NCBI GenBank assembly: GCA_030647125.1
Contig: JAUSKC010000011.1
Coordinates: forward strand, 1 to 59,217
DNA: 59,217 bases
Origin: Nanobdellota archaeon
Lineage (GTDB): Archaea; Nanobdellota; Nanobdellia; Pacearchaeales; GW2011-AR1
Reading direction: 5' to 3'
Positions 1-59,217 of the stretch are shown here, one piece after another. Position numbers and translations under genes: made by a program. The notes under the pieces were generated by a model. It was not told where the DNA came from. It was given only the letters and a program-made list of their open reading frames with translations, and did no database searches. Every line of letters starts with the position of its first letter. The first letter of the stretch is position 1.

Positions 1-2
1 GC

Positions 3-1238
3 TCTGATTATATTTGGTTAAATAAAATGAATAATCCTAATTTTGATAACAATGGTGCGTATTATTCTACTCCAAAAAAAGATCAGGATTGGTTAACTGA
101 TAAGACCTATGTTAAAACAAGTGATGGGACTAATCCAACAGGAAAAATCTATAGTCCTACTTTAGGATACACTTTTGATTTAGCTGGGAATGATTATATT
201 AATTTTTACAAATGTAATTTATATGGTTCTGTAATTAGGAAGAATCGTGTAAAAGATTTTCCCAATGGGCCGATCCCTGATCATATAACAATAGATAGTT
301 GTGATATTAAGTATAGTTTGGATTATGGTTCGTTATTTGACTTGTACAAAGGCCATGATTACTGGACAATTAAAAACTCTGAACTTAGTTACGCAACAAA
401 TGCAATTTATACTAAAACTTTTGACGGTATTCCTGGTGCAAGATTTTTGAAAGTTGAAAATAATTATATTCACGACATTGGCGGTCCTAATTTTATTCAT
501 CAAGATGCTCATGCTGTTGGAATACAAGGTGGGGAAGGGCATATAATTCAAAATAACACTATTGAAAATACCGGCTCAGCTATAGAATTCTGGAGTTCTA
601 GTGATTCTATGTTTAATATGACCGTTCGTAATAATTTCATAAAAAATATCCGTGTAATGTCAACTACTGGAGGAAACGGAATTGTAATTTCTGGAGATAA
701 TAAATTTGCAACTTCAGGAAGAAGAACTGGTTTCAGGATTTATAATAATATTATAATAAATACTGGAATTGGAGCTACCGAAGCTGATTGGCAGGGCTTT
801 GGGATTTCTAGTAATAATGTAGATCGAGTTGAAATTTATAACAATGTTCTTTACAACAATTTAGGGGGAATTCGTTTGTCTCCAAATACAATTTTTGTTT
901 ATGGTTCCGTCTATAACAACATAATTGTAAATCCACAAAGTGAAATTTATGCAAAAATTAGTGGCAACAAATTCTTTTTGGACTGGGATAATAATTTGTA
1001 TTATCCTTTGAGCAGTTTGAAAGATACTGATAGTTATTCTTTGTTTGGGTTAAGAGAGACAAATTCTATTTTAGCCGATCCAATGTTTGTTTCTTTAAAT
1101 CCTTCTAACAAAACTGATTTCAAATTGAAAGAAAATAGCCCTGCAATTGATAAAGGAAAAGATGTTGGATTGTCAAAGGATTCTTTAGGAAATGATATTG
1201 ATGGAAATCCAGATATTGGAGCTTACGAGATTAAATAA
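3..1238 (+). CDS. Parallel beta-helix surface protein (5' end outside window)
   Basis: Probable secreted or cell-surface protein of the right-handed parallel beta-helix fold, a fold common in carbohydrate-binding and carbohydrate-cleaving proteins. The frame is open from base 3, before the first ATG at 27, and no signal peptide is visible, so the true start lies outside the window. Counting from that ATG, residues about 140-300 carry a ladder of coils with paired Asn (VENNYIHD, IQNNTIEN, VRNNFIKN, IYNNIIIN, IYNNVLYN, VYNNIIVN). The tail SPAIDKG...DIGAYE is typical of the family and recurs as SPCIDAG...DIGAFN in the gene at 8730-9671. The substrate cannot be told. Confidence 0.75.
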   Translation, partial: SDYIWLNKMNNPNFDNNGAYYSTPKKDQDWLTDKTYVKTSDGTNPTGKIYSPTLGYTFDLAGNDYINFYKCNLYGSVIRKNRVKDFPNGPIPDHITIDSCDIKYSLDYGSLFDLYKGHDYWTIKNSELSYATNAIYTKTFDGIPGARFLKVENNYIHDIGGPNFIHQDAHAVGIQGGEGHIIQNNTIENTGSAIEFWSSSDSMFNMTVRNNFIKNIRVMSTTGGNGIVISGDNKFATSGRRTGFRIYNNIIINTGIGATEADWQGFGISSNNVDRVEIYNNVLYNNLGGIRLSPNTIFVYGSVYNNIIVNPQSEIYAKISGNKFFLDWDNNLYYPLSSLKDTDSYSLFGLRETNSILADPMFVSLNPSNKTDFKLKENSPAIDKGKDVGLSKDSLGNDIDGNPDIGAYEIK

Positions 1239-1244
1239 CCCTAC

Positions 1245-1628
1245 TTAATCTAGTGAGTAATATCTCCGTTTTGGTATTCCATTAATATTTATAAATTCAG
1301 AATAAATTTTATTATCCATCCAGCCCAAGATTATTCCCATATTTTTTGTTGTTAGCCCAAAATTATCAGCCAATTCTTTTGTTGTTGTGCCAGGATTTTG
1401 CTGTAAATATTCTACTATTCTTTGTTTTCTTTCCATTCTTTTTTTATCCCTCTCAATTATATCACTTGTTACTCTTTTTTGAGATTTAATTTGTTGGTAT
1501 TGAGATGAATTTAATTGTGATCGGTTACTTGCTAAGACCAATCTTTCTAGCACTCTTATTTGCGCAGCTAAACTTTCATTTTCTCTTTGGTCTTCTCTTT
1601 CAAAAATTTCTAGAATTTCTTGATCCAT
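1245..1628 (-). CDS. Winged-helix DNA-binding protein, hypothetical
   Basis: Likely a small transcription regulator; the target is unknown. The N-terminal half is charged and probably coiled-coil. The C-terminal 60 residues look like a winged helix: RIVEYLQQNPGTTTKELADN forms the first helices, LTTKNMGIILGWM the recognition region, and a short wing ends in KRRYYSLD. A GTG at 1655 extends the frame by 9 residues. The TATA-like box at 1657-1664 lies about 32 nt from the ATG at 1628, which leaves a leader of only a few bases, so the ATG was chosen (127 aa). It converges on the beta-helix gene and diverges from the HTH gene at 1745. Confidence 0.6.
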   Translation of the reverse strand: MDQEILEIFEREDQRENESLAAQIRVLERLVLASNRSQLNSSQYQQIKSQKRVTSDIIERDKKRMERKQRIVEYLQQNPGTTTKELADNFGLTTKNMGIILGWMDNKIYSEFININGIPKRRYYSLD

Positions 1629-1656
1629 AGTAACTACTTTATCGTGGTTACTCACC

Positions 1657-1664
1657 TTATAAAC
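1657..1664 (-). promoter_or_regulatory. TATA box for the winged-helix gene
   Basis: TTTATAAG on the minus strand. The usual archaeal spacing of about 25 nt to the transcription start places that start near 1633, just ahead of the ATG at 1628 and downstream of the alternative GTG at 1655. Confidence 0.5.
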
Positions 1665-1715
1665 TTTTCTCCCACCCCATATTGTTGTAATCTAATAGTA
1701 GTTAATTTAATAAGA

Positions 1716-1723
1716 TTTATAAA
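1716..1723 (+). promoter_or_regulatory. TATA box for the gene at 1745
   Basis: TTTATAAA centred about 25 nt before the ATG at 1745, which implies a leaderless mRNA. The same geometry recurs at many starts in this window. Confidence 0.6.
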
Positions 1724-1744
1724 CACTGATTTTATGGGTTTTTG

Positions 1745-2713
1745 ATGGCAACAGCATTAGATTACCGATTAAGCAATGGCTTTGAAGAGCATGTAATAGA
1801 TTTGCATCCAGAATATGCTTTTCTTAAAGATGAAGAGTATACAAGAAGCAAATTCTCAAAAAGAGAAGATGCAGAGCAAATTGTAGCTAGCGTGCTGTAT
1901 GATTATCAATATTCAAAGGATTCTGTAAAAAGTATTGCTGAAAAATACAAAATAACAAAATATCAAATAGAAAAATTAACAAATATAGCAGAAAGAACAG
2001 GTGGATTAGATGAAAGATTTGTCAGAAGAAAGATTAGAAATTCTATTCTATCAAAATCAAGCGGTCATGATTTACATAATTTAGAAGATGTTTTGGAATT
2101 AAAAGAAGCGCACGGCTTTAATGATTCACAAATTGAATACTTAAGGGGCTACACTAAAACTAAAGAGCCAGTAAGAGCAAGATCTGAAAGAATTTCCAAA
2201 GTTAAGGGTTATAGAACTGAAGGTTATAATTTTGAAGATGATTTTAAAGTATTAAGAAATGAAATAGATATTGCATATGACACTATTCAAACAAATATGA
2301 ATGAAGATCTTGATAAAGTAGAAATTCCAGCTGATCCTCAACCTAATAAATTTTATGAAAAATATGTCAAGCCTATTGAAGAAAGGTTTACTTTGGAATG
2401 GCAGGCACAACTTGCTTCAATAGATGCTTTAAGAGATGCTAATGAAAATGACTATGCAGACAAGGGCTACATAATTGGAGAAGTTCCAAGATTTTTCAGT
2501 TTGCAAAATTTCAAGTGGATGGCTGAAGATGCTTGGAGATTTATAAAAAGCCCAAGACAATACTGGAATGAACAAATTCCTGAAGATCCATTGGACAAAA
2601 GCAGATATAAAATAAAATATGTGCCTGGCAAAGAACCTACATGGTTTAAAGTAAAAGAAACTTTTTCCGACTTAAAAGATATTTTGATGAAACCGCTTAC
2701 TATACACTTCTAA
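1745..2713 (+). CDS. HTH-containing protein of unknown function
   Basis: Not recognised as a named family. The ATG at 1745 is preferred to the TTG at 1742 because of the TATA spacing (322 aa). Residues about 60-90 (KSIAEKYKITKYQIEKLTNI) look like a helix-turn-helix. The middle is strongly helical and charged. The C-terminal third is rich in Trp, Pro and Tyr (FKWMAEDAWRFIKSPRQYW), which suggests a compact interaction region. There is no signal peptide or membrane segment. It stands alone with its own promoter. A DNA-binding or phage-like role is possible but unproven. Confidence 0.6.
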   Translation: MATALDYRLSNGFEEHVIDLHPEYAFLKDEEYTRSKFSKREDAEQIVASVLYDYQYSKDSVKSIAEKYKITKYQIEKLTNIAERTGGLDERFVRRKIRNSILSKSSGHDLHNLEDVLELKEAHGFNDSQIEYLRGYTKTKEPVRARSERISKVKGYRTEGYNFEDDFKVLRNEIDIAYDTIQTNMNEDLDKVEIPADPQPNKFYEKYVKPIEERFTLEWQAQLASIDALRDANENDYADKGYIIGEVPRFFSLQNFKWMAEDAWRFIKSPRQYWNEQIPEDPLDKSRYKIKYVPGKEPTWFKVKETFSDLKDILMKPLTIHF

Positions 2714-2726
2714 AAAACCTGAAAGA

Positions 2727-2870
2727 TTAAATTTTTATCCCGCTTTCTTTGAGATCTTTTGTATGCTGATCCAAATCACCTTCATTTAAACAATCCCAGC
2801 AAGTATGAATTCCGCTAGCATCTTTTACAATTCCTACCCCTTTGCATTTTGGACAATCCTTATTTGGCAT
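2727..2870 (-). CDS. 47-aa zinc-ribbon peptide
   Basis: A small protein with the four-cysteine pattern CPKC (C6, C9) and CWDC (C24, C27), typical of a zinc ribbon or rubredoxin-like knuckle, followed by an acidic helical tail. The frame runs from ATG at 2870 to TAA at 2727 and fills an otherwise empty gap. Two regularly spaced CxxC pairs in 47 residues are unlikely by chance. Its partner is unknown. Confidence 0.65.
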   Translation of the reverse strand: MPNKDCPKCKGVGIVKDASGIHTCWDCLNEGDLDQHTKDLKESGIKI

Positions 2871-2925
2871 TAATATATAGAATTTCAGTGTATTAAAGGT
2901 TTATTGCATAAAAAAGTGCATTTCA

Positions 2926-3315
2926 TTACTGCATGAACTCAATATAAACACTTCCTTCAAGCTGATTTACTGTTATTATCCTATTTGGATGCTCGTTTTT
3001 TTGGCTTCGAATTATTCCATTCTCACAAACTCCATTCTGATTCTTTATCAAGACCTTATCTTCTGGAGATTTAATTCTCGCTCCAACTTTTTGCGCCAAA
3101 AGAAGTTTTGTTTCGCCCGCTAGCCTCCATATCTTCCCAGCCGTTTCAACAATTCCTTCCATAACTCCATATTCTTGTCCCCAACTTATTCCAAAAAATA
3201 ATTCATACCACTTCGTATCAAATACGTAATTTCCATCTTTTCTATACCTTAAAGAATATTCTTTTATATCTTCATACCATTCGACAACTTTCATCTTAGA
3301 ATCGCCAATTTTCAT
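2926..3315 (-). CDS. Hypothetical soluble protein
   Basis: No family recognised. The protein has about 129 residues with mixed helices and strands, and the aromatic segment YELFFGISWGQEYG. There is no signal peptide. The ATG at 3315 overlaps the end of the cupredoxin gene upstream (stop at 3323-3325) closely enough for translational coupling. A further ATG at 3294 is also possible, and the longest frame, from 3336, would cut into the cupredoxin gene. It is probably cotranscribed with that gene. Confidence 0.55.
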   Translation of the reverse strand: MKIGDSKMKVVEWYEDIKEYSLRYRKDGNYVFDTKWYELFFGISWGQEYGVMEGIVETAGKIWRLAGETKLLLAQKVGARIKSPEDKVLIKNQNGVCENGIIRSQKNEHPNRIITVNQLEGSVYIEFMQ

Positions 3316-3322
3316 TTTAGAA

Positions 3323-3733
3323 TTATTGCACAACAATAGTCGCTTTCATACCCGGATGAGGAGTGCAATGATAAGCATAAGTTCCAGGCGTGTTAAAAGT
3401 ATGAGAATAACTTTGCCCGTTTGAAAGCATTTCTGAATCAAGTTCGCTTCCGGAATCAGAAGTTACTGTATGTTTTACACTATCATAATTAGTCCAAGTC
3501 ACGCTATCCCCAACATTAACTGTCAACGTTGATGGAGAAAAAGCGAAGCTTTTAATTTCTACAGCTTTGGAATTTTGCGACGGCGTATTGGAATTTCCTG
3601 ATGGTGTGTTTGAACCGCTTGAAGAAGGAGTATTTCCACTAGAACTATAACTTCCAGAATACAAATAAAATGCTCCAAACCCAACTATTACTATAGCAAG
3701 AATAACTAAAGATATTGCCAGCCCTTTTGCCAT
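3323..3733 (-). CDS. Membrane-anchored plastocyanin-like cupredoxin
   Basis: A small blue-copper electron carrier on the outer face of the membrane. Residues 5-26 form a membrane anchor, residues 28-55 a Ser/Gly/Asn/Pro linker, and residues 57-136 the cupredoxin domain. All four type 1 copper ligands are present: H88 (KHTV), C123, H126 and M129 (HCTPHPGM). The length is normal for an anchored plastocyanin/amicyanin-type domain. The neighbours are a hypothetical gene downstream and a divergent secreted metalloprotease. No terminal oxidase or reductase partner is in the window, so the redox partner is unknown. Confidence 0.9.
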   Translation of the reverse strand: MAKGLAISLVILAIVIVGFGAFYLYSGSYSSSGNTPSSSGSNTPSGNSNTPSQNSKAVEIKSFAFSPSTLTVNVGDSVTWTNYDSVKHTVTSDSGSELDSEMLSNGQSYSHTFNTPGTYAYHCTPHPGMKATIVVQ

Positions 3734-3806
3734 TATAATTATAAAACTACCTTGTTTAAAAATATTGTGCCTTAAGTTTTAAATACTATTTTTCCTTATT
3801 TTGTTA

Positions 3807-4724
3807 ATGGAGTGGATTAAATCTTTAAGCACTTTTTTTGTTTTGCTAGTTATAGGTTTATTAACATTTTATTTTTTCATTCCGACAAATTCTGTAAATT
3901 ATGTCTTGCAGGAATCGCAAGGTTCAAACTTCAGTTTATCCCAAACAACAAATGACAGCTTTCAATTTTATCAAAATATGAGATATTCTGATTACAAAAT
4001 TTCTTACAGGATTACTGGCTGTCCAATTGGGAAGAAAGATGAAATGAAAAGAGCGATTGCGTATATTGAAGATAAAACAATTCTGCAATTTTATGAAGTA
4101 GTTGACAGCGAAGAGATAAGTGTAACTTGCGACAATACTCTCAAGATTGAGGGTTCTGCGTTCATTGCTGGCGAAGGTGGAACAACAAATGTAACGAAAA
4201 CAAATAACTTTAATGTTATTGATAACGGGCAGGTATTGTTGTTAAGGGAAACACAATGCGCCGAGCCGATTGTTGCATCTCATGAGCTTATGCATTCTCT
4301 TGGTTTTCAGCACTCTACAAATCCAAGCAATTTAATGTATCCGACGGTAGATTGCAGGCAGACAATCGGCGACGATACTGTTAATTACATAAATAAATTA
4401 TATTCTTACCCGAGCTTTTCAGATTTAAGTTTTGAAAATGTTACAGCAACGATAAAAGGGAAATACCTTAATGGAAATTTTATAATAAGAAACAACGGTT
4501 TAATAAATTCCGAAAATGCGACGGTGATTGTGTATTCCGGAAACAGCATAGTAAAGAAAATATCATTGGGGAGTATTAACGTTGGATATGGAATAGAAAT
4601 AATGTTTGAAAATCAATGGTCTCCTCAAATTTCCAGCGACGAGAGTTTAAGATTTGTCATCGACGCAAGATTTAATGAATTGGATAAATCAAATAACGAA
4701 GTTGTTTTAAATGAAAAAAAGTAA
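3807..4724 (+). CDS. Matrixin-like zinc metalloprotease, membrane-anchored
   Basis: Probable extracellular protease. A hydrophobic segment at residues 6-25 serves as signal or anchor. The catalytic motif HELMHSLGFQH gives zinc ligands H159, H163 and H169 with general base E160. It is followed by NLMYP with the Met-turn M177, which is the metzincin/matrixin signature. The C-terminal ~100 residues (FIIRNNGLINSENATV and similar) look like a beta-sandwich of the CARDB kind. The frame also opens at a TTG (3801), but ATG 3807 is the natural start. The substrate is unknown. Confidence 0.8.
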   Translation: MEWIKSLSTFFVLLVIGLLTFYFFIPTNSVNYVLQESQGSNFSLSQTTNDSFQFYQNMRYSDYKISYRITGCPIGKKDEMKRAIAYIEDKTILQFYEVVDSEEISVTCDNTLKIEGSAFIAGEGGTTNVTKTNNFNVIDNGQVLLLRETQCAEPIVASHELMHSLGFQHSTNPSNLMYPTVDCRQTIGDDTVNYINKLYSYPSFSDLSFENVTATIKGKYLNGNFIIRNNGLINSENATVIVYSGNSIVKKISLGSINVGYGIEIMFENQWSPQISSDESLRFVIDARFNELDKSNNEVVLNEKK

Positions 4725-4736
4725 AAAAAGAAAAAG

Positions 4737-4817
4737 TTAGTCGAGATCAAGCTCGTCTAAGAATGAATCTTCCTCATCATCCTCGAATTCTGGAACTTCT
4801 TTCAATTCCTCGTTCAT
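4737..4817 (-). CDS. 26-aa acidic peptide
   Basis: A short frame, ATG at 4817 to TAA at 4737, encodes a very acidic peptide (EFEDDEED, then SFLDELDLD). The bases GGGTGAA directly precede the ATG. It lies in the gap between two plus-strand genes. Biased composition at this length can arise by chance, so the call rests on the clean frame and the purine-rich leader. It may act by binding a basic partner; that is inference. Confidence 0.4.
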   Translation of the reverse strand: MNEELKEVPEFEDDEEDSFLDELDLD

Positions 4818-4996
4818 TTCACCCTATAAAACTTCGTGAGAAGTTTTTGTTTTAACCTCATTTTTATTAACTTATGATATATAAGGTTTTTAAATACTTC
4901 TATAAAAAAGAGCAATCTTTATTCTGCAACTTATATTTTCATAAAAGAAAATATTTATAAATAGTTTTTTCCAATCAATTTGAAGAGTGATAAAAA

Positions 4997-5884
4997 ATGA
5001 ATAAAGGAATTTTAGTTTTTGTTTTTGTTTTCCTATTAATAGGTTTTGTTTCTGCAACAGATACTGCAATAAAAGTTAAGACCGTTCCAAATGATCAAGT
5101 TCAAGTAGTTGTGTATGATGCTCATTCATCTGACTTTCACTTGTATCAAAAATTCATTGAAACGTCAAATATTTACGGAGATGTCAATGTAACCTTTTCT
5201 TCAACTGTTGAGGACTTTAAAATAATGATTTATGTTAAAAGTTTTGGCAAGAGTATTGCAGATAGCCGTTCTAGTGATATATATTCTGCAGGAGAGTCTA
5301 TCTATATTGAGGTCTTCCCTGATGGCTTTACTCCAGTAGAAACACCAAACGAAACAACAACTGAAACAGTAGCTCAAACCCAAGAAACTAACAATTCTAT
5401 TTCAGAGAACGTAACAGATAATTCAACAGAAGTCAGCAGCACTCCTGTTACAGATTCTTCAGACAAGTCCTCATTCACAGGTCTAGCAACTCTTGGTTCA
5501 ACTCTTTTCTCAACACCTACTGTCTATTATTTCATAGGTGGAATCATAATAGTTTTAGTTGCAATATTCTTTGTAGTAAGAAAAAAAGGTGGAAACGATG
5601 AATATGGAGAGACAAGGCCTCCTAAAGAAATAATTGTAAGAAAGTTAAGTGAAGTTCAAGCAGAAAGAGCTCAAGTTCAATCAGTTCAAAAAAGTGAAGC
5701 CTTAAAACATGCTGAAGCACGATTGAACGAACTCCAAAACGAAGTTAATAAATTAAGAAGAGACGACCAATCATTAAAAGAGACAGAACAGAAAATACGA
5801 GAGAATCGTGAGTTAATAAGACGACTTAAAGGCAACGACGGCAACCAAGGCAATAACCCCGGCAATCCCAACATGCCAAGATAA
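4997..5884 (+). CDS. Secreted single-pass protein with cytoplasmic coiled coil
   Basis: No named family. Residues 1-20 form a signal peptide (MNKGILVFVFVFLLIGFVSA). An extracellular beta-rich domain follows to about 110, then a Thr/Asn/Glu-rich linker with many N-glycosylation sequons, a transmembrane helix near 175-197, and a cytoplasmic charged coiled coil (about 215-275) ending in a Gly/Asn/Pro tail. The topology suggests a surface protein anchored from inside the cell. A TATA box, TTTATAAA, lies near 4950, and the short leader carries GAAGAGTGAT. Confidence 0.7.
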   Translation: MNKGILVFVFVFLLIGFVSATDTAIKVKTVPNDQVQVVVYDAHSSDFHLYQKFIETSNIYGDVNVTFSSTVEDFKIMIYVKSFGKSIADSRSSDIYSAGESIYIEVFPDGFTPVETPNETTTETVAQTQETNNSISENVTDNSTEVSSTPVTDSSDKSSFTGLATLGSTLFSTPTVYYFIGGIIIVLVAIFFVVRKKGGNDEYGETRPPKEIIVRKLSEVQAERAQVQSVQKSEALKHAEARLNELQNEVNKLRRDDQSLKETEQKIRENRELIRRLKGNDGNQGNNPGNPNMPR

Positions 5885-5922
5885 TTATTTTCTATTATAT
5901 ATCTCTTAAACTGCACGTAATA

Positions 5923-5930
5923 TTTATAAA
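5923..5930 (+). promoter_or_regulatory. TATA box deciding the HicB-like start
   Basis: TTTATAAA centred 25 nt before the ATG at 5952. It is only a few bases from the alternative ATG at 5937, which therefore could not be in the transcript. Confidence 0.6.
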
Positions 5931-5951
5931 TTAAATATGTATAATATAAAT

Positions 5952-6200
5952 ATGGAAAAAATAGAGCTTGATATTGTAATATATCCAGAAAATCAAGGCA
6001 AAAAGAAGGTTTATAGCATAAGCTCTGTTCAATTCCCCAATGTAGTTACTCAAGGAGATAGTATTGAAGAAGCGAAAAAAATGCTAAGAGAAGCTATTCT
6101 TCTTTATTTGGAATCAGCACCTTGGGAAAATGAGAAGATTGTATCCATAAAAAATATGGAAAGATCTAATACTCCAATAATAAGTAAATTATTTCTTTAA
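5952..6200 (+). CDS. HicB-like antitoxin domain protein
   Basis: Resembles the HicB-like antitoxin fold, which neutralises HicA mRNA interferases. The pattern is VYSISSVQFPNVVTQGDSIE followed by EAKKMLREAILLYLE, matching the family's beta strands, the Val-Thr-Gln-Gly-Asp turn and the helix. It is 82 aa, with no C-terminal DNA-binding domain. It ends 4 bp inside the HicA-like gene on the opposite strand, so the usual hicA-hicB operon has become a tail-to-tail pair. The ATG at 5952 was chosen by TATA spacing. Confidence 0.7.
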   Translation: MEKIELDIVIYPENQGKKKVYSISSVQFPNVVTQGDSIEEAKKMLREAILLYLESAPWENEKIVSIKNMERSNTPIISKLFL

Positions 6201-6391
6201 TATCTAAGCAAATCATTTAATTCCTTTATTATTTCTTCTCTAATTCCTGCTTCGTGACATGCTCTTATTAGATTTTGCCTCACAATATTTGTTGGGGTTT
6301 TAACATTTACTAGGACGATTGGTCTTCTTAATGAAGGATTTTTATTTATGATTATATGATCTCCTCTTTTACAAATCCTTCCATGCTTCAT
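6197..6391 (-). CDS. HicA-like mRNA interferase toxin, short
   Basis: The 64 residues resemble the core of HicA: KHGRICKRGDHIIINKNP parallels the strand with the catalytic His (RGDH), RRPIVLV parallels the following strands, and RQNLIRACHEAGIREEII parallels the C-terminal helix (usually RSILRQAGIS). The first helix of HicA is missing from this start. No upstream ATG is available, although the frame stays open into the AbrB gene. It overlaps the AbrB gene by 23 nt, suggesting coupled translation. A HicB-like gene converges from the other side. Family assignment is by eye. Confidence 0.55.
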   Translation of the reverse strand: MKHGRICKRGDHIIINKNPSLRRPIVLVNVKTPTNIVRQNLIRACHEAGIREEIIKELNDLLRY

Positions 6392-6587
6392 CCTCTTCTT
6401 TGCTGAGCCAAGTTTCAGAAAAAGATTTTTCTGACAAAAGAGTCCATTCGGAGACAGATTTCTTTATAATTATTTCATCATCTTTTCTAATTACAATTAA
6501 TCTATCACCTTCTTTAATATCTTTTCTCATATCTAAAGGAATAACTACCTGTCCTCTTGAACTCATTTTTGTTGTATCAATTTGCAT
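6369..6587 (-). CDS. AbrB/MazE/SpoVT-family antitoxin
   Basis: A 72-aa swapped-hairpin DNA-binding protein. Residues 4-46 hold the AbrB motif (SRGQVVIPLDMRKDIKEGD, then LIVIRKDDEIIIKK). The C-terminal tail (WLSKEEDEAWKDL) is the type that binds a toxin. Such proteins usually autoregulate a toxin-antitoxin operon. Here the gene downstream, overlapping by 23 nt, is HicA-like rather than a PIN or RelE toxin. A TATA-like TTTAAATA about 26 nt upstream supports the ATG at 6587. Confidence 0.85.
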   Translation of the reverse strand: MQIDTTKMSSRGQVVIPLDMRKDIKEGDRLIVIRKDDEIIIKKSVSEWTLLSEKSFSETWLSKEEDEAWKDL

Positions 6588-6740
6588 AAATAAGATTAAC
6601 CTTATTTATATTTAAATTTTTTGTTCGAGATTTGTATAATAAAAAATCCCCTCTCACGAATTAGAACGTAATCTGATAGTTTCGAACAAACCATCCGTTT
6701 TTATGGTCTTAAACATATATAATCTACACAAATCAATCTT

Positions 6741-7277
6741 TTAATCTTTTCTACTTCTTTTATTCTCAATTATTATCTTTGAATCCATATTCATTTTCTC
6801 AAAATAATCTGCAAGATAATCAATCAAATTATCATAGATCTCAATTATTGATTCAGGTGGATATTCAACAGAGCTTCTTATGCCCTTTTTCTCAGGAAAA
6901 GAAACAAAGTTGATCTCTTCATCACTCCAGGCCTCTAAAGTAGTCCATGGGTCCAAAATAAAGCTCTGATGAGTCAAAGAATTTCTCCAAGGATATAATT
7001 GGGAGACTACTCTATCTTTATTATTAAGGGTTTTTGAGAGTAATAGATTAAATCTTTCTCCCGGGTCCCTTATATCTGAATGAATAACTTTCGCTAAACT
7101 TTCGATTCCTATAAATGAGATCTGAAAAATAAGTTTTCCATCAACGCTCTCTTTTGTTAATCTTTTTAATAGGTTAACTCTCCTCTTATGAAATATTATA
7201 AATTTCTTAATATCTATCTTAACTTCGATTTTCTCTTCTTCTAACGAGTTGCTAAACTCCCTCAAATTATCTACCAT
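6741..7277 (-). CDS. Candidate HEPN-type RNase protein
   Basis: No confident family. The 178 residues are predominantly helical. Residues 98-103 read RNSLTH, which fits the R-N-x3-H form of the HEPN ribonuclease motif, preceded by an aromatic helix (VVSQLYPW). HEPN proteins are often toxins or immunity effectors. The upstream gene (7271-7627) encodes a two-helix membrane protein and overlaps by 7 nt, so the two are probably translated together, as in membrane-tethered effector pairs. The HEPN assignment rests on a single motif. Confidence 0.5.
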   Translation of the reverse strand: MVDNLREFSNSLEEEKIEVKIDIKKFIIFHKRRVNLLKRLTKESVDGKLIFQISFIGIESLAKVIHSDIRDPGERFNLLLSKTLNNKDRVVSQLYPWRNSLTHQSFILDPWTTLEAWSDEEINFVSFPEKKGIRSSVEYPPESIIEIYDNLIDYLADYFEKMNMDSKIIIENKRSRKD

Positions 7278-7627
7278 CTTAAAATGATTTTATCTTTTTC
7301 CAATCTCTCCTTTAAACCCCTTGGACCTAATCTCAAATTCTTAAAGATTTTTCTCATTTCTTCCATACTCTGTTTAGAGTTTTGATTAATTTCATAGATT
7401 ATACCAAACATAAGAATAACTGACATAAAAAAGATAGAATACATTGCAAAAGGGTCTTCCTGATAAATATAAATTCCAGAAGAAACAAGAGCGTTACCAA
7501 CAATTCCCGCCATAACTCCCATATACAAGAAGAAGTAATCATTAAAACGTCTATCATTTCTTTCAAGTTTTCTCTTCAGAATATTTAATAGATTCTTATA
7601 TTCTTCAACTTCTTCTTTCTTTTTCAT
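7271..7627 (-). CDS. Two-helix membrane protein paired with HEPN candidate
   Basis: A protein of 118 residues with a charged N-terminal coiled segment (1-30), transmembrane helices at about 32-54 and 61-80, and a basic C-terminal cytoplasmic tail. No family recognised. The gene precedes and overlaps the HEPN candidate by 7 nt. The layout, a membrane protein followed by a putative RNase, is what one expects of a sensor or anchor with an effector, but that role is inference. Confidence 0.55.
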   Translation of the reverse strand: MKKKEEVEEYKNLLNILKRKLERNDRRFNDYFFLYMGVMAGIVGNALVSSGIYIYQEDPFAMYSIFFMSVILMFGIIYEINQNSKQSMEEMRKIFKNLRLGPRGLKERLEKDKIILRW

Positions 7628-7677
7628 CTTTCTAAATCCTATAGAATTTATGAATAATAATTTTATTTAAATATCGA

Positions 7678-8664
7678 TTATATCTTCTTACATCTACAAC
7701 TAGAACTTTCAATCCCTCTTGAATTTGTCCTATAATTTACATCACAATTCCACCCTAAATCTGTATAATTAGATAGATGATTATCTTCAGCATAACCACA
7801 AACAATATTCTTTCTATCCCCCGAGCTTAGATATTTAAAATAATCAGGGGTTGTTCCATTTCCTGAAGAGTTTTCCCCACTTGAAGATTCTAAAGCATCT
7901 ATTCTAGAATCATGGTTTGTTAATGTCAACAAGATATTATCAACCGTATCAATTATCGTGTTTTTCCAAGATTCTAGGAGTGAGATTCTTTGATTAAAGT
8001 TACTTATATTACTATTTATTGAAGTTAAATCAACACTAGTATTAATTCCTGGTATTCCCTGGGGACCCTGCGGTCCTGTTGCACCAGTATCTCCTCGAGG
8101 ACCTTGAACACTTGTTATTAATTGTGAATTATATTCAACTCCATAGATGGTAATAGCACATGAATTCAAATTTTTATTAATCGTTACTTCTATATTACCT
8201 GTAAAACTTTTTAATTTAGTGGTTTCATCAAATAAGGTTATACTTCCTTTTATCTGATGATTTTGAAATTCATCAGTTATAATATATCCAGTAATAATTC
8301 CGTTATAGCTTACATCCGAGTTTGTAAGTTTAATATCTGAACTAAAGGGGGTATCAACGGTTAAACTTGAAGAGATAGGTTTAACGAGATATATCACCAT
8401 AGGACCAGAAAGCCCATTTTCTAATATTGTTGAACCTTGCCATCCACCGCTATTCTGAACCCCTTGATATTCTTTTATCCCTTGAATATTTAAAGCGGTC
8501 CAATGATTACCACTTACAAATTGATTAATACTACTACAAGAACCATCAATAAACCTTACATTTTTCATGATTATACCTTGAGGTTCTAATGCCACTACAT
8601 TTACACTAGAAATCACTATTAAAAACAATCCAAGGATCAACAAAACAAATACACCCCTCTTCAT
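7678..8664 (-). CDS. Secreted protein with collagen-like repeat
   Basis: Signal peptide at residues 1-26 (MKRGVFVLLILGLFLIVISS...VVA). The N-terminal domain is beta-rich. Residues about 188-208 are seven consecutive Gly-X-Y triplets (GPR GDT GAT GPQ GPQ GIP GIN), enough for a short triple helix. A coiled coil follows (SINSNISNFNQRISLLESW...), likely the trimerisation region, and then a Cys-rich tail (NIVCGYAED...WNCDVNY...SSCRCKKI). This domain order resembles trimeric surface fibres or phage-type fibres. The gene lies among other secreted proteins. Confidence 0.7.
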   Translation of the reverse strand: MKRGVFVLLILGLFLIVISSVNVVALEPQGIIMKNVRFIDGSCSSINQFVSGNHWTALNIQGIKEYQGVQNSGGWQGSTILENGLSGPMVIYLVKPISSSLTVDTPFSSDIKLTNSDVSYNGIITGYIITDEFQNHQIKGSITLFDETTKLKSFTGNIEVTINKNLNSCAITIYGVEYNSQLITSVQGPRGDTGATGPQGPQGIPGINTSVDLTSINSNISNFNQRISLLESWKNTIIDTVDNILLTLTNHDSRIDALESSSGENSSGNGTTPDYFKYLSSGDRKNIVCGYAEDNHLSNYTDLGWNCDVNYRTNSRGIESSSCRCKKI

Positions 8665-8729
8665 TACCTCATGTATTACATTTTATATATAAATTTATCT
8701 TACTACTATTAATAAAATTATTGCTCTCT

Positions 8730-9671
8730 TTATTTATATTCTCCCCAATTTTCAACCGCATTTAGTGGTGGTGAAGTTAATCTCCCATATTTATTAAATG
8801 CCCCAATATCTGTAAAGTAATCAGGATGATAAAAATCACTTGTACCAGCATCTATACAAGGTGAAATACTTTGCAGTGTCATTCCAGCCGTTGTTACATT
8901 ATCAGATACCAATTCATACTTCCCTTGATATTTATCTTTGAATAAAGGGTCTGCTGAAATATTGTTGATTAGTGTTGGACTGGTCCTCCAATCAGTGCTT
9001 AAACTATTGTTATAAAAATTGTTAAAGCTAACTAATGTACCATATCCATCATGAGGCAATTCAACTCCTATATCTCTATGATTACATATTATACTATTTG
9101 TTAATGTAGTAGTGGTCGCTAAGGTTTGCCCCCAATCTTCTATATCAACTCCAGTTTGTGTTTCTCCATAAATGCTTGTTCCATCCATCGTGCAGTTATT
9201 TATTAAAGTATTCCTACTTCCTTTAATATAAGCATTTATTTCTCCATTTCCTATAGATAATATCTTTTCTAATCTCATATTATCACAATCCTTAAAGAAA
9301 ACTCCTGCCCAAGCATTTGTTATAGTCATATTTTCTAAAGTAACTGATGTTGCTCTTTCTCCATAGAATACTGAAGAAGTGAAAATATTTCTATTAAGAC
9401 CCTTGATAGTAGTTCTATCTACTCCCTGTCCTCGAATTACAAAGGGGGTATTAACTTTTAATTCTGGTTGTTCTAAATAAACTCCTTCACTAATCTTAAT
9501 TATATCTCCCGATTGAACATTATAAATTGCTTTTTGAATTGTTTTGTAAGGATGTATTTCAGTTCCATCTTCATTTTGTGAATGATTATTTTGATCTACA
9601 TAAATATCTTTTGCTGGGACTAATGAAGTCAGTCCTAACAAGGTTAATGATAGTATTTTACTTAATTTCAT
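8730..9671 (-). CDS. Secreted parallel beta-helix protein
   Basis: Signal peptide at residues 1-20 (MKLSKILSLTLLGLTSLVPA). It is followed by DIYVDQNNHS...GTEIHPYKTIQKAI and GDIIKISEGVY, the entry motif of DUF1565/pectate-lyase-like beta helices, then repeated coils and the terminal SPCIDAG...DIGAFN. It has the same general fold as the gene at 3-1238. The function is probably surface polysaccharide binding or cleavage; no catalytic residues can be assigned. There is no obvious operon partner beyond the collagen-like gene downstream on the same strand. Confidence 0.75.
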   Translation of the reverse strand: MKLSKILSLTLLGLTSLVPAKDIYVDQNNHSQNEDGTEIHPYKTIQKAIYNVQSGDIIKISEGVYLEQPELKVNTPFVIRGQGVDRTTIKGLNRNIFTSSVFYGERATSVTLENMTITNAWAGVFFKDCDNMRLEKILSIGNGEINAYIKGSRNTLINNCTMDGTSIYGETQTGVDIEDWGQTLATTTTLTNSIICNHRDIGVELPHDGYGTLVSFNNFYNNSLSTDWRTSPTLINNISADPLFKDKYQGKYELVSDNVTTAGMTLQSISPCIDAGTSDFYHPDYFTDIGAFNKYGRLTSPPLNAVENWGEYK

Positions 9672-9776
9672 TAGTTACTCCTATAGTATTCAGGTCTTTA
9701 TAGACAAAAACTGCCTGATTAAATGGCTTGCAAGATATATTATATAAATTTATCCCTAACGAATCCTAAATATAAA

Positions 9777-9925
9777 TCCCCTCTCCCAGAGTCGAACTGG
9801 GGATCTCCCGGGTGCTGTTTGGCAACCGAATTGGCTTATCAGGTTTCATAGTTATCCTAAACGGAATCTCCACCCTAAGTTTTACAACCTACAGCCAGAC
9901 GCTCTAACCACTGAGCTAAGAGGGG
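9777..9925 (-). tRNA. tRNA-Tyr (GUA) with intron
   Basis: Acceptor stem CCCCTCT (9925-9919) pairs with AGAGGGG (9784-9778); the discriminator is A at 9777 and no CCA is encoded. C1-G72 is the identity pair of archaeal tRNA-Tyr. The T arm CCCAG-TTCGACT-CTGGG is intact. Anticodon GTA is at 9892-9890. The anticodon stem TCTGG/CCGGG closes only if about 76 nt (9888-9813) is removed after position 37, the standard archaeal intron site. The D arm is GCTC...GAGC. The spliced tRNA is 73 nt. Confidence 0.9.
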
Positions 9926-9934
9926 TCTTCAATT
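9912..9934. repeat. Direct repeat copy 1 (tRNA-Tyr 5' end plus leader)
   Basis: 23 bp identical to 9959-9981. It covers the first part of tRNA-Tyr (acceptor strand through early D arm) and 9 bp of its upstream flank. The two copies are offset by 47 bp. Confidence 0.8.
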
Positions 9935-9958
9935 CTCTTAGCGAACGGGGTTTTCCCA

Positions 9959-9981
9959 TGAGCTAAGAGGGGTCTTCAATT
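9959..9981. repeat. Direct repeat copy 2 (partial tRNA-Tyr duplicate)
   Basis: Second copy of the 23-bp sequence at 9912-9934, upstream of the functional tRNA-Tyr. It contains a tRNA 5' fragment only, so it cannot encode a tRNA. It looks like a local tandem duplication. The rest of 9926-10083 shows no gene. Confidence 0.75.
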
Positions 9982-10083
9982 TTGTTACAAACCTATTACA
10001 GAATTATGCTTATCTGTACCTAAGCTTGATATTATTTTATGATTTGATGTTTTATAAATCTTTATTATTCAAAGAACTAATTA

Positions 10084-11469
10084 TTAAAAGTCCTCGCTTA
10101 CAGCCTTTTGATCAGCAACAAAGAAAGCCCTATTAGAATCCGACTCTTCCATTTTGCCGTTCTTTTCAAACCTTGCTTTTGCGGAAGGAAGCGCAAATCT
10201 TCCTAAAACGCCAAACTTTGAATATACAATATAAGACATTGTTCTTGTTTCCCCTGGCCCCATTCGCCTGAAATTCCATTCTATTCTTCTTGTTTTCTCA
10301 TCGACGTGTGAAGGCATCTCTCCGCCGAACCTTTCGTGCATTTTCACCAAAGGAGGCAATCTATCTGTTATATGAACGTTTTCAATATAATCCTTTGCTC
10401 TTGCATTCAATGTAACCTTTAAAGCAAATTCTCCACCCTTCGCCTTAACAAAGTTTATTTTCTTTTTTAATTCAAGATCTGTTTTCTTTATTCTTTTAGC
10501 AAGTATAACAATTGCTATAATGAAAATAATTATTAGCAATGGGAAAGTCCAGTTTGTAGATACTTTAACGTTCAAGCTCTCTCCCGGCTTTAATTGCCTA
10601 TCCCATACATAATAAACCGTCGTCCCATCTCTTTGGACAGAATCAACATCAGGAGAAATGGTGGTGAAAAGCCGCGAAATCATGTTTTTTGTTATAGTTG
10701 TCGTCGTATTTTCAACAGTGTTCCCAAGATTTGTTTTTGTTATTTGGCTTGTTCTTATTATAAAACCAGAATCTTTTTCAGTTGTGTTAAGTATATTTTT
10801 CTCGCTGAATTTTATCTTTCCTAAAACTTCAGCAGCCCCGTTAGCCACAGAAACATCTGCATTCATAGTATAAAATCCTGCAAGGAGTTTGTCAAAGTCC
10901 TCTTTGTTAAGCTCCACTTCAAAGACCTTCTTTTCATGAGGATTTAAAGAAAAACTTTTGTCAAGTGTGAAAAACTCCGATGAAAATTTTACATCCATTT
11001 TAGGAAAATAAAAATTCTTTTTGTTTGTGATGTAAATAATAATCTTTTGTGACTCGGGATTAAAGTCAGCGGCGCCTATTTCAAAAGCGTCTTTTAAATT
11101 TATTATTTCAAAGTTCAATTCCTTATTGTATTTTTGCCCGTTTTCCGCAAGTATTACATAAGGCAATGAATAAAACCCTCTGTATTGCATGCCTTCTCTT
11201 GGGTAGACCTTTAATAATATATTCTTTGTCTCTCCTTGTTTAATGCGTATAGGATCTGAGGGCTCTGTAAAAAAACCTAATTCATTATTTATTGTGAATG
11301 TCTGCCCTAATCTTTCATTTGTTATTGAAATATTAAAAGTTGCAGGCGCATTGAGGTCAGCAATCATAACTTCATTAGAACTTAATTTCTTCACAGTAAT
11401 ATCGTCGGCAGCAATTAAAGGAACAATAAGTAATGCAAGAAAAAACATCACCAAAAATTTATTTTTCAT
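10084..11469 (-). CDS. Membrane-anchored extracellular beta-domain protein
   Basis: Signal peptide (MKNKFLVMFFLALLIVPLIA), then about 300 residues of tandem beta-sandwich-like sequence (NAPATFNISITNERLG, KQGETKNILLKVYP), a transmembrane helix near 310-330 (FPLLIIIFIIAIVILA), and a C-terminal domain of the DUF11/transglutaminase-tail style (NARAKDYIENVHITDRLPPL, GPGETRTMSYIVYSKFG). No enzyme motif is seen. The role may be cell-envelope structure. The ATG at 11469 was preferred to 11478 because the TATA box at 11491-11498 is 25 nt from it (461 aa). Confidence 0.65.
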   Translation of the reverse strand: MKNKFLVMFFLALLIVPLIAADDITVKKLSSNEVMIADLNAPATFNISITNERLGQTFTINNELGFFTEPSDPIRIKQGETKNILLKVYPREGMQYRGFYSLPYVILAENGQKYNKELNFEIINLKDAFEIGAADFNPESQKIIIYITNKKNFYFPKMDVKFSSEFFTLDKSFSLNPHEKKVFEVELNKEDFDKLLAGFYTMNADVSVANGAAEVLGKIKFSEKNILNTTEKDSGFIIRTSQITKTNLGNTVENTTTTITKNMISRLFTTISPDVDSVQRDGTTVYYVWDRQLKPGESLNVKVSTNWTFPLLIIIFIIAIVILAKRIKKTDLELKKKINFVKAKGGEFALKVTLNARAKDYIENVHITDRLPPLVKMHERFGGEMPSHVDEKTRRIEWNFRRMGPGETRTMSYIVYSKFGVLGRFALPSAKARFEKNGKMEESDSNRAFFVADQKAVSEDF

Positions 11470-11490
11470 AATTTTCATAATTGTCCCGTG

Positions 11491-11498
11491 TTTAAAAG
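11491..11498 (-). promoter_or_regulatory. TATA box deciding the start at 11469
   Basis: CTTTTAAA on the minus strand, centred about 25 nt before the ATG at 11469 and only about 16 nt before the alternative ATG at 11478. Confidence 0.5.
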
Positions 11499-11524
11499 CT
11501 TTATTGGAGTTAATTTTTAGAAAT

Positions 11525-11878
11525 TTAATCTAAGTAAAACTTTATTCTTTCAGACAATTTACCAAAATTCAATTTATCAATATATTCTGATGCTCCTGCT
11601 TCCAATACCAATTTTTCTACAGGCATTCCACTTTGAACAATTATAGGAATTATTTTATCAAATTTTCTAATCTGTCTTACTGCTTCAAGCCCGTCAAGAA
11701 GTGGCATCTGATAGTCAGTTATTATCAAATCATAATCTTCATTTCTTACTTTATCCACTAACTCTCTTCCATTAGACGCGGTGCTTATTTTACAATCTTC
11801 TATAATCTCTGAAAGAAAATCTTGAAGTGCTTCTCTTACATTTTCATCGTCCTCGGCAATTATAATCTTTCTAGGCAT
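11525..11878 (-). CDS. Stand-alone response regulator receiver (CheY-like)
   Basis: A 117-aa receiver domain with no output domain. The acidic pocket is E9, D10, D11. The phospho-acceptor is D55 in IITDYQMP, S83 (IVQSGMP) takes the Thr/Ser switch position, and K102 (YIDKLNF) is the invariant Lys. All residues needed for phosphotransfer are present. No histidine kinase, CheA or archaellum gene is in the window, so it is an orphan here. Its partner may be a kinase elsewhere, or it may act by protein binding alone. Confidence 0.92.
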   Translation of the reverse strand: MPRKIIIAEDDENVREALQDFLSEIIEDCKISTASNGRELVDKVRNEDYDLIITDYQMPLLDGLEAVRQIRKFDKIIPIIVQSGMPVEKLVLEAGASEYIDKLNFGKLSERIKFYLD

Positions 11879-11924
11879 TTATAACGCAAAATTTTCCTTT
11901 TTTTAAAGATTATTATACTAAGAA

Positions 11925-12428
11925 TTATTGTTTTCCTTCGAGATCAAGCCAAGCTTTTGCTTGTGTTGTGTATTCGTCACACTTTCCAATTATATACTCT
12001 TCAAAGTGTTCTATTCTTCCTGGAATTATCCATTTTTCATAAATCGCTCTCAAGAATTTGTTTCCGGCGCTTGTTTCAAATTTTCCCGCATAGTCCCTCA
12101 CCAAAGTTCCGGCAACTTTCATCTCTACGCTGCCTTCATTCATTTTAATTTTTATTCCATCGCGAACAACTTCGGTTTTCTTCAAGCCAATAATTTTAAA
12201 GTTAACCTTTATTTCCATTCTGAAAAAGTCAGTGATTTTTCTGTATCCATTCCACTCTATATCAAGGTTTTTTCCTTCACCTATAATTTTTTCAGTGTAT
12301 TTTGACTCTTCAAGATTTAGCTGCGTCTCGTCGATAAGCCAGAAATAACAAAATTTGTAAAACTCGCTGAAGTCGAACACTCCATCGTACTTCATCTTGG
12401 TTGAATAAATCTTCTCTTTTTCAGGCAT
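11925..12428 (-). CDS. Hypothetical soluble protein, beta-rich
   Basis: No recognised family. The 167 residues alternate strands typical of a START/SRPBCC-like or similar open barrel (EWNGYRKITDFFRMEIKVNF, GSVEMKVAGTLVRDYAGKFE) with a long C-terminal helix (FEEYIIGKCDEYTTQAKAWLD). There is no signal peptide. It lies between a response regulator and a one-helix membrane protein, all on the minus strand with gaps of 46-83 bp, so these are probably separate units. Confidence 0.65.
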   Translation of the reverse strand: MPEKEKIYSTKMKYDGVFDFSEFYKFCYFWLIDETQLNLEESKYTEKIIGEGKNLDIEWNGYRKITDFFRMEIKVNFKIIGLKKTEVVRDGIKIKMNEGSVEMKVAGTLVRDYAGKFETSAGNKFLRAIYEKWIIPGRIEHFEEYIIGKCDEYTTQAKAWLDLEGKQ

Positions 12429-12511
12429 AACATAAAAACAAAAATCTTATTTAAATAGTTTTTCTTTCGCAGAATTTGATAACTTCAGAAGATTAATAAG
12501 ATAATTTAGAA

Positions 12512-12814
12512 TTATTCTTCATACCACTTAACAGCTTTTTTTATCTGACCTTCTTCAATGTTTCTGTCTGCTTCAAGAGGTATCTTTTTTAAATAATCAT
12601 CAATTAAAATATATTCTCCTTTTATTTGAGGGTTTTCAACATAAATTCCATCATTTCCCTGCTTGTACATTCTCATTACTGCGGGTGCATTTTCTCTTTG
12701 GGAAATTTTAACTTTATTAACACCAGGGGCGGTTAAAAAATTTGCAACAGATCCAATAGCCCCTCCTATTATCAAACTAAAAAGACAAACTTCAAGTTTA
12801 CTTATTTCTCCCAT
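12512..12814 (-). CDS. Small membrane-anchored hypothetical protein
   Basis: 100 residues. A hydrophobic, Gly-rich helix at about 9-31 (VCLFSLIIGGAIGSVANFL) anchors it. The remaining soluble part ends in a charged helix (NIEEGQIKKAVKWYEE). No family recognised. It lies downstream of pyrG on the same strand with a 53-bp gap. Confidence 0.55.
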   Translation of the reverse strand: MGEISKLEVCLFSLIIGGAIGSVANFLTAPGVNKVKISQRENAPAVMRMYKQGNDGIYVENPQIKGEYILIDDYLKKIPLEADRNIEEGQIKKAVKWYEE

Positions 12815-12867
12815 AGAAAATCTATAAATATATCATTTAAAAGTATTTATGTCCTATAATAAATATC

Positions 12868-14523
12868 TTAATTCAAAATCAAAACTTTCTCAACGCTTTT
12901 GTCTTTTTCAGCCAGCAATCTCGAATTTTCGATTGCGGCCTTTGCAAAACCAATAAACAAAGGATGCGGACTTAACGGGCGTGATTTAAGTTCAGGATGC
13001 GCCTGCGTCGCAACAAAAAATAATTTATCAGAGAGTTCAATAAACTCCATTAATTTCCCATTAGGTGATTTGCCCGAAAAAACAAGTCCTTTTGATTCAA
13101 GAATTTCTATATAATTATTATTGACTTCGTATCTGTGCCTGTGCCTTTCATAAACTTCAGATGAATGATAAAGATTTTTTGCTAAACTTCCTTCTTTCAA
13201 AACCGCCGGATATTTTCCAAGACGCATTGTTCCGCCAAGATTTTTAACATCTTTTTGCTCGTTCATAATGTCAATTACCGGGTCAGCGCTTTCAGGTTTA
13301 ATTTCCGTCGTGTGCGCGTACGTCAATCCACAAACATTTCGCGCGAATTCAATTACAGCGAGCTGCATTCCTAAACATAATCCTAAAAAAGGGATATTAT
13401 TTTCACGCGCATAATTAATACATTTTATTTTTCCTTCAATTCCGCGCGAACCGAATCCACCCGGAACTAAAATTCCATTTATATTTTTAAAAACTTGATT
13501 AAAATCAGCATTAGGACTTTCCATTTCAGACGACTCAATCCATTTCAAATTTACTTTATAGCCCAAGTTGCCCTCGCAATGATCAAATGATTCAATTATC
13601 GAAGCATAAGAGTCCTTCAATTGTGTGTACTTTCCTATTATTGCAATGTTTATTTCACCTTTCGGATTATTCATATTTTCAACAAATTTTTTCCAATCGC
13701 GCAAGTCCTTTTGTTTTGGGAAAAGTTTCATTCCTGCAAGAACTTTTTCTGCAGTCATTTGTCTGTCAAGAATTAAAGGAATATCATAAATATTTTTCAC
13801 ATCAGGACCTGAAATAACATAATCGGGCTTCACCCCACAGAACGCAGCAATTTTTTTTGTGATATACTCTTCAAGGGGTTTTTCAGAACGGCAAAAAAGC
13901 ATATTCGGCTGTATTCCCATTTCTCTTAATAATCTTACAGATTGCTGAACCGGCTTTGTCTTTTGTTCTCCGACGCTGCCCATAACCGGAACAAGAGCGC
14001 AATGAATAAAGAAGACCTCATTTTCCAAAGCCAACTCACGAACGGACTCAAGAAATAATTGATTTTCTATATCTCCAACAGTGCCTCCAATTTCTATTAA
14101 AACAATTTCCGCCTCTGACTCTCGCGCAAGTTCTTTGTATAAATGCTGCAGCTCCCCTGTAATGTGTGGAATAGGTTGAACGGTCTTCCCCAAGTAGTCG
14201 CCCCTTCTTTCTTTTTCTATAACTCTCTGAAATATTTTTCCTGTTGTTATAGACGATTTATTTGTCAAAGTCAAATTCATAAATCTTTCATAATTTCCCA
14301 AATCCATGTCAACCTCCGAGCCATCATCCAAAACAAATACTTCTCCATGTTCTATAGGATTCATCGTCCCAGCGTCGACATTTATGTAAGGATCAATTTT
14401 TATAGGCACAACTTTATAGCCCTTTGATTGCAATAATTTTCCTAAAGAAGAAATAAAGAGACCTTTTCCGAGACCGGAAATAACTCCACCAGTAACTACA
14501 ATGTATCTAACCTCCCTTTCCAT
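12868..14523 (-). CDS. pyrG: CTP synthase
   Basis: Makes CTP from UTP, ATP and glutamine, the last step of de novo CTP synthesis. The full-length 551 aa matches the family. The N-terminal synthase domain carries the P-loop-like YIVVTGGVISGLGKG and the conserved DPYINVDAGTMNP and EHGEVFVLDDG blocks. The C-terminal class I glutaminase domain has its nucleophile Cys in PFLGLCLGMQ and the catalytic His-Glu in THPELKSRP-type sequence (AHPELKSRP). It appears monocistronic. The start at 14523 aligns with the usual N-terminus. Confidence 0.98.
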   Translation of the reverse strand: MEREVRYIVVTGGVISGLGKGLFISSLGKLLQSKGYKVVPIKIDPYINVDAGTMNPIEHGEVFVLDDGSEVDMDLGNYERFMNLTLTNKSSITTGKIFQRVIEKERRGDYLGKTVQPIPHITGELQHLYKELARESEAEIVLIEIGGTVGDIENQLFLESVRELALENEVFFIHCALVPVMGSVGEQKTKPVQQSVRLLREMGIQPNMLFCRSEKPLEEYITKKIAAFCGVKPDYVISGPDVKNIYDIPLILDRQMTAEKVLAGMKLFPKQKDLRDWKKFVENMNNPKGEINIAIIGKYTQLKDSYASIIESFDHCEGNLGYKVNLKWIESSEMESPNADFNQVFKNINGILVPGGFGSRGIEGKIKCINYARENNIPFLGLCLGMQLAVIEFARNVCGLTYAHTTEIKPESADPVIDIMNEQKDVKNLGGTMRLGKYPAVLKEGSLAKNLYHSSEVYERHRHRYEVNNNYIEILESKGLVFSGKSPNGKLMEFIELSDKLFFVATQAHPELKSRPLSPHPLFIGFAKAAIENSRLLAEKDKSVEKVLILN

Positions 14524-14612
14524 GGATATGAAAAATTTTCGTTTGCTTAAAAAGATTTGTATATTTTTGTAAGTGAACTAAAAAATTTGTTAGAATTTTT
14601 GCGGGGTGAAGG

Positions 14613-15137
14613 TTATTCTGCATCCTCTAAAGGATTGTAGAAATCTTGGTCCCTTCCAATCTTTATAGTCCCTTGTTTTTTATGCAGTTCTGACCTTCTT
14701 TTCAGCTTTTGTTCTTCTTCCCTTATTTCTTCCAACTCTCTTAATTCAGGATAAATTTCAGGATGGAAATTCAAAATGTCTCTCGAAGTTATAATCCCTA
14801 ACAATACCCCTTCTTTTATCACGGGAAGTCGTGTAAATTTGTATTTTTTCATTTTATTTATAACTTCTTCAAGGTTGGCTTCCGGGCGTATTGTGGCAAG
14901 TTTCTTAGGCGAAATTTCAATTGCTTTTATCTTGGCCAAATCTCTTTCTGACTTTTTTACAATAGCCCAAAGAATGTCTTTCTCAGCAATTATGCCTACA
15001 AGTTTTTTCCCTCTTACAAGCAAAACGCTGCCGACTTTCTTTTTTATCATAAGTTTAGAAATGTCCATAAGAGAAATAGAAGGATCCGCGGTCACCGGCT
15101 CACGCGTCATAATGTCCGAAACGAGCACTTTATGCAT
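14613..15137 (-). CDS. Tandem CBS-domain protein
   Basis: Two CBS motifs form one Bateman module, residues about 4-62 (VSDIMTREPVTADPSISLMD ... GIIAEKDILWAIV) and 70-130 (ATIRPEANLEEVINKM ... GIITSRDILNFHPEI). Such modules bind adenosyl ligands and regulate partners. A charged helical tail follows. The ATG at 15137 (MHKVLV) is preferred to the upstream start at 15152, because the former gives the usual N-terminus. The partner protein is unknown. Confidence 0.85.
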   Translation of the reverse strand: MHKVLVSDIMTREPVTADPSISLMDISKLMIKKKVGSVLLVRGKKLVGIIAEKDILWAIVKKSERDLAKIKAIEISPKKLATIRPEANLEEVINKMKKYKFTRLPVIKEGVLLGIITSRDILNFHPEIYPELRELEEIREEEQKLKRRSELHKKQGTIKIGRDQDFYNPLEDAE

Positions 15138-15204
15138 AACAATACAAAACATTGAAATTAATAAAGATTGTTATAAAAAAAACCACATATTTTATGCAAC
15201 AATG

Positions 15205-15212
15205 TTTAAAAA
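15205..15212 (+). promoter_or_regulatory. TATA box of the thermosome operon
   Basis: TTTAAAAA centred about 25 nt before the ATG at 15234, which makes the first gene of the operon leaderless. Confidence 0.5.
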
Positions 15213-15233
15213 ATCCATAGAGATTTGTTTAAT

Positions 15234-15515
15234 ATGAGTATTGAATATAAAGTAAAAGATACTGATGAATTAAAAAAATTAGAGGATGCAATGGGTAAAA
15301 TCTCCTGTTCTTTTGTTCCTGATCAAGAATATTTAGTAGAATATCTTCCTTTTTTATATCAAGGGACAGTTCAAATAAAACCTGAAAATTTTGATATAAT
15401 AAAAATTGAAAGGGGTAATATGCAATTTATAGGAATGGATAACCAAAATCATCACATCTTTCTTAAAAATGGCAGTTATACTTATAGAATTCATCTAAAT
15501 AAAGAGGAAAAATAA
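15234..15515 (+). CDS. Hypothetical protein ahead of the thermosome
   Basis: 93 residues, with no recognised family. It begins with a helix (IEYKVKDTDELKKLEDAMG) and continues as strands (IKIERGNMQFIGMDNQNHHI). The ATG at 15234 fits the TATA box; a TTG at 15225 only extends the frame. It ends directly before the thermosome ATG with no gap, so the two are cotranscribed and probably coupled. A role with the chaperonin is possible but unproven. Confidence 0.6.
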   Translation: MSIEYKVKDTDELKKLEDAMGKISCSFVPDQEYLVEYLPFLYQGTVQIKPENFDIIKIERGNMQFIGMDNQNHHIFLKNGSYTYRIHLNKEEK

Positions 15516-17129
15516 ATGTCAGACAAACCCGTCGTTTTAATGCCTGAAGATATTCAGCGTCTTATGGGAAAGGACGCGCAGCGAAATAATATTATGGCTG
15601 CAAAATTAGTCGCTGAAATAGTAAAAACAACTCTTGGTCCTAAAGGAATGGATAAAATGTTGGTCTCTCCCACCGGGGAAATAATTGTCACAAACGACGG
15701 AGTTACAATTCTTGATGAAATGCAAATAGAACATCCTGCCGCAAAAATGATGGTTGAAATCGCGCGAACGCAAGAAAGTGAAGTTGGCGATGGAACGACA
15801 ACAGCGGTAATGCTCGCCGGCAAGTTGCTTGAAAACGCAGAAAAATTATTGGACAGAAAAATTCATCCAACTGTTATAACAAAAGGTTATCGTTTAGCCG
15901 CCGAAAAAGCTCAAGAAATATTAAAAGACATTTCTATAAGAATTACTTCAGAAGATAAAGAGGTCTTGAAGCAAATTGCAATGACTGCAATGACAGGCAA
16001 AGGAGCAGAAGACTCTCGTGAACGATTCTCAGAAATTTTAATCGCAGCCGTTTCTCAAATTTCCACAGATGGAAAAATTGACATAAATGACATTAAAATA
16101 CAAAAATCAAAAGGTGATGGAATAAAAGACACTGAATTAATTTCAGGAATAGTTTTGGATAAAGGAAAAACTTCCCAAGATATGCCTCAAATAGTTCACA
16201 ACGCAAAAATCGCTTTGATTGATTTCCCTTTGGAATTAAAAAGTCCTGAAATAAACACAAGTGTTTCAATAAATTCACCCGAACAATTGCAAAGTTTTCT
16301 AATTCAAGAAGAAAGAACAATTAAAGAAATGGTTGACCGCGTTCGTGCTTCCGGAGCAAATGTAATTTTCTGCCAAAAAGGAATAGATGACTTCGCTCAA
16401 TTTTTGTTAAGCAAGTCAAAGATCTACGCTGCCCGAAGAATTTCAAAGTCCGACATGGAAAAAATATCAAAAGCAACCGGAGGAAAGATTGTTTCAAATC
16501 TTGGATTGCTTAACTCTAATGAATTAGGAAATGCAAATATTGTTGAAGAAGTAATTCACGGAGAAGACAAACTAACTTATATTCGCGGATGCCAAAACCC
16601 TAAAGCGCTTACAATTTTAATTCGCGGAGGCACAGAACATGTAATAGACGAAATTGAACGCGCATTAAAAGATGGTTTGGGAGACATAATAAGCTCATTA
16701 AAAACAGGTTTAATCGTACCTGGTGGTGGAGCAATTGAAATGGAGCTTTCAAAACGATTAAAAGAATTTTCTCAAGGATTGAGCGGAAGAGAACAGCTTG
16801 CCGTCGAAGAATTTGCTTCTGCTTTGGAATTTATTCCTGCAACGTTAGCAGAAAACGCAGGCATTGACCCAATTGATATCTTAACAGAATTAAGATCACG
16901 CCACGACGCAGGAGAAAGAAACGTCGGGCTAAATTTATTCAACAACCGAATTGAGAATGTTTTAGAAGCGCGTATAATAGAGCCGTACCAAATTAAAAGC
17001 CAAGCAATAAATTCAGCGTCAGAAGTTGCAATAATGATATTAAGAATAGACGATGTTATTGCCTCACAAGACAAAAGAAAAAAAGGTATGAACATGAATG
17101 GTTTGCCAAATCGGTTTGAAGAATTCTAA
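15516..17129 (+). CDS. ths: Thermosome subunit (group II chaperonin)
   Basis: ATP-driven protein-folding chamber subunit of the TCP-1/Cpn60 type II family, cytoplasmic. The 537 aa include the ATP-binding block [13 protein letters not shown], the invariant [13 protein letters not shown], the apical-domain segment around 240-310 and [15 protein letters not shown] near 408. The C-terminus ([16 protein letters not shown]) lacks the Gly-Gly-Met repeats common in thermosomes. Preceded at zero gap by a small gene and followed by one sharing a base with its stop codon, it forms a three-gene operon. Only one subunit gene is in the window. Confidence 0.97.
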
Positions 17130-17659
17130 TGTTAAATCTCAGTGAATTATTTAGACAAGAGTCCGGCACATTTTACAAGTTTCTTCATATATTTAATCCA
17201 GATATTTATTTAGTTGAAAGTGTCTCAGATTTCCAAGAATCAAAAATAAATCTTCCTGAATTATGGTGCAAAAAATTCTTAATCAATCGACATGGTTCGG
17301 ACGGATTATTTATATTAAAAAATGTTGGAATAAATTATCTTGATAAAGCTTCAAAAGAAAAAGGTGATTTTTTTGAAGTTCATGATGGAACTGGATCTTG
17401 TGTAATGTTTTGGGGAAGAAAAAACTCTTTGTTTGACTCTGGAACTTATTATCAAGAAATGGTTGAAAATGCTGGATTAAGAAAAAAGGATTTTATTTAC
17501 GAACTTTATTTTGGATATATCAAAGAGAAAGATCTTCCATTTATAATTAAAGTAAATAAGAATGAATTAACAACCATTATAGAAGACAAAGAAATTAATA
17601 TCTTTTTGAAATTAAAAGGATTTATCCCAAAAGATCTTGAGCCTGCTTATTCTCAATAA
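17129..17659 (+). CDS. Hypothetical protein coupled to the thermosome
   Basis: 176 aa with no recognised family. The ATG shares its first A with the last base of the thermosome stop codon, so translation is probably coupled. The sequence is mixed alpha/beta with the distinctive segment FEVHDGTGSCVMFWGRKNS and a charged C-terminus. There is no membrane or signal segment. Its position suggests a function in folding or a client of the chaperonin, but nothing in the sequence proves it. Confidence 0.6.
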   Translation: MLNLSELFRQESGTFYKFLHIFNPDIYLVESVSDFQESKINLPELWCKKFLINRHGSDGLFILKNVGINYLDKASKEKGDFFEVHDGTGSCVMFWGRKNSLFDSGTYYQEMVENAGLRKKDFIYELYFGYIKEKDLPFIIKVNKNELTTIIEDKEINIFLKLKGFIPKDLEPAYSQ

Positions 17660-17689
17660 CTTTAAATAATTCTTTTTTCTTTCTATTTT

Positions 17690-18229
17690 ATGAAAAGAGG
17701 GTTTCAAAGAAAATACTTACCTGAATTTGTTTATGGGGGTATCGACGGTAGTGTCACAACTTTTGCAGTTGTCGCAGGAGCAATAGGCGCTTCGCTTGGT
17801 CCTGCAATCGTTTTAATTTTGGGCTTTGCGAATTTATTTGGCGACGGTTTTTCAATGGCGATGTCAAATTACCTATCAACAAAATCAAATTCTGATTTAA
17901 TGAGCTCTAAAATTAAAAGAGCTATTTTTCCCGGAAGTGTAAAAAAACCGTTAAACACTGCCTTAGTAACATTTTTTTCTTTTTTGATTATTGGAACTAT
18001 CCCATTAATTCCTTTTGTGTTAGCCCTGTTTCTTCCAATCATAAAAACTCATGAATTTCTTTATTCAATAATTTTGACTGGAATTGCTTTCCTACTCGTT
18101 GGCGCAATTAAAGGAGAAGTTGTAGGCAAACACTTTGCGCGCTCGGCTATAGAGACATTAATTATTGGAAGTTTGGCAGCATTAATCGCATTCCTCGTCG
18201 GTTTCTTATTAAAAGGAATAACTGGTTGA
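17690..18229 (+). CDS. VIT1/CCC1-family metal transporter
   Basis: Membrane transporter of the vacuolar iron/manganese transporter family, expected to export Fe2+ or Mn2+ from the cytoplasm. The 179 aa hold about five transmembrane helices. The diagnostic first-helix region is present (EFVYGGIDGSVTTFAVVAGA) with the conserved Gly-Asp pair, followed by FGDGFSMAMSNYLSTKS. The cytoplasmic metal-binding loop is short, as in minimal prokaryotic members. It converges directly on the next minus-strand gene. Confidence 0.85.
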   Translation: MKRGFQRKYLPEFVYGGIDGSVTTFAVVAGAIGASLGPAIVLILGFANLFGDGFSMAMSNYLSTKSNSDLMSSKIKRAIFPGSVKKPLNTALVTFFSFLIIGTIPLIPFVLALFLPIIKTHEFLYSIILTGIAFLLVGAIKGEVVGKHFARSAIETLIIGSLAALIAFLVGFLLKGITG

Positions 18230-18496
18230 TTATTTTCTATCCAAAATCCTTATATTGGATAAATCTTTGATAATTGAAATTTCTAAGCTGTCATCTTTAA
18301 GTTTTTCCCTTATTTTCTTCAACGCTTTATTTCTTCCAGGTCCGCTAAGAGGTATATCATAAATATCTTTTATGGGCTCAAATACTGGTGCCTTGCCAGT
18401 AGTATTAAGTTTGCCTGCAGTAACTTTACAAAAATATCTATAATAATCCTCGGGCTTTTGGTATATCTTAAAGATACATGTATTATATTTATTCAT
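18230..18496 (-). CDS. Hypothetical basic protein
   Basis: 88 aa from the ATG at 18496, which lies 25 nt from a TATATTTA-like box (18517-18524); the ATG at 18508 is too close to that box. The sequence is basic. The segment SGPGRNKALKKIREKL then SLEISIIKDLSNI faintly recalls the C-terminal core of ribosomal protein uS11, but the rest does not match, so no function is assigned. It abuts the transporter gene stop to stop. Confidence 0.5.
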   Translation of the reverse strand: MNKYNTCIFKIYQKPEDYYRYFCKVTAGKLNTTGKAPVFEPIKDIYDIPLSGPGRNKALKKIREKLKDDSLEISIIKDLSNIRILDRK

Positions 18497-18551
18497 TTTA
18501 TTTCTCATTAATAAGTTATTTATATGTTTTATTGTCTAAAAATAGGGGTTA

Positions 18552-18875
18552 TTATTTCAAAATAGAATTTATTCTCGTTTTCAAAGAGTCCTCATTCTGA
18601 AGCCCAACAATTCGGCCAAACTCTCCTCCATCTTTGAAAATTATTAAACATGGAATTCCTCCAACATTGAATTGCTGCGCGTATTTTAAATTTTCTTCAA
18701 CATTTATTTTAGCAAAGTTTAATTTGCTTTTCATTTCCTCACTTACATCCTTAAAAATAGGAGCCATCATCCTGCACGGCCCGCACCATGCAGCCCAGAA
18801 ATCAACAATTGTGGGTTTCTTATTCTGAAGAACTTCTTTCTTAAAATTATCATCGTTTAACTCTTTCACTGTCAT
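18552..18875 (-). CDS. trxA: Thioredoxin
   Basis: Small cytoplasmic dithiol oxidoreductase. The redox motif is WCGPC with C31 and C34 (from the ATG at 18875, 107 aa), followed by the cis-Pro segment GGIPCLIIFKDG. An extra Cys next to the cis-Pro (IPC) is present. The fold and length are complete. A TATA-like box (ATTTAAAT near 18898-18905) supports the ATG at 18875 rather than the TTG at 18881. The likely reductant is the thioredoxin reductase at 58106-59053. Confidence 0.95.
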   Translation of the reverse strand: MTVKELNDDNFKKEVLQNKKPTIVDFWAAWCGPCRMMAPIFKDVSEEMKSKLNFAKINVEENLKYAQQFNVGGIPCLIIFKDGGEFGRIVGLQNEDSLKTRINSILK

Positions 18876-18971
18876 AATCAAAAAAAATTCCCTAGTTATT
18901 TAAATGTTACGAAGTGAAGAAGAAAAAGTGAAACAAAACATTTTTAACTTGTTTTTCGTCTATTTTAATAT

Positions 18972-19104
18972 GGACCTGTAGTCTAACGGTAGAACTATTC
19001 GTTTACACGCGAAGGACACCTAACGGTTTCCTACCGCACTATCTTCCCTTAAGATAGTCAAGCTAAAAACCGAATGAGCCGAGGTTCAACTCCTCGCAGG
19101 TCCA
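18972..19104 (+). tRNA. tRNA-Val (UAC) with intron
   Basis: Acceptor GGACCTG (18972-18978) pairs with CAGGTCC (19097-19103), and the discriminator is A19104. The T arm CGAGG-TTCAACT-CCTCG is intact. Anticodon TAC is at 19004-19006. The anticodon stem ATTCG needs CGAAT, which lies at 19071-19075, so about 62 nt (19008-19069) is an intron at position 37/38. The D-stem has a C-A mismatch. The intron carries an element shared with the tRNA-Gly intron. Confidence 0.9.
19025..19058 (+). ncRNA. Structured intron element in tRNA-Val
   Basis: Within the tRNA-Val intron, 24 nt (19025-19048) match 22865-22888 in the tRNA-Gly intron with one difference (shared core CCTACCGCACTA). It runs into a perfect 8-bp hairpin, ACTATCTT/AAGATAGT (19038-19045 with 19051-19058, loop CCCTT). 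Its function is unknown; a guide-RNA or splicing-related structure is possible. Confidence 0.6.
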
Positions 19105-19138
19105 TATAATTTAAAAAGAAGAGTGGCATCGAAATAAT

Positions 19139-20629
19139 ATGAAAAGAGGGATAATAATTTTATTACTTCTAAGCATTTTATTAATCTCACCCTTAATTCA
19201 AGCCCAAACCTACTCTGGATTTAATAGGTTTAGTGATAATGTTAAATTATTTTTTTCTAATGGGGATAACAAAGTTAAATTAGCTTTAGAAATAAGAGAA
19301 AAAGAAGTAAATTCTGCTTTAGAAAACATAGAGAATGGAAATACCGAGAATGTGGTTAAAAATCTTGATAAAGCTCGAGATAAGCTTAAAATTGTTCAGG
19401 AGAAAATATCTTTAAATAATTCTGAGGAAGTTAAAAAAAGTGTTGAAAAGATAAAAGAAAAGATTAACAAAGAAAATCTTTCAGAAGAATTTAAGGAGTA
19501 TAAATTGGAGGAAGAAAAAACACAGCTGACAGCAGAACTTACTCTAAAAACTTTTGAATATTGCAAGGCATTAGCTCAAGAAGATTATAGTTTGATGTTA
19601 AAAGAGGAGAAATGTAATCCAGAAACAGCTACTCCAGGGCTTGAAAAAGAATTGAAAGAATTAAAGAATATTCAGGAGAAATCATTTGTTCAATTAATGC
19701 TAAATATTAGAAGTTGCATAGATGACCCCGGAACATGTAATTGTGAAGAAAATACAGATATTGCTCAAAAAGCAAAATGTGAAAAACTGGTTGCTCTTGC
19801 AATTAAATGTGAATATAAAGATGATGAAACTGCTTGTGATGAATTAGAATCTATAAAACCCAAAAAAGGAGATAGTTTTGCAGAAAGTTTTGTTCCTGAT
19901 TTTTTAAAGAATTTGTTTAAAGAAAAAGATTATATGATTGGTTATGGTATAAATCATTCATGTGGGGTTCCTGAAGAGTGCTGGGATGAGAATGATAAAC
20001 CAGAATGTAAGCAATATGATTATTTAAAAGAAACAAAAGATGATTGGGATGAATATGGAAATTATATAGGAACAAAAAAAGAATGCGGCACTAAAGGACC
20101 AATACCCACAATGCAAGAATCAATTCCTCAATGTTTTGAGGGAGATAAATTTCTAGAAGAAAAATGTGGCAAGATTACTATGGTTGAAAACGAGGATGGT
20201 TTAATAAATTATATTATTGGAAAGGAAATTGATAATATTATAGAAGAATTTGAAAATAAATCTGAGCAACATACTATTGATGTTAATGGAACAAAGGGGC
20301 AAACTATGATTAATGAAATAAAAGAAGAAATTAATCAAATAAATAAGCAGATTGTAAATATAACATATGCTGCCGGGACTGGTCCGGGAGGGGAATCAGG
20401 AGTTGTTATAGAAGGAGATGAAGAAGGAGTCAAAACAGGGGATAATAATGGGGATGATGGTTTGAAACCTGAAGTTAAAACCTCTACTTCTGGAGATGGA
20501 ACTAATGAGAATGAAGTTGTTGAAGATGGAAACAAAAATGAGGTTAATTATGATCCTTCAATAACTAATGCACCTGGAGACACTATAGATGACCCAGATG
20601 GAGAACCTACAGAGACTATTAATCCATAA
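19139..20629 (+). CDS. Secreted helical, Cys-containing protein with acidic tail
   Basis: Signal peptide at residues 1-22. The next ~130 residues are long charged helices (NKVKLALEIREKEVNSALEN...) that resemble the DUF5667 style of secreted archaeal proteins. Residues about 140-350 contain some 15 Cys, probably disulfide-bonded. The C-terminal ~100 residues are acidic, low-complexity and rich in Gly, Asp, Asn and Thr. It is likely a surface protein; no enzyme motif is seen. It is followed 23 bp later by a VTT-type membrane protein on the same strand. Confidence 0.65.
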   Translation: MKRGIIILLLLSILLISPLIQAQTYSGFNRFSDNVKLFFSNGDNKVKLALEIREKEVNSALENIENGNTENVVKNLDKARDKLKIVQEKISLNNSEEVKKSVEKIKEKINKENLSEEFKEYKLEEEKTQLTAELTLKTFEYCKALAQEDYSLMLKEEKCNPETATPGLEKELKELKNIQEKSFVQLMLNIRSCIDDPGTCNCEENTDIAQKAKCEKLVALAIKCEYKDDETACDELESIKPKKGDSFAESFVPDFLKNLFKEKDYMIGYGINHSCGVPEECWDENDKPECKQYDYLKETKDDWDEYGNYIGTKKECGTKGPIPTMQESIPQCFEGDKFLEEKCGKITMVENEDGLINYIIGKEIDNIIEEFENKSEQHTIDVNGTKGQTMINEIKEEINQINKQIVNITYAAGTGPGGESGVVIEGDEEGVKTGDNNGDDGLKPEVKTSTSGDGTNENEVVEDGNKNEVNYDPSITNAPGDTIDDPDGEPTETINP

Positions 20630-20652
20630 AATAGTTTGATCTACCTAAATCA

Positions 20653-21279
20653 ATGAAAAAGAGAAGTATAATAAAAAAAGACATAAAAATTGTAGAGAAA
20701 GAATTGGGGTTGGTTGAAAAAAGAATATGGAGATGGGTTTTTCATTTTCCATACAAAAAACTTTTTATCCTAATAGTTTTAGCAATACTTGCATACATTA
20801 TTTTTAGAAATCCTGAAGTTCAAAGTTTCGTTTCTTCTTTGGGCTCATTAAAATATCTTGGAATTTTTATAGCAGGAATGCTTTTTACATTTGGATTTAC
20901 GACGCCTTTTGCAGTTGGTTTTTTTATAATCCTAAATCCGTCTAACCCTTTTCTTGTAGCAATTATAGGGGGAATAGGGGCGCTATTGGGAGACCTTTTA
21001 ATTTTCTCTTTTATAAGATTTAGTTTTATGGATGAATTTAAACGTCTTGAAAAAACAAGAGTTATAATGTCTCTAAGAAAAGAAATGAAATTACATCTTA
21101 GCCATAGAATAAGATTATACACTTTGTACACTCTTGCAGGAATTATTATTGCCTCCCCTCTTCCTGATGAAGCTGGAGTCATAATGCTTGCAGGTCTCAC
21201 CCATATTAAAATAAAAATAATGGCTGTTATAAGTTTTACATTCAATACTTTAGGAATACTTATAATGTGTTTGATATAG
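20653..21279 (+). CDS. VTT/DedA-like membrane protein
   Basis: 208 aa with about five transmembrane segments. The re-entrant, Gly/Pro-rich regions GMLFTFGFTTPFAVGFFIIL and IIIASPLPDEAGVIMLAGL, and the GGIGALLGDLLIF segment, resemble the VTT (SNARE-associated/DedA) family, some of whose members move lipids or affect membrane potential. A charged N-terminus of about 35 residues stays in the cytoplasm. It is downstream of and close to the secreted protein gene. The assignment is by pattern only. Confidence 0.65.
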   Translation: MKKRSIIKKDIKIVEKELGLVEKRIWRWVFHFPYKKLFILIVLAILAYIIFRNPEVQSFVSSLGSLKYLGIFIAGMLFTFGFTTPFAVGFFIILNPSNPFLVAIIGGIGALLGDLLIFSFIRFSFMDEFKRLEKTRVIMSLRKEMKLHLSHRIRLYTLYTLAGIIIASPLPDEAGVIMLAGLTHIKIKIMAVISFTFNTLGILIMCLI

Positions 21280-21290
21280 GCCTTAAAAAA

Positions 21291-21458
21291 ATGAATAAAA
21301 AAGAAATCTCTAATGGGGTGGTGCATAAAGCGCCGGAGGATTTACCAGTTCGTTTCTCTTCAAAGTTAAATACCAAACAACTACACACACTTACTTTTTT
21401 TAAACACAAAATAAGTTGGGATATAAAGTGTTATGAAATGATTTACCATATTATATAA
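21291..21458 (+). pseudogene. Possible remnant of a YdeI-like gene
   Basis: The first 15 or so residues of this frame (NKKEISNGVVHKAPEDL) resemble the N-terminus of the YdeI/OmpD-associated family (usually ...GVVHKxPxDL...). The rest does not, and the 3' half overlaps the end of the minus-strand gene at 21381-21803. It may be a decayed fragment or a chance match. Confidence 0.2.
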
Positions 21459-21803
21459 ATCCCATCTCAAAGCATAATATCCAGACAGCATATAACGAAC
21501 TTCTATAAGAATTACTATAATCAACGTAAAAGCCAAGACCTTTGCTTGAAGATTCTTTATTCTTTTTATTAAAAAAAATAACAAAGAACCCATTACTGTC
21601 GTTCCTGCAATCTTTCCCATAGCATACCAGAATAAAGGGGTAGTTGAAATAAACTTGAAGGCCTCTGGAATTGGATAATAATATATCTCAAGGGGCTCAT
21701 AAAAAGCATGAACAAGAGTATCAAGTAAAGTAAATACTCCAACAATAACTAAAAGCCATAAAAAGAATTTCCAAAATCTCTTTTTAGGTTCCCTCTTCTC
21801 CAT
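21381..21803 (-). CDS. Four-helix integral membrane protein
   Basis: 140 aa from the ATG at 21803 (MEKREPKKRF), which is about 25 nt from a TTTTATAC box; the longer start at 21854 would lie upstream of that promoter. Four hydrophobic segments are visible (KFFLWLLVIVGVFTLLDTL; FWYAMGKIAGTTVMGSLLFF; VLAFTLIIVILIEVRYM; MVNHFITLYIPTYFVF). No family recognised. Confidence 0.6.
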   Translation of the reverse strand: MEKREPKKRFWKFFLWLLVIVGVFTLLDTLVHAFYEPLEIYYYPIPEAFKFISTTPLFWYAMGKIAGTTVMGSLLFFLIKRIKNLQAKVLAFTLIIVILIEVRYMLSGYYALRWDLYNMVNHFITLYIPTYFVFKKSKCV

Positions 21804-21882
21804 AATGTAAACATCAATTTTAAGTATAAAAGGTTTTTTATTTACACCGAACATAATAAAGTTGTTCTAAGAAAATTAAAAA

Positions 21883-22137
21883 CTATTTCTTGAATTTTCC
21901 AATGAGCCAACTTATAAAAGCTCCAATTAAAGTAATAAAAATTATTGGAAGTATATATGCTTCATAGCCCCCATAATATGGCATTAAATTATGTATCTCT
22001 AATATAATTTTACAAACACCGGTTGGAGTAAAGGAACATTGCATTAAAGATAGTACAAACAAAATAGTGAAAGGAATAGAAACAATCAATCCAATCACCC
22101 CACCCTTCAACCAACTCGGCCAATCTTTCCAACCCAT
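21883..22137 (-). CDS. Two-helix integral membrane protein
   Basis: 84 aa from the ATG at 22137 (MGWKDWPSWLKGG). Two transmembrane helices are present: GVIGLIVSIPFTILFVLSL and AYILPIIFITLIGAFISWL. The short loop between them carries two Cys (QCSFTPTGVC). This Trp-Pro-Ser-Trp start with two helices is common among small archaeal membrane proteins of unknown role. The gap 22159-22290 shows only promoter-like AT-rich sequence. Confidence 0.6.
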   Translation of the reverse strand: MGWKDWPSWLKGGVIGLIVSIPFTILFVLSLMQCSFTPTGVCKIILEIHNLMPYYGGYEAYILPIIFITLIGAFISWLIGKFKK

Positions 22138-22290
22138 AATATAATTAATAAAATACAATTTAAATATCTATCTAAATCTTGCATAAAAAGTGTTTAATAA
22201 AAAAAACAATAATGCTATACTTGTTTACACAAAGTAGGTTTTTACTTTTAATATACAAATTTTTAAAAACTTCAATCTCTTTGAATTTCT

Positions 22291-22536
22291 ATGAACATAA
22301 ACTCTGGATCGGGTTCTGCAAGAGGAGGCTATGGTGGAGCAGATCAAGATCCAGATGATTGGGTGGATAGAGAGGAGGAAAGAGCCGAACCAAATCAAAC
22401 AAATTCTCTTCCTAAAGAAAAAAAGCTAGCAATTCTAGAAAAAATCATAATCAGCTCGGCTGTAACTGCTGGAGTTATCGCTCTTGGCGCTTCGGTTTAC
22501 TATGCTGGAAGAGGAATTTATAATTATTTTAATTAA
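22291..22536 (+). CDS. Tail-anchored small protein
   Basis: 81 aa. The N-terminal half is Gly/Ser- then Asp/Glu-rich and probably disordered. A single C-terminal hydrophobic helix (KIIISSAVTAGVIALGASVYYA) with a short aromatic tail suggests tail anchoring with the N-terminus in the cytoplasm. No family recognised. A TTTTTAAA box about 27 nt upstream supports the start. Confidence 0.55.
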   Translation: MNINSGSGSARGGYGGADQDPDDWVDREEERAEPNQTNSLPKEKKLAILEKIIISSAVTAGVIALGASVYYAGRGIYNYFN

Positions 22537-22578
22537 ATCTTTAGTAAGTTTTTTAAACATAAATTATCAAATTCTAAA

Positions 22579-22773
22579 ATGAAAATAACTTGTTTCGACG
22601 ACGAGATTATCAAAAGAATAGACACGCTAAATAAAAAGGTAAAAACCCCTAGTTATAGGATGAGAATGAGAAATGCTGAAATTGTTGATCTAGTTGACGT
22701 CACTCAAGAGAGTTTTCTCCCTTATTCCGAGCCTGCGAGGGTCTATGAAATTCATGAATGGGCAAGACAATAA
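22579..22773 (+). CDS. Small hypothetical protein
   Basis: 64 aa, soluble, with no recognised family (MKITCFDDEIIKRIDTLNKK... EIVDLVDVTQESFLPYSEPA). It sits between a tail-anchored protein and tRNA-Gly. Even base composition and a clean start support coding, but the length leaves doubt. Confidence 0.5.
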   Translation: MKITCFDDEIIKRIDTLNKKVKTPSYRMRMRNAEIVDLVDVTQESFLPYSEPARVYEIHEWARQ

Positions 22774-22813
22774 GATTTTAAACTATTCTTTTACTTTATT
22801 TTAAGTATTCAAA

Positions 22814-22954
22814 GCGCCGCTGGTTTATCGGTAGAATATCTCGTTGCCAAGCGCAGGAAACCAAGGTTTCCTACCGCACTACCTTCCCCTTTTCGGCAAG
22901 GCAGAACGCAAACGCAAAGACGAGGTGAGCCGAGTTCGACTCTCGGGTGGCGCA
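22814..22954 (+). tRNA. tRNA-Gly (GCC) with intron
   Basis: Acceptor GCGCCGC (22814-22820) pairs with GTGGCGC (22947-22953), with A at 22954. The T arm CCGAG-TTCGACT-CTCGG is intact. Anticodon GCC is at 22846-22848. The anticodon stem TCTCG needs CGAGG, found at 22921-22925, so about 70 nt (22850-22919) is an intron after position 37. The intron shares a 24-nt element with tRNA-Val. Confidence 0.9.
22865..22905 (+). ncRNA. Structured intron element in tRNA-Gly
   Basis: The 24 nt at 22865-22888 match 19025-19048 in the tRNA-Val intron with a single T-to-C change. The hairpin is kept: 22879-22885 pairs with 22898-22904, with one A-C mismatch. The changed base is compensated (T-A in Val, C-G in Gly). 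The loop is 12 nt here against 5 nt in Val. Confidence 0.6.
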
Positions 22955-23033
22955 TACTATTTTAGCCGTTCATGCCGAACCATAATTAAATGTTCATCAA
23001 AAACTTTATAAGTAAAAAACATCATTTGTTACC

Positions 23034-24623
23034 ATGACAGAAAACGACAAACCACGAAAATCTGAAGATAAGGACTCCATAGAAGGAATTCCTGAAATGC
23101 ACATTGAAAAATATTCTAATAATAAGAAAATAATTAATGAAATGAACGAGCCTCAAAAAGAAATTGACAAGACAAAAAAAGAGCTTGACAAATTGAAAGC
23201 ATGGATACTTAAAAAATTTCCATTTACTCAATCAATAAGCATTTTGCCTCCTCAAGTCATACCGCACTTTGTTCAGGAAGAAGAAATCCCAAAAGAGGCC
23301 GAAAAATACATGCAAATCTTTATGATTGTTCCTGAAGAGAAATTCAAAGAAATCCCAAAAATAAAAAAAGAAATTATTGTAGAGCTTGAAAAGATAAAAG
23401 AAAAAACATGGTTGCAAATTAAAACTCCCGTCGATCTTTGGGAAATTTGCTTTGACAGCAAGTTTGAATTAATTGCCGGAATTTCTTTGTCAATGCCTTT
23501 GCACGACACTGGAATTTTACAAGGCCTAAGAGTTGCAGAAATTCATAAGTCACTTGTTTTGCAAAAGTTCGAAAAGTATGTCGTCTCTTACGTTCTTGGT
23601 GGAAGCCTAATTCGTGGTGACGTTACAAAAGAATCGGACGTTGATGTCTTCGTCGTTATAAACGATACCGACGTGAAAAGAATGCCGCGTTTGGAATTAA
23701 AAGAACGTCTAAGAGGAATAATCTACCAATATATAGCTGAAGCAACAGCTTTGGCAGGAGTTAAGCAAAATGTTTTGAACGTGCAGGTCTATTTGCTGAC
23801 CGACTTTTGGGAGTCAGTTAAAGACGCTAACCCTGTAATGTTTACTTTCATACGTGATGGAGTTCCTATTTATGATAGAGGAACTTTTATGCCATGGAAA
23901 GCGCTTTTGAAAATGGGCAAATTAAAGCCATCGCCGGAAGCAATTGATATGTTTATGTCTATGGGAGATAAGACAGTTAAAAGAGCAAAATTGGCGTTGC
24001 TGGATATTGTTATTCACGATATTTATTGGAGTGTTTTGACTCCTGCCCAAGCAATGTTTATGCTTAATGGGTTGCCGCCACCAACTCACAAAGAAATTTT
24101 GCAGGGCGCTTTCAGAAAAGAATTCGTAGAAAAAGAAAAAATGATTGAACCAAAATATGCAAAAATCTTAGAAGAAATCGTCGGAATTTACAAGGACTAC
24201 GAGCACGAAAAGATTAAAGAAATAAAAGGCGCAAAAGTTGACCAGCTCATAAAAGATACAGAGGACTTCCTTAAAAGAATGGAAACATTAAGAAAACAAA
24301 TTGACAAGCGCGCGCAAGAAAAGACAGTAGAACAAATTAACAAAGACATATTTGATTTGCTTAAACAAGTTACAGAAGAGAAAAATCAAAATGAAATTAT
24401 AAAATCATTTGAAAAGAACTTTGTAAAAAAAGGAAAATTCACAAATCAACACTTAAAGATACTTCATGAAATTATAAAAGTTAAGCAAGAATTCAAAAAA
24501 GGAAAATCAAACGCGCACAAAGTTGATGACGCGCGAAAGGGTGCATCAATCTTAATTAATAGTTTGACTGAATATCTGCAGAGAAAAGATATGGCATTAA
24601 TGGAAAAAAAGAGTGGGAATTAA
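23034..24623 (+). CDS. Nucleotidyltransferase-HEPN fusion protein, long form
   Basis: 529 aa. Residues about 180-260 are a polymerase-beta-type nucleotidyltransferase domain with LGGSLIRGD and the metal-binding SDVDVFVV (D202, D204). The following helical domain (AKLALLDIVIHDIYWSVLTP... LPPPTHKEI) resembles HEPN domains that accompany such enzymes. The N-terminal ~150 residues are charged helices and the C-terminus is coiled coil. It is clearly paralogous to the gene at 28575-29468. The two flank a ribosomal-protein segment. The substrate is unknown; such pairs include toxin-antitoxin AMP-transferases, but the size suggests a housekeeping role. Confidence 0.75.
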   Translation: MTENDKPRKSEDKDSIEGIPEMHIEKYSNNKKIINEMNEPQKEIDKTKKELDKLKAWILKKFPFTQSISILPPQVIPHFVQEEEIPKEAEKYMQIFMIVPEEKFKEIPKIKKEIIVELEKIKEKTWLQIKTPVDLWEICFDSKFELIAGISLSMPLHDTGILQGLRVAEIHKSLVLQKFEKYVVSYVLGGSLIRGDVTKESDVDVFVVINDTDVKRMPRLELKERLRGIIYQYIAEATALAGVKQNVLNVQVYLLTDFWESVKDANPVMFTFIRDGVPIYDRGTFMPWKALLKMGKLKPSPEAIDMFMSMGDKTVKRAKLALLDIVIHDIYWSVLTPAQAMFMLNGLPPPTHKEILQGAFRKEFVEKEKMIEPKYAKILEEIVGIYKDYEHEKIKEIKGAKVDQLIKDTEDFLKRMETLRKQIDKRAQEKTVEQINKDIFDLLKQVTEEKNQNEIIKSFEKNFVKKGKFTNQHLKILHEIIKVKQEFKKGKSNAHKVDDARKGASILINSLTEYLQRKDMALMEKKSGN

Positions 24624-24640
24624 ATTTATCCACTAGTAAA

Positions 24641-24985
24641 ATGACCAAAATAAATAAATTAGAAAGCGGAGAGGTTTTTTCCAGCAGGGACAAGTTTATT
24701 ATCGTCGGTGATTCTGTGGAAATTGATAATGAAAGATTTCATAATGTAGGTTCTATTATGAAAGTAAATTTGGCTTTATACTCTGCCGGAATTGACAATG
24801 GCCATGCAATTCTTACAACTGGTTATAATCATCCTGAGGATTTGCCAGGTCCAGGCGTGAGAAGAGCAACAAGTTTGGAAATAGCTTATCTTAAGAAATA
24901 TCTTGCTCAAGGAAACGCAAACGGTTTGGCGTATAAAATTAAAGAATTAGAAAGAATTGGAATAGATGCGCAACATCTTAATTAA
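24641..24985 (+). CDS. Hypothetical protein
   Basis: 114 aa, soluble, with no family recognised. It starts 17 bp after the nucleotidyltransferase gene and may be cotranscribed. Distinctive segments are HAILTTGYNHPEDLPGPGVR and a C-terminal helix pair (LEIAYLKKYLAQGNANGLAY). Confidence 0.55.
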   Translation: MTKINKLESGEVFSSRDKFIIVGDSVEIDNERFHNVGSIMKVNLALYSAGIDNGHAILTTGYNHPEDLPGPGVRRATSLEIAYLKKYLAQGNANGLAYKIKELERIGIDAQHLN

Positions 24986-25023
24986 ATTGTAAATCTTATA
25001 AACCGCTCATTTCTATTTTAATT

Positions 25024-26148
25024 ATGAAATACCTTTTTATCCTTGGCAGAAACCCAGAACTTTCAGTTAAAGAAATCTTTGCATATTTTTCTGCGCGCAG
25101 TCTAGAAATATTAAGTCACAAATTAATTGAAAATGGATTGCTTATTGATTTAGACGGCCAAATAGGAAATATCGTCGATGAACTTGGAGGAGTAATCTCT
25201 ATAGGGCAAGTCATTGTTGAAGGAAACCTTAAAGATTTAATTAAAAAACTTGACAAGATTACACTTTATCCTGGTAAAGAAAATAAATTTAACTATGTTG
25301 TTTGGGGATTTTGCGAAGAAGAATATTACTATGAACTTGGAGGTTATTTGCGTGCGCGTTTTAAAGAAGAAAAACTAAAGACCTCTGAAAAACCTTTAAC
25401 CGGATTAATGGAACTCCAATCAGGCAATAAAATTAAAATTGTTGGAAATCGTGTTTCTGAACAATTCTTTTTATTTTCATCTGATTCAGAAAACTTTTTC
25501 TTTGGAAAAATAATTTACGAATTTAATTCTTCTGAAGTTGAAAAGCGCGACATGAACAAACCATCCCGCCGTTCAGAACTTGCAATCTCGCCGCGCCTAG
25601 CAAAGATAATGCTAAATCTTGCAAACGTTAAAGAAAATGATAAAATTATTGACCCTTTTTGCGGCGTTGGAATAATCTTAACAGAGGCTTTACTTAAAAA
25701 AATTAAAGTTGTGGGAATTGACTTTGACATAAATGCCATTGAAGGAGCAGAAGAAAACTTATCATGGAATAAATTTAATAAAAATGATTACAAATTAATT
25801 TCAGACGATTCAAGAAAAATTAAAATTAATACTTCTTTTTCCGCACTCGTTTGTGAGCCCGACTTTGGAGAGCTTTTAAGAAAAATACCAACAGAAGCAA
25901 ACGCAAAAAAGACAATAAAAAACTATGAGGACTTAATGATCTCTGTCATAAATAATTTGAAAAGAAACGTTCATGGCAAATTTGTTTTTACTGCACCCTT
26001 AATTTTAATGTTCAATAGAAAAAGAAAGCGCGCAAATATTGAAAGAATAACTCAAGAAACAGGTTTAAAACTCGCCGACGGATTCCCTATAGACGACTTG
26101 AGAAAAGACCAAATCGTTGGCAGAGAGATTATTGTTTTGGAACAATAA
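25024..26148 (+). CDS. Trm11/TrmG10-like tRNA methyltransferase
   Basis: 374 aa. The N-terminal half (1-160) looks THUMP-like (FILGRNPELSVKEIFAYF...). The C-terminal half is a Rossmann methyltransferase: motif I IIDPFCGVGIILTEALL and acidic VVGIDFDINAIEGAEEN. In Trm11/TrmG10 (UPF0020) enzymes motif IV is [DN]PP[YF]G; here it reads CEPDFGELL. The expected reaction is N2-methylation of guanosine 10 in tRNA. The altered motif IV makes activity uncertain, or points to a distinct subfamily. Confidence 0.75.
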   Translation: MKYLFILGRNPELSVKEIFAYFSARSLEILSHKLIENGLLIDLDGQIGNIVDELGGVISIGQVIVEGNLKDLIKKLDKITLYPGKENKFNYVVWGFCEEEYYYELGGYLRARFKEEKLKTSEKPLTGLMELQSGNKIKIVGNRVSEQFFLFSSDSENFFFGKIIYEFNSSEVEKRDMNKPSRRSELAISPRLAKIMLNLANVKENDKIIDPFCGVGIILTEALLKKIKVVGIDFDINAIEGAEENLSWNKFNKNDYKLISDDSRKIKINTSFSALVCEPDFGELLRKIPTEANAKKTIKNYEDLMISVINNLKRNVHGKFVFTAPLILMFNRKRKRANIERITQETGLKLADGFPIDDLRKDQIVGREIIVLEQ

Positions 26149-26179
26149 TCTTTATAACATTAATTTATAATAAAATTCT

Positions 26180-26638
26180 ATGAAAGCAGATCAAAAATTT
26201 GATAAATTTATATTAAGACACTTTAATAATTGGGAACTATATCTTCACGAAGCTCAATTTCCTTACTTAGGAAGAACTTACGCTTGGGCAAAAAGAGAAG
26301 ATGCTGATTTAATTACTCAAATGACTTCTGAAGAAACAAGTGAATTATTTACAAGCGTTATTCCATTATGGGATAGTGCAATGCAAGAATTTTTAGGGGA
26401 AAATTATAGTAGGCCAAATGTAGCAATTCTTGGTAACACCACACCACATCTTCATGCTCATTTAATTCCACGACTTACTAAACCAATAAATAAATTTGGA
26501 ATTGAATTTATCGATCCAAATCCAAAAGGAAACTATGCACCTTATGAAAAAAGAAAATTATCTGAAGAATTATTAATGGAAATAAAAGACACATTAATTT
26601 TGGGATTAACTTCCCAAGATTTATTACGTAATCTTTAA
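26180..26638 (+). CDS. HIT-family nucleotide hydrolase
   Basis: 152 aa with the histidine triad HLHAHLIPR preceded by NTTPHL, the active site of HIT hydrolases that cleave nucleotide phosphoramidates or dinucleotide polyphosphates by way of a nucleotidyl-His intermediate. The N-terminal part (FNNWELYLHEAQFPYLGRTY) fits the substrate-binding strands. It lies 24 bp ahead of the ribosomal protein gene for eL33. The substrate is not predictable. Confidence 0.85.
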   Translation: MKADQKFDKFILRHFNNWELYLHEAQFPYLGRTYAWAKREDADLITQMTSEETSELFTSVIPLWDSAMQEFLGENYSRPNVAILGNTTPHLHAHLIPRLTKPINKFGIEFIDPNPKGNYAPYEKRKLSEELLMEIKDTLILGLTSQDLLRNL

Positions 26639-26662
26639 AAAGCATTTTTATCATCAATCTAC

Positions 26663-26920
26663 ATGAAAGGAAAAGTTTTACAATTCAGACAAGGAAGACA
26701 TACAGTTGATCCACGACATTTTTTAATTGAAGTAGCTGGCGTCTCTGATAGAGAGAAAGCAAGTAAATTAGTTGGTAAAGAAGTTGCATGGAAGTCCCCT
26801 GCAGGAAGAATTATTCTTGGAAAAATATCTGGAGCTCACGGAAACAACGGCGTTGTCCGAGCCATATTTCAAAGAGGTCTTCCAGGCCAAGCGTTAACGA
26901 CTGAGGTTGAGGTAAAATAA
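26663..26920 (+). CDS. rpl35ae: Large-subunit ribosomal protein eL33 (L35Ae)
   Basis: 85 aa, the usual length of archaeal L35Ae. Recognised from VLQFRQGRHTVDPRHFLIEV, the GKEVAWKSPAGRIILGKIS block and GNNGVVRAIFQRGLPGQAL. This archaeal/eukaryotic protein of the 50S subunit is absent from bacteria. Its stop is one base before the uL16 start, so the two form an operon. Confidence 0.95.
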   Translation: MKGKVLQFRQGRHTVDPRHFLIEVAGVSDREKASKLVGKEVAWKSPAGRIILGKISGAHGNNGVVRAIFQRGLPGQALTTEVEVK

Positions 26921-26921
26921 A

Positions 26922-27485
26922 ATGGTCGGACTAAGAAAAGCAAGCGCTTACTCTAAAAGAATCGTTGTTCCTTTTACAAGGACTTCAAGAAAGAAAAATC
27001 GTGCTTATATCAAGATGGTCCCACCTCAAAAAATTGTAAAATTCACTATGGGCGACGAAAAACTTGCAAAAGCAGGAAAACTGCCTTACCATCTCACTGT
27101 TCTTTCTGAAGAGAAAATCCAAATAAGAAATAACGCTCTGGAAGCGTGCAGACAATTCGTTAACAGATTAATGGATGAAAATCTTTCAGGCCAGTACGTC
27201 TTCAAAATCATACCCTACCCTCACCACATTCAAAGGGAAAATAAAATGCTTACAGGAGCTGGTGCAGACCGTATGCAGACAGGAATGCAGCTATCATTCG
27301 GAAAGTCTGTTGGCAAAGCGGCAATTGTCAAGAAAGGCGAGCGTATCTTCATCTTTGAGCTTCCAAATCCAAAAGCAGTGGCATTCTCGCGCCATTTGAT
27401 TAAGCAAATAAAGGCAAAGCTCCCTGGTAGAATAAGAGTTGTTGAGAGCTTTAATAGCCCTCAAAAGCTAGCACCAAGCCAATAA
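26922..27485 (+). CDS. rpl10e: Large-subunit ribosomal protein uL16 (L10e)
   Basis: 187 aa, the archaeal L10e form of uL16 near the peptidyl-transferase centre. The characteristic central block YPHHIQRENKMLTGAGADRM then MQTGMQLSFG is present, with a C-terminal FELPNPKAVAFSRHLIKQIK helix region. It follows eL33 after one base. Confidence 0.96.
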   Translation: MVGLRKASAYSKRIVVPFTRTSRKKNRAYIKMVPPQKIVKFTMGDEKLAKAGKLPYHLTVLSEEKIQIRNNALEACRQFVNRLMDENLSGQYVFKIIPYPHHIQRENKMLTGAGADRMQTGMQLSFGKSVGKAAIVKKGERIFIFELPNPKAVAFSRHLIKQIKAKLPGRIRVVESFNSPQKLAPSQ

Positions 27486-27547
27486 TGTTTCACTTAGCGG
27501 TGACAACAAACCAAAAGATTTAAATAGTATTTAACTCTATATTTTCT

Positions 27548-27928
27548 ATGGCAATCATTTATAGAAGAGATGAAAAGAAAAGAATAGACTACTTTGTAGA
27601 TGATAGAGGAAACCCCATTCCATTTAAAATTTCTAACAGGAAAGGTGATGAAAACGGACAAGAATTTACAGACGGTTTTTCTTATCTCGGCTCAAGAGAT
27701 ATGTACAAACAAATGGGTTTGAAAATGGGCTTTGAAGATGAAACAGGGTCGGATAGATTAGAAATGCTTGCATGGGAAAGAAGTTGTGAAAACAATGCAT
27801 TTGCTGTAAATTTAGTAAGATTAGTAAGAGATAGTATGACTACGGGCACACTTCCTCTCAGACCTAAAATATTCACACCTCAAATAAATCTACCTGATAT
27901 AAATAAATATCAAACAAGTACACAATAA
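27548..27928 (+). CDS. Hypothetical protein
   Basis: 126 aa, soluble, with no recognised family. The start MAIIYRRDEKKRIDYFVDDR suggests a beta hairpin. The C-terminal part is Pro-rich (GTLPLRPKIFTPQINLPDIN). One base separates its stop from the next ATG (27930), so it forms an operon with a helical protein. Confidence 0.6.
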   Translation: MAIIYRRDEKKRIDYFVDDRGNPIPFKISNRKGDENGQEFTDGFSYLGSRDMYKQMGLKMGFEDETGSDRLEMLAWERSCENNAFAVNLVRLVRDSMTTGTLPLRPKIFTPQINLPDINKYQTSTQ

Positions 27929-27929
27929 A

Positions 27930-28562
27930 ATGGCTAAAGTAATTGATATGGCTGAAATGGAAAGACCTGACTACGGCGCTGAAATGAAAAAATACGCTTA
28001 CGGTGCAATAGCTGGAAGACATATAGAACAAAAAGATCCTAGAGGCGCACAAATTTCTTTGGAAAAACTTGCATCAAAAGACGGATTAAATTTAGGAAAA
28101 GATCTTGAAGCTTTTGTAAAAGGAACTTATGCATCAAAAGAAGGAATTCAAACAGCTTCAATAATCTCTGCGAACAATTATGGTAAAGCTATGGCTAACT
28201 CAACAGCAAGCAAATTATGGGATTTTTACAAAGACATTAGAGGAAAGTATATCGGTGAAGAGGAAAAAGAAAGAGTAGAAACTGAAGTTGAAAGATTCAA
28301 AGATGTAAATTATGGTGAAATTAAAAAGAAAATGGAAGCTGCAGAAGAAATCTTAAAAAGCAAAACTGACAACTTCACTAAAGAACAAAAAGAAAAAGCT
28401 AAAAAGGAATTAGAAAAATATCAAAAAATCTATATTTTATTTGCAACTCTCAACGATGCTTATTTGGGAAAATACGAATCAAATGTTGAAGAAGAACATA
28501 GAAGAAGATTACTCCAAGAAACTTTCAAAGAAGAAAGAGAAGATTTAGCCGAAGCTGCTTAA
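27930..28562 (+). CDS. Hypothetical helical protein
   Basis: 210 aa, almost wholly helical and highly charged; the second half (KERVETEVERFKDVNYGEIK...) is likely coiled coil. No family recognised. It is translationally adjacent to the 126-aa protein (one-base gap) and converges on the nucleotidyltransferase gene. Confidence 0.6.
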   Translation: MAKVIDMAEMERPDYGAEMKKYAYGAIAGRHIEQKDPRGAQISLEKLASKDGLNLGKDLEAFVKGTYASKEGIQTASIISANNYGKAMANSTASKLWDFYKDIRGKYIGEEEKERVETEVERFKDVNYGEIKKKMEAAEEILKSKTDNFTKEQKEKAKKELEKYQKIYILFATLNDAYLGKYESNVEEEHRRRLLQETFKEEREDLAEAA

Positions 28563-28574
28563 ATAATTTAATCT

Positions 28575-29468
28575 TTATTTCCCGTACTTCTTTTCTATAA
28601 TATCTTTTACAAGACGAGCCATCACATCCAAAAATTCTTCTGCGCGTTCTTGCCACATGTCTAAATCAGCACCTTTTACTTCGTGCCTCTCTCCATGAAT
28701 AATTTGTTTGTATAAAAATAACAAATCTTTGAACCAAGTTACATATTTTATATCAAGCTGATTAGCATCAACAAATGTTTCTTTCAAATCAATTGCAATA
28801 TGTTCTGGCGATGGAGGTGAAATATCTGAAGCCATAAGTGCAGCATGAGCAGAATCAATCATACACCAATAAATTCCATCTAGGACGTTTAACTCAGCCG
28901 CTTTGCTTCGGGCTAAATGCAATGGCGCTCTTTGTAAAGAAGAATAAACTGCCTCGGGTGTTGAACGTATTTTCCCTTCAATCAATAAAAATTTCAAAGG
29001 ATCAAAAAATCCCCCCATATCAATAAGCGCTTCTCCATATCTTAAAACATTTGTAACTACCGGATCTCCTCTCATTAAGTCCTCCCACCAAGTGCTTAAC
29101 TTTACAGTATTAATATGCAAATTTTTTGAATAGGGGTTAGCATTAATTATTAATTCAAGTTCTTGCCTATACCAAGCAATCAATTCCTGGTCCCATTTTA
29201 TTGCAACATCGTCAATAACTATAATAACATCAATATCAGAACCAACTTTCATCATCTTCTTAGCAGCCGAGCCGAAAAGAACAATCGCTTTCACTGACTT
29301 GTCAAATTTCTTATAAACTTTGACTGCAAAATCCATTGCAATTTCATGCTCATCTCTTAAATGCAGCGTCGGAATATTTTTCGCACTTACTTTCTTAGAG
29401 GCCTTCCTCTTTTCTTTTTTAATCGTCTTAGAAACTTGTTTTTCTTCTTTTTTAGATTTCTTAGCCAT
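28575..29468 (-). CDS. Nucleotidyltransferase-HEPN fusion protein, short form
   Basis: 297 aa. After a Lys-rich N-terminus, residues about 55-150 form a nucleotidyltransferase domain (AIVLFGSAAKKMMKVGSDID, with catalytic D78 and D80). A HEPN-like helical domain follows (APLHLARSKAAELNVLDGIY, then DSAHAALMASDISPPSPEHI). It matches the gene at 23034-24623 through both domains, including the linking LMRGDPVVTNVLRYGEALID region. It is a shorter paralogue on the opposite strand. Function unknown; probably transfers a nucleotide to protein or RNA. Confidence 0.75.
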   Translation of the reverse strand: MAKKSKKEEKQVSKTIKKEKRKASKKVSAKNIPTLHLRDEHEIAMDFAVKVYKKFDKSVKAIVLFGSAAKKMMKVGSDIDVIIVIDDVAIKWDQELIAWYRQELELIINANPYSKNLHINTVKLSTWWEDLMRGDPVVTNVLRYGEALIDMGGFFDPLKFLLIEGKIRSTPEAVYSSLQRAPLHLARSKAAELNVLDGIYWCMIDSAHAALMASDISPPSPEHIAIDLKETFVDANQLDIKYVTWFKDLLFLYKQIIHGERHEVKGADLDMWQERAEEFLDVMARLVKDIIEKKYGK

Positions 29469-29539
29469 TCTTCACCTTTTTTTCACTCCTTTTATTTAGT
29501 AATTTAATATAGTTTTTAAATTATTTGATTTAATTTTAA

Positions 29540-31444
29540 TTATTCCATCGGTCTTCCGCTCATACGCGAGCCCTGCGCTCCTTGACGAGGCCCGCCAAGT
29601 TCAGAAGGAAGTTGTGAAAATCCAGCGCCTTGTGTTTCATAATTAATCTGAGGTAACATCATTCCATATCCTGTAAAGTAACCTTGAGTTAATCCAACTG
29701 ACTGATTCCAGTAAGGCGGCATTCCCGTCGAATAAAACGCAGAACCCATTCCTTGCAGATTATATATTGTTGGTGAAGTTCCAAAATGTTGCGGCCATCC
29801 GGACGTCTCTGCAATTTTTGTTGCATTTTTCAAAACACCTTGCTTCTCCAACATTTCCAGATGTTCTTTTACCGGAACATTTCCCATTCCCAACGGCAAG
29901 TGAGAATCAGAATAACCAAAATTATCAGTAAGATGAACATGCTTAACATACTTCGCAAATTTCTCTGCCTCTTTAACTAAATCCTCGTTGGTAAAGCCGT
30001 GCTTCTTCGCTATATTCAAATGCCCAACATCAAAAGTTATTCCAATAATTTCTTCAGCGGCCTTTTTAGCAGTCGATTCAGAAATTCCTTTTTTAGTAGC
30101 GACGTTAACAAATTGTTTTCGCGACGCTTCAACCAAGTCAGCCATCTCTTGCCCGGTAGAAAAAGCAATCCCAGGATATACATTCTCAATTCCAATTTTA
30201 GGGGCTTTTGATAAATCGCCTTTAACAGCCTCATAAGCATGCAGTGCAACATTAGCAAATGTCTTTGATGATTGTTCTTGTGCAAATTTCTCAACTTGTT
30301 GATACATCTTTGGTTGAACATGCTCTAATGCTTTATTCAAAGATAATAATGCCGCTACTTGATTTCCAGGATCATTTGATTTTATAATATAATTTTGTAG
30401 CTCATCTTCTGAAAGTTGTTTCTTCAAATCTTTTAAAATATCAATACGTTTAGGTATCCCAAGATTCTTCCTATATTCAATAGATATTTCATCCAAAAAC
30501 TTTCTATCCTCATCAGTTCCATACTTATAAGCCTTATTAAAAAGAGCATTTGCAGATAATTCCGCTTGTTTTACATATTCGTGCGCTGAATAAACCCTGC
30601 TTAATTGCTGCTGCTCTTCGTTGTTAAGTTCGCTCGGACTAATTTGATTGGTTATAACTTTTAAAAACTTAGCCCTTATCAAAGGATGAATATCAGAAAT
30701 AATTCTTTCAGCATGTTCCCTGTTGAACTCAACTTGCGAAAGAGAGTTGTTCCATTCAGAATGATTTAAAGTATTAAGTTCATCTTGTATTTCTGGTTTT
30801 ATATTTTTAGTTAAAATTTCTTGCCTTTTTTCTGGAGAATACTCTGGATAAAGTTTTTGCTTAGGTTCAAGAGGAACTAACTGTCCCGTTTCTCTATTAA
30901 CAACAACCATTTTATCAATCATAGGAATTCTTTTTCCATTTTCCTCAACCATTTTCCATTCTGTTCCAGCAATGTTCGCCGAATGCATTGTTATTGGAAC
31001 TCTTCCATTTTCACGCAATTCGAGCGCACGATCAATTATTGTATTAAACCTATTTTCAGTAGTTAATCTGTTTTCTTCAGACCATCTTCCTTGCTGCTGA
31101 TCAATTCCCGAAGGTTCCATCAAAGGCGCGTGCATAGAAATTTCTGCGCCTGTTAATTTCGCCATCCTATTTATTTCTTTAAAATGTTGTCTTGGAATTT
31201 GGTCAAAAACATCAGGAGACAACGCGCCAACTTCAATAGGGACTATTCCTTGATTTAATAATAAATTAACTTGTTGAATTTGATTTGCCGTATCTGGTTT
31301 TGTCGGCGCGCCAATTTGTCCAGACGGCAATCTGAAACCAGTAAAATTATTTTCAACATTGCTTTCGCTTAATCCATAATTTGGTTTCAAACTTGAATAG
31401 CCACCCTGATAAATATTTTCAATTGTATAATCCCCTTTTACCAT
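29540..31444 (-). CDS. Xylose isomerase-like/AP endonuclease-type TIM barrel
   Basis: 634 aa. The barrel belongs to the AP endonuclease family 2/sugar isomerase-epimerase group: metal-site motifs are ISMHAPL (H105), ITMHSAN (H154), IGIENVYPG, TFDVGHLN, HVHLTDNFG and IAETSGW. A helical stretch of about 220 residues (roughly 180-400) separates the first and second sets; ordinary members are about 280 aa. The C-terminal 70 residues are Gly/Gln/Tyr-rich and low-complexity. Whether it acts on sugars or damaged DNA cannot be decided. The next genes upstream on the same strand are unknown charged proteins. Confidence 0.75.
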   Translation of the reverse strand: MVKGDYTIENIYQGGYSSLKPNYGLSESNVENNFTGFRLPSGQIGAPTKPDTANQIQQVNLLLNQGIVPIEVGALSPDVFDQIPRQHFKEINRMAKLTGAEISMHAPLMEPSGIDQQQGRWSEENRLTTENRFNTIIDRALELRENGRVPITMHSANIAGTEWKMVEENGKRIPMIDKMVVVNRETGQLVPLEPKQKLYPEYSPEKRQEILTKNIKPEIQDELNTLNHSEWNNSLSQVEFNREHAERIISDIHPLIRAKFLKVITNQISPSELNNEEQQQLSRVYSAHEYVKQAELSANALFNKAYKYGTDEDRKFLDEISIEYRKNLGIPKRIDILKDLKKQLSEDELQNYIIKSNDPGNQVAALLSLNKALEHVQPKMYQQVEKFAQEQSSKTFANVALHAYEAVKGDLSKAPKIGIENVYPGIAFSTGQEMADLVEASRKQFVNVATKKGISESTAKKAAEEIIGITFDVGHLNIAKKHGFTNEDLVKEAEKFAKYVKHVHLTDNFGYSDSHLPLGMGNVPVKEHLEMLEKQGVLKNATKIAETSGWPQHFGTSPTIYNLQGMGSAFYSTGMPPYWNQSVGLTQGYFTGYGMMLPQINYETQGAGFSQLPSELGGPRQGAQGSRMSGRPME

Positions 31445-31482
31445 GCATTACTTAAGAAAAAATTATTTATTAAACTATCTTT

Positions 31483-32094
31483 TTAATCCTCATGCGCTCC
31501 TGAATTCGCGCCGAAAGGATCATAATCTGAAAAAGGGTTATTTTTTCTTTTCAACTGCCTATCTTTTGATTCGTAATCTAAGTTAAACTCCTTTCCTAAA
31601 TTTGCATTTATTCCTTGAAACTCTTGCGCAAAAGTGCCTCTCTTCTCGTGTTTCACGTCGGGGAAGAATTGATTTTGCGTGTTAGGCAAATAAATATCAT
31701 CAGGCCTTATGTTTTGCATTCGCACATCCATTCCCATAATTTTCCTGCGTTCTTTTTCTGTAGGATCTTCAATTTCATACTTTTGTTCCGTTTTCTCCGA
31801 CGCCGAGTATGATTGGTAACTTACTTGTCTTTCTCTTCTTTCAGAATTATCATTCAAATTACCCCGTGCAACAAGAGACAAATCCCCTTCAAGATTAACA
31901 ACTCTTTCACCTCTCTCATTTCCGTTTCTTTCCAACTTCAAAATTTCAGCAAATCTTTTTTTGTCAATATGTGTCTTAGAAAAGTCCTCTTCTTCAGTTT
32001 CATCTTCTTCAATTTCTTCTTCTAATTTTGACTCTTTCTCCAATTCCTTTTTGGATTTCTTTTTTTCCTTAATCTTTTCAGCCACCTTTTTCAT
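31483..32094 (-). CDS. Highly charged, probably disordered protein
   Basis: 203 aa. Residues 1-45 are Lys then Glu-rich coiled coil; the remainder is polar with little hydrophobic core (NERGERVVNLEGDLSLVARG; NPFSDYDPFGANSGAHED). No family recognised. It lies between the TIM-barrel gene and the 507-aa gene, all on the minus strand. Confidence 0.5.
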   Translation of the reverse strand: MKKVAEKIKEKKKSKKELEKESKLEEEIEEDETEEEDFSKTHIDKKRFAEILKLERNGNERGERVVNLEGDLSLVARGNLNDNSERRERQVSYQSYSASEKTEQKYEIEDPTEKERRKIMGMDVRMQNIRPDDIYLPNTQNQFFPDVKHEKRGTFAQEFQGINANLGKEFNLDYESKDRQLKRKNNPFSDYDPFGANSGAHED

Positions 32095-32184
32095 AAATTA
32101 CAAAGATAATAGAAATATAAAAACCTACCTAACTATGTATAGCTCACCATTAAAACATATCAGCATGTTTTTGAGCAATTAATT

Positions 32185-33708
32185 TTAAGTAAAGCTCACC
32201 ATTCCGTGGGCTTTCTTATAAACATCAAATAAAGTAAAAGCATTATCTTTCGCAATTACAGCCGCTGTTTCCCTCAAAATCTTTGCCTCAAACCAATCAT
32301 CTTTTCTAACTGGAAAAACACTTTTTTTCTTTTCATCTTTACTTTCTTTTTTTTCAGGCGATTTTTCATAATATCCAATTAAAGCAAGAAAAGGATTGAC
32401 ATCTTCAGAATTTTTTTTGCTTTCTTTTTCCTTTTCAGAATCTTCATTTAAAAAATAATCAATATCTCCTTGCAATTGCTCCAAACTATCAGTCGTCATT
32501 CCTTCAATTAATTTTAATCCATCTTCTATATCTGAATCATTAAGTTTCTCATCAATAGCTTTTAATTCATCTTCATTCAAAGCATAAGCAGACAAAGTTA
32601 CTTCCGCCCTTCCACCAAAAGCATAATGCCCTTGACCAGAAACCCTTTGAGGAATTCCTCTAAATTTAAAATTAACAATATAACAGCTGTAATATTTTCT
32701 TTTTTGTTTTATCTTTTTAATTTCAGGAGGCAATGATTCCTCTTTTAGTTCTGCCTTTCCCAAAAGAGTCAATTCCAAAAGAATTGTGTTAAACGTTTTA
32801 ATATAGTCCGGATTTCTTGCTCCTCCTATTTGCGTCATTTCAAGTTGCTGAGCGGTACGTAAATACGGCTTTGCCCATCTAACATAAAGTTTCAAACTGC
32901 TAACTTGACTTTTCAAGTATGTCTTCTCAAGTTCATATCTTTTTTTCAACTCTCGCCCCGACTCTTTAAGCCAAAGTTCAAATTCCGCAACCCTTCCTAT
33001 AATAATTCTTTTTACTCTATCATTCAAGTCCAACTTATTCGCTTCTTCAAGTGAATCAGCTGCAAGAAAAGCATCTATCAAAGTCACAAAACCAACTTGC
33101 GTCGACGCCATAATCTTTAAGGCAGAATTTCCTTTTTGTGAATCAACACGATCCATCCAAATTTGCTTCAGCGACAATCTTGCTGCTTGTTTTATTCTTT
33201 CATCTTTATCGTTTAAATCATCATAATATCCGAGACGTATTTTGAATTCTTTCAAATCATAAATTAAATTTAATATGCTTCTCACAACTGTATTTATATC
33301 TCCCATTAATTTTGAGCCCTGCTGCTGCATAACAGTAAGTCTCTGTCCTAACTCTCCAAAATGTCCCGAGCCGGGAGAAGAAGTAAAATTATCAACAAGC
33401 TTTTCAACTTTCAAACCAAATTCCTGCATTAAATCCAAAAGAAAAAAATAAATCGGCTCGAGCGTCTCCGAAGACGAATCATAAACAATTGTATGCTTTG
33501 CTTCCGTGCCCGCAAACGGATCAAGCTTTGGCAGCCCCATTTCTCCAGAAAATCTAAGAGCTTGTGACTTTGCCACTTCCACCGCTTTTTGAAATCCTTC
33601 ATTCTCAATAAATCTTTTAAATTCCTTTGTTTTTCTTTTATCCCCTTCACAATTAAAATAAAGATCAGGATTTATTGTTGCAATTATTTCCCTAACATCT
33701 GCTGCCAT
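32185..33708 (-). CDS. Large hypothetical helical protein
   Basis: 507 aa with no recognised family. Residues 1-330 are mostly helical (coiled segments near 120-180 and 240-290). A beta-containing piece follows (YYSCYIVNFKFRGIPQRVSG), then an acidic helical part, a Lys/Glu/Ser linker and a C-terminal helix ending AHGMVSFT. There is no membrane segment. It could be a structural or scaffold protein, but there is no direct evidence for that. Confidence 0.65.
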   Translation of the reverse strand: MAADVREIIATINPDLYFNCEGDKRKTKEFKRFIENEGFQKAVEVAKSQALRFSGEMGLPKLDPFAGTEAKHTIVYDSSSETLEPIYFFLLDLMQEFGLKVEKLVDNFTSSPGSGHFGELGQRLTVMQQQGSKLMGDINTVVRSILNLIYDLKEFKIRLGYYDDLNDKDERIKQAARLSLKQIWMDRVDSQKGNSALKIMASTQVGFVTLIDAFLAADSLEEANKLDLNDRVKRIIIGRVAEFELWLKESGRELKKRYELEKTYLKSQVSSLKLYVRWAKPYLRTAQQLEMTQIGGARNPDYIKTFNTILLELTLLGKAELKEESLPPEIKKIKQKRKYYSCYIVNFKFRGIPQRVSGQGHYAFGGRAEVTLSAYALNEDELKAIDEKLNDSDIEDGLKLIEGMTTDSLEQLQGDIDYFLNEDSEKEKESKKNSEDVNPFLALIGYYEKSPEKKESKDEKKKSVFPVRKDDWFEAKILRETAAVIAKDNAFTLFDVYKKAHGMVSFT

Positions 33709-33795
33709 CTTTTATTTAATAACGTCTAATGAGTTTAAAAAATGTGCGAAATTGAATATGCTAAATTTTAAAAAGAAATTATTCATAGGTAAATA

Positions 33796-34179
33796 ATGGG
33801 ACTTTTCGGAATAGGAAAGAAAAAAGAAGTTATCGACTTGTCAGAGCAATATCATAGACATCAGCAACGTCTTTCAAGCATGAGATCAGATATCAAAGAA
33901 AATAAAGCCGCGCAAGCTCCATCTTCTCAAGAAAATTTAGTTATGGGTGGATTTTTCGGTGGAATGTCCAATGTTGGAAATTCAAACTCAATAAGCGAAG
34001 AAAATAATAATTTAAACAACGAACCAGAAAGCGCTGAAGAGAAAAGAAAACGACTTGCAAAGCGTCTCACAGATATGACCGACAAAATTGAAGAAATTTC
34101 AAATCAAGTTTATCATATTCAGCAAAGAATAGAAGTTCTTGAAAAAAAGATAAGAGTCGGGAGGTTTGAAAATGAATAA
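33796..34179 (+). CDS. Small coiled-coil protein
   Basis: 127 aa starting MGLFGIGKKKEVIDLSEQY, with a Ser/Asn linker and a C-terminal coiled coil (LAKRLTDMTDKIEEISNQVY...). No family recognised. The end of the gene contains the strong ribosome-binding site of the next gene, and the two overlap by 8 nt. It diverges from the 507-aa gene. Confidence 0.6.
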   Translation: MGLFGIGKKKEVIDLSEQYHRHQQRLSSMRSDIKENKAAQAPSSQENLVMGGFFGGMSNVGNSNSISEENNNLNNEPESAEEKRKRLAKRLTDMTDKIEEISNQVYHIQQRIEVLEKKIRVGRFENE

Positions 34180-34351
34180 AGGACAAGGGCTTGGGATTTT
34201 TTTATTTTTAGCAGGGTTTATTCTGACTATCGCATCGACATCAACAATAAACACTTACGCAGTTTTCAGCGGAAACGGAAACTTTGCCGGCTCAGTTATA
34301 GGGATAATTTTTATAATATCTGGAATATTGCTGTTTGTGGTTAACAAATAA
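34172..34351 (+). CDS. Two-helix small membrane protein
   Basis: 59 aa. Two helices: LGIFLFLAGFILTIASTS and GSVIGIIFIISGILLFVV. The frame also opens at a TTG (34166), but GGGAGGT at 34159-34165 is spaced 6 nt from the ATG at 34172, which decides the start. It overlaps the coiled-coil gene and is probably made with it; a membrane anchor for that protein is plausible. Confidence 0.65.
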   Translation: MNKGQGLGIFLFLAGFILTIASTSTINTYAVFSGNGNFAGSVIGIIFIISGILLFVVNK

Positions 34352-34394
34352 ACAAACTACAAATATTTATTAATTCGATTATTATTTCTACGTT

Positions 34395-35621
34395 ATGGAA
34401 AAGGGCTTTGAGAAATACGAAAAATACGCAAGGGCCTACGCTTTGAAAAATGCAATTTCACACGATGGAAAAGCGCAAGCAGGCGCGGTTATCGCCGGGC
34501 TTTTTAATGTTGGATTAAAAAAAGAGGATATCGGAAAATATTCTAAAAATATTAAAAAAATCGTCGATGAAATAAACGCTATGGATTTAATTGACCAAGC
34601 AAACGAGTTTGAGGATTCAAAAGAGCTTGTAGGTGAAAGACCTGAAAGAGAAGGCCTGCCTGAATTACCTGATTCAAGCAAAGGAGTCATAATGAGATTC
34701 CGACCTTCGCCATCCGGACCTATGCATATAGGCCATATAATTTCAAATTTATCCAGCGCATTATATGTCAAAAAATATGGTGGAAAATTTTATGTAATAA
34801 TTGACGACACTAATCCTGAAACAACAATTAAATCGGCTTATAAAAATTTGAAAGAGGACTGTGACTGGATTTTCGGCAACGTTTCAGAATACTTGAACGC
34901 GTCTGACCGGCTAAAACTTTATTACAATTACGCTGAAAAATTAATTTCAAAAAATGCGGCGTATGTCTGCTTATGCACCTCTGAAAAGTTTAGGGAATTC
35001 GTCCTAAAAAAAACAGAATGCCCGTGCAGAAATTCAAGCATCAAAGAAAATCTTGAAAAGTGGAAAAAAATGCTGGATAAAAATGGTTACCTTGAAGGAG
35101 GGGTCGTACTAAGATTCAAAACTCTTGAAAAATATAAAGGAATGGCAAACAAAAATCCTGCAATGAGGGATTTTCCTCTTGCAAGAATAGACATTCATTC
35201 ACATCCTTTGCAAAATAAAAAGTACCGCATCTGGCCTTTAATGAACTTGGCCGTTGCTGTTGATGATATAGAACTTGGAATGACCCATATAATTCGCGGA
35301 AAAGATCATAGAGACAATGCCGAAAGACAAAAAATGATTTACGAGGTCTTTGGAAAAAAATATCCCTGGATATTTTTCATAGGAAGAATCAAATTTACGG
35401 ACTTAACTCTTTCAAAAAGAGCTATTACAGAAAAAATTAAGTCAGGAGAATACGAAAATGAAGAAGATGAAAAACTTCCAACACTTGCTTCTTTAAGAAA
35501 GCGTGGTTACAAACCAGAGGCCTTCAAAAAATTCATTGAACAGCGCGGATTGTCTGAAGTTGACAAAGTAATTTCAAGCAAAGATTTATTTGATGTAATC
35601 GACCGACTCAATAAAGAATAA
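34395..35621 (+). CDS. gltX: Glutamyl-tRNA synthetase, lacking anticodon-binding domain
   Basis: Charges tRNA with glutamate. The archaeal-type N-terminal helical domain (1-95) is present, then the class I catalytic domain with RFRPSPSGPMHIGHI (HIGH at 111-114) and the KMSKS-equivalent LTLSKR. The archaeal family continues for about 150 more residues as a beta-barrel anticodon-binding domain; this protein stops at residue 408, right at that boundary (RGLSEVDKVISSKDLFDVID). The stop is followed by a normal intergenic region and pilin promoter, with no sign of a frameshifted tail. Confidence 0.9.
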   Translation: MEKGFEKYEKYARAYALKNAISHDGKAQAGAVIAGLFNVGLKKEDIGKYSKNIKKIVDEINAMDLIDQANEFEDSKELVGERPEREGLPELPDSSKGVIMRFRPSPSGPMHIGHIISNLSSALYVKKYGGKFYVIIDDTNPETTIKSAYKNLKEDCDWIFGNVSEYLNASDRLKLYYNYAEKLISKNAAYVCLCTSEKFREFVLKKTECPCRNSSIKENLEKWKKMLDKNGYLEGGVVLRFKTLEKYKGMANKNPAMRDFPLARIDIHSHPLQNKKYRIWPLMNLAVAVDDIELGMTHIIRGKDHRDNAERQKMIYEVFGKKYPWIFFIGRIKFTDLTLSKRAITEKIKSGEYENEEDEKLPTLASLRKRGYKPEAFKKFIEQRGLSEVDKVISSKDLFDVIDRLNKE

Positions 35622-35671
35622 TAACCTTTTTATACTTGGAATCTATATAATTTTAATATTTTCGTTTGAAA

Positions 35672-35678
35672 GGAGGTG
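35672..35678 (+). promoter_or_regulatory. Strong Shine-Dalgarno of the pilin gene
   Basis: GGAGGTG within AAAGGAGGTG, spaced 4 nt from the ATG at 35683. It is among the best matches to the 16S rRNA 3' end in the window, where most genes look leaderless. TTTTTATAC near 35634 is the probable TATA box. Confidence 0.75.
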
Positions 35679-35682
35679 TGAA

Positions 35683-36090
35683 ATGATTCATAAAAGAGGT
35701 CTGTCGGAAGTTATAACTACACTAATTTTTATTCTACTTGCAATAATCGCAATCGGAATTGTGTGGTATATATTCAATAATTTGAGTAATCAGACACAAG
35801 ATCAAATTAACTCAAATTCGCAATGTATCGGGTTGGATATAAGACCAGTTGGAATAAGTGGTACTGACATTCAAGTTACAAGAGGCGCAGGAACGGCTAC
35901 GGAAATCGGTGGTGTTAAAATAAGTCCTGATGGCGGAACACTCCAAGATTGTTTAGGAGATATACCTGTAGGAACAACAAAAACATGTACTCTTACTGGC
36001 ATTTTATCAGTAACTTCTGTTACAGTAGTTCCTTACTTTATAGTTGACGAACAACCGCAAACTTGCGGAACGCCTTCAACATATCCATAA
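35683..36090 (+). CDS. Archaeal type IV pilin-like protein
   Basis: 135 aa. The class III signal sequence is clear: a short basic leader MIHKRG followed by LSEVITTLIFILLAIIAIGI, the conserved N-terminal helix of archaeal pilins (cleavage by a FlaK/EppA-type prepilin peptidase expected after the Gly). The exported domain has four Cys (CIGLD, DCLGD, CTLTG, TCGTP). The strong ribosome-binding site suggests high expression. No assembly ATPase or platform gene is nearby. Confidence 0.88.
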   Translation: MIHKRGLSEVITTLIFILLAIIAIGIVWYIFNNLSNQTQDQINSNSQCIGLDIRPVGISGTDIQVTRGAGTATEIGGVKISPDGGTLQDCLGDIPVGTTKTCTLTGILSVTSVTVVPYFIVDEQPQTCGTPSTYP

Positions 36091-36130
36091 ATTTATTTTT
36101 TATTTTTATTCTATTTCTTTATTTTTTTAA
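36091..36130 (+). terminator. T-rich terminator after the pilin gene
   Basis: Several consecutive T-runs (TTTTTTATTTTTA, TTTATTTTTTT) directly follow the pilin stop and precede the convergent U32 gene, as expected for oligo-T archaeal termination. Confidence 0.45.
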
Positions 36131-36138
36131 TTAACAAA

Positions 36139-37350
36139 TTAGGCAGAACTATTTTTCACAGAAATAATTTTATAAACGGCGTCGTTTTCTCTAACACGTG
36201 AAGGCACTTTAATTGCGACTTCGTCGCCTTTCTTCGCAAACTCAACTTGCTTATCTTCTAAATAAACGCTTTCAAGATTAAACTGCTCAATTCCAGTTGT
36301 ATTTCCTATTATTGCAATTTTGTCGCCCGTCTTGACAAATAAGGCCTCAATCTTTAATGATGCGGTCTTTGGCTTATCATAATAATGAGTAATCTTGCCA
36401 ACATAAATTTTTCTTTCAGATGCCCCAGAATTTTCAATCTTCGCGAAATCGTCTGGCGTCGGCAAACCAAGATAAAATCCTGAAGAGAAACCCCTATTAT
36501 AAACCGTTTCCAATTCTTTCAGCGCGTCCTCAATTTCTTTTTTTGAAAGTTTTTCATCAAGTGCTTTTCTATATACACTTACAACACTTGAAACATAACG
36601 CGCATCTCTATTTCGCCCTTCTATTTTAAACGAAGTCACGCCTGCTTTTTTCATCTCTTCAATAAAAGGCAAAGTGCACAAATCCTTTGCAGACAAAACG
36701 CGCTGATTTTCCAGACGCAACTCTTTTCCTGATGTCTCATCCTTAATAGTAACTTCATACGGCCGTCTGCACGGATGCAAACATTTTCCTCTATTTGCTG
36801 ATGAATTAAATAGATGCTGTGACATAAAGCATCTTCCTGAAATTGCAACACACATCGCCCCATGACAAAACATTTCTGTTTCAACTTCTTTGGAAATTTC
36901 TTTCGCCTGTTTCAAATTAACTTCTCGAGCAAGAACAATTCTTTCTGCCCCAAGATCTTTGTAAAACTTCGCTGCCTCCAAATTAGAAATTGATGCCTGC
37001 GTAGAAATATGAAAAGGAACGCCATATTTCTTACAGAGTTGAATTACTGCTAAATCCCAACAGATTACAGCATCAACTTTTCCCTTTACTTCCTTTATTA
37101 TCTCTTTAAGTTTGTCAAGTTCGTCATTGTAAACAATTGTATTAAGCGTTAAATACATTTTAACTTTTCTTTCAGATGAATCACATATCTTTCTCATCTC
37201 GTCAAGTTCGCTTATCTTAAAATTCTTAGCTGCAGCTCTCATATTAAAATCATTCTGCATTCCAAAATAAACTGCGTCAGCTCCCGCTTTTACTGCGGCT
37301 GAAAGCATTGAAAAGTCGCCTGCGGGTGCTAATAATTCATAATTTTCCAT
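36139..37350 (-). CDS. U32-family peptidase-like protein
   Basis: 403 aa from the ATG at 37350. It starts with ENYELLAPAGDFSMLSAAVK and contains ADAVYFGM, the hallmarks of the U32 family (bacterial relatives include RlhA, TrhP and UbiU/V, which act in RNA hydroxylation or ubiquinone synthesis). The conserved Cys cluster is present (ETEMFCHGAMCVAISGRC...; NRGKCLHPCRRPY). These residues bind an Fe-S cluster in studied relatives. A hydroxylation role in RNA is therefore more likely than proteolysis. The start is set by a TATA box 25 nt upstream. Confidence 0.88.
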   Translation of the reverse strand: MENYELLAPAGDFSMLSAAVKAGADAVYFGMQNDFNMRAAAKNFKISELDEMRKICDSSERKVKMYLTLNTIVYNDELDKLKEIIKEVKGKVDAVICWDLAVIQLCKKYGVPFHISTQASISNLEAAKFYKDLGAERIVLAREVNLKQAKEISKEVETEMFCHGAMCVAISGRCFMSQHLFNSSANRGKCLHPCRRPYEVTIKDETSGKELRLENQRVLSAKDLCTLPFIEEMKKAGVTSFKIEGRNRDARYVSSVVSVYRKALDEKLSKKEIEDALKELETVYNRGFSSGFYLGLPTPDDFAKIENSGASERKIYVGKITHYYDKPKTASLKIEALFVKTGDKIAIIGNTTGIEQFNLESVYLEDKQVEFAKKGDEVAIKVPSRVRENDAVYKIISVKNSSA

Positions 37351-37371
37351 AACCCAGTCCGGCAAGATAAA

Positions 37372-37379
37372 TTTATAAA
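37372..37379 (-). promoter_or_regulatory. TATA box deciding the U32 gene start
   Basis: TTTATAAA centred 25 nt before the ATG at 37350. It excludes the longer frame from 37392, whose start codon lies upstream of the box. Confidence 0.55.
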
Positions 37380-37561
37380 CTTTTAATTTCAAATATTTTT
37401 ATGGCACAAGTAAATGTTTGGGGGTATCCCCACATTCAAAGTTTATAAGAAAGATTTTTCTAGCTGTGCTTTTATTCTAAATTCGAAAGGTTTTAAATAT
37501 GATTCCCCTAAATTAAATTATGGAATCAGCCTTGAGCCAATCTTGAAGGAGGTTGAGTGTC

Positions 37562-37579
37562 AAGGAACCTTGGTTCCTT
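37562..37579. repeat. Inverted repeat just before tRNA-His
   Basis: AAGGAACC-TT-GGTTCCTT, a perfect 8-bp hairpin with a 2-base spacer, ending 5 bp before the tRNA. It lies in the probable 5' leader and might affect processing. The rest of 37393-37584 shows no gene. Confidence 0.6.
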
Positions 37580-37584
37580 ACAAT

Positions 37585-37656
37585 GGCGAATGTAGTTCAA
37601 CGGTAGAATGTGCGGTTGTGGTCCGTAAGACGAGGGTTCGACTCCCTCTTTTCGCC
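37585..37656 (+). tRNA. tRNA-His (GUG), G-1 encoded
   Basis: The extra 5' base G-1 (37585) faces C73 (37656), the His identity pair. The acceptor GCGAATG pairs with TTTTCGC-type 3' strand, with weak pairs at positions 6-7. The anticodon stem is TGCGG/CCGTA with loop TTGTGGT (anticodon GTG), and the T arm is GAGGG-TTCGACT-CCCTC. There is no intron and no encoded CCA. It lies about 0.4 kb upstream of hisS on the same strand. Confidence 0.9.
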
Positions 37657-37678
37657 CTGGAACGAAGTGAGGTGTAAA

Positions 37679-38071
37679 ATGAAAATACTATTCGTATGCA
37701 AACACAACAGATTCAGAAGCAAGATTGCCGAGGCCGCTTTCAAGAAGTTTAATAAAAATAAATCTATCAAAGTAAGCAGCGCGGGCGTTTTCAAAGGAAT
37801 TCCTGTAAGTGAAAATGTTCTGAAGATTGGAAAAGAAATTAATTTGAATATTAACAAGAAAACTTCTGGACTTGATGAGAAAAAAATGAAAGGCACTGAT
37901 TTAGTTGTAATAGTTGCAAACGACGTCCCAAAATCAATTTTCAAAAATAAAACCAAAAAGATTATTCAATGGAACATTTCCGACGTAACTCAAGACAACA
38001 AAGAAAAGATAAGATTTATAGCAGAACAAATCGTAAATAAAGTTAAAGGATTAATTGAGGAGTTGAAATGA
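37679..38071 (+). CDS. Low-molecular-weight phosphatase/arsenate reductase-like protein
   Basis: 130 aa. The P-loop FVCKHNRFRSKIAEA gives C-x5-R-S as in low-molecular-weight protein tyrosine phosphatases and ArsC (Asn and Arg in the usual places). The downstream DLVVIVANDVP takes the place of the family's aspartate-containing loop. The ATG at 37679 is preceded by GAGGTG. It overlaps hisS by 4 nt (ATGA), so it is translated with the synthetase, between tRNA-His and hisS. Whether it acts on protein or on arsenate is open. Confidence 0.8.
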   Translation: MKILFVCKHNRFRSKIAEAAFKKFNKNKSIKVSSAGVFKGIPVSENVLKIGKEINLNINKKTSGLDEKKMKGTDLVVIVANDVPKSIFKNKTKKIIQWNISDVTQDNKEKIRFIAEQIVNKVKGLIEELK

Positions 38072-39204
38072 AAACAGATTTAGTTAAAGGATTTAAGGAC
38101 TACACTGGTGAGGAAGCAATAAAACGCGCAGAAGTCCGAAAAATTATCATTGATAATTTCGAGAAATATGGATTTGAGCCAGCAGAAACGCCAGTAGTAG
38201 AATACGAGGAATTTGTAAAAGGAGAAAATCAAAATGACGAAGCCGTTTCAGATATCTTTAAACTTAAAGACAAAGGCGAACGTGAACTTGCACTAAGATA
38301 CGAATTTACTTTTCAATTAAAGCGCCTTATGCAAAACAAAAAACTTCCTTACAAAAGATATCAAATTGGCGAGGTTTTTCGTGATGAGCCCGTCTCCACA
38401 AATAGATTCAGGCAGTTTGTTCAGTGCGACATAGACACAATTGGAAGCACAATAAAAGATGAAGCAGAAATTCTTTCATTAGTCAACGATGTAATGAAAC
38501 AACTTAAAATAAAACCAATAATATTAATTAATAATAGAAAATTAATAAATGAAATTCTAAACTACGAGAAAATAAAAGACAAAGACAAAATGCAGGTTTT
38601 AAGAGAGATAGATAAATATGATAAGCTTCCTGAAAAAGAAGTAAAGAATAATTTGAAAAAATACGGCGCAGACAAAATGCTAAATGATTTAAAAAAAGGA
38701 GAAACATTCTTCAATAAGTTTGACTCTTACAAAGAAATACTTGAATTAATTAATTTATGCAAAAACTACGGCCTCAAGATTATATTTTCACCGACGATAG
38801 TTCGTGGCTTGAGTTATTACAATTCATCTGTATTTGAAGTTAAAGCAGAAGGAATAAAAGAAACAATTGCAGCAGGCGGCAGTTACATGTTCAACGGAAT
38901 CCAATGTACTGGTTTAGCATTTGGCCTTGATCGCTTATCATTACTATCTAATCCAAGTTCTTCAAAAGAAAGAATCTTAATCGTCTCCTTAGGCCAGGAC
39001 AAAGAATCAATAAAACTTGCTCAAAAGCTTCGCAACGAAGGAAAATCAGTAATAATCTACTATGGAAAACCAAGCAAGGCGCTTGAATATGCAAATTCAT
39101 ACAGCATTCAAAATGTAATATTCATAGGCGAAAAAGAAATCAAAGAAAAGAAATTCAAAATAAAAGATCTGAAAACAGGAAAAGAAAAAGAATTAAAAAT
39201 ATAA
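38068..39204 (+). CDS. hisS: Histidyl-tRNA synthetase
   Basis: Class II synthetase. The 378 aa is slightly shorter than usual (about 420). Motif 2 region: LALRYEFTFQLKR and YQIGEVFRDEPVSTNRFRQF. Motif 3: LAFGLDRLSLL. The histidine-specific loop, normally RGLDYYTG, reads RGLSYYNSSVFEV, with Ser for Asp. The C-terminal anticodon-binding domain is present (ERILIVSLGQDKESIKLAQK). It is coupled to the phosphatase gene by a 4-nt overlap and close to its cognate tRNA gene. Confidence 0.95.
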   Translation: MKTDLVKGFKDYTGEEAIKRAEVRKIIIDNFEKYGFEPAETPVVEYEEFVKGENQNDEAVSDIFKLKDKGERELALRYEFTFQLKRLMQNKKLPYKRYQIGEVFRDEPVSTNRFRQFVQCDIDTIGSTIKDEAEILSLVNDVMKQLKIKPIILINNRKLINEILNYEKIKDKDKMQVLREIDKYDKLPEKEVKNNLKKYGADKMLNDLKKGETFFNKFDSYKEILELINLCKNYGLKIIFSPTIVRGLSYYNSSVFEVKAEGIKETIAAGGSYMFNGIQCTGLAFGLDRLSLLSNPSSSKERILIVSLGQDKESIKLAQKLRNEGKSVIIYYGKPSKALEYANSYSIQNVIFIGEKEIKEKKFKIKDLKTGKEKELKI

Positions 39205-39223
39205 ATAAAAGAAATAAATCTTC

Positions 39224-39625
39224 TTAACTAAAGAAACCTTTAGCTCTGAAATATCTTTTTGCTTCTGCATTGAATCCCAAATACCAAATTATAACTCCAT
39301 TTATTATTATTGGTACAATAGAAGAAATCAATGATCGTAAACTAGCAATTATTCCTAAAGCGCAAAGCACAAGAGCAGTTACTCTTGCCCAATTCTCACC
39401 ATCCCAAAGTCCTTTACCGACAAAGAATGCAAAAATTCCGAAGACAATTTCAATTATCCCTGAAACCATTCCAAGGCCGGACATCATGCCGAACCCGTAA
39501 CCTCCAAAGCCCATTATTGAACCATTGAAAGCAAGAGTTATCCCTGAAATAACAGCAAATACAGCACCTATCCAAGCAAGAACTGCAAGAATCGTAACAC
39601 CTATTGGTCTTTCGTTTTTAGCCAT
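39224..39625 (-). CDS. Four-helix small membrane protein
   Basis: 133 aa with four transmembrane helices starting at RPIGVTILAVLAWIGAVFAV, with a Gly/Met-rich loop (GFGGYGFGMMSGLGM). The RPxGVTILAxL opening is a frequent start of small uncharacterised prokaryotic membrane proteins. The ATG at 39625 is chosen over the GTG at 39631, because the latter falls inside the Shine-Dalgarno. The strong SD suggests good expression. Confidence 0.7.
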   Translation of the reverse strand: MAKNERPIGVTILAVLAWIGAVFAVISGITLAFNGSIMGFGGYGFGMMSGLGMVSGIIEIVFGIFAFFVGKGLWDGENWARVTALVLCALGIIASLRSLISSIVPIIINGVIIWYLGFNAEAKRYFRAKGFFS

Positions 39626-39630
39626 ATACA

Positions 39631-39640
39631 CACCTCCTTT
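39631..39640 (-). promoter_or_regulatory. Strong Shine-Dalgarno of the four-helix protein
   Basis: AAAGGAGGTG on the minus strand, 5 nt before the ATG at 39625. It is the same 10-mer as in front of the pilin gene. Confidence 0.7.
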
Positions 39641-39670
39641 TCAACTTCATAATAAACGCTTTTATGGTTT

Positions 39671-40210
39671 TTAAAGATTAACAAAGTTCTCAATCAAACT
39701 TTTATTCCTGACTTCAGGATGAAACAGAACTCCGTAAATTTCTTTTTCTTTATGTTTTATCGCTTGAGGAATTTTTGAACTTGTAAATTGCTCAAATTCC
39801 AAAGGTAAAGTTATATAGTTATTATGCAAATGATAAACTTCTTTTTTTTCTTTCATTCCTAAAAAGCTCTTGACAAAATTTTCATTGAACAACCCAATTT
39901 CGCTTTCCTTTCCAAGTTCCCCATTAAAAATTAAAGAAATAACTTGCATTCCCCCACATATTCCCAAAATTGGTTTCTTATAAACTTCAATCCACTTAAA
40001 AGATTCAATTTTATCAATAAAATCGTTGTCCATTAACGAAGTTCCGCAAATAATAATCTTATCTGCCTTCAAATCTTTATCATTGAATTTAGTGTAATGT
40101 TTAGTATAAAACTCAACTCCCACATTTTTCAAAATATCTTCAATTGGCTTTACAAACTCGTAATAATGAAGCCGTTCTTTTGATATGTTAATTATTAATA
40201 TTTTGCTCAT
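39671..40210 (-). CDS. Class I glutamine amidotransferase overlapping dph6
   Basis: 179 aa stand-alone glutaminase domain. The nucleophile elbow is PILGICGGMQ (Cys) and the catalytic dyad is VLFHPEV (His, Glu), so the triad is complete. It differs from the archaeal GMP-synthase glutaminase in its N-terminus (KILIINISKERLHYYEFVKP) and lacks a synthetase partner of that type. It starts inside the dph6 stop codon (ATGA, 4 nt), so the two are surely cotranslated. This suggests it supplies ammonia to Dph6; that link is inference. Confidence 0.85.
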   Translation of the reverse strand: MSKILIINISKERLHYYEFVKPIEDILKNVGVEFYTKHYTKFNDKDLKADKIIICGTSLMDNDFIDKIESFKWIEVYKKPILGICGGMQVISLIFNGELGKESEIGLFNENFVKSFLGMKEKKEVYHLHNNYITLPLEFEQFTSSKIPQAIKHKEKEIYGVLFHPEVRNKSLIENFVNL

Positions 40211-40878
40211 TCAACATCCTCCAGTTCCCTTCTCCAATTATTTTTCTCACCATAATCTTTCCAATCCTTAACAATTAATCTTCTTTTGAACAAAGGACAA
40301 TTTAAAACAAAACTTTCAAACTCCCCACCTTCCCCTGCAGGATTTATTTTATATTCCGAATTTAACTTCTTAATATCCTCAACAAACTTATTGTCAATTT
40401 TTCTGCCAAGCCATTTTTTATCTAAAGGAAAAGCTGCAACCCCTGTAATCACAACCTCAAATTTATTTTTTATTAAATCCTCAAGTAATTCAATCTGATC
40501 TTTTTGCCAAAGCGGATTGAAACACTCAATTCCAATTTTATTGCATATCTTTTGTATTCGTGAGGCCTGATATACTGATTCAACAGCGCCTGTTACAATA
40601 CCTTCAATTTTGTATTTCTTCTTAGCGGTAATAATTGCTTCCTCCAAATCTTCCAATTCATTCTCCTTCTCACCTTTTGTCTTAACAATAATCAAAGATA
40701 TCCCCATTGCCCTTGCCTGCACGCTGGTAGCCAATATAGACGGCGTATGAAACATAAAACTATCTTTATTTTCTGATTGAATTGTTATTAAACAAGCAAT
40801 CTCATAGCCCTCTTTCTTTGCAAGCCAAGCTGCATAAGTCGAATCCTTTCCTCCAGAGAATAAAACGCCTAACTTCAT
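40207..40878 (-). CDS. dph6: Diphthine-ammonia ligase Dph6
   Basis: Last step of diphthamide synthesis on elongation factor 2: ATP-dependent amidation of diphthine. The 223 aa include the PP-loop FSGGKDSTYAAWLAKKEGYE and the family signature NPAGEGGEFESFVLNCPLF. The length equals archaeal single-domain Dph6. The gene is first in a two-gene operon with the glutaminase. dph2 for the first step is at 56816-57923. The enzyme studied in eukaryotes uses free ammonium. Confidence 0.93.
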   Translation of the reverse strand: MKLGVLFSGGKDSTYAAWLAKKEGYEIACLITIQSENKDSFMFHTPSILATSVQARAMGISLIIVKTKGEKENELEDLEEAIITAKKKYKIEGIVTGAVESVYQASRIQKICNKIGIECFNPLWQKDQIELLEDLIKNKFEVVITGVAAFPLDKKWLGRKIDNKFVEDIKKLNSEYKINPAGEGGEFESFVLNCPLFKRRLIVKDWKDYGEKNNWRRELEDVE

Positions 40879-40929
40879 ATGCTATTTACTATATATTTGT
40901 TTATAAATATTAAATAAAACAAAAAAATA

Positions 40930-41232
40930 ATGGATGACAAAACAAACGAACTTCTTGAAAGATTATTAAAAAATACCCCAAATCCATTGGTAGTCACAAT
41001 TTCTTGTGATTATATTGAATATAAAAGAGAAACACACTTAAAACAGGAATTTGATCCTAAGATTATTATAGAAGGAAGAGTTAGCCCCGCAGTTATTTTA
41101 AAAGATGAAAACCACACAAAACCAGTTTATCAAATATATACAAACAATCAATTAGCCAGAATATCCGCGCTAGAATTATATAATTACTTTAATGCAAGAA
41201 AAATTCCAACCCTTTTTAGGGACTTGCTTTAG
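40930..41232 (+). CDS. Hypothetical protein
   Basis: 100 aa, soluble, with no recognised family. It begins with a helix (DDKTNELLERLLKNTPNP), then strands (LVVTISCDYIEYKRETH) and a C-terminal helix. It diverges from dph6. Confidence 0.55.
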   Translation: MDDKTNELLERLLKNTPNPLVVTISCDYIEYKRETHLKQEFDPKIIIEGRVSPAVILKDENHTKPVYQIYTNNQLARISALELYNYFNARKIPTLFRDLL

Positions 41233-41272
41233 ATTATAATAATTCTTTTAAATGCCCTTTCTAAGTAACTTT

Positions 41273-41386
41273 ATGACAGAAACATCAGGATCCGATGATT
41301 GGTTTTTATTTTGGATAGTGATAAGTGTCTTAGTCATTGTTCCAATTATAGGAATAAAGAATTTAATCAGAATAGTTCAAGAATAA
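41273..41386 (+). CDS. 37-aa single-pass membrane peptide
   Basis: A frame from ATG 41273 to TAA 41386 encodes a short acidic N-terminus (TETSGSDDW), one hydrophobic helix (FLFWIVISVLVIVPIIGI) and a basic tail (KNLIRIVQE). Charge distribution and size fit a real single-span micropeptide. Its stop abuts the stop of scpA on the other strand. Confidence 0.5.
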   Translation: MTETSGSDDWFLFWIVISVLVIVPIIGIKNLIRIVQE

Positions 41387-42274
41387 TTATTCAATAGGCT
41401 CAGAAAACTTGTCTTCAACTTCTTGCGCCCGCCTTTTGCCCTCTTCATCAAGTTCTTCAATTTGCTCTTCAATGTTTTCGCGCAGTTCCGCAAAAGGATC
41501 CCCAACTTCTTTGAAATAAACCTCTTTAATCCATATATAAATTTCGTCAAAGTGTTTTTCTTGATCAAGCCAAATTTGACTTTGATTTTCCAGATGCAAC
41601 AAAGGTGAAAATGCAGTAACTTTGTGTTCTTTCTCGCTTCCTATTAATTCTGTATAAGAAACCTTTCGTTTTTGTTCTTTGCTCTTTGGATTTAAATGCG
41701 ACAAAACTTTGTTATAAATCTCTTTTATTTTATCTTTAATGTTCATCGTTCTTTTTGGAAGAGAAAATGAAGTCTCGCGAAGCGCATTGTGATTTATAAT
41801 CTCTTTTTTTATTCTTCTGTTTTCAGTTATTATTGCTTTATTCAATGATTCTATCAATTCCTTCAATGTAACTTTTTTGAAACGTGGCATAGGACTTCGC
41901 GGAATAAGTTCAGGAATTTCGTCCTCAAGTTCAATCCTTTCAAAAGGATATTTTTTCTTTTCATCTTTTTTGCCGAACAAAATTTCATCAATACTTTTTA
42001 TGTATTTATTCAAAAGAATCTCTGACTTTATTCTCAAAAGCAATGATGCTGCAAGAAGAACTTTTGATGAAACAAAAAAGGCTGTCCCTTCCAATTCGCT
42101 CACCTTTTCAAGATATTTATCAGAAAGAATCGTTATGTCTATATCCCACGGATCAAGCTGCTCTGTATTTATTAAATCATAAATAATTTCTTGCCATCCA
42201 ATTTCCCTGCTAAAAAGTAAATTATGTATCTGCTCTTGCTTAACGGACGTTTTCACTTCCTCTTTTTCTCCCAT
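41387..42274 (-). CDS. scpA: Segregation and condensation protein A
   Basis: Kleisin subunit that bridges SMC heads in chromosome compaction. The N-terminal ScpA signature is clear (QIHNLLFSREIGWQEIIYDL, LDPWDIDITILSDKYLE, then SKVLLAASLLLRIKSEILL). The C-terminal winged-helix part shows VTAFSPLLHLENQSQIWLDQ. 295 aa from the ATG at 42274, which is 25 nt from its TATA box; the start at 42283 is less likely. SMC and ScpB are not in the window. Confidence 0.92.
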   Translation of the reverse strand: MGEKEEVKTSVKQEQIHNLLFSREIGWQEIIYDLINTEQLDPWDIDITILSDKYLEKVSELEGTAFFVSSKVLLAASLLLRIKSEILLNKYIKSIDEILFGKKDEKKKYPFERIELEDEIPELIPRSPMPRFKKVTLKELIESLNKAIITENRRIKKEIINHNALRETSFSLPKRTMNIKDKIKEIYNKVLSHLNPKSKEQKRKVSYTELIGSEKEHKVTAFSPLLHLENQSQIWLDQEKHFDEIYIWIKEVYFKEVGDPFAELRENIEEQIEELDEEGKRRAQEVEDKFSEPIE

Positions 42275-42295
42275 ATTAATCACAATTAAACCAAT

Positions 42296-42303
42296 TTTAT
42301 AAA
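42296..42303 (-). promoter_or_regulatory. TATA box of scpA
   Basis: TTTATAAA centred 25 nt before the ATG at 42274. It implies a leaderless transcript. Confidence 0.6.
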
Positions 42304-42319
42304 GGATTTGTTTGACTAA

Positions 42320-42338
42320 TATGCCTGTAGTACCTAAA
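42320..42338. repeat. 19-bp direct repeat, copy 1, upstream of scpA
   Basis: TATGCCTGTAGTACCTAAA, identical to 42349-42367 with a 29-bp period. It lies just upstream of the scpA TATA box, so it may be an operator for scpA, for the divergent RNA, or for both. Confidence 0.8.
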
Positions 42339-42348
42339 ATAAACCACT

Positions 42349-42367
42349 TATGCCTGTAGTACCTAAA
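42349..42367. repeat. 19-bp direct repeat, copy 2
   Basis: Second copy of the repeat at 42320-42338. No third copy was seen in the 473-bp gap 42284-42756. Confidence 0.8.
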
Positions 42368-42462
42368 TTATTATCGTAACTATACAAAGAGAAACAATTA
42401 ATTGATTACTACTTGAGGTGGATTAACCTGTGTTATTTTTTAGGAGTAACACTTCCGAAAGA

Positions 42463-42470
42463 TTTAAATA
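42463..42470 (+). promoter_or_regulatory. Strong BRE-TATA promoter of the RNA candidate
   Basis: CCGAAAGA followed by TTTAAATA gives a near-consensus BRE plus TATA. Transcription should begin near 42491. No protein frame follows. Confidence 0.6.
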
Positions 42471-42490
42471 GATTAATATTATAGATATTC

Positions 42491-42665
42491 TATCACCTCT
42501 TTTTCCCCAGGAGAGGCTTCAAGTCTACTATTTGTTGGCTTGAAGAATCTCCCAGGGTTATATTCACTTCGTTCACATAACCCTAGCTCCGATTAAAAAT
42601 CGTTGGACGAGATTGAAACAAGTTCAATACGTAGCTCTGATTTCTCCGAAATCGTCGGAGGATTT
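42491..42665 (+). ncRNA. Unrecognised structured RNA candidate
   Basis: Downstream of a strong promoter and without a usable reading frame, this stretch is visibly richer in G+C than other gaps and packed with hairpins. One is GGAGA-GG-CTTCAAG/CTTGAAG-AA-TCTCC (42510-42552, with tandem G-A pairs). Others are AGGGTTAT/ATAACCCT (42554-42584), CGATT/AATCG (42590-42602) and ATTGAA/TTCAAT (42612-42628). Last come two mutually exclusive stems, GATTTC/GAAATC or CTCCGA/TCGGAG (42639-42660). It does not show the conserved blocks of RNase P or SRP RNA. Ends are approximate. The rest of the gap, 42666-42756, shows nothing. Confidence 0.6.
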
Positions 42666-42756
42666 ATATTCATTTATTATTAAATGTAAAATTATCGTGG
42701 AATAAACCATTTATTATTTAGTATCTGGTTCCACGTTTCATATTAATTATCCTAAA

Positions 42757-43038
42757 TCACCAAATAATCTCTTCTGATTGTTCATCTCTAGGATCTTGTG
42801 GTGGACCAATATTTAAATTACCTCCATAAAATGTAAGTGGCCCATAAGTTTCAAATACTTTATGAGTAAGATCATCTGGATTTTTTGATTTCGAGTGAGC
42901 TATTACTTGTTTTTCTAAAACTGCAACATAACCTTTTTTATATTGAAACTTAAGAGAATCATAATTATCAATAAACCATCTAACATCATTTTGTATAGCT
43001 TCAAAGGCCTCTTGTTCACTTTCTTGTCGTTCTACCAT
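42757..43038 (-). CDS. DUF5678-like hypothetical protein
   Basis: 93 aa. The core WFIDNYDSLKFQYKKGYVAV then LEKQVIAHSKSKNPDDLTHK resembles the DUF5678 family (a short alpha/beta domain of unknown role found in many archaea and bacteria). The C-terminus is Pro/Gly-rich then acidic. It is the last gene before the ribosomal block on the minus strand, with its own gap. Confidence 0.6.
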   Translation of the reverse strand: MVERQESEQEAFEAIQNDVRWFIDNYDSLKFQYKKGYVAVLEKQVIAHSKSKNPDDLTHKVFETYGPLTFYGGNLNIGPPQDPRDEQSEEIIW

Positions 43039-43094
43039 ACTATTAAAATATCCCCCACTTTAAAAGAATTGCTATGATCCAACAATTATGATGT

Positions 43095-43319
43095 TTAATT
43101 CACTTTCTTTTCAGAACTAACAAATTCAGTATAATGGCATTTACCACAGTAAAATCTATTTTCTGCGTGTGCAAGGAAAATTCCAGGCCCACACTTTGGA
43201 CAAAACCTCAATTCTCTTTTTATCTTGCCGCCTTCAATCTTATATTTTGAATACTTCTTGCTTGTAGGATTATTTATGTGCTTCTTCTTTCCCTTCTTTA
43301 CAATTTTCTTTTTTCCCAT
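43095..43319 (-). CDS. rps27ae: Small-subunit ribosomal protein eS31 (S27ae)
   Basis: 74 aa with a Lys-rich N-terminus, then a zinc ribbon [20 protein letters not shown] and CGKCHYTEF; all four Cys are kept. It is an archaeal/eukaryotic 30S protein. It lies 2 bp after the eS24 stop, the standard archaeal order. Confidence 0.95.
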
Positions 43320-43321
43320 AT

Positions 43322-43651
43322 TTATTCACTACCTTCAGATTTACTTTCGTTAGCTTTCATTTCTTCAGTTGCCTTTTTCTCAGCTTCCTTTTCTTGCTTT
43401 GTCTTAACTTCAATTTTATCCAAATCCGACTTTGTCTTGTAAATAAAAGCTGTAACATTAAACTCACGAGCGCCAAATCGCCCTTCAACTTTCTTTATTC
43501 TAATATTTTCTTCAGGAACAGAAAATTTCTTTGCCAAATCCGATTTAACAACAGAATAACTTGGAGTCACTTCAGCAGAAATCATCACTTTAATTTCTTT
43601 TCTAGGAAAAATTAAGCTTTCTTTTTCTTCGCTAACTTTCAATCCTATCAT
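43322..43651 (-). CDS. rps24e: Small-subunit ribosomal protein eS24
   Basis: 109 aa. The family core is present: [20 protein letters not shown], then [38 protein letters not shown]. The C-terminal ~25 residues are a charged Lys/Glu extension. It overlaps the spt4 gene by 4 nt and is followed by eS31. Confidence 0.95.
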
Positions 43652-43842
43652 CGTGACTTAATGGCAAACTCGCCTTTATTTTTTAATTTCAACTTTTGAG
43701 CAATATCCGACTTTTCAGGATTGAAAACAAAAATTCTTCCTTTCCATGAATCGCTGAATTCATCTGCATTTAACTTATGCTCTTTAATATGTGACTCTTC
43801 AAGAAGTTCATTCGTTATCTTTGATGCTAATTTCTTTGTCAT
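43648..43842 (-). CDS. spt4: Spt4-like transcription elongation factor without zinc ribbon
   Basis: 64 aa. The C-terminal half matches archaeal Spt4 (Rpo E''): SDSWKGRIFVFNPEKSDIAQ then [15 protein letters not shown], where typical members read ...DPEKSEIAKKLGIKKPGKYAL. The N-terminal half should be a four-Cys zinc ribbon but contains no Cys at all and is replaced by a Lys/Glu helix. Position supports identity: between rpo7 and eS24, where Spt4 sits in archaea. It presumably still binds Spt5. Confidence 0.75.
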   Translation of the reverse strand: MTKKLASKITNELLEESHIKEHKLNADEFSDSWKGRIFVFNPEKSDIAQKLKLKNKGEFAIKSR

Positions 43843-43843
43843 T

Positions 43844-44245
43844 TTATTGTTTCTCTATTTTTAGTGCCAAATCCGATAATGAAGGAGTATAAAGATCAAA
43901 ATCTTGACCAACTTCCACCCTCAATTTATCTTCTACTGATCTAAGTTCATTTTCTAAAAAATCTAATAAAGGTTGATAATGTCTAGGAGCACGTAATGAA
44001 AATTCTTTAAATGCACTTCTTGTAATTTTATAATTGGTTGTTAATTGTAAAAGATCTTTTTTAGATTCACCTAATTCATTCTTTATTCGGTCTGTTATTC
44101 CCATAAGATGTATATAAGTCCACAATTTAGGGCTAATTTGTCCACCAAATTCTCCTTTTACAAATTTATTATATTCTTCAGAACATCTCTGAATCAAACT
44201 TGCATTAGATCCAAAAGGATCATCTTGTAAATATAACATTTCCAT
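43844..44245 (-). CDS. Unknown protein inserted between rpo7 and spt4
   Basis: 133 aa, mainly helical, with no recognised family (LWTYIHLMGITDRIKNELGE; LLDFLENELRSVEDKLRVEV). It lies one base after the rpo7 stop and one base before the spt4 start, so it is cotranscribed. This site is normally a direct rpo7-spt4 junction in archaea. It could contribute to polymerase function; nothing in the sequence shows it. Confidence 0.65.
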   Translation of the reverse strand: MEMLYLQDDPFGSNASLIQRCSEEYNKFVKGEFGGQISPKLWTYIHLMGITDRIKNELGESKKDLLQLTTNYKITRSAFKEFSLRAPRHYQPLLDFLENELRSVEDKLRVEVGQDFDLYTPSLSDLALKIEKQ

Positions 44246-44246
44246 T

Positions 44247-44876
44247 TTATTTCTTTTTCTCCTTTTTCCCTTTTCCTTTTGTCTCTTTTCCTTTTACGGT
44301 TCTCGATTCTGATTTCGCAACCCTTTCAGAGTCCTTTTGTTTTTTAACTTTTTCTTCTTCAACCCATTCCAACTTTCCTAATCCAGGTTGTCTCATTGTC
44401 AATCCAATTTTTGGCTCATCGCCTTTATAACTTATCGCAACAATTCTAGCCATGCACAAATCGCCTGCTTTCAAGGTTTTCTTTGACGCCTTCCCTGAAA
44501 GAACATTCGTCTTTGAGAATGATACGTAATCATTCATTGTTTGGCTTATATGAATCATTCCTCTCATAACACCCATATTAATGAACGCTCCGAAATTTGT
44601 TATCTCTTGAATTTCGCCGTAAACCAATTCTTGTATTTCAGGTTTCCATGCAAGAATTTTGAACTTTGAATTATAATAAGCAGCGCCGTCGCCCGGAATT
44701 ATAACACCCTCGCCGACTTCAATAACTTCAACAACTGCAATAACTTTCCCTATCTCTTTGTCATAATAATCAGCGTATGTCTCGTGAAGCTGCTCCTCAA
44801 CGGACTTCGTAGTAGGGAGCCCGAACAATTTCGGTTCAACTCGAACATAATCTTGTACTTCAGTTAAGTAGAACAT
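44247..44876 (-). CDS. rpo7: RNA polymerase subunit Rpo7 (RpoE')
   Basis: Stalk subunit of archaeal RNA polymerase, partner of Rpo4. 209 aa from the ATG at 44876 (MFYLTEVQDYVRVEP); the upstream extension to 44927 looks non-coding and contains the probable promoter. The N-terminal RNP-like domain spans residues 1-80. The S1/OB domain follows (LVYGEIQEITNFGAFINMGV, MRGMIHISQTMNDYV). The C-terminal 35 residues are a Lys-rich extension. The neighbours are the Fcf1-type PIN gene upstream and spt4 downstream. Confidence 0.95.
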   Translation of the reverse strand: MFYLTEVQDYVRVEPKLFGLPTTKSVEEQLHETYADYYDKEIGKVIAVVEVIEVGEGVIIPGDGAAYYNSKFKILAWKPEIQELVYGEIQEITNFGAFINMGVMRGMIHISQTMNDYVSFSKTNVLSGKASKKTLKAGDLCMARIVAISYKGDEPKIGLTMRQPGLGKLEWVEEEKVKKQKDSERVAKSESRTVKGKETKGKGKKEKKK

Positions 44877-44919
44877 TTTAATAAAAAAATTAGTCAGAAA
44901 TGCCTTAAAAACCTTTTGT

Positions 44920-45285
44920 TCAAACAATCTCCAATTTCTTTCTGTTTACTATGGTAAAAATACGCCCTTTAAACTTAGATTTTATCTCTTTATCAAGAGT
45001 TGCGATATAAACATGAGGGTTCTTTTTGGCATAAGAAAAAATTCCTTTATCAACATATTTGTTTCCCAATTTTATTTTTTCATATTTTTTATTTTCTAAA
45101 ATGCGCAAAGCAAGTTCAGCATCGAGCTTAAAATGCTTTTTCTTCTTTGAATTTTCAAACGACTTTAATTCGTAAATAACTTCATCTGGAATTATTATTT
45201 TATCTCCCGCTAGCTCGTCCAAAAAATAAAGTTTGTTCTTCACTGCTGTCAAAATAAAATTTGTATCTAAAATAATTGTTCTCAT
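44920..45285 (-). CDS. Fcf1/Utp24-type PIN domain protein
   Basis: 121 aa PIN nuclease. Acidic active-site residues are in ILDTNFIL (D7), EVIYELKSF (Glu) and IATLDKEIKSKFKGR (Asp). The family contains eukaryotic Fcf1/Utp24, which cuts pre-18S rRNA, and an archaeal form that is encoded next to rpo7 as here. The likely role is rRNA processing. It is first in the minus-strand block PIN-rpo7-unknown-spt4-eS24-eS31. Confidence 0.85.
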   Translation of the reverse strand: MRTIILDTNFILTAVKNKLYFLDELAGDKIIIPDEVIYELKSFENSKKKKHFKLDAELALRILENKKYEKIKLGNKYVDKGIFSYAKKNPHVYIATLDKEIKSKFKGRIFTIVNRKKLEIV

Positions 45286-45316
45286 AAAATTCTATGGAAA
45301 ACAATGTATAAAAAGA

Positions 45317-46336
45317 TTAACTAGTCGGCGCTTTTCTCATTTCTTCTGCCGCCTTTTCTGGAGAAATTGGATTTATATAGACCCAAGTTCCTCTTTCCCA
45401 TCCACCTGACTTTGTTAACCTAGGCGACAATTCAATATACCAATGATAATTTTTCCCACCATTACCAAGATTTAATGGTGCATCTTGAAGAGAAAAATTA
45501 TAATCAGGATTTTTTAGCAAATGATTTAATCTGGAAAAAGTATTTCTCAAAATACCTGATAAAGACAATGCCTTTTCCCTTGTTATAGTATAACCCTCTT
45601 CATGGTTTGCCGGAACTATCCATGTTTCATAAGGAACTCGCGAAGCAAAAGGAGCTAATACAATAAAATCATTATTTTTCTCTACAATCCTATCACCTGT
45701 TTCCTGCTCTTGTTTCATCAAATCACAAAAGAGACATCGATTATTTTCTAAATTATATTTTGAAGAGGTAAGATACTCTAATCTATTTCTAAAAGGAATC
45801 ACGTCAGTCGCAATTAGTTGAATATGTGGATGATCTAAAGAACCGCCCGCTTCTTTGCCGCGATTTTTAAAAAATTCTGCAAAAAGAAAATTTGGATGCT
45901 TATTCATAAGAGCAACTTTTCTTTGATGTATTGCCCATAAAACTTCATAAGTCAAGTTATGCTTTTCATCAAAACCTTGTTCTCCAAAATCTGCCCCGTG
46001 CTCGCAAGTTATTCCAACTTCATGAATTCCTAAAGCATCGGAAGCACATAACAATCTATCCGACTTTGCGTCATTTTTAGCGTCGCTGACTGCAGAATAT
46101 TTATTTTTTACAAACCTAATCCACCATCGCGGATCATTTTGATTGCTCCCTGAAAACCTATAAGCCAATGTTTCAGGTGTTGTATAATTCTCATTTCCCC
46201 TGCAAAATGGACATGGATCATCAGAACTCAAAGAAGAACGACTATTTATAAAAGCAAATGGTCTATCAAATCGTTCCGGCGCGATTATCACTTCATCTCC
46301 CTCAATAAGGGGATTCTTTCTTCTCTCTTGAGCCAT
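45317..46336 (-). CDS. galT: Galactose-1-phosphate uridylyltransferase-like
   Basis: 339 aa of the HIT-superfamily GalT type, which exchanges UMP between UDP-glucose and galactose-1-phosphate (or related sugar phosphates). The active site is LDHPHIQLIA (His-Pro-His-x-Gln). The metal-site Cys pairs are CPFC near residue 42 and CLFC near 203. The C-terminal repeat ends NYHWYIELSPRLTKSGGWER. It could be a nucleotidyltransferase with another sugar specificity. It diverges from tRNA-Trp. Confidence 0.85.
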   Translation of the reverse strand: MAQERRKNPLIEGDEVIIAPERFDRPFAFINSRSSLSSDDPCPFCRGNENYTTPETLAYRFSGSNQNDPRWWIRFVKNKYSAVSDAKNDAKSDRLLCASDALGIHEVGITCEHGADFGEQGFDEKHNLTYEVLWAIHQRKVALMNKHPNFLFAEFFKNRGKEAGGSLDHPHIQLIATDVIPFRNRLEYLTSSKYNLENNRCLFCDLMKQEQETGDRIVEKNNDFIVLAPFASRVPYETWIVPANHEEGYTITREKALSLSGILRNTFSRLNHLLKNPDYNFSLQDAPLNLGNGGKNYHWYIELSPRLTKSGGWERGTWVYINPISPEKAAEEMRKAPTS

Positions 46337-46372
46337 AATTAGCCTCTAACTTCACGCAAAATAACAAAACTA

Positions 46373-46380
46373 TTTAAATA
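46373..46380 (+). promoter_or_regulatory. TATA box ahead of tRNA-Trp
   Basis: TTTAAATA inside the palindrome TATTTAAATA, about 28 nt before the 5' end of tRNA-Trp. It may serve galT on the other strand as well. Confidence 0.5.
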
Positions 46381-46404
46381 TTATTAAAAGTTAGTGATAT
46401 CATC

Positions 46405-46475
46405 GGGTCTGTAGTTTATCGGTAGAATATCTGCCTCCAGAGCAGAAGGGAGGGGTTCAATTCCCTTCAGGCCCA
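46405..46475 (+). tRNA. tRNA-Trp (CCA), no intron
   Basis: Acceptor GGGTCTG pairs with CAGGCCC (one G-T), discriminator A46475. The anticodon stem TCTGC/GCAGA encloses the loop CTCCAGA (anticodon CCA). The T arm is AGGGG-TTCAATT-CCCTT. Many archaeal tRNA-Trp genes carry an intron with a box C/D guide RNA; this one is uninterrupted. Confidence 0.88.
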
Positions 46476-46532
46476 TGATAATATGCAATCTATTATCTAA
46501 ATAATTAAAAAGTGTTATCAAATCTTTGTTAA

Positions 46533-46853
46533 ATGGGAATTGATTTACATACGGCATTAGTTATTCAAGGAAATGAAGTTTATGTTGACACAACAAGTAA
46601 AGGAGGTAATGATAAACCGCCATATGGTTTTATGATTTACCGATTCGAAAGAGATAATTATAGACCAATTTTATCTTCTGATTTAATCTTTAGTGAAAAA
46701 ACTCGTGCAAAAGAGGAAGGAGAAAAACTAGTCGAAACGATAAAAAAATTGGATTTATCCAAAGAAATATCAAAAATAGAAAGAATTCTTGGAGATGACA
46801 AACAAGCTGTCGAAGAAGTAGTAAAACTTTCACAAGAAGGATTTTCTGAATAA
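46533..46853 (+). CDS. Hypothetical protein
   Basis: 106 aa, soluble, with no recognised family. The start MGIDLHTALVIQGNEVYVDT suggests beta strands; the end is helical (KLVETIKKLDLSKEISKIER). It is followed 87 bp later by the SET-domain gene. Confidence 0.55.
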   Translation: MGIDLHTALVIQGNEVYVDTTSKGGNDKPPYGFMIYRFERDNYRPILSSDLIFSEKTRAKEEGEKLVETIKKLDLSKEISKIERILGDDKQAVEEVVKLSQEGFSE

Positions 46854-46940
46854 GGTAAATTTTTGTTATTATCAAACTATTCGTCGCCGAATGCGACGCA
46901 AATATTAACATTTTTAAACCACCCACTTCTAACCAATCTC

Positions 46941-47504
46941 ATGTCAAAAATGATTTATCACGGAGAAAGCTTGAAGTTTGATTCAAATGGAAGTCCATTG
47001 CCAACTTCATCAGAATTTATTGAAGTTCGCAATTCAGAAATTCATGGAAGGGGTGTCTTCGCCGCGTGTGATATTCCAAAAGGAACAAAAATTATTGAAT
47101 ACGTCGGAGAAAAAATAACCAAAAAAGAATCAGACAAAAGAGCAGACGAACAGTTTGAAAAAGGAGAAAATAAAATATTAGATGAAGGACATGTTTACAT
47201 TTTTGAATTAGACGACGAATACGACATTGATGGAAATGTAAAATGGAACACTGCCCGCTTGATAAATCACTCATGCGGCCCAAACTGCGAAACAGAAGAC
47301 AACGAGAATTATATTTGGATTGAAGCAATGAAAGATATAAAGAAAGGTGAAGAAATAACTTACAATTACGGCTACGATTTGGATTGTTACAAAGACCATC
47401 CTTGCAAATGCGGCTCAGAAAATTGCATTGGTTTTATCTTAGCTGAAGAACACTGGCCACAATTAAGAATTGCAAGAAAAGAGTTAATCCTGGCTGCTAA
47501 TTAA
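46941..47504 (+). CDS. SET-domain protein lysine methyltransferase
   Basis: 187 aa. S-adenosylmethionine-dependent protein lysine methyltransferase fold: HGRGVFAACDIPKGTKIIEY at the N-terminus, the pseudoknot motif RLINHSCGPNCE (NHSCxPN), catalytic Tyr region EEITYNYGYD, and a post-SET zinc cluster CKCGSENCIG. All key residues are present. The ATG at 46941 starts the recognisable domain; the frame upstream is non-coding in style. The substrate is unknown; a chromatin or ribosomal protein is likely. Its 3' end overlaps the convergent phosphoesterase gene by 21 bp. Confidence 0.9.
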   Translation: MSKMIYHGESLKFDSNGSPLPTSSEFIEVRNSEIHGRGVFAACDIPKGTKIIEYVGEKITKKESDKRADEQFEKGENKILDEGHVYIFELDDEYDIDGNVKWNTARLINHSCGPNCETEDNENYIWIEAMKDIKKGEEITYNYGYDLDCYKDHPCKCGSENCIGFILAEEHWPQLRIARKELILAAN

Positions 47505-48215
47505 CTTTTTTAATCTTCCAAAATTAAGAATCTTTTCTCCAATTACATAAACATCAAATTTCTCAAGTTCGCGTTCAGGCACTATAAAAAAATCTTCATC
47601 ATAACTTCCAGATATTAAGTCAGAACCTTCGACCGAACGCAGGAAACTCGGCACAATTATCACTTCTTTTTTCTTCCATTTGCCGAAAAGAAAACACTTG
47701 TAACTTTCTTTTTTTATTCTCTGACTATCATGTAAAGTAACAGACGGATGAATATGACTCATAACTATTGTCTTAACCTCTTTTCCAAAAATCTCAGGAA
47801 ATAATTTATGCCCGTGTGTGAAACAAATTCCATCTTCAATCCAGTAGTCGTGCATAGGACGACCCACTAATTCAAAAGTGTCATGATTTCCTTTTATTAA
47901 AATAATATTATCTTCAGAAATTATATTAGATAAAAAAGAATAAATGTCCAACAAGTCCGTTCCTTCAGAGCGTTGAAAAGAAAAAAAATGTTTTAAGTCG
48001 CCCATAAAAACAATTTTCTTAAGTTTTTTATTTTCTTTTTCAATTTCTTTAATTATTTTATTCAAGTCCTCAATTGTATCAATTATTTGTTGCTTTGGAA
48101 TTGAATAACCTTTAACTCGGAACATCTCTTCATATCCAAGATGCAAATCCCCAATTGCAAGAATCCCTTGCTCAGGGAAAAATACTGATTTTGATATGAA
48201 TTGATATTTACTCAT
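47484..48215 (-). CDS. Lhr-associated metallophosphoesterase
   Basis: Calcineurin-like phosphoesterase, 243 aa. Two-metal motifs: ILAIGDLHLGYEE (GDxH), VFMGDLKHFF (GDxxH), IKGNHDTFEL (GNHD), ICFTHGHKLFP (GHxxH) and VMSHIHPSV. It starts at the ATG at 48215, 8 bp before the end of the lhr gene, so the two are coupled. Phosphoesterases of this type are regularly encoded next to Lhr helicases and are thought to work in DNA repair. Confidence 0.88.
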   Translation of the reverse strand: MSKYQFISKSVFFPEQGILAIGDLHLGYEEMFRVKGYSIPKQQIIDTIEDLNKIIKEIEKENKKLKKIVFMGDLKHFFSFQRSEGTDLLDIYSFLSNIISEDNIILIKGNHDTFELVGRPMHDYWIEDGICFTHGHKLFPEIFGKEVKTIVMSHIHPSVTLHDSQRIKKESYKCFLFGKWKKKEVIIVPSFLRSVEGSDLISGSYDEDFFIVPERELEKFDVYVIGEKILNFGRLKKLISSQD

Positions 48216-50793
48216 CTTGACCAATACTCTTCATATGCAGCTCGTGGAGTCTTTTTAAAAATTGTTGCTTGTCTTCAATTCTTATTAAGTCCGACTGCCC
48301 TTGCAAAATTAAATTCGATGCAAATGGCGACGGAATGGGGCGCGATGCAATCTTCCATTTTATCTTTCCTTCTTTTATCCATGTAAGTATATTCTTGGCG
48401 TTAGGCAAATCCATCAAATCATCCAAGACCTCTCTACGAGCTTCCCTTAAAATTGGAAACTCACCTGTTATTTTTTTAACTGCGTGATAAAGATAATGCG
48501 ATTTCATTTGCTGTTTTCCAACAGATTTCGTCTGACCTTTATAATTTCGCAAAATCATTAAAGCGCGAGAAGCGCAATGCCTAAAACGGCGCGCCAATAC
48601 ATCCGTCTTCTCAATTGCTTCTTTCAATATCTTTTCCAAGTCGTCCGGCTCTAAATTTTTAAGGGCCTTTTCCAAATTCATTTTCTCTCCTGCAAGATAA
48701 AAACCATTATCATTAATCCCAACTTCTATATCTCTTTCACCTGCTTTACCTACAAGAAATGCAATAGCTCTTGAAAGAACGTCGTTAACCCTTCTTCCAT
48801 ACATTGAATGGAAAAGCAAATAATGTTTCTCGCCACGATATTCTTCAACTAAAATAGTTTTAGCATCTGGAATTTCAAAGAATTTATGCTGCTCATTAAA
48901 ATATTCATATATTGACTTAGCTGTTGACTCGGAAACATACAAATACTCTTTTATAAATTCCAAAACCTCTTCAACTTTCATTCCTGCTTTGAGTTTGTCT
49001 TTCATCAAAGTTCTGAAACGAATTATTTCTAAAGCCGAATCAAATGCCAAAGGCAGCTGTTCAGAAAACCACGACGGAATAGTCGGCGTCCTATTTTCCG
49101 CAGAGTTAACATACAGATTCATTCCCCTAGTAAACCTGTAAACATATTTACTGCCGCCAAGAACAAAAACATCGCCCTTCTTCATTCTCTCCATAAACGA
49201 TTCATCAATAGCTCCAATACTCTCTCCTGATGGCGCAATCTTTACAGTAATAAATGACTCTTCTGGAATTGTTCCAATGTTTGTCAAATACAAAACGCGC
49301 GCAAGCTTCCCTTTTTTCCCGATTTGCTTAGTCACAGGATCATACCAAATCTTACCATAAACAAATGACTTTTCAAGTTCATAATCTCCAGAAAGGTAAG
49401 CAATAACATCAAGAAAGTCCGCCTTCCTCAAATTCTTATAACAATACGATTTTTTTATTAAATTAAACAATTCATCAATATCCCATATTTTGTAAATAGC
49501 CATTCCATAAATCTGCTGAGACAAAACATCAAGACAATTTATTGGAAAACGAATCTTGTTTATTTTTCTTTCAATCATTTCTTTTTGAATTACAGAACAC
49601 TCAACTAAATCATCTCGGTCATTAACAATAAATCTTCCTTTAGCGACGTTATGCAATTGATGCCCTGCACGCCCGAGACGTTGCAACGCCCGAGAGGACG
49701 ACTTTGGTGAACCAAGCATAATAACCAAGTCAATAAAACCAATATCAATTCCTAATTCTAAAGAAGTGGAACAAACAACAACTTTTAATTTTCCTGCACG
49801 AAGATTTTCTTCAATTCTAAATCTATGGGCTTTTGAAAGTGAAGAGTGATGAGCTGCAATATTATCATCTCCATACTCTGTAGGAAACTTATCTTTCAAA
49901 TGTGATACGACTCGCTCGGTTGCTGAACGTGTGTTTGTAAAAATTAAAGTCGTCTTGTGCTCTTTTATCAATTTATCAATTAATGAATAAGTGTTAACTC
50001 CAATATCTTCACCATAAATTAAATCTTTAACAGGAGTCAAAACCTGAACGTCAATTTTTTTATCTAAAGGCACTCGTGCAATAGCCACGCTCCTGTCGTC
50101 CGACTCTCCAACAAGATATTGCGCAACTTCATCCAATGGCTCCACCGTCGCTGACAGTCCAATTTTTGTAGGCCATATCTTGCTAACTTCATTCAAACGC
50201 TCCAGTGTCAAACTCAAATAAGTTCCTCTTTTATTATCCAAAGAGTGTATCTCATCAACAACGCAAAATTCAACCCCCCACATCTTCTCAATAAATTTTG
50301 TTGTAGTTAAAATTATAGCAAGTGATTCCGGAGTAGAAATTAAAATATGTGGCGATTTTCGAAGCATGCGCGCTCGCTCAGAAGCAGTTGTATCTCCAGT
50401 TCTCAATCCAACACGAATATCTTGCAATTTAATCCCTTTCGATTTTGCAAGTGCTTGTATTTCAGCCAACGGCTCTTCCAAATTTTTATGAATATCATTT
50501 GACAAGGCCTTCAAAGGAGAAGTATAAACCGCATAAACGCGCTCTTCAAGTTCGTTCTTCTCGGCAAGCATAACTAAATAATTTAATATAGAAAGAAAAG
50601 CTGTCAGTGTCTTAGTCCCTCCTGTCGGTGCAGAAATTATAATATCTTGCCTTTCCCAAATCGCAGGCACGCCATACTTTTGTGTAAGGGAAAAATCCGC
50701 AAACTTTGAAAAAAACCACTCTTTAACTAAAGGATGAAGATACCCTTTAATATCATTCACATTACGTTCTTTAGCTTCTAGAATTTTTGTCAT
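48208..50793 (-). CDS. lhr: Lhr-type DNA helicase
   Basis: Superfamily 2 helicase, 861 aa, the Lhr-Core size. Motif I reads IISAPTGGTKTLTAF, whereas the family normally has APTGxGKT, so Thr replaces the conserved Gly before Lys. Motif II is VVDEIHSL (DEIH), motif III SATV, and motif VI LQRLGRAGH. The C-terminal half holds the winged-helix and Lhr-specific beta barrel (DVFVLGGSKYVYRFTRGMNL). It acts in DNA repair, unwinding 3' to 5'. The ATG at 50793 begins the recognisable protein; the 6-residue extension is unlikely. Coupled to the phosphoesterase downstream. Confidence 0.93.
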   Translation of the reverse strand: MTKILEAKERNVNDIKGYLHPLVKEWFFSKFADFSLTQKYGVPAIWERQDIIISAPTGGTKTLTAFLSILNYLVMLAEKNELEERVYAVYTSPLKALSNDIHKNLEEPLAEIQALAKSKGIKLQDIRVGLRTGDTTASERARMLRKSPHILISTPESLAIILTTTKFIEKMWGVEFCVVDEIHSLDNKRGTYLSLTLERLNEVSKIWPTKIGLSATVEPLDEVAQYLVGESDDRSVAIARVPLDKKIDVQVLTPVKDLIYGEDIGVNTYSLIDKLIKEHKTTLIFTNTRSATERVVSHLKDKFPTEYGDDNIAAHHSSLSKAHRFRIEENLRAGKLKVVVCSTSLELGIDIGFIDLVIMLGSPKSSSRALQRLGRAGHQLHNVAKGRFIVNDRDDLVECSVIQKEMIERKINKIRFPINCLDVLSQQIYGMAIYKIWDIDELFNLIKKSYCYKNLRKADFLDVIAYLSGDYELEKSFVYGKIWYDPVTKQIGKKGKLARVLYLTNIGTIPEESFITVKIAPSGESIGAIDESFMERMKKGDVFVLGGSKYVYRFTRGMNLYVNSAENRTPTIPSWFSEQLPLAFDSALEIIRFRTLMKDKLKAGMKVEEVLEFIKEYLYVSESTAKSIYEYFNEQHKFFEIPDAKTILVEEYRGEKHYLLFHSMYGRRVNDVLSRAIAFLVGKAGERDIEVGINDNGFYLAGEKMNLEKALKNLEPDDLEKILKEAIEKTDVLARRFRHCASRALMILRNYKGQTKSVGKQQMKSHYLYHAVKKITGEFPILREARREVLDDLMDLPNAKNILTWIKEGKIKWKIASRPIPSPFASNLILQGQSDLIRIEDKQQFLKRLHELHMKSIGQDE

Positions 50794-50847
50794 TTTAGGG
50801 AAAAGAGGCAAGATACATACTAGAATATATATTTTAAAATGTTTGGT

Positions 50848-51408
50848 TTAGAAATTTGTCCTTTCTAAGATATAACCAACAGCTCCAAGAAAATTATTAA
50901 AAACTACTTCTGCCCCTGCTTTCTCCAGCGTTTCAATTGTTGACCCTTTGTTTAATATACCAACTGAACGAACTCCAGCTTTCTCACCCGCTTGAATATC
51001 CGAAACTCTATCTCCAATTAACCAGCTTTTTGCCAAATCAATTCCATGCTCTCTTACCGCCGCTTCTAGCATTCCAGTTTTTGGTTTTCTGCAATTGCAA
51101 TTTTTTTTATGCTCTACAACATTGGCTTTTGGATGATGCGGACAAAAATATTCTCCAGAAATCTCTATTCCTTCACGTTTCAATTTTTCATTTATAAAAT
51201 CACTAAAAATATAATAATCTTTGATAGAATAATATCCTCGGGCAATACCTGACTGATTTGTTATAATAATCAATTTATATTTTTCTTGCAATTTCTTTAA
51301 TCCTTCTAAAACTCCTGGAAGAAATTCCAAATCTTTAGGCTTATGAACATATCCTGATTCATCTTTAATAAGAGTATTATCCCTATCTAAAAAAACTGCA
51401 GATTCCAT
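50848..51408 (-). CDS. gmhB: D,D-heptose 1,7-bisphosphate phosphatase
   Basis: HAD-superfamily phosphatase, 186 aa. The nucleophile motif is VFLDRDNTLI, followed by IITNQSGIARG, the family's zinc loop CPHHPKANVVEHKKNCNCRK (Cys-His-Cys-Cys ligands) and SWLIGDRVSDIQAGEKAG. It removes the C7 phosphate during ADP- or GDP-heptose synthesis. Histidinol-phosphatase relatives share the fold, but the neighbour supports the heptose pathway: it starts on the base next to the rfaE1 stop codon. Confidence 0.88.
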   Translation of the reverse strand: MESAVFLDRDNTLIKDESGYVHKPKDLEFLPGVLEGLKKLQEKYKLIIITNQSGIARGYYSIKDYYIFSDFINEKLKREGIEISGEYFCPHHPKANVVEHKKNCNCRKPKTGMLEAAVREHGIDLAKSWLIGDRVSDIQAGEKAGVRSVGILNKGSTIETLEKAGAEVVFNNFLGAVGYILERTNF

Positions 51409-52401
51409 TTAACGAAGATATCTTATTACCTCCTCCCTTGTTGCCGTTGTAGTGCCTGGTTTTTCTACCACAACTCCTGCTGCCGCGTTTGCAATTACCG
51501 AAGCATCATGAACATCAAGACCGGTCGCCAAGCCCAAAGACAAAGCAGCAATAAAAGTATCACCAGCCCCAGTCACATCGGCAACTTTCTTCGCTTTTGT
51601 CCTTATAAGATTTGATTCTCCATTATGATAACTAAAAACGCCGTCACCCCCGCAAGTAATAGCAACATACTTTGGTTTAAGTTCAAGATAAATCTTCTCT
51701 CCAATTCTTTTCAATGTTTCTTCATTTCGCGAATAAGTTATCCTAGATATTTCTTCTGCTTCACTTCTGTTAACACAAACTAAATACGCCCCCATAAATA
51801 AATTTACATTCTTTGGTTTCGGAGCCGCAACGATCTTAACCGACTTGTCTCTCGTCAAATTCAAAATTCTCTGTGCAAGACCCCCTTTGAAAAGATACTT
51901 ATTGTAATCGGAAAGAATAACAATATCATAATTACCTATATCTTCTTTTAATTGATTAAAAATCTTATCTTCTTTTTCTACCTCAAGTTTTGAAAGTAAA
52001 CTTCTTCTCTCACCCATAAATTTTTCTTTTTCTCCTTTATCAAATCTGCAAAGCTGCTGACCATGCGCCATAATTCGATTTTTAACAAGGGTTTTATTAT
52101 GATAAATATAATTAAATTTAATCTTCGCATCATAACATAACTTCTTTATCTCTTCCCCATAAATATCATTTCCAATAATTCCAAAAAGGTTAACATCCGC
52201 TCCAAGAGCAGCGATATTATTGGCTACATTCCCAGCTCCGCCAAGCATAAAACTTTCTTCATCCACAGACATAAGAATTGCAGCCGGCTGTTCAGGATTT
52301 ACCCTTTCTACTTCTCCCCACAAAAAATTATCGAGCAAAATATCTCCAATAACAAGAACTTTCTTAGAACCAAAACATTTTACATTTTCTTCAAGACCCA
52401 T
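51409..52401 (-). CDS. rfaE1: D,D-heptose 7-phosphate kinase
   Basis: PfkB-family sugar kinase, 330 aa, matching the kinase half of HldE/RfaE. Signatures: VLVIGDILLDNFLWGEVERV, FMLGGAGNVANNIAALGADV and the ATP/anion-hole motif DVTGAGDTFIAALSLGLATG. It phosphorylates heptose-7-phosphate at C1. It is first in a two-gene operon with gmhB. The isomerase (gmhA) and the nucleotidyltransferase domain are not in the window. The product, an activated heptose, would feed surface glycans. Confidence 0.9.
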   Translation of the reverse strand: MGLEENVKCFGSKKVLVIGDILLDNFLWGEVERVNPEQPAAILMSVDEESFMLGGAGNVANNIAALGADVNLFGIIGNDIYGEEIKKLCYDAKIKFNYIYHNKTLVKNRIMAHGQQLCRFDKGEKEKFMGERRSLLSKLEVEKEDKIFNQLKEDIGNYDIVILSDYNKYLFKGGLAQRILNLTRDKSVKIVAAPKPKNVNLFMGAYLVCVNRSEAEEISRITYSRNEETLKRIGEKIYLELKPKYVAITCGGDGVFSYHNGESNLIRTKAKKVADVTGAGDTFIAALSLGLATGLDVHDASVIANAAAGVVVEKPGTTTATREEVIRYLR

Positions 52402-52524
52402 AATCTTCTTTACTCCTATCCCTTTAAAAAAATATATTCACTCAAAGAACAATTAAGAATCAACTGCAAAAGTTTTTAATCTAAAAAATTTATAACCTTT
52501 TAATATAAGAATTAAGGTGAAAAA

Positions 52525-53919
52525 TTGAAAAATATAGAAAAAAAGAAAGAGGAATCGCGAAACATCTCAATTTATGAGGGTTCGGCAACTTCAGTCATGT
52601 CAGGGGCAGGTGACTCTTATATAGTTCCTTACGCTCTCGTGCTAAATGCAAATAACGCAGAAATAGGTTTCTTGACAAGTTTTGTAAACTTATTCAGTTC
52701 TTTTTCACAACTTTACTCAAGCAAACTTGTCTACACCCATTCAAGAAAAAAAGTCGTTCTTTTCGCGGTCTTCATGCAGGCACTCCTTTGGCTTTCATTG
52801 ATTGCTGTTGGTTTTTTATACTGGCAAGGAATTTTAAAAAATGAAGTTGTTTTGCTTGTAATAATTTTTTATTCTATTATTGCAATTTTCGGCGGAATAG
52901 CAAACCCTTCATGGTTCTCTTGGATGGGAGATATAGTCCCTGTAAAGATTAGAGGGGAATATTTTTCTAAAAGAAATATAATTTGTGGACTAATTGCCTT
53001 AATTGTAACCGTCGCCGCTTCTTTCCTTTTGGATTATATGAAAAACATCGGATTCTTAATTTTCGGATTTTGGATTTTGTTTGGTTTGGCCTCTCTGGGC
53101 CGTTTCATTTCATTATTATTCTTTACAAAAATGTACGAGCCAAAAACAAAAGTTGACAAAAAAAGTTACTTCACATTCAGCCAATTCATAAAAAAAGCCC
53201 CTTCAACAAACTTTGGAAAATTTTCAATTTATGTAGGACTGATTAATTTAGCTACATATTTTGCTTCGCCCTTCTTTTTAGTTTACATGCTTAAAGATTT
53301 AAATTACAATTATGTTTGGTTCACACTAGTCAACTTTTCGAGTGCAATTTTTACAGCAATTAGTTTGCCTTTATGGGGAAAAATAGGCGACTATTATGGG
53401 AATAAAAAACTATTAACAATCGGCGCAATTATAATCCCCTTTGCCCCACTCCCTTGGTTGATATTCAAAAATCCAATTGCATTAATATTCACCGCTCAAA
53501 TAATAGCAGGTTTTGGATGGGCCGCTTTCAATCTTGCAGCGTCAAACTTTATTTACGACGCTGTAACGCCTCAAAGAAGAGCAATATGCGTCGCGTATTA
53601 CACAGTAATTAACGGCGTATGCATATTTATTGGCGCATTCCTAGGAGGCCTATTTGCAGAATATGTCGTCCTATCTTGGATAAATGTCTTACTTATAATA
53701 TTCTTAATTTCAGCTATATTAAGAGTCGTATTCTCACTAATAATGATTCCAAAAATTAAAGAAGTCAGAAATATTCCTGAAAACAAAGAAAGATTAAACT
53801 TCAACCAGTACATCAATCTTATTACGCCCCGCCCTTTCCATGATTTATTCCGTGGAGTTAAAGGTTCCATCGTAGAAACAAGCCAGATTAACAAAATATC
53901 AAAAACCTCAAAGAGATAA
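52525..53919 (+). CDS. MFS-type transporter
   Basis: 464 aa with about 12 transmembrane segments. The MFS loop motif is recognisable between helices in the second half (LPLWGKIGDYYGNKKLLTIG), and the first half has SSKLVYTHSRKKVVLF in the matching position. The start is a TTG at 52525 preceded by AAGGTGA at good spacing; no ATG lies near the expected N-terminus. The substrate is unknown. It diverges from the heptose operon, but no link is shown. Confidence 0.85.
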   Translation: MKNIEKKKEESRNISIYEGSATSVMSGAGDSYIVPYALVLNANNAEIGFLTSFVNLFSSFSQLYSSKLVYTHSRKKVVLFAVFMQALLWLSLIAVGFLYWQGILKNEVVLLVIIFYSIIAIFGGIANPSWFSWMGDIVPVKIRGEYFSKRNIICGLIALIVTVAASFLLDYMKNIGFLIFGFWILFGLASLGRFISLLFFTKMYEPKTKVDKKSYFTFSQFIKKAPSTNFGKFSIYVGLINLATYFASPFFLVYMLKDLNYNYVWFTLVNFSSAIFTAISLPLWGKIGDYYGNKKLLTIGAIIIPFAPLPWLIFKNPIALIFTAQIIAGFGWAAFNLAASNFIYDAVTPQRRAICVAYYTVINGVCIFIGAFLGGLFAEYVVLSWINVLLIIFLISAILRVVFSLIMIPKIKEVRNIPENKERLNFNQYINLITPRPFHDLFRGVKGSIVETSQINKISKTSKR

Positions 53920-53949
53920 ATTTATAATTTTATACTTTATGGGATATTC

Positions 53950-55092
53950 ATGAAAAACATTTATCTAGACAACGCAGCGACAACGCAGATTGATGAAAAG
54001 GTCTTGAAAACAATGCTGCCTTATTTCAATGAAAAATACGGAAACGCATCATCAAAGCATATTTTTGGAGCAGAGGCCAAAGAAACACTAGCAAAAGCGC
54101 GCAAGACAATTGCAAAATCCATAGGCGCCTCACCGGACGAAATTGTCTTCACCTCGGGCGGAACCGAAAGCAACAATTTTACATTAAAAGGATTATTTTT
54201 TTCTAACATAAAAAAAGGAAAAAATCATATTATTACAACAAAAGTCGAACATGATTGCGTCTTAAATTCTTGTAAATGGCTCGAGACGCAAGGAGCAAAA
54301 GTAACTTACCTCGATGTCAACTCAGAAGGATTTATTATTCCGTCACAAATCGAAAAAACAATAACAGAAAAAACTTTCTTGGTCTCAGTAATTCATGGCC
54401 ATAACGAAATTGGAACAATAAACGACTTAAGAAAAATTGGAGAAATATGTAAACAAAAAAATGTTTTATTTCACTCAGACGCATGTCAAAGTTATACAAA
54501 AGTTCCAATTGATGTCAAAAAAGATAATATTGATTTGCTAACTTTGAACGCGCATAAAATTCACGGCCCTAAAGGCGTCGGTGCCTTATACATTCGTAAA
54601 GGAATTGAAATAACTCCATTGCTAACAGGTGGTGGACAAGAAAAAGGTCTCCGAAGCGGAACAGAAAATATTCCTGGAATTGTTGGCTTTGCAAGCGCAT
54701 CAGAAGCAATTTCATCTTCAGACATAAAAAGAATGAACACATTAAGAGACAAACTAATTAACAACTTAACAAAAATACCTAATGTAAAATTAAATGGAGC
54801 TACCGGAGAAAAACGACTATGCAACAATGTAAACTTAACTTTTGATAACATCGACGGCGAAATACTTGGTGGATATTTGGAGCATTACGGAATTATGAGT
54901 TCAACAGGAAGCGCATGTATGTCAAACACAAATCAACACTCAAGCCACGTTCTAAAAGCGCTTGGCTTATCAGAAAAAGACGCTTCAAGCTCAATTCGCC
55001 TTTCCCTTTCAAAATACACGACAGAAAAAGAAATTGACTTTGTCCTGGAAGTCCTACCAAAGATTGTAGAAAAATTAACGCGATATTCTTAA
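53950..55092 (+). CDS. nifS: Cysteine desulfurase (NifS/IscS type)
   Basis: PLP enzyme that takes sulfur from cysteine for Fe-S clusters and tRNA thiolation. 380 aa with IYLDNAATTQID at the start, the cofactor site EIVFTSGGTESNN, the PLP lysine in TLNAHKIHGPKGVGALY and the sulfur-accepting Cys loop SSTGSACMSNTNQHSSHVL. Complete and of class I length. A TATA box (TTTATAAT near 53920) lies about 27 nt upstream. No scaffold gene such as iscU follows. Confidence 0.95.
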   Translation: MKNIYLDNAATTQIDEKVLKTMLPYFNEKYGNASSKHIFGAEAKETLAKARKTIAKSIGASPDEIVFTSGGTESNNFTLKGLFFSNIKKGKNHIITTKVEHDCVLNSCKWLETQGAKVTYLDVNSEGFIIPSQIEKTITEKTFLVSVIHGHNEIGTINDLRKIGEICKQKNVLFHSDACQSYTKVPIDVKKDNIDLLTLNAHKIHGPKGVGALYIRKGIEITPLLTGGGQEKGLRSGTENIPGIVGFASASEAISSSDIKRMNTLRDKLINNLTKIPNVKLNGATGEKRLCNNVNLTFDNIDGEILGGYLEHYGIMSSTGSACMSNTNQHSSHVLKALGLSEKDASSSIRLSLSKYTTEKEIDFVLEVLPKIVEKLTRYS

Positions 55093-55116
55093 AAACAGGA
55101 AAAATTTCTTAAAAGA

Positions 55117-55458
55117 ATGATAGAAACATCAGATTTAGGACGTGAACTTGAAGACAAGCTCCCAAATACAGAATTTATTTGGAAATCTTCAGATTCAGGA
55201 ACTAGAAAGAATTGCAGACGGCTAAGAAAGTCTTTATTAGGACGGTCTTTATTATCTGTCTTAGGAATTTATAGTAAAGAAAAAATATTAAGCGAAGAAG
55301 AAATAATTGAGGCCTTTAAAAGATCACAAATTTATAATAATGAACCAAAAGAAGTATTTTTTGATATCATATTAAAAAGACCAATATATTTCGAAGACAA
55401 TAATCATATAGAAATTAAAAAAGATAACGGCAATTACCACGTATCTGTCTACAGGTAA
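55117..55458 (+). CDS. Hypothetical protein
   Basis: 113 aa, soluble, with no recognised family. A basic middle region (TRKNCRRLRKSLLGRSLLSV) is followed by a helix and beta strands at the end (IKKDNGNYHVSVYR). It starts 24 bp after nifS and may be cotranscribed. Confidence 0.5.
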   Translation: MIETSDLGRELEDKLPNTEFIWKSSDSGTRKNCRRLRKSLLGRSLLSVLGIYSKEKILSEEEIIEAFKRSQIYNNEPKEVFFDIILKRPIYFEDNNHIEIKKDNGNYHVSVYR

Positions 55459-55480
55459 TTTATAATATTTAATAAAATAA

Positions 55481-55774
55481 TTATTTTATCTTAAATCCGT
55501 TTACATGACTCAATTCTTCCAAGAAAGATGGTTCTACATAAATAACTGGATGTCCTTCTTCTTCTCTAATTAAAACCCCTCTTGAACCACCATAATGGTG
55601 AGTCCCGCTCGACATAAATCCATCAAAATCAAAGGTCTCTTTTTCCACTTTTGAAACACGTGCCGGAATAACACATTCCCCCCCATGAACAAGTGTAGAA
55701 AATGAAGCAATATAAAAATCTCCAACCTTTGGAATCCCAGGAACAAGTGGTTTGAAAATTTCTCTGTCTATCAT
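55481..55774 (-). CDS. Hypothetical beta-rich protein
   Basis: 97 aa from the ATG at 55774, about 25 nt from a TTTTAAAT box; the longer frame begins with a TTG inside trhO. The strands are Gly- and Pro-rich (KPLVPGIPKVGDFYIASFST; GFMSSGTHHYGGSRGVLIRE). No family recognised. The closeness to trhO suggests it may also be read from the trhO transcript. Confidence 0.55.
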   Translation of the reverse strand: MIDREIFKPLVPGIPKVGDFYIASFSTLVHGGECVIPARVSKVEKETFDFDGFMSSGTHHYGGSRGVLIREEEGHPVIYVEPSFLEELSHVNGFKIK

Positions 55775-55814
55775 AAAAATCGATTCAATTTTGGATTTAA
55801 AAGGATTTATATCA

Positions 55815-56765
55815 TTAAATAGCAACTTGAGTTTTTCGTCCTTGATTAACCAATGACTTTTTAGTGCAATATTCTTGAAATTCCAAAAAACACTCTTGAG
55901 AACAGCACCCGTGAAGTTTAAACTGGCAATCTAAACAAAGAACAACAAATCTGTCACATTCTGGATTTCTACAATTCTTATATAAATCACACGAAACACT
56001 GCAAACTTCACATTCAGTTATCGGTTTTTTATTTTCATTATTGACATCAGCTACCATTCTTTTATCAAAAACAAAAAGTTTTCCTTCCCAAAAAGTGTCT
56101 GGGTATTTTTGAACAAAATTTATTATCCCACCATGAATCTGGTTCACATCTTTAAAGCCCGCTTCTTTCAAAACTACAGAGGCCTTTTCGCAACGGATTC
56201 CGCCCGTGCAATACATAACAATTTTCTTGTCTTTTATTCCTTTTATTTTCTCAAGCCCTTTTGCTTTTTCAGGAAATTCGCGGAAAGTTTTTGTATTAAC
56301 TTGAATAGAATCTTTGAACTTCCCAATCTTGTGCTCGTAATCATTTCGTGCATCCATAAAAATAATATTTTCCTTCAAGTGCCCATCCGAATCATAAAGT
56401 TCAAGTATTTCTTCAGGAGAAAGATAATTTCCCGTATTTCCTAGATCAACTTTTTTCTTAAGAGCAACAATTTCATCTCTTACAAGAATTGTCATTTTAG
56501 TAAAGGGCGACGCCGTTCCAACATCCCCTTTAAACCATAAATCAGAAAACGCAAGTTTAGAATGCATTAATATTTTATATTTCTCAATTTGCCCTTTAGT
56601 TCCAGAAACCGAGCCATTAATTCCTTCTTCAGCAATAAGTATCCGTCCTTTCAAACCAATCCTTTCGCATTCTTCCAAATGAGTTCTCCTAAATTCTTCT
56701 AATTTTTCCATACTCCCAAGATTAACGAACTTGTAAAATAAAAGAATGTGAATATCTTGTTCCAT
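55815..56765 (-). CDS. trhO: TrhO-type tRNA uridine 34 hydroxylase (rhodanese)
   Basis: 316 aa. In bacteria TrhO (YceA) uses O2 to make 5-hydroxyuridine at position 34 of tRNA. The N-terminal domain LKGRILIAEEGINGSVSG is diagnostic, followed by the rhodanese domain with active-site loop YCTGGIRCEKA and FMDARNDYEHKIGKF. The C-terminal region has many Cys (CEVCSVSCDLYKNCRNPECD...) for a zinc site. The ATG at 56765 was chosen. It is a bacterial-type gene in an archaeon, so acquisition by transfer is plausible. Confidence 0.92.
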   Translation of the reverse strand: MEQDIHILLFYKFVNLGSMEKLEEFRRTHLEECERIGLKGRILIAEEGINGSVSGTKGQIEKYKILMHSKLAFSDLWFKGDVGTASPFTKMTILVRDEIVALKKKVDLGNTGNYLSPEEILELYDSDGHLKENIIFMDARNDYEHKIGKFKDSIQVNTKTFREFPEKAKGLEKIKGIKDKKIVMYCTGGIRCEKASVVLKEAGFKDVNQIHGGIINFVQKYPDTFWEGKLFVFDKRMVADVNNENKKPITECEVCSVSCDLYKNCRNPECDRFVVLCLDCQFKLHGCCSQECFLEFQEYCTKKSLVNQGRKTQVAI

Positions 56766-56815
56766 ATAAATAACCAAATCTTAAACCTTAAAAACTCTTC
56801 CCCACGTCTTTCCTT

Positions 56816-57193
56816 ATGAAAGATATCTTGGATAATAAAGACCTTAAAATGGAAAATATGTATGATTTTGAAATAGATAAAGTAATAGAAGCGGTAAAAT
56901 CAAACAACGCAAAATCCGTGTTATTACAATTCCCAGATGGTTTAAAACACCGAGGAAAAGAAGTTGTCGACGCAATTGAAGAAAACACCAAGTGTGAATG
57001 TATTATATGGTTGGGAAATTGTTTCGGAGGATGTGATATTCCTATTACTTTAAACCACAAAATTGATTTAGTCATTCAATTTGGTCACAACAAATTCATA
57101 AAAAATCCTGAAGGGTGGGATCATGGAACCCAACCCGTTCCAAAGAACCAAAATTCTTTTGAAGAAGGATGGGATGGGGGAAAGAACAACTAA
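56816..57193 (+). CDS. dph2: Dph2 N-terminal part (split or frameshifted gene)
   Basis: First part of the diphthamide enzyme Dph2, which transfers the 3-amino-3-carboxypropyl group from S-adenosylmethionine to elongation factor 2 using a 4Fe-4S cluster. Domain 1 is intact: SVLLQFPDGLKHRGKEVVDA, GNCFGGCDIP (cluster Cys C69) and IDLVIQFGHNKF. The frame then runs through about 30 odd residues and stops at 57193. The rest of Dph2 follows in the +1 frame. Dropping one G from the GGGGG at 57176-57180 would fuse both. The start is supported by a TTAAAAA box about 25 nt upstream. Confidence 0.8.
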   Translation: MKDILDNKDLKMENMYDFEIDKVIEAVKSNNAKSVLLQFPDGLKHRGKEVVDAIEENTKCECIIWLGNCFGGCDIPITLNHKIDLVIQFGHNKFIKNPEGWDHGTQPVPKNQNSFEEGWDGGKNN

Positions 57194-57194
57194 A

Positions 57195-57923
57195 ATGAAA
57201 CTTGTTTTTATTGATGTAAAATATAATGGAGAAGTTAAATTAACAAAAGAGTGTTTACAATATTTGAAAAAATTCAAGAGCGTCGGACTTTTCACAACAA
57301 CACAATTTAATTATAAAATTAACCAAGTCGTAAAACAATTGGAAGAAAACGGAAACATCGTCGTCTCCTCACAGCCAGAAAGAACAAATGCAAAATTCCA
57401 AATCTTAGGTTGTGATATGTACCACGGAAATCTCAAACTCCCAAAAAGAGTCGATGTATTTTTATACGTTGGCGACGGAAGATTCCACCCCAATGCGCTC
57501 TTGTTCCACGAAGAAGATAATAAAACTTTCCGCCAAGTCGTGCTCTTTAATCCAACAAACAACAAAACAGAAATTCTTACAGAAAAAGATGTAAAAAAGG
57601 TCTTTGACAGAAGAACAGCCAACATGAAAAAATTCCTTACTGCAAATTCCATCGGAGTCGTCGTCACAACAAAACCCGGACAAGAACATTTGCATTATGT
57701 AGATAAACTAAAAAAGGCCTTCCCAGAAAAGAAATTCTATCCTTTTATTGCAGACCAAATAAACATTTCAGAGTTCCAAAATTTCAAATGGATTCAATCA
57801 TGGATAAATACAGCATGTCCAAGAATAGGAATGGAAGATGCTGCAGAAATTGAAGAGTCCTTGCTTAATGTTGTTGAAGCTCTGCGATTGGGAAATGGAT
57901 CTTTTAAAAGGAGCAAAGTATAA
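57195..57923 (+). CDS. dph2: Dph2 C-terminal part (split or frameshifted gene)
   Basis: Domains 2 and 3 of Dph2: VGLFTTTQFNYKINQVVKQL, FQILGCDMYHGNL (second cluster Cys, C73), DVFLYVGDGRFHPNALLFHE, TTKPGQ and WINTACPRIGMEDA (third cluster Cys, C198). The ATG at 57195 follows the first part's stop (TAAAATG) after one base, and the frame is open back to 57123. All three cluster cysteines of an archaeal Dph2 are present across the two pieces. They may be a genuine two-subunit form or one gene with a single-base error or mutation. Confidence 0.8.
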   Translation: MKLVFIDVKYNGEVKLTKECLQYLKKFKSVGLFTTTQFNYKINQVVKQLEENGNIVVSSQPERTNAKFQILGCDMYHGNLKLPKRVDVFLYVGDGRFHPNALLFHEEDNKTFRQVVLFNPTNNKTEILTEKDVKKVFDRRTANMKKFLTANSIGVVVTTKPGQEHLHYVDKLKKAFPEKKFYPFIADQINISEFQNFKWIQSWINTACPRIGMEDAAEIEESLLNVVEALRLGNGSFKRSKV

Positions 57924-57931
57924 AAAATAAA

Positions 57932-58075
57932 ATGGAAAACCTTGAAGAACAAGTTCAATATGCAGAGCCACCAAAGGCCTACGACATGTCAAAATTTACA
58001 AATTATTCTTTAGGCAATTATTCGCATGGTGGTTACCAAATTTGTAAAGGCTGCAGCTTAAATTATCAAAGATAG
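57932..58075 (+). CDS. 47-aa hypothetical protein
   Basis: A frame from ATG 57932 to TAG 58075, 8 bp after dph2, encodes an acidic start (ENLEEQVQYAEPPKAYDMSK), a Tyr/Gly-rich middle and a CKGC pair near the end (YQICKGCSLNYQR). The single CxxC may bind metal in a dimer. No family recognised. Confidence 0.5.
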   Translation: MENLEEQVQYAEPPKAYDMSKFTNYSLGNYSHGGYQICKGCSLNYQR

Positions 58076-58105
58076 GTTTAAAAAATTCTTTTCATTCTAA
58101 CTATT

Positions 58106-59053
58106 ATGGCAAAAGAGAAATATGACTTTATTATTATCGGTGGTGGCGGAACTGGTTTAGCGGCAGGAATGTACGCTGCGCGTTTAGGTCTTAAAACTTT
58201 AATTCTTGGTTATACTCACGGTTCTGAATTTCCCATAGGAGGAGTCATAACAACAACAAATATCGTCGAGAACTATCCTGGATTCAAGAAAATTTCCGGA
58301 GAAGATCTGGCAAAAAAACTGGAAGAACACGCGCGGGACTACGAACTTGTAACAATAAAACAAGAATTAGTCGAGTCCGTCAGAAAATCTGGGAAGATAT
58401 TCCTCCTTAAAACAAAAAAAGAAGAATATGAAAGTCGTACCATACTATTTGCAACCGGAACAAAATGGAAAAAATTAGAAGTTCCTGGCGCATTGGACTT
58501 TGAAAATGCAGGAGTAAATTATTGCGCATTATGTGATGGCCCATTATTCAAAAATAAAACTGTTGCTATTGTAGGCGGCTCTGACTCTGCAGCAAAGGAT
58601 GCTCTAGTTTTAGGCGAGCACGCAAAAAAGGTCTATGTAATTTCCCGTAGCACATTGCATCCCGAACCAATAAACATGGAAAGAATAAAAGCAAATAAAA
58701 AAATAGAAGTTATAGAAGGCAATGAAGTCAAAGAAGTTGAAGGTGACAAAGTTGTTACAGGAGTAATTTTAGACAAGCATTACAAAGGACAAAAAGAGCT
58801 CGCTGTAGATGGACTTTTTGTAGCAATCGGCCATATTGTTCTTTCTGAATTAGCAGAGAAATTAGGTGTTAAAGTTGACAAAAAGAAAGAGATAATAATT
58901 AACCATAAAACGTCCGAGACAAATGTTCCAGGGGTATTTGCCGCAGGCGATGTCACCGATAAACCTTTCAAACAATTAATAACTGGAGTTGCAGATGGTT
59001 GCACTGCAGCGTATTCCGCCTACGAATACATAAGCAAAGAAAAAATCAAATAA
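58106..59053 (+). CDS. trxB: Thioredoxin reductase
   Basis: 315-aa flavoprotein that reduces thioredoxin. The FAD motif is FIIIGGGGTGLAAGMYAARL, the redox-active disulfide CALCDG is in the usual place, the second nucleotide-binding motif is TVAIVGGSDSAAKDALVL, and the C-terminal FAD motif is VFAAGDVTDKPFKQLITGVA. In the second Rossmann motif the usual final Gly/Ala varies, so NADPH versus NADH or another donor is uncertain. The probable substrate is the thioredoxin at 18552-18875. Confidence 0.96.
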   Translation: MAKEKYDFIIIGGGGTGLAAGMYAARLGLKTLILGYTHGSEFPIGGVITTTNIVENYPGFKKISGEDLAKKLEEHARDYELVTIKQELVESVRKSGKIFLLKTKKEEYESRTILFATGTKWKKLEVPGALDFENAGVNYCALCDGPLFKNKTVAIVGGSDSAAKDALVLGEHAKKVYVISRSTLHPEPINMERIKANKKIEVIEGNEVKEVEGDKVVTGVILDKHYKGQKELAVDGLFVAIGHIVLSELAEKLGVKVDKKKEIIINHKTSETNVPGVFAAGDVTDKPFKQLITGVADGCTAAYSAYEYISKEKIK

Positions 59054-59060
59054 ATAACTT

Positions 59061-59067
59061 TTTATAC
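59061..59067 (+). promoter_or_regulatory. TATA box of the ferredoxin gene
   Basis: TTTATAC centred about 24 nt before the ATG at 59088, consistent with a leaderless transcript separate from trxB. Confidence 0.5.
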
Positions 59068-59087
59068 TTCTCGCCCAGGATAATTCT

Positions 59088-59217
59088 ATGAAAAGAATAA
59101 AATCAGACCACGGCGATAAAACAATCAACGAGCCAGATGAAATGAAATCCACGCTTGAGGATTTAGGTGTCCCTTTCTCTTGTGAAGATGGAGTTTGTGG
59201 AACATGTTTAATTGAAA
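59088..59217 (+). CDS. 2Fe-2S ferredoxin (3' end outside window)
   Basis: Only the first 43 residues are present. The plant-type/adrenodoxin-type cluster motif is seen as PFSCEDGVCGTCLIE, giving three of the four cysteines (C-x4-C-x2-C). The preceding TLEDLGVPFSC is the usual strand and helix. It is an electron carrier; the partner could be TrhO, a reductase or Fe-S assembly. Cut by the window edge. Confidence 0.8.
   Translation, partial: MKRIKSDHGDKTINEPDEMKSTLEDLGVPFSCEDGVCGTCLIE

Follow-up and report, generated by a model that had tools for sequence, protein, structure and literature searches.

The window analyzed in this study, a stretch of 59,217 nucleotides from a Nanobdellota archaeon (contig JAUSKC010000011.1), encodes a zinc-free variant orthologous to Spt4, which does not represent a zinc-ribbon Spt4. 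The gene is located on the reverse strand at positions 43648..43842, starts with ATG, and specifies a protein of 64 amino acids, which very probably serves as the Spt4 of this genome without binding zinc. Furthermore, the window spt4 gene is a mosaic, consisting of an N-terminal half of a discrete zinc-free subfamily, designated the LASK type in this study, and a C-terminal half that is, together with the neighboring genes, of pacearchaeotal character.

Identity and locus of the zinc-free Spt4

The assignment of the C-terminal half to Spt4, as proposed in the initial annotation, was confirmed by family profiles. Pfam Spt4 (PF06093) matched residues 21-62 to profile positions 32-75/77 with an E-value of 2.9e-6 and a score of 27.7 bits, which is above the cut-off of 25. 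The NCBIfam Spt4 model NF041664 matched residues 26-62 (E 2e-11, 43.6 bits), the score being under the equivalog cut-off of 50, which was reached by five other zinc-poor Spt4 proteins. The protein thus possesses the C-terminal core of the family and lacks the four-Cys zinc ribbon otherwise characteristic of Spt4.

The gene order at the locus is rpo7, a 133-aa ORF, spt4, eS24, and eS27a, all encoded on the reverse strand. The gene for RNA polymerase subunit E' (rpo7, 44247..44927) was identified by NCBIfam NF006333 with an E-value of 3.9e-64, the match starting at residue 18 of the listed ORF, whereas eS24 (43322..43651) and eS27a (43095..43319) were recognized by Pfam (2e-10 and 1e-18, respectively). 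The start codon of eS24 overlaps the spt4 stop codon, and the zinc ribbon of eS27a (CPKC...CGKC) is intact and served as a control within the window. The initial annotation, placing spt4 after rpo7 and before eS24, was therefore correct, with the 133-aa ORF (43844..44245) intervening after rpo7. In total, rpo7, spt4, and eS24 occurred together in 142 of the 153 loci fetched, indicating a conserved cluster. No Pfam or NCBIfam family was assigned to the 133-aa ORF, no homologue of it was found in any other fetched spt4 locus, and the best PHROG match had an E-value of only 0.39. The genome belongs to family f1 together with genome G024, which has the same Spt4 sequence as the Candidatus Pacearchaeota entry L064; it is therefore termed pacearchaeotal here.

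A canonical Spt4 encoded elsewhere, as considered in the initial annotation, was not found in the genome of the window (640 kb, 88.6% complete), leaving the described ORF as the sole Spt4 detected; an assembly gap may hold another one. A weak match on contig C12 was rejected as a second Spt4 due to an internal stop. Likewise, no convincing second Spt4 was obtained in any of the zinc-less genomes searched, several of them being 95-100% complete. Since the zinc-less genomes checked hold no zinc-bearing Spt4, the zinc-free form represents a replacement.

At least four cysteines are present in 50 of the 52 distinct Spt4 proteins aligned (window and relatives). Only the window protein, in which the absence of cysteine had been noted correctly for the N-terminal half, and L032 contain none. 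In the alignment, ribbon Cys 1 and Cys 2 correspond to S7 and T10, the second Cys pair is replaced as well, and the ribbon loop of the window protein comprises two extra residues compared to the canonical ribbon. Since the N-terminal half, apart from these two residues, can be aligned with the ribbon residue by residue, the change is a substitution. A truncation or frameshift concealing the ribbon was dismissed on account of the full-length alignment of this half and its recurrence in other genomes. An alternative zinc site was also rejected, because H18 and H22, the sole candidates, are not conserved in the LASK relatives; a weak or unusual metal site may be formed by these two residues in the window protein.

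The structure of the protein was predicted with AlphaFold2 from an alignment of five sequences (window, L065, and three zinc-bearing homologues), resulting in a mean pLDDT of 86.8. This model yielded 16 high-probability PDB matches, all of them Spt4, with TM values between 0.55 and 0.85 by model length and VIA-align Z values of 6.7-9.0 over 57-64 residues. For a model based on the two zinc-free sequences, the pLDDT was 70, and 11 weak PDB matches (TM about 0.4) were again all Spt4 chains. The structural check suggested in the initial annotation, prediction of the protein alone, therefore returned solely Spt4 chains as confident matches. The protein is accordingly predicted to adopt the Spt4 fold, the alignment behind the better model including three zinc-bearing homologues, from which this model may borrow the shape of the ribbon.

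Recurrence of zinc-less Spt4 and the LASK-type module

The lack of cysteine noted in the initial annotation was corroborated. The protein is not unique in this respect, being part of a recurrent and partly homologous set. Most relatives retain four cysteines, and zinc-less Spt4 recurs across Pacearchaeota and Woesearchaeota. Zinc-less or nearly zinc-less forms comprise the LASK type, L032, G076, genus g69, family f37, G454 (L161), and G343 (L183), the states in G032, G076, g69 (charged linker), and f37 (one Cys left) being clearly different from the LASK type. Three-Cys ribbons were observed in L170, L174, L189, and L201. In genus g69 (G112, G114-G117; L068-L072), a variable charged linker takes the place of the ribbon, the N-terminus being of low complexity and unconserved, and no convincing Spt4 match was obtained for G111 and G113, two further genomes of this genus. 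At an E-value of ≤0.001, Pfam did not report Spt4 in g69 and G076, despite an ORF at the right locus.

A tree was calculated from 294 columns of rpo7 and eS24 at 91 loci. A minimum of 13 changes is needed on it to account for the zinc-less state, and strong branches impose 7 of these; the exact number is soft, because the tree is a quick one with many weak branches. For five out of seven pairs of zinc-less genes, the window gene having no relative close enough for pairing, pN/pS values ranged between 0.09 and 0.39, and for two g69 pairs they were approximately 0.75. Purifying selection acts on zinc-less Spt4 in the five related pairs. Regarding the earlier designation of the window protein as a "zinc-independent minimal elongation factor", the zinc-free reading was upheld and the term "minimal" was not, since 64 amino acids correspond to the canonical length and the N-terminal half represents a conserved alternative module. 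Conservation and purifying selection, as deduced from sequences, suggest that the function of an elongation factor would be retained.

The LASK type was defined by the pattern KKLAxKxTKxLL....IxE...F, and the 33-residue N-terminal half was tested as KxLAxKxTKxLLxxxxIxExxxxxxxF. A profile constructed from 11 LASK Spt4 proteins was searched against 371 sampled genomes of the phylum and revealed 14 full-length matches, including the window protein, with scores between 99 and 115 bits, the next match scoring 83 bits. Four of the 14 (L272-L275) were not included in the profile, all of them lacking cysteine, and a fifteenth member, G397 (L148), had been found earlier. According to a leave-one-out analysis, the window protein carries the LASK N-half (residues 1-32, 43747..43842, reverse strand) in place of the zinc ribbon: it scored 45.3 bits (E 6e-14) against the N-half profile of ten other zinc-free Spt4 proteins, the next non-member reaching 21.4 bits and four-Cys rows scoring far lower, with the best near E 0.01. 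LASK Spt4 is a discrete zinc-free subfamily.

The C-terminal half of the window protein (residues 33-64, 43651..43746, reverse strand), comprising the Spt4 core, is Pacearchaeota-like. It shares 25 of 32 residues with L050, a four-Cys Spt4 of its own family, and achieved 70.0 bits against the profile of its own family (50 four-Cys C-halves), compared to 50.9 bits for LASK and 50.5 bits for f42. In addition, rpo7 and eS24 of the window group with those of zinc-bearing Pacearchaeota in the flanking-gene tree, and a single clade of LASK holders was rejected by the flanking genes (AU p 5.6e-166). The window gene is hence a mosaic of a LASK N-half and a pacearchaeotal C-half with pacearchaeotal neighbors.

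The different affiliation of the two halves suggests that the N-terminal half was imported by intragenic recombination. Recombination inside the rpo7-spt4-eS24 cluster would have brought in the 5' half of the gene, with a Woesearchaeota-like Spt4 as its source; no donor was found for it. With only about 32 residues per half to compare, this is considered the most likely route to the zinc-free half, having roughly an even chance of being correct. The 133-aa ORF was also considered as a passenger co-imported with the LASK half; it is absent beside LASK genes elsewhere, and this idea therefore remains speculative. Two LASK-type spt4 genes (L147 and L150, in genomes G333 and G250) are located outside the rpo7 cluster, the G333 gene adjoining rpo10 with an intact zinc site and the G250 copy adjoining thymidine kinase and uppS.

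The native C-terminal half and flanking genes would also fit a ribbon that decayed in place in the window lineage, the same metal-free solution (C1 replaced by S, H, or N, C2 by T, and hydrophobic fill) being selected repeatedly. Zinc-less states clearly different from LASK also arose in G032, G076, g69, and f37, and C2 is threonine in most zinc-less types, so that part of the likeness reflects a shared solution. However, members of the LASK type have the whole 33-residue pattern in common, its length included, and the N-half of the window matches it far better than any four-Cys row does (E 6e-14 versus near 0.01 at best), making such convergence possible, if somewhat unlikely. Alternatively, LASK may be an old paralogue, cysteine-bearing and cysteine-free copies having coexisted and been sorted differently, as proposed for bacterial S4. 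The wide separation of LASK members on the flanking-gene tree and the position of the G333 and G250 genes away from rpo7 and eS24 are in line with an ancient polymorphism of this kind, which is nevertheless regarded as unlikely, given that both forms occurred together in no genome examined and that nearly all copies reside at the same operon position. A gene degenerating towards loss is highly improbable, and so is an artefact of assembly. Yeast can do without Spt4 at permissive temperatures, archaeal assays do not strictly require it (PMC3382729), and the N-half is unconserved in g69, two genomes of which showed no Spt4, but the ORF of the window is intact with a conserved core, related zinc-less pairs are under purifying selection, and the same module was recovered from 14 independently assembled genomes.

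Spt5 and further zinc sites

The C-terminal core of Spt4 pairs with the NGN domain of Spt5. Spt5 is present in the genome of the window with a conserved NGN domain, which is conserved across the zinc-less genomes as well, and inspection of the alignment by eye revealed no obvious change special to the latter that would indicate co-adaptation. As the half recognized by the family profiles is retained and the NGN domain is conserved, the C-terminal core would still pair with and cap the NGN domain of Spt5. In the N-terminal half, the homologous metal-free LASK module would occupy the position where the four-Cys ribbon normally sits, and its conserved hydrophobic residues L5, A6, L13, L14, I19, and F29, together with W33, probably form the core that is normally organized by zinc. 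Zinc-free Spt4 would then bind and stabilize Spt5 on the elongating RNA polymerase at no zinc cost. Two different Spt5 genes were detected in the genome of the window, both near contig ends (L126:600-1055 and L138:166-648), one beside uL11/eL43 and the other beside ftsZ, which points to either an additional Spt5 copy or a contig of foreign origin.

Other zinc proteins were compared locally. In eL43 (L37Ae) encoded in the genome of the window (contig C7, L126:1784-2149), all four zinc cysteines are replaced (SPFNPK...WKDKKSG). The eL43 ligands are also gone in G032, one of four is kept in G076 and in G026, a genome with zinc-bearing Spt4, and two are kept in G269 and G343. Furthermore, ribbon cysteines of eS27a are lost (SPKSPGD...CGKTGYTE) in eight loci of f42, a family of Woesearchaeota (L065, L144, L145, L146, L172, L179, L183, and L211). 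The raw counts tend towards an association with zinc-less Spt4, such losses being counted in 5 of 21 zinc-less and 3 of 67 zinc-bearing Spt4 rows, but all of them fall within family f42; as three of these loci encode a normal Spt4, the losses are not strictly coupled.

Zinc economy is a plausible driver of these losses, and the changes in Spt4, eL43, and eS27a point to repeated zinc sparing in the gene expression machinery of DPANN archaea. Tentatively, and with somewhat less than an even chance, the metal-free module can be interpreted as a mobile replacement of the Spt4 ribbon, recombining between DPANN families in a core operon, within a wider stripping of zinc from Spt4, eL43, and eS27a.

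Comparison with known systems

In the open literature (open-licence papers, judged mostly by listing), no report on zinc-less Spt4 was found. No literature on Spt4 together with Woesearchaeota was found either, and the available passages on Spt4 in DPANN archaea contained no mention of a zinc-less form. A 2026 survey (PMC13289920) described the zinc cysteines of Spt4 as nearly invariant and used the zinc finger to recognize Spt4; surveys of Spt4 presence or absence keyed on this feature will miss zinc-free forms. According to the results obtained here, a zinc site that is nearly universal in gene expression can be replaced, and, given the natural series of zinc-free proteins, whatever keeps spt4 under selection does not require the metal site. 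Zinc-free Spt4 proteins are also ready test proteins for separating fold stability from contacts to Spt5 and DNA.

Compared to archaeal Spt4/RpoE'' (PF06093, NF041664; structures 3LPE, 3P8B, 1RYQ, and 9BCT), the window protein is similar in its C-terminal core, length, predicted fold, placement in the operon between rpo7 and eS24, and single copy per genome. It differs in the absence of all four zinc ligands, the LASK N-half found instead, and the score below the NCBIfam equivalog cut-off. In bacteria, NusG is the homologue of Spt5 and functions without Spt4, representing an NGN/KOW factor that acts without a zinc partner; in the system described here, by contrast, the Spt4 partner is kept and the metal alone is lost.

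The closest precedent is provided by bacterial ribosomal proteins, which occur in zinc (C+) and non-zinc (C-) forms, horizontal transfer being documented for S4, the best example (PMC3087516). Zinc-independent alternative ribosomal proteins are a related case. Traits in common with zinc-free Spt4 are the loss of zinc ligands from a core information-processing protein, a patchy distribution, a conserved gene cluster, and signs of horizontal exchange. The present case, however, concerns a transcription elongation factor of DPANN archaea, has no C+ copy alongside, and involves an apparent half-gene mosaic. Zinc-free Spt4 thus adds a new variant to a known protein and another case to a known evolutionary pattern.
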